From a virus, in IMG/VR virus record IMGVR_UViG_3300032157_000037, positions 1-30,426 of that record: DNA of 30,426 bases; one strand, given 5' to 3'. The position numbers were made by a program, and so were the translations under genes. Under the pieces are notes generated by a model that was given only the letters and a program-made list of their open reading frames with translations, ran no database searches and was not told the origin of the DNA. Shown one piece after another: positions 1 to 30,426 of the stretch; positions within the stretch are counted from its first letter, which is position 1; each line of letters starts with the position of its first letter.

Positions 1-2112
1 GGTGATAGCCATCAGCATCGGGTTAAACACTGCCTTAGCAGCCGCAAAAGACGGAGCCAGTATCGGGTTACCTGTGAAGGTGGTTTTAAGGGCGTTAGAT
101 GGAGCGCCCAATAACCGTATCACCTTGTCCATAGAGGTGTTAGAAGACAGGTTAGCCAGCGACTTGTTAACTGCTCCACTTGCCTGAACAATGTCCTGTT
201 CACCGTTACTAGCCAGTGAACGGATGAGGCCATCTCTCTCTGGTCCTGGCTGGGCATATGAGCGTATTTCTTCTCGAATGGCTTTGCGTTCAGCTTTCAG
301 TTTCTTCACATCCTTGCCAGTCGCCTCACTAAGATCTTGTTCGACAACTCTGAGTTTGTCTTCTGCTGCTTTCTGCTGCGCCGTTACCTCAGACTTGACC
401 ACTCGTTTAGCGTCAATCAGACCGGCATCGGCTCGTCTGGCAATCTCCTGGTTCAGCTTATTGATAGACAGATGTCTCTCGGCGTTGACTGCACGCTGTA
501 CGATTGGGTCAAACGACAGGTCAATCGGAGCTTTCCCGCCAGATAAGAATCGAGTAATGATGTCCTTGCCAGACTGCTTCAATCCTCCAGCTATCTCTGG
601 TCGGATGACGCCCTCCTCGTCGAATAGGCGGTTAATAGGCACATAGACGTCTTTGTACGTCTTCTTAATGTAGTCAGCTGTATCTTTGGGCAGTCCACCA
701 AACTTCACGTCCTTGTCGAGGATATCATCACCCCATTGCTTAATCAGCTTGACATCATCTTGCACCTCACCGAGACGGTCTGCGTTCCTCGTCTCGAAGT
801 CAGCTATACGGGCACTGAGCGCCGTATCATCCAGTTCACTTTGGATCTTCTTCTTAGTAGTCGAACGAGCCTGCCTATCAAATAGGTCGGTCATGTACTG
901 CATAAACTCAGTCGTGTCACCTCGTTTGTTAGCGTCAATCGCCACGTCCTCAACCGCTCGTGCCTTGCCAATAGCTCGCTGACCAACACTCTTGTCCTTG
1001 ATATTCTGGACACCCCTGACACTAGCGCTCTTAATCTCGTCGACCAGTGCCTCAGTGCTGCGTCCCTCAACTCGGAGTTTCTGCTGGGCTTCAGGGATAT
1101 TCTTAGCCTCACCCTTGGCTATCATATCCTTCATCACATCCCTATCGCTCTTACTGAGTGCCGAGTAGCGGTTTAGTAGTCGCTCACTGGCTTTTTCCTT
1201 CAGTGTCATCTTGCCAGCTGGGACATAGCCCTCAGCCTGCCTCTCGGCAGCTTTTTTCAGTAGTGATTGCTCTGTAGCCACCCCAGCCTTACGCACTCCG
1301 GCAGCTGCCACTGGCAGAGCGCCACCTAGCACACCACCCACAACAGCACCGACACCAGCATTGGTAGCCAGCTCCTCAGCAGTAACCTCAGAACCGCGCT
1401 GACGACCAGTGGTAGCAACTCCTGACGCACCACCATAGAGGGCACCCTCTGTGCCAAGTTGTCCTGCTGCTCGTAGTAAAGAGGGTCGAGCTGCTGTCTC
1501 AGCACCCTCTCTAACAAGTTGCTTGCTCACTCCCTTAGCCACCCCACGTAGTAAGCCAAAGCCACCCACGTTGAGTGCGGTTTCAGCTCCAGCAGCAGCG
1601 GTCTTTACAGGATCGACGGCTGATGACTGTTTTATCGCATCGCTAAGAGGTTCAGTTGTAACATCTATTCTCTTCAGCTCATTTTCAAACTGGCGAAGCT
1701 TACGTTTCACCTCTGGCTTGTCGTAGTCTGCCTCGGACAGAGTCGCAAGATACGCACTATGACGCTTTGTCCAATCGTTACGAGCAGTAGTAATTTTTTC
1801 AAGTATATCAGCAGCTGCTTGTCCCTTAGCTACATCACCGATGCCCTTAGCGAATGTGACAGGTGCTTCCACGAATGCTTCGCGGGCGAAGTCGCCAGCT
1901 CGCTCTAGTAATGAACCTTCCCCTTCAACGCGAAATCCTGCCTTAAGCCGTTGCTTCTTAATATCTTCATCAACAGCTGTTTTATAGAACTGCTTCCTAT
2001 TTTTATCAAAATATTCAATATCTTTCTGTAAAGCACGACGGGTCTCAGGATTGAAAAATATCTTTTGCTTTTCTTTATCGCCTCTAGCTAAAGCGTTAAA
2101 ATCCCAGTCCAT
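1..2112 (-). CDS. Large internal-virion / polyvalent-like protein (C-terminus cut by window edge)
   Basis: An uninterrupted minus-strand frame runs from an ATG at 2112 (MDWDFNALARGDKEK) to the window edge, giving 704 codons with no stop. It is rich in Ala, Lys, Arg and Glu with long helical stretches. A glycine-zipper-like segment (GVGAVVGGVLGGAL) lies near residues 255-270, and a YVPINRLFDEEG stretch occurs further on. Size, composition and position at the end of the structural block resemble the large internal virion or ejection proteins of podoviruses and the large polyvalent proteins of other phages. A glycine zipper would suit membrane insertion during DNA ejection. No catalytic motif is evident in the visible part. 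The stop of the upstream gene is one base away, so the two are co-transcribed. That it is real and partial is certain; the function is an inference. Confidence 0.75.
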   Translation of the reverse strand, partial: MDWDFNALARGDKEKQKIFFNPETRRALQKDIEYFDKNRKQFYKTAVDEDIKKQRLKAGFRVEGEGSLLERAGDFAREAFVEAPVTFAKGIGDVAKGQAAADILEKITTARNDWTKRHSAYLATLSEADYDKPEVKRKLRQFENELKRIDVTTEPLSDAIKQSSAVDPVKTAAAGAETALNVGGFGLLRGVAKGVSKQLVREGAETAARPSLLRAAGQLGTEGALYGGASGVATTGRQRGSEVTAEELATNAGVGAVVGGVLGGALPVAAAGVRKAGVATEQSLLKKAAERQAEGYVPAGKMTLKEKASERLLNRYSALSKSDRDVMKDMIAKGEAKNIPEAQQKLRVEGRSTEALVDEIKSASVRGVQNIKDKSVGQRAIGKARAVEDVAIDANKRGDTTEFMQYMTDLFDRQARSTTKKKIQSELDDTALSARIADFETRNADRLGEVQDDVKLIKQWGDDILDKDVKFGGLPKDTADYIKKTYKDVYVPINRLFDEEGVIRPEIAGGLKQSGKDIITRFLSGGKAPIDLSFDPIVQRAVNAERHLSINKLNQEIARRADAGLIDAKRVVKSEVTAQQKAAEDKLRVVEQDLSEATGKDVKKLKAERKAIREEIRSYAQPGPERDGLIRSLASNGEQDIVQASGAVNKSLANLSSNTSMDKVIRLLGAPSNALKTTFTGNPILAPSFAAAKAVFNPMLMAIT

Positions 2113-2113
2113 A

Positions 2114-2914
2114 CTACCTCCAAGTAGATTCTGACAATAGTACCTGTCTAAATACCGGATTGCTCATATATCTTTTAATCCATTCTGCTTGCTGCTTCTC
2201 GTTACCGAGTTGAAGTTGCTGATGGAACCCTGCCGCTAGATTTCGGATATTATCTGATTTTGCTCTAGTAGCAATAATCTTCAAAACATCAGTTACTTTA
2301 GTGCCTGTTGCTTGAGCATACTCAAGAGGTGTTAATGTCTCCCCAAGGCTATTGACAAAGCGTAATTGTTTTTTATCATTTTGTGTAATACCATATTTAA
2401 TACTCTGTGCCGCTGCCTGCTCAGCTGCAGCAGCCTGTCTAGCACGAGTGTTCCTAACCTGAGCTACTTGTAAGTCAGTCTGACCTGCTTCACGAGCTAA
2501 ACGCTCACGAGATGCCAAGTCAGCCTGAGTCGATGCCAGCTCTGCCTCTTGAGCTCTAGCTAACAAACCTCGCTCCTGGGCTCTAGCTCGCTCTGCATCA
2601 CTAAAATCTAGTCCAGCCTGCTGGGTGCGAGATACTAAGCGAGTAGTCAAGCCTCCTAGCTCAGTGCCAGTAAGGTCAGCTTGTGCCTGTGCAGTCTGGG
2701 CTGCTGCCTCGCCAGTGCCGAGTAGCCTGGCTCGCTCTGGCTCAGTCAGTGTCACACCACGCCCACCAGCGGCATTACGCACAATACCCCTGACAGTCTC
2801 GTCAAGGGCGGTCTTGACGCCAGCTGCCTGTGCCTGAGCGGCGGCAGCTTGCTCAGCGGTCACTCGGCTGAGTAGCCCTGTGTTCTGTGTGATGAGCTGG
2901 TTGGTAGGAGGCAT
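2114..2914 (-). CDS. Ala/Gln-rich coiled-coil virion protein, probable internal virion protein
   Basis: This 266-residue protein is dominated by Ala, Gln, Glu and Arg with heptad-like helices through about residues 10-170. It contains the motif VRGIVRNAAGGRGV near residue 45, which echoes NAAGRGVFYSG in the protein encoded just upstream, so the two probably share a fold or origin. The C-terminal third (YGITQNDKKQLRFVNSLGET onward) is less repetitive and may be globular. It sits between another coiled-coil protein and the very large partial protein, as internal core or ejection proteins often do in podoviruses. No enzyme motif is seen. The role is inferred from composition and order only. Confidence 0.7.
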   Translation of the reverse strand: MPPTNQLITQNTGLLSRVTAEQAAAAQAQAAGVKTALDETVRGIVRNAAGGRGVTLTEPERARLLGTGEAAAQTAQAQADLTGTELGGLTTRLVSRTQQAGLDFSDAERARAQERGLLARAQEAELASTQADLASRERLAREAGQTDLQVAQVRNTRARQAAAAEQAAAQSIKYGITQNDKKQLRFVNSLGETLTPLEYAQATGTKVTDVLKIIATRAKSDNIRNLAAGFHQQLQLGNEKQQAEWIKRYMSNPVFRQVLLSESTWR

Positions 2915-3408
2915 TACGCGTAAGCAATCCTTAGTTGCATTTCATTTTGAATACGGGCGATACGCTCTTCATTATCACGACGCAAGGCAGCCATACGAGC
3001 ATCGAAGTCCTGACGCTGCTTCTGAAGCGTAGCCGTCTGTTGCTGACCAAGTAGCGTATCAAAGCGTCCTAGTGTGTACTTCTGACGCTCCTCAGTTGTT
3101 GAAGCAAGTTTCTCTGCTGATTGAGCAAGTTGCTGTTGCTGCTTCTGGTTAATGTCGGCTAGACCAGGAGTGTATACCTCTGAGGTGTAACGTAGCTGCT
3201 TCTCGGCTGGAGCGCCAGAGTAAAATACCCCCCTACCAGCGGCATTAGCGTCGATGTCCCGAAAAGCGTTAAGCCGGGCCTGTTTAAGCGACTCTCTCTG
3301 TGGGTCGTAAAGAGCAGGAATTTGTGAGAGTTGCTGTTGAATATTCTGTATCTGCGGATCGTAGATTTGTGCAGATTGTTTATCAAGTTCTTGGAACGAT
3401 GGATTCAT
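2914..3408 (-). CDS. Gln-rich coiled-coil virion protein, probable internal virion protein
   Basis: A 164-residue Gln-rich helical protein. The central motif NAAGRGVFYSGAPAEK (near residues 54-69) is a glycine hinge between two long helices, and the C-terminal half is a continuous predicted coiled coil (QQQTATLQKQRQDFDARMAALR). The ATG at 3408 is preceded by an AGGGG ribosome site about 8 bases away. It overlaps the next gene by one base, so they are translationally linked. It opens a transcription unit: an extended -10 box lies just upstream, divergent from the plus-strand gene at 3511. Probably a minor virion or ejection protein; no family was recognised with certainty. Confidence 0.7.
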   Translation of the reverse strand: MNPSFQELDKQSAQIYDPQIQNIQQQLSQIPALYDPQRESLKQARLNAFRDIDANAAGRGVFYSGAPAEKQLRYTSEVYTPGLADINQKQQQQLAQSAEKLASTTEERQKYTLGRFDTLLGQQQTATLQKQRQDFDARMAALRRDNEERIARIQNEMQLRIAYA

Positions 3409-3436
3409 GTTTGACCCCTATGTTTTATACACTAAC

Positions 3437-3445
3437 ATTATATCA
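3437..3445 (-). promoter_or_regulatory. Extended -10 promoter for the internal virion protein genes
   Basis: On the minus strand TGA-TATAAT reads as a perfect TGn-extended -10 box, about 30 bases ahead of the ATG at 3408. No good -35 hexamer is found 16-18 bases further up, which is acceptable for extended -10 promoters. It is back-to-back with the plus-strand promoter at 3473-3501. Confidence 0.45.
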
Positions 3446-3472
3446 TGTACACGTCCAACTAGCTACAACATC

Positions 3473-3501
3473 TTGACACGATACCAAAACTGTGCTAGTA
3501 T
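3473..3501 (+). promoter_or_regulatory. Strong sigma70-type promoter of the moron gene
   Basis: A perfect -35 TTGACA (3473-3478), a 17-base spacer and -10 TAGTAT (3496-3501) with a TGC extension. The start site expected about 7 bases on would fall at about 3508, only 2-3 bases before the ATG at 3511, so the message should be nearly leaderless. The promoter is almost wholly covered by the inverted repeat 3474-3508. Confidence 0.8.
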
Positions 3502-3508
3502 CGTGTCA
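3474..3508. repeat. 11-bp inverted repeat (operator candidate) covering the moron promoter
   Basis: Arms TGACACGATAC (3474-3484) and GTATCGTGTCA (3498-3508) are perfectly complementary with a 13-base spacer. The half-site centres are 24 bp apart, about two helical turns, and one arm lies in the -35 box and the other across the -10 box and start site. That geometry fits a dimeric repressor operator. No second copy was seen in the window. Confidence 0.7.
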
Positions 3509-3510
3509 TA

Positions 3511-3963
3511 ATGAAAGCAAGCATTATAATCAGCATTATTGGTGTCATAAGTATTGTCGGTATCGGCTATACAATGTATAGTACGTTTCCGAGTGAGGCA
3601 TTATCAGAATTACGAAAGTTGAGTAAAGAGCAGGTTATTGAACCAACTATCGTACAAAAGGAGGAAGTTACAGTGGAAGAGGAAACACAGCCAGTAATCA
3701 GTGAGCCAGCACCAGTTGAACAGCAAACACTATATGAACAATACGACGTATCACCTGAAGATATGAATTATTTTGAGAAGTGGTTTAACACCCGTTTTGC
3801 TAATGACAGGGAAGCCTCTTTCGTTTATATCGTTACTGCACTAAAGAAAAGTGGCAAAAGTGCTTATGAGCTTTTCTGGGAGATGCACAACTCAAATGCC
3901 GGATATGAAGACGGTGTCGAAGCTAAAAAATCGAAAGACTGGGAATACTTAGGCACAATTTAG
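3511..3963 (+). CDS. Membrane-anchored moron protein of unknown function
   Basis: A 150-residue protein on the strand opposite to all flanking structural genes. Residues about 4-26 (IIISIIGVISIVGIGYTMY) form an N-terminal membrane anchor or uncleaved signal. Residues 45-75 are an acidic Glu/Pro/Val/Thr-rich linker. A small globular domain follows (about 80-150: YFEKWFNTRFANDREASFVY and onward), probably extracytoplasmic. It has its own strong promoter and palindromic operator, almost no 5' leader and no clear ribosome site. It ends 2 bases from the convergent gene ending at 3966. Independent transcription inside the late block is the classic moron pattern; superinfection exclusion or host conversion is possible but the domain was not recognised. 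Confidence 0.8.
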   Translation: MKASIIISIIGVISIVGIGYTMYSTFPSEALSELRKLSKEQVIEPTIVQKEEVTVEEETQPVISEPAPVEQQTLYEQYDVSPEDMNYFEKWFNTRFANDREASFVYIVTALKKSGKSAYELFWEMHNSNAGYEDGVEAKKSKDWEYLGTI

Positions 3964-3965
3964 TT

Positions 3966-4370
3966 CTACACAGAACGGTAATTGTATACCCTAATACTCA
4001 ATGTAGCAGAATCGGCAGTGATATTTGACGTGTATGGATTATTGCTGTAAACGGTTACTCGTAGGTTTGTACTAGATGTTATCTGATAAGTAACAAACCA
4101 CTGATAATCGAGACCATCAAATGCTACAAACGTCCATATTGCACCATGACGGAACCATGCATTAGTAGGACGAGGGTCTGTTCCAGCAGACCTGCCTTGA
4201 AACATGGCATCTGCTATAGTAAAGCCATCACCCACTGTTACGTCGTGTGTTCGTGTGTTAATACCCGGCGTCATTGTCCCACTAATAGCAAAAGAACTCG
4301 TGTAAACATCATCATTGTGGAATGATGGATAGCCCGTATGAAGTATAAGTTTAGTTAGATCCACTGCCAT
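3966..4370 (-). CDS. Small beta-rich tail/appendage protein (paralogue 3 of 3)
   Basis: A 134-residue protein starting MAVDLTKLILHTGYP. The N-terminus matches those of the next two genes upstream (pattern M-x-x-D-x-x-K-L-x-F/L-Y/H-S/T), and the C-terminus (SIRVYNYRSV) resembles the aromatic end strand of those proteins. The middle is Thr/Ser/Tyr/Asn-rich, as in beta-sandwich virion decoration or fibre-tip domains. No ligand-binding motif is known. Probably one of a family of interchangeable receptor-contact or appendage proteins. Confidence 0.7.
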   Translation of the reverse strand: MAVDLTKLILHTGYPSFHNDDVYTSSFAISGTMTPGINTRTHDVTVGDGFTIADAMFQGRSAGTDPRPTNAWFRHGAIWTFVAFDGLDYQWFVTYQITSSTNLRVTVYSNNPYTSNITADSATLSIRVYNYRSV

Positions 4371-4378
4371 AATAGTTC

Positions 4379-4747
4379 CTATGTAGAATAGTCATAATAG
4401 ATGCCCCAATAAACTGTTCTATTGCCAGATTGTACTAACGATCCAACGCCATTCTGGAGTCGTATCGTTAGTGTCGTTGTATCTACCCAATACTGAACAC
4501 TTAATGGGTAATCACTACCAATAGACGCATTAAGTCCACTGTATACTCTCCTACTTGCCCATATGACACTATTATCCTCCAACTCAGCGCCAATATACAC
4601 ATCTGGTATATAGCCGAGATTATGAGTAACAGTATGAGTAACTACACTGTTCGATCCACCAAGTGTTAGATCTTGACTGCCAGAGAACCCCTTCTTCATG
4701 TAGTTATTGCCTGAATAAAATGCCAGTTTTTCTAAATCTACTGTCAT
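4379..4747 (-). CDS. Small beta-rich tail/appendage protein (paralogue 2 of 3)
   Basis: A 122-residue protein beginning MTVDLEKLAFYSGNN. The start at 4747 was chosen because GAGAGG lies 7-8 bases before it; an upstream in-frame ATG at 4762 would precede that ribosome site. It holds the HNLGYIPDVYIG motif near residue 44, common in short phage tail or appendage proteins, and ends in the aromatic strand VYWGIYYDYST. It begins 1 base after the stop of the preceding paralogue. The exact structural role is unknown. Confidence 0.72.
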   Translation of the reverse strand: MTVDLEKLAFYSGNNYMKKGFSGSQDLTLGGSNSVVTHTVTHNLGYIPDVYIGAELEDNSVIWASRRVYSGLNASIGSDYPLSVQYWVDTTTLTIRLQNGVGSLVQSGNRTVYWGIYYDYST

Positions 4748-4748
4748 A

Positions 4749-5213
4749 TCAATCCCTCTCAAATAGCCAATACTCGAAGTTAAAGGTATGACTTACTGGA
4801 GTGTATCCGGTATTTGGTGATGCCAATACAGTAGACTGATTACCATGATCACCATTTGCTGTCATAAAATAAACAGTATTTTCATCTGCGCCAATAGACA
4901 CTGCTGCACGTAGTATTTGAAGTGGCGGTGACGTAACAGGTACATCAGTATAGGTGATAGTAAAAGACCCCATAATCTCAGCCTCAAGCCCATTCCAACT
5001 CCCTCCGTCAACATTCCAGCGACAACGTATAAACGGCGCTCTTGTATACGAGTGAGAGCTAGTGCCAGTTACGACACGAGCTAGCTGCGGTCCTTGACTG
5101 GTACCGCTTGATGTAGTATTGCCGTCGTTGATAATAGTCTTTGTACCGTGTTCGACGATCTTATCTATCTTATCTGGACTATAAAATTGTAACTTATCTC
5201 TATCAGTTGCCAT
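4749..5213 (-). CDS. Small beta-rich tail/appendage protein (paralogue 1 of 3)
   Basis: A 154-residue protein beginning MATDRDKLQFYSPDKIDKIV, which shares the N-terminal D-x-x-K-L-x-F-Y-S signature with its two downstream neighbours. The rest is Thr/Ser/Gly-rich and beta-like, and ends FNFEYWLFERD. The start codon overlaps the stop of the preceding gene by one base. Its place after the nozzle gene suggests a tail-tip or fibre component. Confidence 0.7.
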   Translation of the reverse strand: MATDRDKLQFYSPDKIDKIVEHGTKTIINDGNTTSSGTSQGPQLARVVTGTSSHSYTRAPFIRCRWNVDGGSWNGLEAEIMGSFTITYTDVPVTSPPLQILRAAVSIGADENTVYFMTANGDHGNQSTVLASPNTGYTPVSHTFNFEYWLFERD

Positions 5214-5548
5214 TATGTTATAGCATCTCCTACATCATTTGGAGATTCTGCTATAGCAACTCCATAGCTACCATCCGGAAGCTTGCCTATTTGCATATAG
5301 TTTCTTCCATCCGACGTATCATAGTAAAAATCAGTTTCAGCAGTTGTTCTCCTCTGAAGATTGCCGGCACTGTCGTAAAAAGACGTACCATAGGTATCGT
5401 CAGATTGTTGACCGAATACAAGAGAGCCCCCATCTCCTGTCTTTATAACATTAGTTCGAAACTGATTGTCAATGACACGAAAGTTATCGTTAGCCACCAT
5501 TGTGACTTGCTTTATATCAGAAGTAAGTCCGATTGGTCGTAAACTCAT
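5213..5548 (-). CDS. Small tail protein, fibre-adaptor-like
   Basis: A 111-residue protein. The N-terminal half (MSLRPIGLTSDIKQVTMVAN) looks helical. The C-terminal half holds short beta-rich turns (GTSFYDSAGNLQRR and YMQIGKLPDGSYGVAIA) typical of trimeric fibre shafts and collar segments. It sits between the nozzle and three paralogous appendage genes and may connect appendages to the tail. The function is inferred from composition and order. Confidence 0.62.
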   Translation of the reverse strand: MSLRPIGLTSDIKQVTMVANDNFRVIDNQFRTNVIKTGDGGSLVFGQQSDDTYGTSFYDSAGNLQRRTTAETDFYYDTSDGRNYMQIGKLPDGSYGVAIAESPNDVGDAIT

Positions 5549-5551
5549 AGG

Positions 5552-7531
5552 TTACCTCGCTGGTCGTTTAAGTCGGATGTGCATCGAGTACGCGATGAAG
5601 TACACTGGTGTGTCCACACCCGTTTTGCTAATTCGTACCTGAAAGTTAGTATGTTGCCCCGGCACAGTTGTGCGATAGCGGACATATTGCTCTCCACCGC
5701 CCCAAGTGAATGAACCCCCGGTAACTTCGCCCCAGATCGAGCCACTCGTGAAGACGTTGACGGTATCCTCAGTAGGAGATCCACTAAAGTCGGCATCGAC
5801 ACCGACGGTGACACTACCGTTCCAGTCGGCTCGTCTTAGGTGAACATAGAGTCGTCGTACCTGTTTATAGTTATCAGGAGCACCAAAGTCGTAGTAAGTG
5901 GTGAAATACTCAAATGCGATAGGCTTGCCCATATCACTGAACCCAATTTCACCGATATAGAGCGCCCCGACAGAGCCACTACCCATAATGAAGTTATCCT
6001 CACCCTTGAGGGTGGTCAGACCGAACTTAGTCCCTCGTCCCTCGTCATAGAACCATTCCTTGTATCGTTTCTCATAGACAAAGCACTGATTGAACTGGAC
6101 GGTACCCGTTTTTTGGAACCAGTAATATACCCTATCATCGAATATAGAGAGTGAGCTGGCGTCCACATCAGCGATGTCGTCTAGGTCAGCCTGAATAACA
6201 CGAGACAGCTGCTCGTCATCAGAGCCGTTCCAGCGATAGACATGCCTGTCAGGAGAGATAAAGAAGATGTAATTCTCGTCAGCCGCCACGCCCTCTTGGC
6301 TGATTGCTCCCTCTTTACCGAGAGACTGACGCACCTCAAGCGTTGCGAGGTCATAACCATACACCACGAACTTATTGCGCCTTGTGGGGACGACTAGGGT
6401 GTCCTGGAAGCTAATCAGTGCTGCAATCGGGTCGCCAGAGTTAGGTTCAGGGATATAGACGAACGACAGCCCCTCCCAAGTATTGTAATCACCGATATTA
6501 CTAAACTCTATTCGAGTTGGGTCATCGGCATCCACAATCCACAATCTGTTCTTATGCGAGACGACGTGGCTCGGTATAGTCGTCAGACCAGATACGGCAG
6601 CAAAAGCACCGCCTGTGCTACGCATCAGCGAGTCGACACCGTTAGCCACAAAAACCGCACCGTCAAATACTGCGAAGCGGTAGCGAGTCGCATTGGCGTC
6701 AAGACCACTCGCCACGCTGGTGGTCGAGCCGTCAACAGGATCTACGGTGTAGATATCCGTATTGTGCACTAAGAAATAGACATCATCTGCATTCTCTCTG
6801 CGCCAAACAAACCCATTCTTTGTCTCACCGGGAGTAGCAGTGTACACCCTGAAGTTGACACTGTATGCCTGATCTACCCAAGTATTTCCGCCGTTGACCG
6901 ATACTACCCCGTCAGTAGTATTAGTCGTAGTGGTAAGAGCATAGCTCTCGTCATCATCTTCAGTCTGGATATAGGTCACAATATAGTAGTCAGACGCCGC
7001 CGTGAGAAGTGGTGTGTCTACAAATCGAGCCTGAACATAGGCAGACGCAGTGTCGATGTCTGAACCGAGCAATGAGCTAGTCGCTATGACTGCTCCTGGA
7101 GCACCTGAGCTATCTGACCGTATCTCGACAATGACAGGGGATGTCCCGGGACTGGCGGTGTTGCTGTTGATACGGACGTCAACTGCTGTCAGTACCTCAC
7201 TCGATGCAGCAGTGAAGCGTTGTGCTACATAGGTCAATCGAGACAGTTCACTGGTCGCAGCACCAGCTGTAGACGTTTGAGAGACGTCAATGCCCTCACC
7301 GATAGGGACGGAGAAGAAGTCAGAGCCATTGCGGGTAGAAATAGCGACTTGTCGTTCTGTTTCGCTACTGTACATGCGAGCATTCCGAAGATACGGAGAA
7401 GCATAGTTTTCAAGTATGGTGTACGGATCAGTCGAATTGAGGCCGCGCATATCACGCACGACCTGTGGGGTGAGCTTGCGTCCAGACGGAGCCTGGCTGA
7501 CTCCCTTGCTGAAACGACTACGAGATGCCAC
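5552..7531 (-). CDS. Tail nozzle / DNA-stabilisation-like beta-propeller protein
   Basis: A 659-residue protein. Stretches such as SHKNRLWIVDADDPTRIEFS and ENYIFFISPDRHVYRWNGSD repeat the blade pattern of podovirus nozzle proteins (P22 gp10 / T7 gp12-like), which extend the tail tube below the adaptor. Residues about 95-200 carry an extra beta module (YVAQRFTAASSEVLTAVDVR, EIRSDSSGAPG) that resembles a choice-of-anchor R domain, possibly a surface-binding insertion. The GTG at 7531 is preferred over a TTG at 7537 because GAGGA is then about 9 bases upstream. It follows the adaptor gene by 2 bases, as in P22-like tails. Confidence 0.8.
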   Translation of the reverse strand: MASRSRFSKGVSQAPSGRKLTPQVVRDMRGLNSTDPYTILENYASPYLRNARMYSSETERQVAISTRNGSDFFSVPIGEGIDVSQTSTAGAATSELSRLTYVAQRFTAASSEVLTAVDVRINSNTASPGTSPVIVEIRSDSSGAPGAVIATSSLLGSDIDTASAYVQARFVDTPLLTAASDYYIVTYIQTEDDDESYALTTTTNTTDGVVSVNGGNTWVDQAYSVNFRVYTATPGETKNGFVWRRENADDVYFLVHNTDIYTVDPVDGSTTSVASGLDANATRYRFAVFDGAVFVANGVDSLMRSTGGAFAAVSGLTTIPSHVVSHKNRLWIVDADDPTRIEFSNIGDYNTWEGLSFVYIPEPNSGDPIAALISFQDTLVVPTRRNKFVVYGYDLATLEVRQSLGKEGAISQEGVAADENYIFFISPDRHVYRWNGSDDEQLSRVIQADLDDIADVDASSLSIFDDRVYYWFQKTGTVQFNQCFVYEKRYKEWFYDEGRGTKFGLTTLKGEDNFIMGSGSVGALYIGEIGFSDMGKPIAFEYFTTYYDFGAPDNYKQVRRLYVHLRRADWNGSVTVGVDADFSGSPTEDTVNVFTSGSIWGEVTGGSFTWGGGEQYVRYRTTVPGQHTNFQVRISKTGVDTPVYFIAYSMHIRLKRPAR

Positions 7532-7533
7532 GA

Positions 7534-8184
7534 TCAAATTCCTCTAAAGGTGTTGCGAAGGACGGTTGTCTTGCCCTTCTGTTGACTCGGTGCGTACCGC
7601 TTCACAAGAGACTGTATCAGTAGCTCCTTCTTACCATATTGATATTGAGCAATGTCGTTATCGTCATTCACCTCTAGTGCACGAATGTAAGCACCAAGGA
7701 TGAGCAGTTCACGGAACTCCTCTGGTATTTCAGGGACATCATTATCATTCTCAAGCTCTGCGGCAGTCTTAATGTAATCCTGCTCAAGAGTGAATGTACG
7801 GTCAGCTTGCCAGGCGAACTCTATCTCTTGATTATTGTTTAGTGTCCAGTAGCGAAGATTATTCTGCGATCGGTACTGCTGCTCTCGGAAATAGTCCTTA
7901 AAACGGTTGTAAGGAAGGAAATACTGCGTGAGTTCGACATCGTAATTCTGTGGGCCAGTGATACGAAGGCCGAGAGTGGTCTGGTGATCTGCTGGCAAAG
8001 TGATGGTATCATCACCCTGATTGATAGTATGGAGAGCAAATGTACGATTGAACGGAAGATTGTAATAGTTCAGTATCTCTCGTTGCTCATCGTTGATGAA
8101 GTTGTTGAGCAGGGAATTTGAAAAATCCTGGTCATCAAGGCGATCTTTTACTCTGTTTCTTATGTCTAAAAGTGTATAGGCCAT
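7534..8184 (-). CDS. Head-tail adaptor protein (P22 gp4 / T7 gp11-like)
   Basis: A 216-residue protein. The N-terminus (MAYTLLDIRNRVKDRLDDQDF, then LLNNFINDEQREILN) matches the helical start of podovirus adaptor proteins, followed by a beta-rich centre and a helical C-terminal half (EEFRELLILGAYIRALE). Family members form a dodecameric ring under the portal that closes the filled head and receives the nozzle. It is directly followed by the nozzle gene. A ribosome site AGAGG lies about 11 bases upstream. Confidence 0.82.
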   Translation of the reverse strand: MAYTLLDIRNRVKDRLDDQDFSNSLLNNFINDEQREILNYYNLPFNRTFALHTINQGDDTITLPADHQTTLGLRITGPQNYDVELTQYFLPYNRFKDYFREQQYRSQNNLRYWTLNNNQEIEFAWQADRTFTLEQDYIKTAAELENDNDVPEIPEEFRELLILGAYIRALEVNDDNDIAQYQYGKKELLIQSLVKRYAPSQQKGKTTVLRNTFRGI

Positions 8185-8218
8185 TCTTTTATACCTCTAG
8201 CAATATTCTAGCATAAAA

Positions 8219-9442
8219 TCACAACTTTATATATAAGGGATAAGGACTTGTATCTGCTACGAATTTCTCTAGTTGTCCGTCGGTTGTTAATACATAAGGT
8301 GGGTTGACAACTTCTGGTTCTGGAGTAGATGAGCCACTTATATTATCTGAAAAGTTAATACTGAGTGTTTTAGCCAGAGAATCGGTTGCAGTTACGGAAT
8401 CGGTAGGTAACCTATTGAACTGGGATACTTTAGAGAGCTGGTCTGTGGCCGTCACACTATCAGATTTATTTAGTTTAGGCCATCGAACACTTGTGTCTGA
8501 AGCAGTTACTGAGTCTGATTTAGCTAAGCGAATTGACTTAGCAATGGCATCGCTAGTGGTGACAGTATCGTCTAGGTAACGAAGGAATATGAGTGTCAGC
8601 GTAATATCATCGGTGGCAGTCAGAGTTTCTACCATGTTCTTGAAGTATTCTTTTACTATGCTATCGTCAGCGACTACTACCTCATCAGATGCGAGTTTAT
8701 AATAAAACTTAGCATTGTCGTCAGTGACAGTAACAGAGTCATTCTGTGGTTTGCTGTAATTCTTGCCAATTGCATCTGTTGCAGTAACAGTTTCGTTATT
8801 AGTACGGTTCCAAATAACTACGCGCTGGAAATTATCTGAAGCAGTTAGGCTCTCTTGGCCACCCGACCACGTAAGTCTTGCCATCCCCCTAGCTCCTGCA
8901 AGCCCAGCACCGTTCAAGATTGCTCCACCTCCTCCTCCACCACCAGGGGCAGTACCAGCAACAGTCGTACCACCAGCACCACCGTCAGGTGTACCACCAG
9001 TAGCACCAGAACCATTTCCAGCACTACCCGCACCACCACCACCAGAACCTCCAGCTGTACCAGCGCCACCATTAAACTTAGTTGTCCCCGTTCCGCCAGA
9101 ACCAGCAGCGCCCGCAGAACCGTTAGAGAGACCAGAGGCATTACCGCCAGCTCCACCTCCAACCGTAGTGACGGTAGTCGAGTTGAAGGTACTTGCTCCG
9201 CCAGCAGAGCCAGCCGCCGCCCCACCAGTTCCCACTACGACGTTATATGAGTTTCCAGGCGTGACGGTTACATCAGAACGAGAATAAGAACCACCACCAC
9301 CTCCTCCTCCTCGGTTAAGAGTCGCACCGTTACCGCCAGCACCACCTCCAGCCCATAGCTCAACAGTGACAGAGGTAACCCCAGTCGGGGCAGTCCATAC
9401 TGTTGTGCCAGTAGTGTTGATTACCTCAACAAATTGTGCCAT
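8219..9442 (-). CDS. Glycine-rich adhesin-like fibre protein with degenerate 20-residue repeats
   Basis: A 407-residue protein in three parts. Residues 1-30 form a short beta start (TVWTAPTGVTSVTVELWAGG), typical of glycine-rich domain proteins. Residues about 30-190 are a very Gly-rich region with runs such as RGGGGGGGS, as in polyglycine-II sandwich adhesins at fibre tips. Residues about 195-370 hold roughly nine repeats of about 20 residues with the core D-S-V-T-A-T-D-x-L/I. A short unique tail ends PYPLYIKL. It is probably an extended virion fibre or adhesin that binds the host or a surface. It lies between the adaptor gene and other fibre genes. Receptor specificity cannot be read from it. 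Confidence 0.78.
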   Translation of the reverse strand: MAQFVEVINTTGTTVWTAPTGVTSVTVELWAGGGAGGNGATLNRGGGGGGGSYSRSDVTVTPGNSYNVVVGTGGAAAGSAGGASTFNSTTVTTVGGGAGGNASGLSNGSAGAAGSGGTGTTKFNGGAGTAGGSGGGGAGSAGNGSGATGGTPDGGAGGTTVAGTAPGGGGGGGAILNGAGLAGARGMARLTWSGGQESLTASDNFQRVVIWNRTNNETVTATDAIGKNYSKPQNDSVTVTDDNAKFYYKLASDEVVVADDSIVKEYFKNMVETLTATDDITLTLIFLRYLDDTVTTSDAIAKSIRLAKSDSVTASDTSVRWPKLNKSDSVTATDQLSKVSQFNRLPTDSVTATDSLAKTLSINFSDNISGSSTPEPEVVNPPYVLTTDGQLEKFVADTSPYPLYIKL

Positions 9443-9598
9443 TTAAGCCTCGCTATTCAGGTCGAATGTAAGTGTAAGGTTTTGGCTATCTTCAAGAAGA
9501 TTACTTATATCTGTCTGTTCTTGGGCGCGACTTAATAGGTCTGTATATTCAGACAAGTCATCTGCTGTGATTGTAACTGTTCCTGTGATAGTAGCCAT
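9443..9598 (-). CDS. Small virion-block protein, 51 residues
   Basis: An ATG at 9598 opens 51 codons (MATITGTVTITADDLSEYTD and onward, ending TFDLNSEA) to a TAA at 9443, immediately next to the start of the glycine-rich adhesin gene. It has two beta strands around a helix rich in Gln/Asp. No family was recognised. Tight packing between two structural genes and a long contiguous frame support it; it may be a fibre chaperone or minor appendage. Confidence 0.6.
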   Translation of the reverse strand: MATITGTVTITADDLSEYTDLLSRAQEQTDISNLLEDSQNLTLTFDLNSEA

Positions 9599-9611
9599 AT
9601 TATGTAATGTT

Positions 9612-10079
9612 CTAGCTAATAGTCAAAGTCCACGTAATCGTCAGGGCATCGGCTGCACCCTTGTTGATTACAGAGAAAGATGTGTATAGGTGCATGTTAC
9701 CTGAGCTTGATGCGTCAAACACACCAGCCTCAGTCAAAGCACCAGTACCGTCACCAGCTGCCCAATCACCAACCATTGTAACTACAGCATTGTTTCGTGT
9801 CTTGCTAGTAAAGGCGTTACGGTCAAGCTCTGTGTTTAGTGAGGTTGTACCACCGGTACCCGTACCAATAGCCATATGGGTTGGGACGCCAAGTGTTGGT
9901 GAGGCAAGTAGGCGGTCAGCAATCATGTTTTTACCAGCCGTGGTTACGGTATTATATACCTCTGTAATTTCTTGTGAACCGTCTGCTTTACGCAAAACAG
10001 CTTTCATGTGCCAGAACTCACCTTTGGCATTGGCTTTTACACCTTCTCGATTATCTATTACTCTATGCGTTGTTTTCAT
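9612..10079 (-). CDS. Tail fibre / appendage structural protein
   Basis: A 155-residue protein with motifs recurring in phage fibre and neck appendage proteins: AGKNMIADRLL near residue 49, HMAIGTGTGGTT near 68, and AGDGTGALTEAGVFDA near 107, then a final beta strand ending LTITWTLTIS. These belong to a widespread small virion protein family with a beta-sandwich core; the exact location on the virion is not known. It overlaps the preceding gene by 4 bases. Confidence 0.72.
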   Translation of the reverse strand: MKTTHRVIDNREGVKANAKGEFWHMKAVLRKADGSQEITEVYNTVTTAGKNMIADRLLASPTLGVPTHMAIGTGTGGTTSLNTELDRNAFTSKTRNNAVVTMVGDWAAGDGTGALTEAGVFDASSSGNMHLYTSFSVINKGAADALTITWTLTIS

Positions 10080-10291
10080 TTGACTTTCTTTAACTCCTTA
10101 TTGTCAACAAATCGCTGACCTGTTAATTTGTCTAGTTCAATTTTAGCACCCTTTTTCCAAAGTTTGCCACGCTTAAAAATTCCGTTTTCTGCTATCACCT
10201 CATACTTCTGCAAATCGACCTCAGCCGTACGCTGGTTTGCACTATCCTCAGTTACGCTACCGTCATGTATATCTAATTCTATCTTTCCCAT
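10076..10291 (-). CDS. Small protein of the structural block, 71 residues
   Basis: A Lys-rich protein, MGKIELDIHDGSVTED to the C-terminus KELKKVK, with a central GKLWKKGAKIELDKLTGQRF strand-turn-strand. The pattern resembles small SH3-like or head-completion proteins, but no family is recognised. The ATG at 10291 is preceded by AAGGAG. It overlaps the fibre gene downstream by 4 bases (ATGA), which supports coupled translation. Confidence 0.65.
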   Translation of the reverse strand: MGKIELDIHDGSVTEDSANQRTAEVDLQKYEVIAENGIFKRGKLWKKGAKIELDKLTGQRFVDNKELKKVK

Positions 10292-10300
10292 ATATCCTCC

Positions 10301-11737
10301 TTATGAATAACTTAGTCCTGCTCTACCTGACCATTGATTATCGAAATTACCATTACCATCAGCAAATGTGATACTCGTTCCAGAAGTAGTATCAATCTTC
10401 TTAATCCTCCATATAGAACTTGATTCGCTTGAACCTATAGCTGCATCGCCGATATAAGTAACTGTTGAGGACGCCTCGTCAATTCTCGTTGTGTAAGTTG
10501 GAGGTGCGCCAATACCTCCTATAGCAGTAATGATGTCGTCTTGCTTAGCTTCAGTGGCGAAGCCCGTTATAGCAGCTGGTGGAGTAAGGGTTGTTATTTG
10601 TGCTGCTGGTAAGGGATACTCTGTTGGAAAGTTATTCACCTCAACCTGATGCCCATCTGGTAACTGGTTAGCTGCCGTCGCTGCTCCTGTCGGCAGTGGT
10701 AAGCTCGCTGCGCTTATTGGCTGTGTGTCTGATGGTGTTGTTGGTTGCGTTAGTCCAGTATCTACATCTACTGGTGCTGCACGTAGTTGTGCATCAGTGA
10801 GAGCGTCCTGCTGCTGCTGACTAGCAATTGTATCGAGCTTTGCTTCAATCTCATCAGTATTGAGGTTGATATCGCCAGCTTCAATAGTCGTATTAGCCGT
10901 ATTTGTTTGAATTTGAGTTAAGAGTGCAGTCTGTTCGTCTTGTTTAGCAGCACTGGCGTCACCTCCACCTCCTCCTCCACCAGCAACGATCGTGACCGGA
11001 ACGGAGCCATCGGCTTCCAACACTGGTTGGGCGCCATGACCAGCAGAGTCAAGGAACACTGGCTTCACATTGGGGACCGGGAAGACAAGAGAATTGATAG
11101 CATTACGCACCGCATCGACAGCAGACACGACAGGAGTAACGTCAGTTTCTTTCTGCTCTGGGATGACAATTTCTTTATCGAGCTTGGCGATTGTCTTTTC
11201 GAGTTGCTTAAACTCTTTGCTTAAATCAATTTTAGGGGCTTCCACTTTGATAGTTGGAGACACTTCGATTGCTTCAATGCTCGACTGCAAGCCACTCACC
11301 GCGTCTACAACGTCCTGTAGACCCTTCACCGCCATTTCTGTGGGGTGTTCGGGCATTTCTGGGTATTCTGTAGGTAAACGATCTAAGACCGCTTGTAGAG
11401 CCTCCAGACGGCTCACAATGGGTGTTATATCAACATTCTCTTGTGATTCAACAGTAGATTGAAGAGTTTTAATCGCTTGAGCGACCACATCTGCACCAAC
11501 AATAGCGTCAGGCGTAGCGACAGACTTTGGTATTTCTACCTGATTTTCGACATTGACCTTAAGTTTGCCCTTAACCAGAGCCTGTAGAGTGCTATTTGAT
11601 CCCTGCAAAACCGCTCGCTGGACTGAGCCAATAGCAGCAAGCAACTCCATCTTCATGGCGTGTTCACGAGCAGAGGAGTCATCAAGAGACTTCCTGCCCT
11701 TCACTCCCTCTACCACTTCGTCGAAGTCGCCTATCAT
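10301..11737 (-). CDS. Large fibre/appendage protein with coiled-coil and KQD repeats
   Basis: A 478-residue protein. Residues 1-230 are mainly helical coiled coil (MKMELLAAIGSVQRAVLQG, EFKQLEKTIAKLDKEIVI). A Gly run lies at about 250, and two copies of a short helical motif follow (AAKQDEQTALLTQIQ and TEAKQDDIITAIGG). The C-terminal beta domain (TYIGDAAIGSSES, WRIKKIDTTSGTS) resembles collar and fibre ends in other phages. Probably a trimeric fibre or neck appendage whose C-terminal domain contacts the virion or partner fibres. It lies downstream of the decoration genes in the same transcription direction. Confidence 0.68.
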   Translation of the reverse strand: MIGDFDEVVEGVKGRKSLDDSSAREHAMKMELLAAIGSVQRAVLQGSNSTLQALVKGKLKVNVENQVEIPKSVATPDAIVGADVVAQAIKTLQSTVESQENVDITPIVSRLEALQAVLDRLPTEYPEMPEHPTEMAVKGLQDVVDAVSGLQSSIEAIEVSPTIKVEAPKIDLSKEFKQLEKTIAKLDKEIVIPEQKETDVTPVVSAVDAVRNAINSLVFPVPNVKPVFLDSAGHGAQPVLEADGSVPVTIVAGGGGGGGDASAAKQDEQTALLTQIQTNTANTTIEAGDINLNTDEIEAKLDTIASQQQQDALTDAQLRAAPVDVDTGLTQPTTPSDTQPISAASLPLPTGAATAANQLPDGHQVEVNNFPTEYPLPAAQITTLTPPAAITGFATEAKQDDIITAIGGIGAPPTYTTRIDEASSTVTYIGDAAIGSSESSSIWRIKKIDTTSGTSITFADGNGNFDNQWSGRAGLSYS

Positions 11738-11769
11738 ACCAACATTATACCCTCTTTAGCAAGGATGTA

Positions 11770-12120
11770 CTAGCTAGTAAGTTTATCGCGTTCAGCGCAG
11801 AGATATTCAAGGTTGAGAGCGATGGATTTTAGATTGCCGACTGCCTCAACAATCTTCTTCTGACCATTTATCAGATGAGCATCGCTCTCAAGGCGTTCTC
11901 CCTCTTCAATATATGCCCGACCGAGGGCCACATCAATTTCATAACGGTAACGCTCTTTTGTGAAGCCATCAATTTGCTGCTTAAGATACTGCAACTTATC
12001 CTCTTTGCTCAAATCGACTGGAAATGAGAGTTTCTCCAAATCATCCAGCTGAGACTGGGTGAACTCAATATTCTTCTTTTTATTTTCTTTAATCTGCTTC
12101 GGTGTCAATTCTTCACTCAT
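11770..12120 (-). CDS. Coiled-coil protein of unknown function
   Basis: A 116-residue charged helical protein, MSEELTPKQIKENKKKN to NLEYLCAERDKLTS, with heptad-like Leu/Ile spacing over most of its length. The ATG at 12120 follows a good AAGGAG site. It lies between a glycosyltransferase gene and a fibre gene. It could be a fibre chaperone or scaffold-like factor; nothing in the sequence decides. Confidence 0.65.
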   Translation of the reverse strand: MSEELTPKQIKENKKKNIEFTQSQLDDLEKLSFPVDLSKEDKLQYLKQQIDGFTKERYRYEIDVALGRAYIEEGERLESDAHLINGQKKIVEAVGNLKSIALNLEYLCAERDKLTS

Positions 12121-12136
12121 AATACACTCCTTATGG

Positions 12137-12853
12137 TTATTGCTCTATTCTAACACGTAGTTGGTAGTACCTGTCAATCCGCAGCTCCATTACCCTTTTT
12201 AGTCTATATGCCTCGCTCTTAATTTTCAATAATGAGGTTCTGGCGTGACTATCGGGACGACGCAGATAAATAGTGCATGGACGCTCCGTCTTCACGAATC
12301 TTGCCCCATTGGTGACTGCTGCTGCTATAAACGGTGCATTGGGTAAGTCATGATCTTCGTAGTTGCATTTCTCCCATATCCGTCGTCTATACGGACTTTG
12401 GGCAATAATGAATCCACCCCTCCCACCTTTTTGCCTATTTATAAAATTCTCTAGCGGTGTAACACCATCATGCTCCATGGTCGGAACGCCCAACCCTTTT
12501 GTTGTCCAACGAATACAAATCCAATCTGCATCCTTCTCATACTTCTGGAACTCCTCTATAGAATAGGGTTCGATTACATCATCAACCGAGAGATACATCA
12601 CCCACTCAGTAGTCGTTTTACTAACAGCAGCATTCCTCATCTGCCCCATATTTCGAGCTTCGCTTACTCTGACTATCTGCACACCTCTACTCGTAGCATC
12701 CTCATAAATCTTATTTGTTTCTGGGTCATCTGTCTCCTCCACGGCAATAACGAGTTGTTTCGGTTTGATGGTCATTTTCTCAACTGCATCAAGCCATTGG
12801 GGGATAAACCGCTGATAGCCGTTGTAGGCTATAGATACCATTGCTATATTCAT
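12137..12853 (-). CDS. Family 2 (GT-A) glycosyltransferase
   Basis: A 238-residue protein with a GT-A start (MNIAMVSIAYNGYQRFIPQW), an NMGQMRNAAVSKTTTEWVMY segment near residue 90 matching the family NxGxxxARN-type motif, and LSVDDVIEP as the metal/nucleotide-sugar-binding acidic site in place of a DxD. It probably transfers a sugar from an activated donor to a virion protein or host glycan in the cytoplasm. No membrane segment is seen. It overlaps the nitroreductase gene by 4 bases, with a second glycosyltransferase-like gene beyond, so three enzymes form one cassette downstream of the capsid gene. Confidence 0.85.
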   Translation of the reverse strand: MNIAMVSIAYNGYQRFIPQWLDAVEKMTIKPKQLVIAVEETDDPETNKIYEDATSRGVQIVRVSEARNMGQMRNAAVSKTTTEWVMYLSVDDVIEPYSIEEFQKYEKDADWICIRWTTKGLGVPTMEHDGVTPLENFINRQKGGRGGFIIAQSPYRRRIWEKCNYEDHDLPNAPFIAAAVTNGARFVKTERPCTIYLRRPDSHARTSLLKIKSEAYRLKRVMELRIDRYYQLRVRIEQ

Positions 12854-13473
12854 AGTATTTCCACCGTATCAATCAATCTACGAGTTTTATCTATCGGATC
12901 TGGGTGCGGATAACCTATAGCAACAGCACCGCAGAATATCGGCTCATCTAGCTGTGGTTTAAATCGCTCCTCGAAAAACTCTCTGTTCTCTTTACGAACC
13001 TGTGGATTGACAAATGCCGTGTGTAGCCCCAGTGATGTTGCGGACAGCATAATAGTCTGTGCCATTACGCCAGCATCGAGACGTGCATTATACTCCACCT
13101 CGTCGCCGTTATCGCCACCCTGATATGCTGCTCCATCCGCCCACAACATCAGCACTACTGGAGCACGGTAGAGCCAACCAGTCGCACCAACCAACAGTCC
13201 ATTTAATAAGGTCTTTCGGTCTCTGTCTTTTTCAATCTTAATGCGAACACCGAAGCGGTCGCAAGATGATGGAGCGTGTCGACATGTATCAAGTATAATG
13301 CTGAGAGTCTGGTCATCCACCCCCTTGTCGTCGAAACGCCTATTTGAGTGACGCTCTTTAATAATAGCGATAAGTTCGTCCCGTTTGCCACCGGGGTGTA
13401 CTTGATGAGCGAGATACCTATCCTGGTACTCGTTACTCTTTCCCTCGATGTCTGCCCCGACACTAGATTTCAT
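12850..13473 (-). CDS. Nitroreductase-family flavin enzyme
   Basis: A 207-residue protein with hallmarks of the FMN-dependent nitroreductase fold: IKERHSNRRFDDKGVDD (the R-x-S-x-R-x-F type phosphate-binding start), DTCRHAPSSCDRFGVRIKI, DAGVMAQTIMLSATSLGLH (long dimer helix) and CGAVAIGYPHPD near the end. Relatives reduce nitro groups, quinones or flavins, or act in cofactor and tailoring chemistry; the substrate here is unknown. The ATG at 13473 was chosen; a GTG two codons earlier is possible. It overlaps both neighbouring glycosyltransferase genes, an unusual setting in a phage virion block, suggesting a role in making or modifying a decoration. Confidence 0.82.
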   Translation of the reverse strand: MKSSVGADIEGKSNEYQDRYLAHQVHPGGKRDELIAIIKERHSNRRFDDKGVDDQTLSIILDTCRHAPSSCDRFGVRIKIEKDRDRKTLLNGLLVGATGWLYRAPVVLMLWADGAAYQGGDNGDEVEYNARLDAGVMAQTIMLSATSLGLHTAFVNPQVRKENREFFEERFKPQLDEPIFCGAVAIGYPHPDPIDKTRRLIDTVEIL

Positions 13474-14140
13474 ATACACTCTTTCCTGGGAACATTTCCC
13501 TTATTGCTTTACCAATCGGTGATTTTTCAAATGTTAGCTCGCTAGTGGCAACGAACGGTCCTTCTGGCATTATATCATCTATCCTTGTTGCCTTCACGTC
13601 AGCGACCTTCTCGCCACCTAGTCCTGACATATTCCCATAAAGACTCAGTTTGTTATACATGTAGGGGCGGTCGACCTCCTCTATCTTTAGAAAGTCGGCT
13701 TTGTGGATAATGACTGGCATGTGTAGCTCGTAATTAAGCGTCGTGAACCCGTTACCCCTTAGCCAATCTGCGGTGCGTTGCATACGACGTTGGTGCCAGC
13801 TTGACCCACTATTATTCATCTCGCTGTAGTCACCCCTGTGTTTCGGGAGTATCTCATCAACAGGCTCCTTGATACAAAAATCATCGTGGAGAAGAATGAA
13901 CGGGTCGCTCACTCTATCATCCTTACAGGCAGTCAGCATGTTAGTCAGACTATTCATGGCAGCACCCCTGTTTTGCTCTAGCGGCACATACGTCACGTTT
14001 GTCACAAAGTCTGGCTTATACCCATATATAAAGACATTACCACTAAAGTCGAGATTGGATAAGCTACGGAGCGAGTAGAGCAATTCAGGATTGTCACCAG
14101 TTCTCACTATATACACTACATCACAAGCACTCGTTTTCAT
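13463..14140 (-). CDS. Glycosyltransferase-like protein (Stealth/capsule-type start)
   Basis: A 225-residue protein. ACDVVYIVRTGDNPELLYSL, then RSLSNLDFSGNVFIYGYKP, matches the start of Stealth and related capsular glycosyltransferases. SDPFILLHDDFCIKEP near residue 80 supplies the acidic metal site (HDD in place of DxD). The middle holds aromatic and His residues (SSWHQRRMQRTADWL). No signal or membrane segment is seen. It starts 16 bases after the capsid terminator, and a TATAAT abuts its ATG, but no -35 is evident. It is probably expressed by read-through at a level below capsid. Confidence 0.72.
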   Translation of the reverse strand: MKTSACDVVYIVRTGDNPELLYSLRSLSNLDFSGNVFIYGYKPDFVTNVTYVPLEQNRGAAMNSLTNMLTACKDDRVSDPFILLHDDFCIKEPVDEILPKHRGDYSEMNNSGSSWHQRRMQRTADWLRGNGFTTLNYELHMPVIIHKADFLKIEEVDRPYMYNKLSLYGNMSGLGGEKVADVKATRIDDIMPEGPFVATSELTFEKSPIGKAIREMFPGKSVYEI

Positions 14141-14155
14141 ATTATAAGTATAACC

Positions 14156-14180
14156 AAAAACCCCGCTCTTGCAAGCGGGG
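14156..14180 (-). terminator. Rho-independent terminator after the major capsid gene
   Basis: On the minus strand a 7-bp stem CCCCGCT/AGCGGGG with a 6-base loop (14161-14180) is followed directly by TTTTT (14160-14156). It lies 24 bases after the capsid stop codon and separates capsid from the enzyme cassette. Confidence 0.88.
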
Positions 14181-14203
14181 CTAATGTTACTACTAATCTA
14201 ATG

Positions 14204-15829
14204 TTAGACAGAAGTAGTTGAGTCTTTGACGCGAACGCCGTGGTCTGTACGAAGTACTGAACCACCCCAGATTGCCTGGGTGACGATAAGATCGCCAAGG
14301 TATTCAGTCTTACGCTGTTTCTCAGTAACAGGACTCTTTTGCACTGCGAGTGCAAATGCTTCCTTTTGGAAGAACAAGCTTACACCTTCAAGGTTTTGGC
14401 TCATATATACTTCATTACCAAGAAGTGTACCGACCTTACCAGTTTTAATTGGTGAAGGCTGACCGCTTGCACCCATTGCATCGTAACGAATGAACTCGTC
14501 TACGTTCAGGAGGTCACGGTGACCTTCTGGAGTAACAACGAAGTATCGCTCGCTAAGTGGTGCTTTAGCAACATCAAGTGCCAATTTTGCTGCAAGGACA
14601 GCTTCATAAGTGATTGCTGTAGCGAATGCACCAACTTCTTGAGTGAAGTTAGCAGTCATTTCTACTGCGATGAAGTTGTCAATCTTTTCAGCAATAGCAT
14701 AACCGGTCTTTGCACGGTATTCAACTTGCATATCGTATTGAGACTGAACGTCTGTAATATCTTCGATAAGCACAGATGCTTCCCAGTGCTGGTCAATGTT
14801 GATTACTACTTCACCTTCAGTGATACCGTTAAGTACAACTTCGGTGTTTGCAACCTTAGCGTGAGCGACAAGATTACTGAGGTTAGGGACATGAATAGTG
14901 TCACCTTTGCTCATAACATCTCGGTCGTAGCGCTTAACCAGGTTAGCAAGGACGAGGTTGCTCTCACGAGCTGCAAGTACCTCTGATGCCCATACTTCCA
15001 ATCTGTTACTTTCAGTCAGGTTAGTGGATTAGTCTAACCCTTTAGACCTACAGACCCCTTGCGAGGCGGGGGAACTCTTCGGTATCCCCTCTGCACTTTA
15101 ATTGGCATGAGTTATATGTGCAGTTCAGACTGTCGCTTCGGGGTTTCCCCCGTTCGTTCACTCAGTCGTTGCAACCGGCTTACCTTTTAGTATCTTAAGC
15201 TCATCGAATATTTCTAATGCTCTATTCCAGTCGGTTTTGTCTTTCTTACGCCTATAGGCGTAATCCATCTGGCAGAACTCTAGTAATAATTCAGCTTGAG
15301 TCTTTTTAACTATAAGGTACGGAATGATTTCTGGTAAAAACTCTTTTAGAGCCTTTTTACCTTTTATCTCTAAAGTGACAGCTCCTCGGTGATTATCATA
15401 CGAGTTTTTCGTATGTATGTGTCCCCCATACATATCCTGTAAACGATATAATATGTCGGCATCATCTTTCACTTGAGATACTTTCATAGCAGGATAGAAG
15501 CCGTGTCTTTTATAAATCACAATTTTATTCTGTGTTTTAGAAAAGTATTTGGCATTTGTGCCACTACGTTTCATCAGGCCAAAATATCCTTCCCCGTCCA
15601 GAAACCCTGCTACATATGCTTCGGATATATTCATATCTTCAGTATACCATAGTGTAGGTTACCAGAACAAGCCTTGTTGTGGGTTATCCTCTCCAGGACT
15701 TTCCCAATTAATCAGAACGAATTATCAATGTAAATGTACATTTTTACCCATAGCTAGTATTTTCTAGCTGCTTTTAGGTATCCAAGTTGCGTTAGTGGTT
15801 ACTGTAAGTTGGTTTGATCCTAATGCCAT
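14204..15829 (-). CDS. Major capsid protein, two exons split by a group I intron
   Basis: Exon 1 is 15829-15776 and encodes MALGSNQLTVTTNATWIP after a strong AAGGAG site. Exon 2 is 14998-14204 and continues EVWASEVLAARESNLVLANL. Joined, they give 282 residues with the usual capsid opening (T-x-A-T-x-I-P-E-V-W-A-x-E-V) and a typical HK97-fold capsid body (KGDTIHVPN, the long helix near AEKIDNFIAVEM, the C-terminal GVRVKD). Without splicing, ribosomes would stop after three intron codons (Lys-Ser-Ser-TAG). The frame that appears to start at a TTG at 15001 is only exon 2 plus the last intron bases. Preceded by the scaffold gene and followed by a strong terminator. The gene product is near-certain; in vivo splicing is inferred. 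Confidence 0.9.
14999..15775 (-). ncRNA. Group I self-splicing intron in the capsid gene
   Basis: 777 nt on the minus strand. The core reads as: P1 exon UACCU (15776-15780) with guide GGGUA (15745-15749), including the U-G pair at the splice site; a 6-bp hairpin AGCUAG/CUAGCU in the P1 loop; P3 UUCGUUC (15715-15721) with GAACGAA (15153-15159); P4 UGGG/CCCA (15703-15706, 15680-15683); P5 GUCC/GGAU; P6 AACAA/UUGUU; P7 GACUG (15163-15167) with CAGUC (15128-15132); and P8 CGGGG-GAAA-CCCCG (15139-15152). A P9-type stem CUGCAC/GUGCAG (15118-15123, 15091-15096) and further small hairpins precede the final G at 14999. P10 is not obvious. The flanking exons join in frame. Confidence 0.9.
15158..15634 (-). 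CDS. LAGLIDADG homing endonuclease encoded in the intron
   Basis: A 158-residue protein with one LAGLIDADG motif near the N-terminus (AYVAGFLDGEGYFGL, acidic residue in the GEG position) and the usual alpha-beta-beta-alpha continuation (GAVTLEIKGKKALKEFLPEI). One motif means it should act as a homodimer that cuts intronless copies of the capsid gene near the insertion site; it may also help folding as a maturase. The frame sits between P6 and P7, and its stop codon overlaps the P3 3' strand, so the last codons are also P7. The ribosome site is weak, suiting low expression. Confidence 0.88.
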   Translation of the reverse strand: MNISEAYVAGFLDGEGYFGLMKRSGTNAKYFSKTQNKIVIYKRHGFYPAMKVSQVKDDADILYRLQDMYGGHIHTKNSYDNHRGAVTLEIKGKKALKEFLPEIIPYLIVKKTQAELLLEFCQMDYAYRRKKDKTDWNRALEIFDELKILKGKPVATTE

Positions 15830-15874
15830 TTCAATTCTCCTTTCAAGAGACTATCAATGAGAACTACGGCAAAC

Positions 15875-16672
15875 CTATTTCAGTCCGTATTGTGAACGCT
15901 CAAATGCAATTATTTCGTCCCGATACTCATTGTATTTACCTTCCGCAATAATCTTAGCGATTTTCTGCAGGGTCAATGTGGTATCAGCGGGGCGAGTATC
16001 ACTAGCATTCACGCTAGGAGATGAGGCTGCTTTCGCTCTCTTTACTTTATCATAAGCCTCATTTTTCCCTTGTTGACGAGCATTCATAGCTTGAGTCTGA
16101 TTATCCTCGTTCTTAGCCATTGCGTACAATGTTTCAGGACGTTTCAGCAAGTTAGCGGCAAACTCTGGATCTGTCTTTTCGAACCGAGAATAAATCTCTC
16201 CCATTTTCGCATCATAGTTCTGCGCATCTGGGACACGGGTATAAAAATTAAGAATCCGAGACTCTGCGATAACCGCTGCTTGGTCATCATAGTCATTACT
16301 TTCCGCTGCTGCATCGGCTAAAGCTGATGTTTTGGCGGCGGTTGTAGCATCGTGCATACGCTTCTCAGAGTTATAAGCCATTTGATAAGCTTTTACCTCT
16401 TTCTCAGTCGCATCGCTCAGGTCTACACCCTTATTGCTCGCCCATTGGCTGAGTCCGTCGTCAACTTCTGCTGTCGACTGGCTCTCTTGTGAGTTGTCCT
16501 CCGCATCCTCTGATGCTTCAGGCTCTTGGTTTGGAGTGGTTGATGATGTCTCTTCTGAGGCACTCACATCACTTCGCAAACTTTCCGCCGATTGTTCGAT
16601 ACTGTTCTCAGCTTGTCCTTGAGGGGCTTGAGATTCTTCAGTACCCTTGTCGGTTGTGGTATCGTTTGACAT
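15875..16672 (-). CDS. Capsid scaffolding protein
   Basis: A 265-residue acidic protein, directly upstream of the capsid gene (45 bases between). Residues 1-75 are a low-complexity Ser/Glu/Gln/Thr tail. Residues about 90-200 are helical (SDATEKEVKAYQMAYNSEKR). The C-terminal end is a basic helix-turn-helix-like segment (LQKIAKIIAEGKYNEYRDEI), the usual coat-binding element. Order (portal, scaffold, capsid), acidity and helix content match phage scaffolds that direct procapsid assembly and leave before packaging. Confidence 0.82.
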   Translation of the reverse strand: MSNDTTTDKGTEESQAPQGQAENSIEQSAESLRSDVSASEETSSTTPNQEPEASEDAEDNSQESQSTAEVDDGLSQWASNKGVDLSDATEKEVKAYQMAYNSEKRMHDATTAAKTSALADAAAESNDYDDQAAVIAESRILNFYTRVPDAQNYDAKMGEIYSRFEKTDPEFAANLLKRPETLYAMAKNEDNQTQAMNARQQGKNEAYDKVKRAKAASSPSVNASDTRPADTTLTLQKIAKIIAEGKYNEYRDEIIAFERSQYGLK

Positions 16673-16699
16673 ACACTTCCCTTCTGGGTTAAATGAATA

Positions 16700-16748
16700 A
16701 TACTAGCACTCTAGCCATATTAAATCAAACAATGGTTATGTCTGTCAA
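16700..16748 (-). promoter_or_regulatory. Tandem promoters for scaffold and capsid
   Basis: Two overlapping minus-strand promoters. The first is TTGACA (16748-16743), 18 bases, TTTAAT (16724-16719) with a TGA extension. The second is TTGATT (16728-16723), 17 bases, TAGTAT (16705-16700) with a TGC extension, the same extended -10 as the moron promoter. They start a new unit about 20-40 bases ahead of the scaffold gene, fitting high capsid demand. Confidence 0.68.
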
Positions 16749-16800
16749 TAGTGGCTTTATTGGGGAGTGGAGTGCTACACTCCCCAATAAAGCCACTATT
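16747..16800. repeat. Perfect 23-bp inverted repeat with 8-base loop
   Basis: Arms 16747-16769 and 16778-16800 are exactly complementary, loop GAGTGCTA. It lies directly at the end of the gene stopping at 16796, sharing its stop codon, and its last two bases form the TT of the next -35 box. There is no U-run after it on either strand, so it is not a classical terminator. It could block read-through, protect the portal-side RNA 3' end or be an RNase III-type processing site. Confidence 0.85.
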
Positions 16801-17014
16801 TCTTAGGTTTAGACATACGCAGGATATAATCACGTATCTCGACAAGCCCCTCAAGGTTCGAAACAGCAAATGCCTTAGCTTCAGCTGTCTCGCCCTTTAT
16901 CGCCTTGAGAACATAAGACTTTTCCAGAACTTCAAACTGTTTGAGTAAATCTTTACCGCTCTCGGTTCTGAGGAAACTATTATATCCGCCCCTAAGCTTA
17001 TCTTTTTCAACCAT
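16796..17014 (-). CDS. Small head-block protein, 72 residues
   Basis: Encodes MVEKDKLRGGYNSFLRTESG and a helical remainder ending ILRMSKPKK. The start at 17014 was chosen because GAAGGAG lies 6 bases upstream; an in-frame ATG at 17032, overlapping the portal stop, would precede it. It has no recognised family. Placement between portal and scaffold suggests a minor head or assembly factor. Its stop codon lies inside the 23-bp inverted repeat. Confidence 0.68.
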   Translation of the reverse strand: MVEKDKLRGGYNSFLRTESGKDLLKQFEVLEKSYVLKAIKGETAEAKAFAVSNLEGLVEIRDYILRMSKPKK

Positions 17015-17031
17015 GCGCACTCCTTCTTTCA

Positions 17032-18852
17032 TTATACTGGCTCAACCACTTCTGGTCCCGTGGCAGCTTGCTCTTCTGCTAACATAGCAGCGATCTCGTC
17101 ATCAGACATGTTAGCGATCTGCTCTTGTGCTAACTCCTCATCATTAGGAACTATGCCCTCTTCCGGTAACATTGGCTGCTGAGCCTGGACCAACTTATCA
17201 AGTTCTGGACCATAGAGACCAAACTGTTTCTCTGCGGTGCGCTTGAATAACTCAACAGGATCAACAAACGGCATCTGGCTCGCGAGCTGGAAGAACATCA
17301 TCGCATTCTGCTTTTCTTCTTCAGCCACTGCTTGAGCTGTTGTATCAAGCATGACTCGTGGCTCGTAATCACCGAGATACTCACCAGGATTAAAGGTGTG
17401 GAACTCAGCCCCTTGGTCACCAATAGCTCGCACAGCAATCTCTTTGTCCACATAAATCTGGATAAGCTTGAACATGTTGTCAGCTACAACCTTCATACCT
17501 TCGCGCTCAAGATTTTTCAGCTTGATACTAAAGCGTGTACCGGCTTGGGCGAGTTGGGCTCTAATCTCGGTAGCTGTTGTACGTCCGCCAGAACCACGGC
17601 CCTGGATAATCTCGTCAGCAGCAGTAGCTCGTTGCATAGTATCAATGATGCGGTTCATCTCAAGGTCGGCATCGGACCCAATAGGCTGCATATTCAGCCA
17701 TTCGACCGCCCCTGGTGGCACAAAGAATTTCGCACCAGGAACGAGGTCAAATCCATCTCCCTCATCAGAGTAGGCTGGATCAATCATCATCACCTTATTG
17801 ACAATATAGGTGAGATTGTCGGTTTTCTGGCTTGAAGTATCGTTTAGTAGCTCTTGGCTCTGCAAGATAACTTCAACATCGCCCCGTCCGTAGAACAGAC
17901 CGCCGTCTATGTAGTTTCTAGCTGGAGCAAATGGTAAGAATGGTTCAATGGCTGGCAGGTCAACTGACACTGGGTTCCCAGCATCATCAAATGACTCGAT
18001 TGTCTGTTCTTTACGCTGGAATGGCGTCTCTTCTTCAAGAATAACAACAGATCGGTTAGCAACATATGCGATTTTCTCTTTATCGACATAATAGATAACT
18101 TCTACTTGCTCCTCTTTGGCATCTTTGACTAGAGTAGAGCCGTTAAGCATATCTTTTGTCTCTTTATCAGTTTCGTCACGATCATTACGCTTTGAACGCT
18201 TCACCATACCGAGATTCTTAAATCGAGGAACGAACTCCTCTTTTTCAGCATCCCAAGTCTTGTCCTCTTCAAGTTCTTTGAGAGTAGTCAAAAAACGGAA
18301 TCCCGCATAACGTACTTCTTCGTAGCTTTTAGCGAGCGGGTCAACAAAGTTATCAGATAGGGGAACAAACTGCGGCACAACACCTCGCTTCTCGTCCCAG
18401 AAAGTCCACAAGAAGCCAGTACCAAGCACCAGTTGATCCTGAATCCACTTAGACGCATGAGCCGGGAAGTTATTGGTATACCAGTAATGGGTCACCAGCG
18501 CGTTGAGAGCCTTAGTATCACGAGATTGGTCCTCGCGAGTCGGGAAATACTCAAATCGTTGCTCACCACCAAGGATGTTAGCTTTGATAGACTCGACAAT
18601 CGTGAAGGTTAGTGGGACATAGTTCTTGGCAACACCATGATACTGAGAATGATTGGTATGCTGGTTATTATAGGCTTTCCAACTATCTTCCCATGTTTTC
18701 TTATAATAATCATTAACATAATCACGAGACTGCTCATAGCGTTTTACGACCTTATCGAGACACGGGTCAGCATCCAGTGTTTTGGCCTTCTTTTTTGAAG
18801 GATTATCGTAAGTTGTATCTTCTACTTTTGCCGGTTCTACATCTTTAGCCAC
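17032..18852 (-). CDS. Portal protein
   Basis: A 606-residue protein of P22-like portal type. The N-terminal helix region (YEQSRDYVNDYYKKTWEDSW) and NYVPLTFTIVESIKANILGG are typical of the wing/clip start. DGGLFYGRGDVEVILQSQEL is the central portal signature with the preceding NYI. The C-terminal third is Glu/Gln-rich and helical (EEQAATGPEVVEP), as in barrel tails. It forms the 12-subunit vertex through which DNA enters and leaves. It overlaps the large terminase gene by 8 bases, in the standard order. Confidence 0.9.
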   Translation of the reverse strand: MAKDVEPAKVEDTTYDNPSKKKAKTLDADPCLDKVVKRYEQSRDYVNDYYKKTWEDSWKAYNNQHTNHSQYHGVAKNYVPLTFTIVESIKANILGGEQRFEYFPTREDQSRDTKALNALVTHYWYTNNFPAHASKWIQDQLVLGTGFLWTFWDEKRGVVPQFVPLSDNFVDPLAKSYEEVRYAGFRFLTTLKELEEDKTWDAEKEEFVPRFKNLGMVKRSKRNDRDETDKETKDMLNGSTLVKDAKEEQVEVIYYVDKEKIAYVANRSVVILEEETPFQRKEQTIESFDDAGNPVSVDLPAIEPFLPFAPARNYIDGGLFYGRGDVEVILQSQELLNDTSSQKTDNLTYIVNKVMMIDPAYSDEGDGFDLVPGAKFFVPPGAVEWLNMQPIGSDADLEMNRIIDTMQRATAADEIIQGRGSGGRTTATEIRAQLAQAGTRFSIKLKNLEREGMKVVADNMFKLIQIYVDKEIAVRAIGDQGAEFHTFNPGEYLGDYEPRVMLDTTAQAVAEEEKQNAMMFFQLASQMPFVDPVELFKRTAEKQFGLYGPELDKLVQAQQPMLPEEGIVPNDEELAQEQIANMSDDEIAAMLAEEQAATGPEVVEPV

Positions 18853-20515
18853 TTAAATACTCCCTATTCGCCTGCTTTGCCTTCAGATAAGGGGAAGGAT
18901 AAGCGGCTTTTCTCCTTCTACGATACACTATTTCGTCATTCCAATCAAATAATTGTAACGCTAAAGCTGTACTCATAACGCGGTCGTCATGTTTGCTAGC
19001 TTGAGCGTTGGTTCGACCCTTGTCGTCTACCACGTATGTGATACACTCGCGGACAAATTCTAAGTCCCTATCGTGGATACGATCCTTTACAATCGCCTCA
19101 GCCAAAGCGTCAATCATCAGCGGCTTTGTCTTGCGATCTGTCCGCCAGCCCAGTTTGCTCGTAAAGCTCTCGAACCGTTCGTCCTTGCCACGCTCCTGAC
19201 GATATAGCCGACTATAATTCATGTCCCTCAAACGCTGGATAGTCGTCAGACCATGGTTATTGCTCTCAACCCCGACAAGGGCTTTGTTGTAGTAATGCCC
19301 CAGCTCGAACAAAATCTCACCAAACTCTGACGGCTCCACATCACCAGCAGCATAGCGAGCGACAGTAGTGCACGTATCCTCGCACATGACCGTCGCAACC
19401 GAGTTGTCCTCTCCCGTGTCGGAGACGTCAGCTCCAATCACATAGCTAACACCAGGTTGCACCTCTTCCCATACCTTGAGAGGCGAGCCGAGTGTTGGCT
19501 TCAGCGTATACTCTGTTTGCATACCGTTAAGACGGATCCTGCCCTGTGGTGTTTTAGCTTCGACGACGTTGAATCGTCCCGGATCAACACATTGCCTCTC
19601 CATCTCAGCCAATTTGTAGGCGTCAAACCGAGCTCGTCCGGCAGCGAGGAATGCCTCCACCTCATTTATCGGGTATTGCTCGTGAAATAGGTCGATATCC
19701 TGGTTCAACTCAGCCAATTTCTGTCGTCGCCACTCTATCTGTGGATACGTCAGCCCATATTGAGCTTTGAGCTCCAATTCTTCCTCGCTCAGGTCCTTTT
19801 CTCTCAGTTTTGTCGGTCGAGCATAGTCCTCGTGCTCATGCCAACCAAAAAATAGCGGGGTAAAGCTGTTTTTGCCCGATTTCGACCCCTGCCACATATC
19901 ATAAAAGTAGTCACCGACGCCCTTAGCGGTCGACTCAAGGAAAATAGCCGTGCCGGCGCGCATCGGGACCGTTTGCATCAGTCCAGCCACCAGCTCACGC
20001 CCGTTACTCCACATCGCCACCTCCGACGCATGGAGCCAAAAGACAGTCTGACCGATACCACTGCCCGTATTCTCAGCGCTGGAGATGCTAATCTTGCTCT
20101 TTAGACCAGTCCCCTCGGGAGTATCGAATAGCAAGTCGTGTTTCGTGTTATATTTCGTCGCCGGCTTAAACTGATCTTCCGAGTAATCATAGTAGCGACG
20201 GAACATACCGTACAAATTTTCAGCCGACTCTTTATCGTGAGAGATAATCTTAGCGTTGACGTTCTTATGCGTTGCCGTCCACCAATAGACCAGTGCCTCG
20301 ATAATAGTAGAAACGCCCTCTTGTCGGGCTTTTAGGATAATGACACGGATTGGCTTGCCGTCTGCGAGAGACTGGATACAGTGTTTAACGATTTTCTTCT
20401 GGATTCTGTTCAGCTTAAATCTGACAATCTGCCCCTCTTTCGTCAAGATCTGTAAGTTCACCTCACAATACTTGAAAAAGTCTAGGACTGCTGCTTTAAT
20501 CTGTTCTTCTGTCAT
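18845..20515 (-). CDS. terL: Terminase large subunit
   Basis: A 556-residue packaging motor. The ATPase shows a Walker A variant LKARQEGVST (residues 61-70), a Walker B-like HASEVAMW with Glu at about 165, and a coupling-motif-like ESTAKGVG (194-201). The nuclease domain shows GADVSDTGED (Asp363), VGVESNNHG (Glu417) and KHDDRVMS (Asp510/511), the acidic cluster of RNase H-fold terminase nucleases. Length is normal. It pumps DNA into the head through the portal and cuts the concatemer. It overlaps the small-subunit candidate by 20 bases. Confidence 0.94.
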   Translation of the reverse strand: MTEEQIKAAVLDFFKYCEVNLQILTKEGQIVRFKLNRIQKKIVKHCIQSLADGKPIRVIILKARQEGVSTIIEALVYWWTATHKNVNAKIISHDKESAENLYGMFRRYYDYSEDQFKPATKYNTKHDLLFDTPEGTGLKSKISISSAENTGSGIGQTVFWLHASEVAMWSNGRELVAGLMQTVPMRAGTAIFLESTAKGVGDYFYDMWQGSKSGKNSFTPLFFGWHEHEDYARPTKLREKDLSEEELELKAQYGLTYPQIEWRRQKLAELNQDIDLFHEQYPINEVEAFLAAGRARFDAYKLAEMERQCVDPGRFNVVEAKTPQGRIRLNGMQTEYTLKPTLGSPLKVWEEVQPGVSYVIGADVSDTGEDNSVATVMCEDTCTTVARYAAGDVEPSEFGEILFELGHYYNKALVGVESNNHGLTTIQRLRDMNYSRLYRQERGKDERFESFTSKLGWRTDRKTKPLMIDALAEAIVKDRIHDRDLEFVRECITYVVDDKGRTNAQASKHDDRVMSTALALQLFDWNDEIVYRRRRKAAYPSPYLKAKQANREYLSG

Positions 20516-21047
20516 CCCCTGCCTCTAATTGGTGCACTATATTTTCTATAGTGATTATACCACCTACCTGAATCCGCTCAGTCACCTTACCATCTATCTG
20601 GTCAAGTAGCTCGTCCATTGCACCCTGCTTTGTCTTACTAAGCACAATCAGTGCCGCAGCGATAACACTCTTTACCTTCGGATCAGCCTGGTGCTTCGAA
20701 AACGGATCTTCAGTAATAGTCTTCACATAATCAAGTAACATCTGAGCTGTTCCCTTCTTCCGTCCAGCAATTTCAGCAATCATCATACGAATGGCAGTTG
20801 TCGGAGGCACGCGCTCCCGTACCTCAACCCCATTATCACCGACCGGAACAAACTCCATGACCCTGGCCTGCTTGCCGTCCACCCTGTCGATCACTCGACG
20901 GATGCTAGCAAGACTGGTCTTAGGATCTGAGATAGCCCACACCACTTCCAGTAGCGTGTCCTCATACTCGCTATGGTCATTCGAGCGGTACTGTTTAACA
21001 AACTGCGACCACTCCCATTCCACAATATCCTGTAGATTAAAGGCCAC
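20496..21047 (-). CDS. terS: Probable terminase small subunit
   Basis: A 183-residue protein directly upstream of and overlapping the large subunit. The N-terminal half is helical (MAFNLQDIVEWEWSQFVKQY), followed by a basic region (IAEIAGRKKGTAQMLLDY) that could contact DNA, and a C-terminal helical part (KSVIAAALIVLSKTKQGAMDELL). Small subunits are poorly conserved, so the call rests on size, composition and position. An alternative is an unrelated DNA-binding factor. Confidence 0.62.
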   Translation of the reverse strand: MAFNLQDIVEWEWSQFVKQYRSNDHSEYEDTLLEVVWAISDPKTSLASIRRVIDRVDGKQARVMEFVPVGDNGVEVRERVPPTTAIRMMIAEIAGRKKGTAQMLLDYVKTITEDPFSKHQADPKVKSVIAAALIVLSKTKQGAMDELLDQIDGKVTERIQVGGIITIENIVHQLEAGDDRRTD

Positions 21048-22413
21048 GGAATCGCCCCTGTTCTATAACTTCAATAGGAGTCACCTCCTCGGCCTCATAG
21101 TCTTTTCTCACATAGACCGTATCGAACATTGCCATAGGTTCATACTCCTCGTCATATCCATGTAACTTAAACACGTTTTTCCGACTATCCCCAACTGTGA
21201 TCTTATTTCGTTTAAACCCTTTATACTTAAACGCCTCAGATAAACTCATCTTACCTAATGCTACCAGTGAATTACGATCACACCACCAATTATACAGGGT
21301 CATAATGTGCGAGTAACTCTCGAACATCACGCCGCCTTGCTCTTTTATAAAGTACTCAGCAAACGATTCTGCAGTATTGACCACTGAGTCATACTCCATC
21401 TTGTCCTCAAGCGTCTTGGCTGAAAACCTATAGCCGTAATTCCACTCTTTCAGCTTCTTAGCCCACGTAGTCATGTTATACAAAAACCCATTCAAAAAAT
21501 CGTCCGTAAAGGTCCGGTCATAAAAGGTGCCGTCCAGCTCAAACTCATTCTCAAACTTAATAATCACTGTGCGTCGCCTCGCCCCCTGGCTCTTGTCCCC
21601 AAAAACCGGCATATTGTTGGTCGCGAAAATATGGTGCAAATTCCCGTCAATCATAATACCGTCCTGCGAGTGAAACTTATGCACCGGAAACGGCTGGTGT
21701 GTCCCGATCGCCTTGTACGTGCGACTGTCGTCAATCCGCCCCTCCGACGAGTCGTCCACGATGTTAGCCAAATTCCCGTTAAGGCGTGGCGCGTCCCGCT
21801 CGTCCTCGATGGCATGGAGTGTCACACTGGAAAGGTGTGCCCCAAAAAGTCTATGCAGCACCCCGTCAGTCTCCTCGAGCAGCCCACTCTTGCCGTTGCG
21901 TCCCCACCCCCTATACCAAATCACCCCAGTCGGCTTCTTGTCCATAATCACTGGCGCCAGGGTCTGCCATATGTCCTCTGCCACCCCATCGTGGTCGTTA
22001 GCCAGCTGCCGGATATAGGTAATGGAGGCCTCAGTGTGAGTCGGGTCCGGGTAGTGACGCGTCGCAAAGACGCAGTCCTCGTTGGCGATAGCCGTCGTGT
22101 AGTCACACAGGGCCATGTCCCAAACCGAGCCGTCACCCAGCGCCACAAAGCGTGCCAGATCGTCCCGGATAGGCGCCGTCGCCCGCACCATGTCCTCCAC
22201 CTCACGTAGTGCCGTCATATTCAGTCCCCCGTAAAGCTGGTAAGCCAGTCGCTGAAACACCTCGCGAGTCAGTGGCACATAGCTGCCGTCCACTTTCACC
22301 AGGTGCTGATTCTTAAACACAATGGTCGGATAGTTAATAACAAAACTCTCGGTCCGTTTCTCCTTTATCGACACCTTCTCGTCAACTTCTGCCTTCGTTT
22401 GCTTAGCCGGCAT
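21037..22413 (-). CDS. SF3 helicase (D5 / P4 primase-helicase C-terminal type)
   Basis: A 458-residue protein. The helicase core is clear: Walker A GWGRNGKS (169-176), Walker B LANIVDDSSEG (about 215-225) and motif C HHIFATNNMP (260-269) with the sensor Asn. The N-terminal 150 residues match the D5-N type region, but no primase catalytic domain is visible, so it is shorter than full primase-helicases. The C-terminal part (SLSEAFKYKGFKRNKITVGD) looks like the winged-helix end of such proteins. Likely unwinds the origin in phage replication. It is unusually placed at the head of the late, packaging operon. The gene appears more GC-rich than its neighbours. Confidence 0.9.
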   Translation of the reverse strand: MPAKQTKAEVDEKVSIKEKRTESFVINYPTIVFKNQHLVKVDGSYVPLTREVFQRLAYQLYGGLNMTALREVEDMVRATAPIRDDLARFVALGDGSVWDMALCDYTTAIANEDCVFATRHYPDPTHTEASITYIRQLANDHDGVAEDIWQTLAPVIMDKKPTGVIWYRGWGRNGKSGLLEETDGVLHRLFGAHLSSVTLHAIEDERDAPRLNGNLANIVDDSSEGRIDDSRTYKAIGTHQPFPVHKFHSQDGIMIDGNLHHIFATNNMPVFGDKSQGARRRTVIIKFENEFELDGTFYDRTFTDDFLNGFLYNMTTWAKKLKEWNYGYRFSAKTLEDKMEYDSVVNTAESFAEYFIKEQGGVMFESYSHIMTLYNWWCDRNSLVALGKMSLSEAFKYKGFKRNKITVGDSRKNVFKLHGYDEEYEPMAMFDTVYVRKDYEAEEVTPIEVIEQGRFRGL

Positions 22414-22621
22414 GAGCCACCTCTGGAGTAGTTAGGTAGTCAAACGCATCGGAAAACTCCTCCATAGTGACGATATCCCATAATTGTGTGTCATCGTCAC
22501 TATAAATCTTATTCCGTAAATAAAGCCTGTAATAATCGTGTTTATTCCAATTATCTGCCGTCACATCGTTTAAAATTTGAGCTATCTCATCGATGCAATC
22601 GGCGTCATATTTTATTATCAT
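22403..22621 (-). CDS. Acidic small protein, first gene of the late operon
   Basis: A 72-residue acidic protein, MIIKYDADCIDEIAQILNDV to TPEVAHAG, predicted helical, with a conspicuous Asp/Tyr content. No family was recognised. The only plausible ribosome site (GGGGG) lies in the 3' arm of the leader hairpin at 22626-22649, so translation and termination may be linked. It overlaps the helicase gene by 11 bases, suggesting translational coupling. Confidence 0.65.
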   Translation of the reverse strand: MIIKYDADCIDEIAQILNDVTADNWNKHDYYRLYLRNKIYSDDDTQLWDIVTMEEFSDAFDYLTTPEVAHAG

Positions 22622-22625
22622 AAGT

Positions 22626-22649
22626 AAAACCCCCGTCTTTCAACGAGGG
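22626..22649 (-). terminator. Attenuator-like hairpin in the late leader
   Basis: Minus-strand CCCUCGU (22649-22643) pairs with ACGGGGG (22636-22630), six Watson-Crick pairs plus one G-U, loop of six, followed by UUUU (22629-22626) and the ATG at 22621. It resembles an intrinsic terminator placed between the late promoter and the first late gene. Confidence 0.6.
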
Positions 22650-22650
22650 T

Positions 22651-22720
22651 GGCTCACTAACACCCCCATTGTAATCTATTTTATGTTGTTAGTCAAGGGC
22701 TTGTTAGTGAGCCGTTGACT
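22651..22720. repeat. Nested, mutually exclusive inverted repeats around the late promoter
   Basis: Pair A: GGCTCACTAACA (22651-22662) with TGTTAGTGAGCC (22702-22713), perfect 12 bp, 39 bases apart. Pair B: AGTCAAGGGCT (22691-22701) with AGCCGTTGACT (22710-22720), 10 of 11 paired, loop of eight. B shares its AGCC with A, so only one can form in a single strand. The A arms flank the promoter; B covers its -35 box. Operator or switch candidates. Confidence 0.7.
22668..22696 (-). promoter_or_regulatory. Late operon promoter
   Basis: Minus-strand -35 TTGACT (22696-22691), 17-base spacer, -10 TACAAT (22673-22668). The predicted start near 22661 gives a 40-base leader to the ATG at 22621. It is enclosed by the 12-bp inverted repeat and followed by the attenuator-like hairpin. 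Confidence 0.72.
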
Positions 22721-23004
22721 GATACCTAATATAGCACGGTGAATGTAACTACACAACGCTATATATAGCAAAATACTGCTTGTGTATACGCTATTTCTCA
22801 GCAGGGACTCCCATTTTTTTGAGTGGGACTTCTAGAGGGGACCCTAGTGATTCTCAGATTGGGGCATACCCCCCATGTATACTTCGATGTGTATGGCTAA
22901 GTGAATAAAAGAATGTAACTATCTTTTTATCTAATAATCATCCCTAAAATACCCACCCCCATGGGGGCCGTACCCCCCCCATTACCCTTAATAGATCAAC
23001 ACCA
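22721..23004. other. Non-coding spacer with three short palindromic elements
   Basis: No convincing gene is seen. It holds the 12-bp AT palindrome GCTATATATAGC (22758-22769), bracketed by ACACAA (22751-22756) and TTGTGT (22780-22785); short G/C-run hairpins such as GGGGCATACCCC; and the perfect 12-bp CCCCCATGGGGG (22956-22967), followed by a run of eight or nine C. The G/C runs could fold on either strand and may end transcription of the small minus-strand gene at 23005. Confidence 0.5.
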
Positions 23005-23187
23005 CTAATCAATCAACACTAACTTATAACCATACTTCTTTGCAATATGACGTGCTGTCGCCAACTGCGAAGCCTTCTGCCCCTTGTCTGTCTGTAGGTA
23101 GATCTTACGACGTTCCTTTAGTAGGTCCTTATTCTTTCTGTAATATGCTCGGCGATATTCTTGCTTGTGTTTATCATATATATTCAT
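23005..23187 (-). CDS. Small basic protein, regulator candidate
   Basis: A 60-residue very basic protein, MNIYDKHKQEYRRAYYRKNK to ARHIAKKYGYKLVLID. The start at 23187 is preferred to an upstream in-frame codon at 23223 because a TGC-TATAAT promoter box lies between them. The predicted transcript begins at or within a base or two of this ATG, so it would be leaderless, as is the lambda cI message from PRM. Tyr/Lys/Arg-rich helices suggest nucleic-acid binding; it also resembles the linker regions of small HNH-type proteins but lacks the HNH residues. Transcribed away from the early genes, it is a candidate regulator of the operator array. Confidence 0.55.
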   Translation of the reverse strand: MNIYDKHKQEYRRAYYRKNKDLLKERRKIYLQTDKGQKASQLATARHIAKKYGYKLVLID

Positions 23188-23193
23188 ATAAAT

Positions 23194-23223
23194 ATTATAG
23201 CACGCCTCTGAACAAGTAAGCAA
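23194..23223 (-). promoter_or_regulatory. Promoter of the small basic protein
   Basis: Minus-strand TATAAT (23199-23194) with a TGC extension (23202-23200) and a partial -35 TTGCTT (23223-23218), 18-base spacer. The ATG is 6 bases downstream of the -10 box. Confidence 0.65.
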
Positions 23224-23290
23224 TGACGGGCTGGATCATAGAAAGCATATTATACAATGATTTGGGGGTATTTGAATAGATATTTTTGGG

Positions 23291-23503
23291 TGTCTCGTTT
23301 TAGTAGCAAGTATTTTATATACTTTATGTATTTATGTAAACTTTAAAATAACTTAGAGTAAAACGAGACAGTGGGAAATAGGGGTCAAATGGGCAAAGTG
23401 TCTCAGAGTCATACCATATTTTCGCCTCTGTTAGTTTGACAATCACAGCCTATCATTAGATAATCAAAAGTGTCTCATTTTGAAAGTGAGACACTTTGAG
23501 ACA
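23291..23503. repeat. Six-copy TGTCTC repeat array (operators or iterons)
   Basis: TGTCTC occurs forward at 23291, 23399 and 23471 and reversed at 23365-23370, 23488-23493 and 23498-23503. The longer form AAAGTGTCTCA is at 23395-23405 and 23467-23477, and inverted at 23487-23497. The 23467/23487 pair is a perfect 11-bp inverted repeat with a 9-base centre. TGTCTCGTTTTA (23291-23302) and TAAAACGAGACA (23359-23370) form a perfect 12-bp pair around 56 bases of AT-rich DNA. No gene lies in 23224-23895. The array sits between divergent promoters, fitting repressor operators or a replication origin. Confidence 0.82.
23436..23464 (+). promoter_or_regulatory. Early promoter 1
   Basis: TTGACA (23436-23441), 17-base spacer, GATAAT (23459-23464), five of six in the -10. 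The predicted start near 23471 falls on the first base of a TGTCTC operator, so a bound protein would block initiation. Confidence 0.75.
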
Positions 23504-23524
23504 GCAGAATATTATATAATATAC

Positions 23525-23556
23525 TTTTACCCGCTTTGTTCCCAAAGTTGGTAAAA
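23525..23556. repeat. Imperfect hairpin between the two early promoters
   Basis: Outer arms TTTTACC (23525-23531) and GGTAAAA (23550-23556) enclose CTTTG-TTCC-CAAAG. There are two-base internal bulges. No U-run follows on the plus strand. It could pause or process RNA from early promoter 1. Confidence 0.5.
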
Positions 23557-23583
23557 AAAGTCCTACATTTTACGAAAAAACTA

Positions 23584-23613
23584 TTGACACGTCAATACAT
23601 TCTATGCTAAACT
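23584..23613 (+). promoter_or_regulatory. Early promoter 2 with palindromic start site
   Basis: TTGACA (23584-23589), 18-base spacer, TAAACT (23608-23613) with a TGC extension. The -35 lies in TTGACACGTCAA, and a perfect 12-bp palindrome ACTGTATACAGT (23611-23622) covers the -10 end and the start near 23620. Both may be protein-binding sites. Confidence 0.7.
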
Positions 23614-23880
23614 GTATACAGTGAAGCAAGCAAAGAGCCTCACAGCACAGTTGACAAACAGAACAGAGACGGCGTAACAGTCAAGCGGTAATGACTATAA
23701 ACCACAGCCGAGAGCCTCACCTCTGTTCTGGTCGACTGGTACGCATTAACAGTTCGAGTGTAGTAGTGCTGGTAGTAAGACGTGGTAAAGCCCGATGGCA
23801 TTCCTGACACAGAGCCACGAGACTAGTCATCTATGGCTTGCTACTAGCACAATACACTTGAATACATTGACCAAAGTAAT
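23614..23880 (+). ncRNA. Highly structured early leader RNA (candidate regulatory RNA)
   Basis: About 276 bases lie between the promoter-2 start and the first early ATG, with no gene. A small hairpin at the 5' end pairs GUGAAGC (23621) with GCCUCAC (to 23643), one mismatch. Domain A: CAGAACAGAG (23659-23668) with CTCTGTTCTG (23721-23730), perfect, enclosing CGGC/GCCG and AGTCA/TGACT. Domain B: CGAGTGTA (23755-23762) with TACACTTG (23853-23860), then a 14-bp stem 23766-23779 with 23837-23850 (two G-U), then CGTGG (23781-23785) with CCACG (23815-23819). AGAGCCTCAC is repeated at 23634 and 23711. No terminator follows. A put-type antitermination RNA, riboregulator or trans-acting RNA are all possible. 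Confidence 0.7.
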
Positions 23881-23895
23881 GCAAAGGAGATTATC

Positions 23896-24315
23896 ATGAC
23901 TTATCAAGAATACAAGAAACAAGTGCAGGCTAAATATGACGAGCTTTTCAAAGAGTGCCATATTTTCTGGGCGTTTGGTGACAAGCAGTGGGAAGAGGGC
24001 AAAGCGAAACACCCTGTGATCGAGGGACACAAGTATGTCTCAATCGGCAGCGGTGGCTATTTTCCAGGACAATACAAGCAGCAATATATCGAGATGATGG
24101 ACGCGATTAAGGCATGGGAGAAACAAGCCAAAAAAGAGATGCGCGAGACTCGAGAAGAAACCGAAAAGTCAATTTTGTATGAGCTAAACAATCACGAGGC
24201 ATTCTATACTGGTGACTATAGCGAAGTGGTGGCACTGTTTGAAGGTGTCTACACTGCTAAGCAAATTAAGCAGGTGTATAGCAAATATCAAGGAACGGAG
24301 GCAGTAGCAGCATAA
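23896..24315 (+). CDS. First early gene, unknown function
   Basis: A 139-residue protein, MTYQEYKKQVQAKYDELFKE to KYQGTEAVAA. It has a helical N-terminus, a central segment with aromatic and Gly residues (CHIFWAFGDKQWEEGKAKHP, then GSGGYFPGQYKQQYIEMM) and a long charged helix (WEKQAKKEMRETREETEKSI). No membrane segment or enzyme motif is seen and the family is unknown. A perfect AAAGGAGA ribosome site sits 5-6 bases upstream, after the structured leader. As the first product of the early operon it is likely to be abundant early and could act on host functions. Confidence 0.75.
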   Translation: MTYQEYKKQVQAKYDELFKECHIFWAFGDKQWEEGKAKHPVIEGHKYVSIGSGGYFPGQYKQQYIEMMDAIKAWEKQAKKEMRETREETEKSILYELNNHEAFYTGDYSEVVALFEGVYTAKQIKQVYSKYQGTEAVAA

Positions 24316-24524
24316 TGACTGATAAAAAAGCAAAGCGACTACAGCTAAAGAAAATGCAAAACGCTTACTGGCGTATGGATGACTCACTAGATCGATTATG
24401 CACCACTTGGGACAAAGCGCCAACAGAAATGCGCGACGTATGGGAAGCGCACAAACTACTCTGGAATTTAATCCAAGAAAAAGAGTTTGAATTTTATGAT
24501 TTATACAGTAAGGATGTATCATGA
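24315..24524 (+). CDS. Small charged early protein, unknown
   Basis: A 69-residue protein, MTDKKAKRLQLKKMQNAYWR to FYDLYSKDVS, basic at the start and acidic and aromatic at the end, entirely helical in appearance. It starts by TAATG overlap with the stop of the gene before it, and its stop overlaps the next start (ATGA). No family was recognised. Confidence 0.68.
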   Translation: MTDKKAKRLQLKKMQNAYWRMDDSLDRLCTTWDKAPTEMRDVWEAHKLLWNLIQEKEFEFYDLYSKDVS

Positions 24525-24652
24525 ATGAACTACTCAAAATAACAGCATTGACAGCTGGCGCGGTGTTTCTGGTGTTTACACTGGTGACAATCGCCCAAGA
24601 CATGCCAACAGTATATAAGGCGGTCACAACGCCATCATATTACAAGGGGTAA
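24521..24652 (+). CDS. Single-span membrane microprotein, 43 residues
   Basis: MNELLKITALTAGAVFLVFT continues LVTIAQDMPTVYKAV and ends PSYYKG. One hydrophobic span covers about residues 8-25, followed by a short polar tail. AAGGA lies 8-9 bases upstream, and the start overlaps the previous stop. First of about six such microproteins in this operon. Confidence 0.65.
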   Translation: MNELLKITALTAGAVFLVFTLVTIAQDMPTVYKAVTTPSYYKG

Positions 24653-24655
24653 ACT

Positions 24656-24844
24656 ATGACAACCAAAGAAATAGTAAAGACCGGACGTATGCCACGAACA
24701 AGCAACACGCTTTTAGAGGCTACGGACACCGCAACAGTCCTCAAGCACCTTGCCTACAGGCACAGAGTCGGACTACTGATGGCCTCAACAGTTACACTAC
24801 TGGTGTATATAGTTACAGATAAGATCATAAGTATATTTAGTTAG
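24656..24844 (+). CDS. Tail-anchored membrane microprotein, 62 residues
   Basis: The N-terminal 36 residues are polar (MTTKEIVKTGRMPRTSNTLL). A single span runs through about residues 39-57 (GLLMASTVTLLVYIVTDKI) and ends at the C-terminus. AAGGGG lies about 8 bases upstream. The topology suggests a cytoplasmic head with a membrane tail. Holin is possible for one-span proteins, but no endolysin is next to it. Confidence 0.65.
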   Translation: MTTKEIVKTGRMPRTSNTLLEATDTATVLKHLAYRHRVGLLMASTVTLLVYIVTDKIISIFS

Positions 24845-24854
24845 GGGGTACGAT

Positions 24855-25139
24855 ATGACTATTGATGAACGTATAGAAGGGTATGACCCTGACAGGCTGG
24901 GAAGTTGGGTCTTTGTCGGCGATGCTGCACATCTCAAAAATCTGGATGAGTTGTATTGGTCATATGTGATGGAACACGTTGCGAGTAACTCAGCGAGCTA
25001 CGACCACTACGCGCTTGAATACTGCAAGAAAAATATGGAGTATGCAGGGTTCGACCAGGTAGGAATACACAAGACACTCGCCCGAGCTGACCAGTATGCT
25101 AGAGAACGTATAGCTGAATTAAAAGGAGATAAGAAATGA
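24855..25139 (+). CDS. Small soluble early protein, unknown
   Basis: A 94-residue acidic protein, MTIDERIEGYDPDRLGSWVF to RERIAELKGDKK, with aromatic-rich helices in the middle (HLKNLDELYWSYVMEHVASN). No family was recognised. It sits between two membrane microprotein genes and overlaps the next by ATGA. Confidence 0.68.
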   Translation: MTIDERIEGYDPDRLGSWVFVGDAAHLKNLDELYWSYVMEHVASNSASYDHYALEYCKKNMEYAGFDQVGIHKTLARADQYARERIAELKGDKK

Positions 25140-25258
25140 AACGATATAAGCTGATAGCACGAGACGCAGGGCTAGTGGTAGCATTGCTAGCATTACTCAC
25201 TATATTTACTACCATCATAGTCACAGTCGCAGCACTGATAGCGTATGCCCTTATTTGA
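25136..25258 (+). CDS. Single-span membrane microprotein, 40 residues
   Basis: A basic N-terminus (MKRYKLIARDAG) is followed by a long hydrophobic stretch of Val, Ala, Leu, Ile and Thr to the end (VVALLALLTIFTTIIVTV). A perfect AAAAGGAGA ribosome site is upstream. It overlaps the helicase start by 14 bases in another frame, so it may couple helicase translation. Confidence 0.65.
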   Translation: MKRYKLIARDAGLVVALLALLTIFTTIIVTVAALIAYALI

Positions 25259-26450
25259 TTATCAGTCTGCCTATCTTGAGGGATTACCAAAAGATGTCAT
25301 CATGTCGGCTGCGACTGGTACAGGCAAGGGCCAGCTATCACTGGCACACTACAAGCGACACAACCCAAACCAACCACTGCTAGTCGTGGCTCCTGCCTCT
25401 AAGGTGCGTGAGGGTGGCTGGCTGCGTGAGTTTGAGCTGGCCTCACTCCCACCAACACCAGTCATCAGCTATGATCGCTTCTCGAGATACTGGCACCAGT
25501 ACCTCTCAGAGGACATCACGGTCATTTTTGACGAGGCACACTATATAGCCAACGCTTCCTCTAAACGGAGCAAAGCTGCCATTAAATTCTGCCAAGTGGC
25601 TCGTCAATTCATACTGCTTACGGCGACACCGCTACCTAACGGCTGGCGCTCTGGTGAGACCTACGCTATCTTGACTGGCCTGGCTCGCAACAAAACAGAC
25701 TTCGTACAACGCTTTGAGATGATCGACCGCTCGAGGGGCTTTCCGTTGCTACTAGGCTATCGCAATGAGGACACCCTCTCGCGCTGGTGGCACAGTGTCT
25801 CACGACCACTGGAGCGTACTGGCGCACTGAAGCTACCATCCAAGTCTGTGCCGGTTACGCCCACACCTACACCCAAAACACTCCAGCGCACCAAGCGTGC
25901 CATTACCCAGCGTCTGGACGACGAGTCTGAGCCACTGGACAACCCGAGCGCATTGTTTACGTACCTGAGACAGGTTCCTGTCACGGAGCGCATGGACGCC
26001 CTCCACAACGTGCTAGACGGCACGGACGAGTCGGTCGTGGTGTTTTACAATTTTAATACGGAGCGAGAGGCTATCCACACGCTACTAGCTAAGCACTTCC
26101 CGGAGCGGCCTGTCTACGAGCAGTCGGGACATGCGAGCTACCTGCCACCACGGGCTGAGTGGGACACGCTGCCACCTAGCGTCACTTTGGTCCAGTATCA
26201 GTCAGGTGCGCAGGGCATTGAGCTGACGTATGCGTCTATCACCGTCTTTCTGTCGCCACCTACCAGCTGGGCACTGTATGAGCAGTCTCGGGGACGCAAT
26301 TTGCGGCATGGACAGACTAAGAGTGTTCTGTTTTATCACGTCTCTGCCTCCGATCTGGACAAGCGGCTCTGGGGACTTGTGAAGAGTAAGGGGGACTTTA
26401 ACAAGCGGATCCAGCAGGAGTGGTACGACGAGTTTTATAAAAAGGGTTGA
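25245..26450 (+). CDS. SF2 (SNF2/DEAD-like) DNA helicase
   Basis: A 401-residue protein with the full two-domain core. A Q-motif-like LFDYQSAYLEGL is followed by Walker A AATGTGKGQ (22-30, Lys28), motif II DEAH (96-99) and motif III TATP (126-129). In domain 2 there are VVVFYNFNTEREA, VTLVQYQSGAQGIELT (motif V) and YEQSRGRNLRHGQ (motif VI with arginine fingers). It is compact, without accessory domains, like many phage helicases used in replication or recombination. No strong ribosome site is present, so translation probably depends on coupling to the overlapping microprotein gene. The gene looks more GC-rich than its neighbours. Confidence 0.92.
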   Translation: MPLFDYQSAYLEGLPKDVIMSAATGTGKGQLSLAHYKRHNPNQPLLVVAPASKVREGGWLREFELASLPPTPVISYDRFSRYWHQYLSEDITVIFDEAHYIANASSKRSKAAIKFCQVARQFILLTATPLPNGWRSGETYAILTGLARNKTDFVQRFEMIDRSRGFPLLLGYRNEDTLSRWWHSVSRPLERTGALKLPSKSVPVTPTPTPKTLQRTKRAITQRLDDESEPLDNPSALFTYLRQVPVTERMDALHNVLDGTDESVVVFYNFNTEREAIHTLLAKHFPERPVYEQSGHASYLPPRAEWDTLPPSVTLVQYQSGAQGIELTYASITVFLSPPTSWALYEQSRGRNLRHGQTKSVLFYHVSASDLDKRLWGLVKSKGDFNKRIQQEWYDEFYKKG

Positions 26451-26476
26451 CAAAGCACCACCCGTTGGTGTACAAT
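26447..26476 (+). promoter_or_regulatory. Internal early promoter
   Basis: TTGACA (26447-26452) overlaps the helicase stop codon; an 18-base spacer leads to TACAAT (26471-26476). The spacer contains a small inverted repeat CACCA-CCCGT-TGGTG, which could be a regulator site. It would boost the small genes downstream. Confidence 0.68.
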
Positions 26477-26501
26477 TATATATAGAAAGGAAAGCAAGCA
26501 A

Positions 26502-26714
26502 ATGAGTGCAACAATTACAATCAATCAACTGGAGATGGGGTTTGAGGTAGGTGTTCCGGTTACCGGCTATCGCGGCGGTGAACGTGTATGGACACGGGTC
26601 GACGGCTATTTCGAGGAGTGTGAGCACCTCGACGTGGAGTGGCAGGACGCCACACCGTATTGCCGGACGTGTGACGCCCAGTGGGACTATGCGTACGAGG
26701 AGTTCGTGTCATGA
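26502..26714 (+). CDS. Small zinc-finger-like early protein
   Basis: A 70-residue protein, MSATITINQLEMGFEVGVPV to DYAYEEFVS. The C-terminal half has a Cys/His set C-E-H followed by C-R-T-C within ECEHLDVEWQDATPYCRTCD, which could hold one zinc ion. The rest is beta-rich. AAAGGAAA lies upstream, after the internal promoter. Perhaps a host-factor binder; family unknown. Confidence 0.68.
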   Translation: MSATITINQLEMGFEVGVPVTGYRGGERVWTRVDGYFEECEHLDVEWQDATPYCRTCDAQWDYAYEEFVS

Positions 26715-26866
26715 GTGATTTAGATATTTTAATTAAGCACGGTCGTGAGATGCGCATACAAGCGCTAGAGCATGCAGTCGCTATGATTATGATTGACCCA
26801 GACAATGCAGCTAGGTTTCTGAGAGAAAAAATTGAGAAAGAACGAGAGGAATTAGAAAATGACTGA
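26711..26866 (+). CDS. Small helical early protein, 51 residues
   Basis: MSDLDILIKHGREMRIQALE and onward, ending EKEREELEND, all helical. The start at 26711 overlaps the preceding stop (ATGA) and was preferred to an upstream in-frame codon lying inside the previous gene. No family was recognised. Confidence 0.6.
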   Translation: MSDLDILIKHGREMRIQALEHAVAMIMIDPDNAARFLREKIEKEREELEND

Positions 26867-27152
26867 GTTTTTCTATATTTTATTGGGCATAACGATTGGC
26901 TACTTGCTTTCATTGCTGAATAGAAAACCAGTTCAACAACTGATTCTGCCACCACCTAGCGAGCCTAAGAGTGCTGAGCAAACCCTTAAAGAGTTGAAAG
27001 CTCAAGAAAAGCTGGAGCGAGAGTACCGCTTCGTGTCTTACTGGCTAATGTACGGTAAACGAGTCAATAAGCCAACAGCAGAGCAGCTATCGGACCCAGC
27101 CCTATTTCGAGTCGAGAAATGGGTGAAGCGCACTCCAAAGAAAAAACTATAA
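26859..27152 (+). CDS. N-terminally membrane-anchored early protein
   Basis: A 97-residue protein. Residues 1-20 (MTEFFYILLGITIGYLLSLL) form a membrane anchor. Residues 23-60 are Pro/Glu/Lys-rich and helical (PSEPKSAEQTLKELKAQEKL), and the C-terminus is very basic (WVKRTPKKKL). The cytosolic part could contact nucleic acid or host proteins at the membrane. The start overlaps the end of the preceding gene. No family was recognised. Confidence 0.67.
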   Translation: MTEFFYILLGITIGYLLSLLNRKPVQQLILPPPSEPKSAEQTLKELKAQEKLEREYRFVSYWLMYGKRVNKPTAEQLSDPALFRVEKWVKRTPKKKL

Positions 27153-27173
27153 TGATTAAAGGAGAATTAGACA

Positions 27174-27515
27174 ATGAGTAACATTAAACGACTACTACCA
27201 GAAGATCATACTATCCCACTAGTTGATGACGTATCACCAGCTGAGCAGGAGTATGACCGCCAGCAGGCTGAGCAGCTGTATGAGGCTCGTAAAGCAATCC
27301 AGGGACTACTCTGGGAGGTCCGAGACGTGCGTCTAGGGCTACGGGTCACCTACTTGGGTCGCAAGCCCTCAGCGTCTCGTGGAGCACTAGCCCTCGAGCA
27401 TGAGTATAGCTTCGGTGGGCTTACGCTACAGGTCGACCCAGACAACGTGCTGGTCACCAGCGCTACGGTGATCGAGGACGAGGACTTGGACCTGAGTCAA
27501 GAGAAGGTGTTTTAA
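27174..27515 (+). CDS. Early protein of unknown function, 113 residues
   Basis: MSNIKRLLPEDHTIPLVDDV is followed by a helix (ARKAIQGLLWEVRDVRLGLR) and a beta-rich region (LEHEYSFGGLTLQVDPDNVL), with an acidic end (EDEDLDLSQEKVF). A good AAAGGAGA site precedes it. The order helix then beta sheet with an acidic tail suggests a small globular, perhaps DNA-mimic-like, protein. The family is unknown. Confidence 0.65.
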   Translation: MSNIKRLLPEDHTIPLVDDVSPAEQEYDRQQAEQLYEARKAIQGLLWEVRDVRLGLRVTYLGRKPSASRGALALEHEYSFGGLTLQVDPDNVLVTSATVIEDEDLDLSQEKVF

Positions 27516-27519
27516 CATC

Positions 27520-27780
27520 ATGACACGGGAACAGAGTATAGACGAGATACTAGGTGAGCATAGAGCAGAGGTCTTGTACTCATTCTTGGATGCTGATAAA
27601 AATGCCTCACACGCCATCATCTCCCTATTTGAGAGCCTTATCAATGAGGTGATAGGTGAAGATGACTACATTGGATTTAAGATGCCTCTTGAACCACCAT
27701 ATGAAATCAGAGTGGCTAGAAATGATATACGAAGAATGCAGCGAGCCAAAGCCAAGCAGCTACTAAAGGAGTTGAAATGA
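27520..27780 (+). CDS. Small early protein, unknown, 86 residues
   Basis: MTREQSIDEILGEHRAEVLY continues into a helical body and ends RAKAKQLLKELK. The opening I-D-E-I-L resembles that of the protein starting at 28176 (ELDEILEQV), a recurrent feature of the small genes in this operon. The ribosome site is more distant (AGAAGG). The last codons overlap the next start (ATGA). Confidence 0.65.
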   Translation: MTREQSIDEILGEHRAEVLYSFLDADKNASHAIISLFESLINEVIGEDDYIGFKMPLEPPYEIRVARNDIRRMQRAKAKQLLKELK

Positions 27781-27947
27781 GTAAAACGCATTGTAGATTT
27801 TGCACACTGACATTTGTTGGGTTGTATCTGAACTGCCCGAAATGCGGTAAATGGCTAGCTCCCATGAAGGGCAAAGATATAGACCCAGACGACGAATATG
27901 AGATTGCTGAAGACGGTGAGCTACTAAAGGAAATGGGAGAGAAGTAA
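27777..27947 (+). CDS. Zinc-ribbon microprotein, 56 residues
   Basis: MSKTHCRFCTLTFVGLYLNC and then PKCGKWLAP form a classic C-x2-C ... C-x2-C zinc ribbon with Cys at residues 6, 9, 20 and 23. The remainder is an acidic tail (DIDPDDEYEIAEDGELLKEM). AAAGGAG is upstream. Such small ribbons often bind nucleic acid or RNA polymerase. Overlaps both neighbours. Confidence 0.68.
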   Translation: MSKTHCRFCTLTFVGLYLNCPKCGKWLAPMKGKDIDPDDEYEIAEDGELLKEMGEK

Positions 27948-28024
27948 TGGAAATAATCGCAATAGCAATAGCAATAATTATTATATTTATGTTTGCCATA
28001 ATCATTGTGAAGGATAGAGAATAG
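27947..28024 (+). CDS. Membrane microprotein, 25 residues
   Basis: MEIIAIAIAIIIIFMFAIII then VKDRE: almost pure hydrophobic helix with a charged end. It starts in TAATG with the preceding stop and has GGGAGAG upstream, so a real coding unit is likely despite its size. Confidence 0.55.
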   Translation: MEIIAIAIAIIIIFMFAIIIVKDRE

Positions 28025-28179
28025 TGAAAAATTACAAACTACAACAGGATCTAAACGCCGCCTATCTTCAGTATAATTACTTCACAAATCCTAAAGACAA
28101 GGAGGCTATTAGTAAGGCTAAAGAAAGAATACGGAAGGCTCATATGGCAATAAAGATGTCAGAGGAGGGGCTATTATGA
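28024..28179 (+). CDS. Small helical early protein, 51 residues (GTG start)
   Basis: GTG at 28024 overlaps the preceding TAG. MKNYKLQQDLNAAYLQYNYF, then a Lys-rich helix (KAKERIRKAHMAIKMSEE). AAGGA is 9-10 bases upstream, and its end overlaps the next ATG. No family was recognised. Confidence 0.55.
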   Translation: MKNYKLQQDLNAAYLQYNYFTNPKDKEAISKAKERIRKAHMAIKMSEEGLL

Positions 28180-28376
28180 CAGACTACGACAAAGAACTAG
28201 ATGAGATACTAGAGCAGGTCGCTTGGTTTGGTTCATATAAAAGGAGTGGTGACGAACCCGAAGGTCCAACACTATCCCCCAATGAAGCCAAGCAACGCCT
28301 CAAATCCCTCCTAGCCAAGGCTAAACAGGAGGGTTATGACGAGTGTAGAAAGGAGATGACGGAAAATGAGCAATAA
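28176..28376 (+). CDS. Small early protein, unknown, 66 residues
   Basis: MTDYDKELDEILEQVAWFGS to CRKEMTENEQ, acidic and helical, with a Gly/Pro-rich middle (RSGDEPEGPTLSPNEAKQRL). It has a GAGGAGGGG ribosome site. It opens with the same type of D-E-I-L helix as the protein at 27520. It overlaps the next gene by 11 bases. Confidence 0.65.
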   Translation: MTDYDKELDEILEQVAWFGSYKRSGDEPEGPTLSPNEAKQRLKSLLAKAKQEGYDECRKEMTENEQ

Positions 28377-29028
28377 AGGGCTGAGACACCATGGTCTAAG
28401 TGGTACTCCTGAAAACAAAGCATGGAGCAATATGAAACAGCGGTGCAATAATCCTAATCGTGATGATTATAGACATTATGGCGGGCGTGGAATCAAAGTA
28501 TGCGAACGATGGTCGGGTGCAGGTGGTTTTTTGAACTTCTTAGAAGACATGGGTAAAAGACCATCACCTAACCATTCAATAGACCGTATTGACGTTAATA
28601 GTGACTATAGCCCAGAAAACTGCCGATGGGCTACAAGAAGACAACAGACTTTCAATGTACGACCAAGAGGAAAGAATACTAGTGGAATAATCGGCGTCCA
28701 TATGTCGAATGGACACTGGGTAGCAATGGCAGGTAGGAATTACGTTGGTCGTTTCGATACAGTCGAAGAAGCAGCCGAGGCGCGTCGACAAGCGCTTAAC
28801 GAGGCTGGGTTCTTTACTAAAGATGAAGTAGACAGGCTAGTCAAATTGGCACGATTGAACGGTGCTATTGAGGAGCTGGAGAAGTTCGACAAAAACTCGG
28901 ACGAATTTTACAGTGGGGACGATTGGTTCACCGATGAAGAAATAAGAAAGAACACATCAAAAGGTGTGAGCATAGCCTATTTTGAACAGCGTCTCGCCAC
29001 CTTAAAAGAGCAGAGAGAGAAGCTATGA
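28366..29028 (+). CDS. HNH/AP2-type homing endonuclease-like protein with fused extra domain
   Basis: A 220-residue protein in three parts. Residues 1-95 match phage HNH-like nucleases: SGTPENKAWSNMKQRCNNP, YGGRGIKVCERW and DRIDVNSDYSPENCRWATR. Residues about 103-145 form an AP2-like DNA-binding module (SGIIGVHMSNGHWVAMAGRN then GRFDTVEEAAEARRQAL). Residues about 148-220 are an unrelated acidic helical domain resembling the small early proteins around it. The fusion looks like insertion of a mobile nuclease into, or in frame with, a resident small gene. AAAGGAGATGACGG lies upstream. Nuclease activity is probable but untested. Confidence 0.82.
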   Translation: MSNKGLRHHGLSGTPENKAWSNMKQRCNNPNRDDYRHYGGRGIKVCERWSGAGGFLNFLEDMGKRPSPNHSIDRIDVNSDYSPENCRWATRRQQTFNVRPRGKNTSGIIGVHMSNGHWVAMAGRNYVGRFDTVEEAAEARRQALNEAGFFTKDEVDRLVKLARLNGAIEELEKFDKNSDEFYSGDDWFTDEEIRKNTSKGVSIAYFEQRLATLKEQREKL

Positions 29029-29252
29029 GTACACAAGATACCCTACGAGAACAACTATGCAGTCTCATGATTGAAGATGACTTCCCTATATTGGATAGAT
29101 CTGAGGAGGAAAAACTAGACGGGATAATTGCCCTCATCAACTCAGAGGTACAAGCTGTACTAGATAGAGTAAAGAAAGACATCGACCTCATGCAGCCAGA
29201 CCCAGACTACTATGCACAGGCTATCGAATCAGAGAGGAAGAAATATGAATAA
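29025..29252 (+). CDS. Small early protein, unknown, 75 residues
   Basis: MSTQDTLREQLCSLMIEDDF to AQAIESERKKYE, helical and acidic. No family was recognised. It overlaps the stop of the homing-endonuclease-like gene by ATGA. GAGAGAG is upstream. Confidence 0.65.
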   Translation: MSTQDTLREQLCSLMIEDDFPILDRSEEEKLDGIIALINSEVQAVLDRVKKDIDLMQPDPDYYAQAIESERKKYE

Positions 29253-29343
29253 CCCTACACTGCTATGGAAAATAATTGCCCTCTTTCTCATGCCGATAGT
29301 AGGACTAGGAGATTGGATAGAGGGAGATGATGATGATGTGTAA
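29245..29343 (+). CDS. Membrane microprotein with acidic tail, 32 residues
   Basis: MNNPTLLWKIIALFLMPIVG continues LGDWIEGDDDDV. One short hydrophobic helix (about 6-21) and a five-Asp tail. GAGAGGA is upstream, overlapping the preceding gene. Probably real, given the tight packing. Confidence 0.55.
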   Translation: MNNPTLLWKIIALFLMPIVGLGDWIEGDDDDV

Positions 29344-29407
29344 TTTATGTCGCCTCCCCCAGAGTAGATGTAAAGACGGTCAATGTGATGCGCAGGGTAC
29401 GGCATGA
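29336..29407 (+). CDS. Cys-rich microprotein, 23 residues
   Basis: MCNLCRLPQSRCKDGQCDAQ then GTA. Cys at residues 2, 5, 12 and 17 form a C-x2-C ... C-x4-C set that could bind one metal ion. AGGGAG lies within about 10 bases upstream, and it overlaps the preceding and following genes by 8 and 4 bases. Very short, so tentative. Confidence 0.42.
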   Translation: MCNLCRLPQSRCKDGQCDAQGTA

Positions 29408-30024
29408 AGATACTAAACTTATATGCTGGAATTGGCGGCAACCGTAAACTCTGGGGCGATGAGCATGAGGTTACTGCTGTTGAGAGCGAACAATACATCG
29501 CAGATGCTTATAAGCTGATGTACCCGAACGATACTGTTATTGTTGCAGACGCTCACCAATACCTAATAGACCACTCCGATGAGTTTGATTTTATCTGGTC
29601 AAGCCCGCCATGCCCCACACACTCGAGAGCTAATTCATTTCTTCATGCTCAAGGTGTAAGGCGATACCCAGACATGAGCCTGTACCAAGAGATACTATTC
29701 TTGAAGCACAGATACAAGGGTAAGTGGGTAGTCGAGAACGTAATACCATATTATGAACCTTTGGTTGCACCGACAGCCAAGATTGACAGACACTACTACT
29801 GGAGCAACTTTGCAATAAAAGACCCCAATTTCAAGAGATTTAAGAAGTTCAATGTAGCTAATGCAAGGTCTACAACCAGAGTTTCTGCAGCAGAAGACCA
29901 CGCAACACTACAGGAACACCACGGAATATACTTACCAGAAGGCACTAAGAACCAGCGTAAACTTCTGAGAAATGCAGTTCACCCAGAAATGGGACTACAC
30001 ATACTAAACGAGGCTGAACTATGA
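29404..30024 (+). CDS. C5-cytosine DNA methyltransferase, compact
   Basis: A 206-residue protein with motif I LNLYAGIGGNR (5-14, AdoMet site), motif IV SSPPCPTHSRA with catalytic Cys70, motif VI WVVENV (108-113, Glu111) and a final LLRNAVHPEMG matching motif X (N-A-V-x-P). Length is about half that of a full restriction-system enzyme, with little target-recognition domain. It adds a methyl group to cytosine C5 in DNA. No endonuclease partner is adjacent, so it is an orphan enzyme, probably protecting phage DNA from host restriction or altering gene control. It overlaps the following gene by 4 bases. Confidence 0.9.
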   Translation: MKILNLYAGIGGNRKLWGDEHEVTAVESEQYIADAYKLMYPNDTVIVADAHQYLIDHSDEFDFIWSSPPCPTHSRANSFLHAQGVRRYPDMSLYQEILFLKHRYKGKWVVENVIPYYEPLVAPTAKIDRHYYWSNFAIKDPNFKRFKKFNVANARSTTRVSAAEDHATLQEHHGIYLPEGTKNQRKLLRNAVHPEMGLHILNEAEL

Positions 30025-30173
30025 GCGAGATATTTTATTTACCCGCCCCAAAGAACCTTACCCCAGAACAAGAAGTTTACTGGATAGAGGAACTCGAAAA
30101 AGTGGAGCGAAGAGCAGAAGAGATTAAAAGAATACTAGGCATATTAGCAATAACTGAAAGGGGAATAGAATGA
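30021..30173 (+). CDS. Small helical early protein, 50 residues
   Basis: MSEIFYLPAPKNLTPEQEVY continues WIEELEKVERRAEEIKRI and ends ITERGIE. A charged amphipathic helix follows a Pro-rich start. The start overlaps the methyltransferase stop (ATGA). No family was recognised. Confidence 0.6.
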   Translation: MSEIFYLPAPKNLTPEQEVYWIEELEKVERRAEEIKRILGILAITERGIE

Positions 30174-30331
30174 GTAAATGTGAAAAGGATAAAATCTTAG
30201 GTGAATCTCGCGGATATGTTGGTAATCTTGGATGGCTTGAAAAAATGTCAAAACGATATACGCAACATAAATGTAATAAATGTGGGCTATGGCATATATG
30301 GAAGCAAACTATTGAAGGTGATGAGAAATGA
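30170..30331 (+). CDS. Zinc-ribbon-like microprotein, 53 residues
   Basis: MSKCEKDKILGESRGYVGNL to KQTIEGDEK. Cys4 plus HKCNKCGLWHIW near residues 33-44 supply a Cys/His metal site (C-x2-C with nearby His). AAAGGGG is upstream; it overlaps its neighbours by 4 bases each. It resembles the small ribbon protein at 27777. Confidence 0.62.
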   Translation: MSKCEKDKILGESRGYVGNLGWLEKMSKRYTQHKCNKCGLWHIWKQTIEGDEK

Positions 30332-30426
30332 ACGACCATCTTAAACACGGCCTAAGCAAAGAAGAGCTTATTAAATATGAAATTCCAGTGTGGGCAGAAT
30401 TTGTATCTATAGGTTGGTTACAGGAT
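30328..30426 (+). CDS. Early gene cut by the right window edge
   Basis: MNDHLKHGLSKEELIKYEIP and onward, 33 codons visible, open to the window end. The start overlaps the previous stop (ATGA), and GAAGGTGATG precedes it. Too little is visible for a function. Confidence 0.6.
   Translation, partial: MNDHLKHGLSKEELIKYEIPVWAEFVSIGWLQD

Follow-up and report, generated by a model that had tools for sequence, protein, structure and literature searches.

A predicted mobile group I intron within a phage major capsid gene, and related introns at neighbouring codons

Introns in phage capsid genes are already known, and the locus described here adds one to those of LittleE and Tuc2009. In mycobacteriophage LittleE, splicing of the intron in the major capsid gene (gp13) was demonstrated by RT-PCR and N-terminal protein sequencing; the type of the intron was considered unclear, with group I as the most likely (PMC3706429). 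The same paper (PMC3706429) cites lactococcal phage Tuc2009 (AF109874), whose major head gene (orf37/orf39) contains a group I intron. The major capsid genes of mirusviruses, which are related to tailed phages, contain introns carrying homing endonucleases (PMC12768974). Endonucleases are common near capsid genes (PMC10448857), and in a jumbo phage an endonuclease encoded by an intron interferes with a phage that infects the same cell (PMC11620839).

The DNA analysed here (the window) is an uncultured virus record of 30,426 bases, whose minus strand carries the portal, terminase and head genes. The capsid gene was closely followed downstream by genes for a nitroreductase-family protein (12850-13479, minus strand; PF00881, 2e-15) and for a glycosyltransferase of family 2 (12137-12853). 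Two large proteins (5552-7537 and 13463-14140, both on the minus strand) had no Pfam match, and the second matched phrog_7999 (2e-45). On the plus strand, an HNH endonuclease (28366-29028; phrog_374, 3e-53) was apparently free-standing, and a short C-5 cytosine methyltransferase-like ORF (29404-30024) matched only the first third of the PF00145 profile.

The major capsid gene was found in two pieces on the minus strand, separated by an insert of 777 nt (Table 1). Exon 2 was identified as the major head protein by its matches to phrog_267 (3e-44) and to Pfam Phage_capsid_4. Exon 1 was preceded immediately by a Shine-Dalgarno sequence (AAGGAG), and joining the two exons gave a capsid protein of 282 aa. 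Without joining, the frame from exon 1 stopped after MALGSNQLTVTTNATWIPKSS, three codons into the insert (KSS*).

In about 100 of the relatives retrieved with the capsid sequence alone, the N-terminus continued without a break across the junction of the window, for example MALGTDHVTTTSGATFIP-EVWSDEVIAAYKSNL in L004 and MALGTNHVTKTTADKFVP-EVWSDEI in L003. Two of about 103 capsid relatives (L034 and L060) were split at the same codon boundary, and one contig (L100) ended there. Because these genes read straight through the junction, we took both exons and their join to be real. The initial annotation had placed exon 1 777 nt 5' of the capsid frame, and its coordinates were confirmed. Exact ligation of the exons gave back the conserved reading frame, as expected of a group I intron. 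The capsid relatives occurred in metagenome bins of several phyla, and indicated no single host.

It had also been claimed that no capsid can be made without splicing. This claim is inferential, as a TTG at 15001-14999, where an open frame begins, could start an N-terminally truncated capsid. Exon 1 would then be a decayed remnant and the capsid would be translated from exon 2 only. This TTG lacked a Shine-Dalgarno sequence, whereas exon 1 had a good one. Exon 1 was moreover intact and similar to its relatives, an N-terminal arm was present in all uninterrupted relatives inspected, and the same architecture recurred in about 85 contigs. We therefore considered translation from exon 2 alone highly improbable.

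Table 1. Positions of the capsid exons, the intron, its helices and its reading frame in the window
Feature	Position	Strand	Description
Exon 1, major capsid gene	15776..15829	-	18 codons, MALGSNQLTVTTNATWIP; N-terminus conserved in uninterrupted relatives
Group I intron	14999..15775	-	777 nt; splice sites after U15776 (5') and G14999 (3')
P1 exon strand UACCU	15776..15780	-	terminal U pairs with guide G; minimum-energy fold
P1 internal guide GGGUA	15745..15749	-	minimum-energy fold; co-varies with exon in relatives
P3 5' strand UUCGUUC	15715..15721	-	both-sided changes in 5 of 7 pairs, 100% paired
P4 5' strand UGGG	15703..15706	-	partner CCCA 15683-15680; 100% paired in the seven-intron alignment
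P5 hairpin GUCCU-GGAG-AGGAU	15686..15699	-	outer three pairs in covariation set, 86% paired
P6 5' strand CAAC	15676..15679	-	partner GUUG 15175-15172; inner P6 100% paired, 2 of 4 pairs co-vary
P6 distal GGCUU/AAGCC	15673-15669/15181-15177	-	by inspection only
LAGLIDADG homing endonuclease ORF	15158..15634	-	158 aa, single motif YVAGFLDGEG, P6 loop; PF00961
P7 5' strand GACUG	15163..15167	-	covariation alignment, P7 100% paired
P3 3' strand GAACGAA	15153..15159	-	covariation alignment
P8 hairpin CGGGG-GAAA-CCCCG	15139..15152	-	fold; only closing pair in covariation set, kept
P7 3' strand CAGUC	15128..15132	-	GC to AU on both sides in 2 of 7 introns
P9 hairpin CUGCAC...GUGCAG	15091..15123	-	minimum-energy fold
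Exon 2, major capsid gene	14204..14998	-	EVWASEV...; 264 codons and stop; phrog_267, Phage_capsid_4

The insert ended with G14999, as a group I intron demands. All the elements listed in the initial annotation (P1 with its U-G pair, P3, P4, P5, P6, P7, P8 with a GAAA loop and the terminal G) were present. P1 appeared in the minimum-energy fold of the window (z = -3.0). Inspection of the window by eye revealed no convincing P10 pairing. When the insert was dinucleotide-shuffled 3000 times, 77 of the shuffles (2.6%) satisfied a loose descriptor of P3-P4-P5-P7-P8. The fold of a single sequence is weak evidence, and is not decisive.

On the other hand, homologous introns carried compensatory changes, and it was these that made the group I reading convincing. 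The cores of seven introns (the window, L285, L293, L271, L269, L279 and L281) were stripped of their ORFs and compared over 24 pairs, comprising P3, P4, P5, P6, P7 and the base of P8, with P1 judged separately. Pairing was retained in 98.2% of the cells, and both-sided changes occurred in 10 of the 24 pairs. The covariation score was 0.466, against 0.174 +/- 0.030 in shuffled alignments (none of 500 reached 0.466) and at most 0.103 with the partners slid; the window had served as the model for the drawn structure and the relatives were hand-picked, and the slid control retains their relatedness, yet may still favour the drawn structure.

In the P3/P7 core, five pairs of P3 and one of P7 co-varied, and both helices were fully paired. 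P3 was the clearest case: UUCGUUC/GAACGAA was replaced by UCUAUUC/GAAUAGA, UUCACUC/GAGUGAA, UACUCUC/GAGAGUA, CAUUAUC/GAUAAUG or UCUUUUC/GAAAAGA. The closest intron, L285, had a core 86% identical to that of the window, with a capsid 43% and an endonuclease about 29-30% identical. Compensatory changes between these two were found in P3 (three) and in P1, P5 and P7 (one each).

The initial annotation had proposed a covariance match in Rfam, which was not obtained for either the window or the intron. RF00028 gave no match to the intron even at E = 10, and the Rfam group I search found nothing in the window, the intron, its 3' half or six sibling loci. As a control, the proven T4 td intron scored 40.3 bits in a permissive search of its gene, below the 50-bit cut-off of RF00028. 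It was thus missed at the gathering score, although unlike the intron of the window it did score in the permissive search. Since td and the six siblings were missed too, this test lacked power here. That the lack of a match should refute the intron, as had been proposed, is a criterion not to be applied, for the td intron fails it as well; a gathering match to RF00028 is a detection test and not a defining feature of group I introns. The long ORF splitting the core probably explains the miss in part.

The absence of an Rfam score might also be read as a sign that the intron is inactive or helper-dependent, and the contig a defective genome. We regarded this as very unlikely, since every core helix was intact, the endonuclease ORF was open with the acidic residues of its motif present, and the preservation of helix pairs by compensatory change implied selection for splicing.

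Other types of element can interrupt phage genes too, and a group II intron, an intein, a translational bypass or an assembly chimera were considered. The Rfam group II families gave no match, either at gathering or at E up to 10. An intein or other in-frame insertion was excluded by the stop four codons into the insert (...TWIPKSS*), and an assembly chimera because many independent contigs carry homologous introns at this site. We know of no precedent for a translational bypass of 777 nt with an embedded endonuclease. Taken together, the chance that the insert is such an element appeared negligible.

A group I intron at the splice sites of the initial annotation was thus upheld, and was the only reading to account together for the exon continuity, for a P1 with its terminal U-G in nearly all homologues, for the covariation of P3-P8, and for the terminal G and endonuclease ORF. 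We concluded that a mobile group I intron very probably interrupts the capsid gene after codon 18, with predicted splicing and homing. Its identity was assigned with high confidence, and its activity was inferred from structure and exon continuity.

The endonuclease ORF, which like the wider intron family was absent from the initial annotation, filled most of the insert, its 3' end overlapping P7 and the first bases of the P3 3' strand. It scored 24.9 bits against PF00961 (cut-off 23.1). Used alone as the query against viral contigs it gave no match, and its relatives therefore had to be found by profile searches. A profile of seven such endonucleases matched the single-chain I-MsoI (1.8e-20) and I-CreI (1.7e-10). 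The presence of one motif per chain, as in the I-MsoI and I-CreI families, suggested that the predicted enzyme is a homodimer. A nucleotide search of isolated phages with the intron halves gave no match.

A promoter-like sequence (TTGTTC-18-TATACT) was seen by eye before the endonuclease of the window, and was not reported by a consensus scan. In the intron of L111, a near-consensus TTGACA-17-TAAAAT, stronger than that of the window, was seen by eye directly before the endonuclease (upstream of 2983).

Among the loci from the profile search for which full data were available, 84, counting the window, had a LAGLIDADG ORF directly before capsid exon 2; a few of these are overlapping duplicates of a contig already counted, and in at least one (L115) the capsid gene that follows is uninterrupted. 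Distinct endonucleases were present in 58 of the 84. About 85 viral contigs appeared from their sequences to carry such capsid introns, mostly at the exact codon boundary of the window.

The insertion sites were assigned by a script with four requirements: U as the last base of exon 1, G as the last base of the intron, pairing in P1, and a capsid motif restored on joining. It placed 68 loci exactly at the boundary of the window (site 0), and the window, L275, L277 and L266 were assigned there by inspection; these proportions are biased, because the loci were selected by endonuclease similarity. Other sites were -3 (L293), +5 (L271 and L113/L269/L270) and +6 (L229), and about 15 loci were placed by reading at +10, between UUUGGU and CAGAUGAA. 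A P1 of 4-8 pairs with a terminal U-G, and a terminal G, recurred across the family. As the U-G and the terminal G were demanded by the script, the long P1 helices are the informative part. Two types of endonuclease, about 25-29% identical to each other, were both found at site 0.

Several individual loci may be mentioned. L293 (2340-3042) and L285 (2369-3053) shared the capsid motif VFRPNVWSSEV and had similar introns at sites 3 nt apart; the guide changes matched the change of site, and the insertion point seems to shift. In L115 (3001-3732), a related LAGLIDADG ORF lay just 5' of an unsplit capsid gene, and is possibly free-standing or differently placed. In Sphingobium phage Lacusarx (L027, 2423-3311), a LAGLIDADG ORF related to that of the window overlapped the annotated tmRNA gene, and may sit in an element inserted next to or in the tmRNA.

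Mobility was supported by presence/absence and swap polymorphisms among the relatives. L231, with an intron at +10, and L428, with none, shared 98.4% and 98.8% identity in the roughly 900 nt to either side. A comparable pair for site 0 was L203 (intron) and L413 (empty), where the stretch compared upstream was shorter. The flanks of L197 (site 0) and L227 (+10) were 98.4% (2.4 kb) and 99.7% (1.8 kb) identical, but their introns were only about 71% identical and 10 nt apart, one between FIP and EIW and the other inside the codon after W. L199 and L222 were a second such pair, near-identical capsid regions with different introns 10 nt apart. Endonucleases 51-66% identical also occurred in capsid genes just 16-30% identical. 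An intron-free allele or a swap was searched for in the capsid lineage of the window itself, and none was found.

Mobile introns thus seem to land repeatedly in the capsid gene. With flanks about 98-99.7% identical carrying different introns or none, FIPEIWSDE looks like a homing hot spot. Our fuller proposal is that at least two diverged intron-endonuclease lineages within about 14 nt (-3, 0, +5, +6 and +10) replace one another in near-identical phages and compete at these codons, and perhaps serve as a weapon against intron-free co-infecting phages. This is tentative, and we give it somewhat less than an even chance. A search of open-licence papers found no description of a recurrent intron site at FIPEIW. 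The hot spot with its rival introns is a more interesting result than the intron of the window.

The proposed course of events is as follows. The intron RNA would fold into a group I core, in which exon 1 is bound through its 3' end (UACCU) to the guide GGGUA. Splicing initiated by guanosine would join CCU to GAA and yield the full-length capsid protein. The ORF in the P6 loop would encode a homing endonuclease like I-CreI and I-MsoI, probably acting as a homodimer. Where a co-infecting phage has a capsid gene free of the intron, this enzyme would cut that gene at the conserved FIPEIW codons, and its repair would introduce a copy of the intron.

If splicing occurs here as predicted, the late gene that a phage expresses most highly can depend on RNA splicing. 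Capsid introns are no curiosity, as many uncultured phages carry them at the same few codons. Because Rfam misses these introns, automated annotation is likely to record such capsid genes as truncated. Near-identical phages with rival introns 10 nt apart, or with none, offer a natural system for the study of competition between homing introns.

Among the known systems, LittleE resembles the window in that its major capsid gene, of the HK97 type, contains a group I-type intron and a LAGLIDADG endonuclease within it. Its insertion site, between GG and YAVPPLW, lies about 12 nt upstream of the apparent counterpart of the motif (VPPLW for FIPEIW, by motif reading and not structural alignment). It differs in that its endonuclease ORF is on the opposite strand, its sequence is unrelated, and its exon 1 has about 165 codons owing to a long cleaved N-terminal domain, against 18 codons in the window. 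In Tuc2009 the group I intron again lies near the start of the major head gene, but in another capsid motif (GNTLKFPAW) and with an intron ORF that lacks the LAGLIDADG motif.

The td and nrdB introns of T4 are likewise ORF-bearing phage group I introns below the Rfam cut-off. They lie in other host genes, and their endonucleases are GIY-YIG (td) and H-N-H (nrdB) according to the T4 record. The mirusvirus introns differ in being spliceosomal, in occurring in eukaryotic viruses and in carrying HNH endonucleases. I-MsoI and I-CreI, which are found in algal rRNA introns, share the single-motif LAGLIDADG fold with the endonuclease of the window, and differ in their DNA target.
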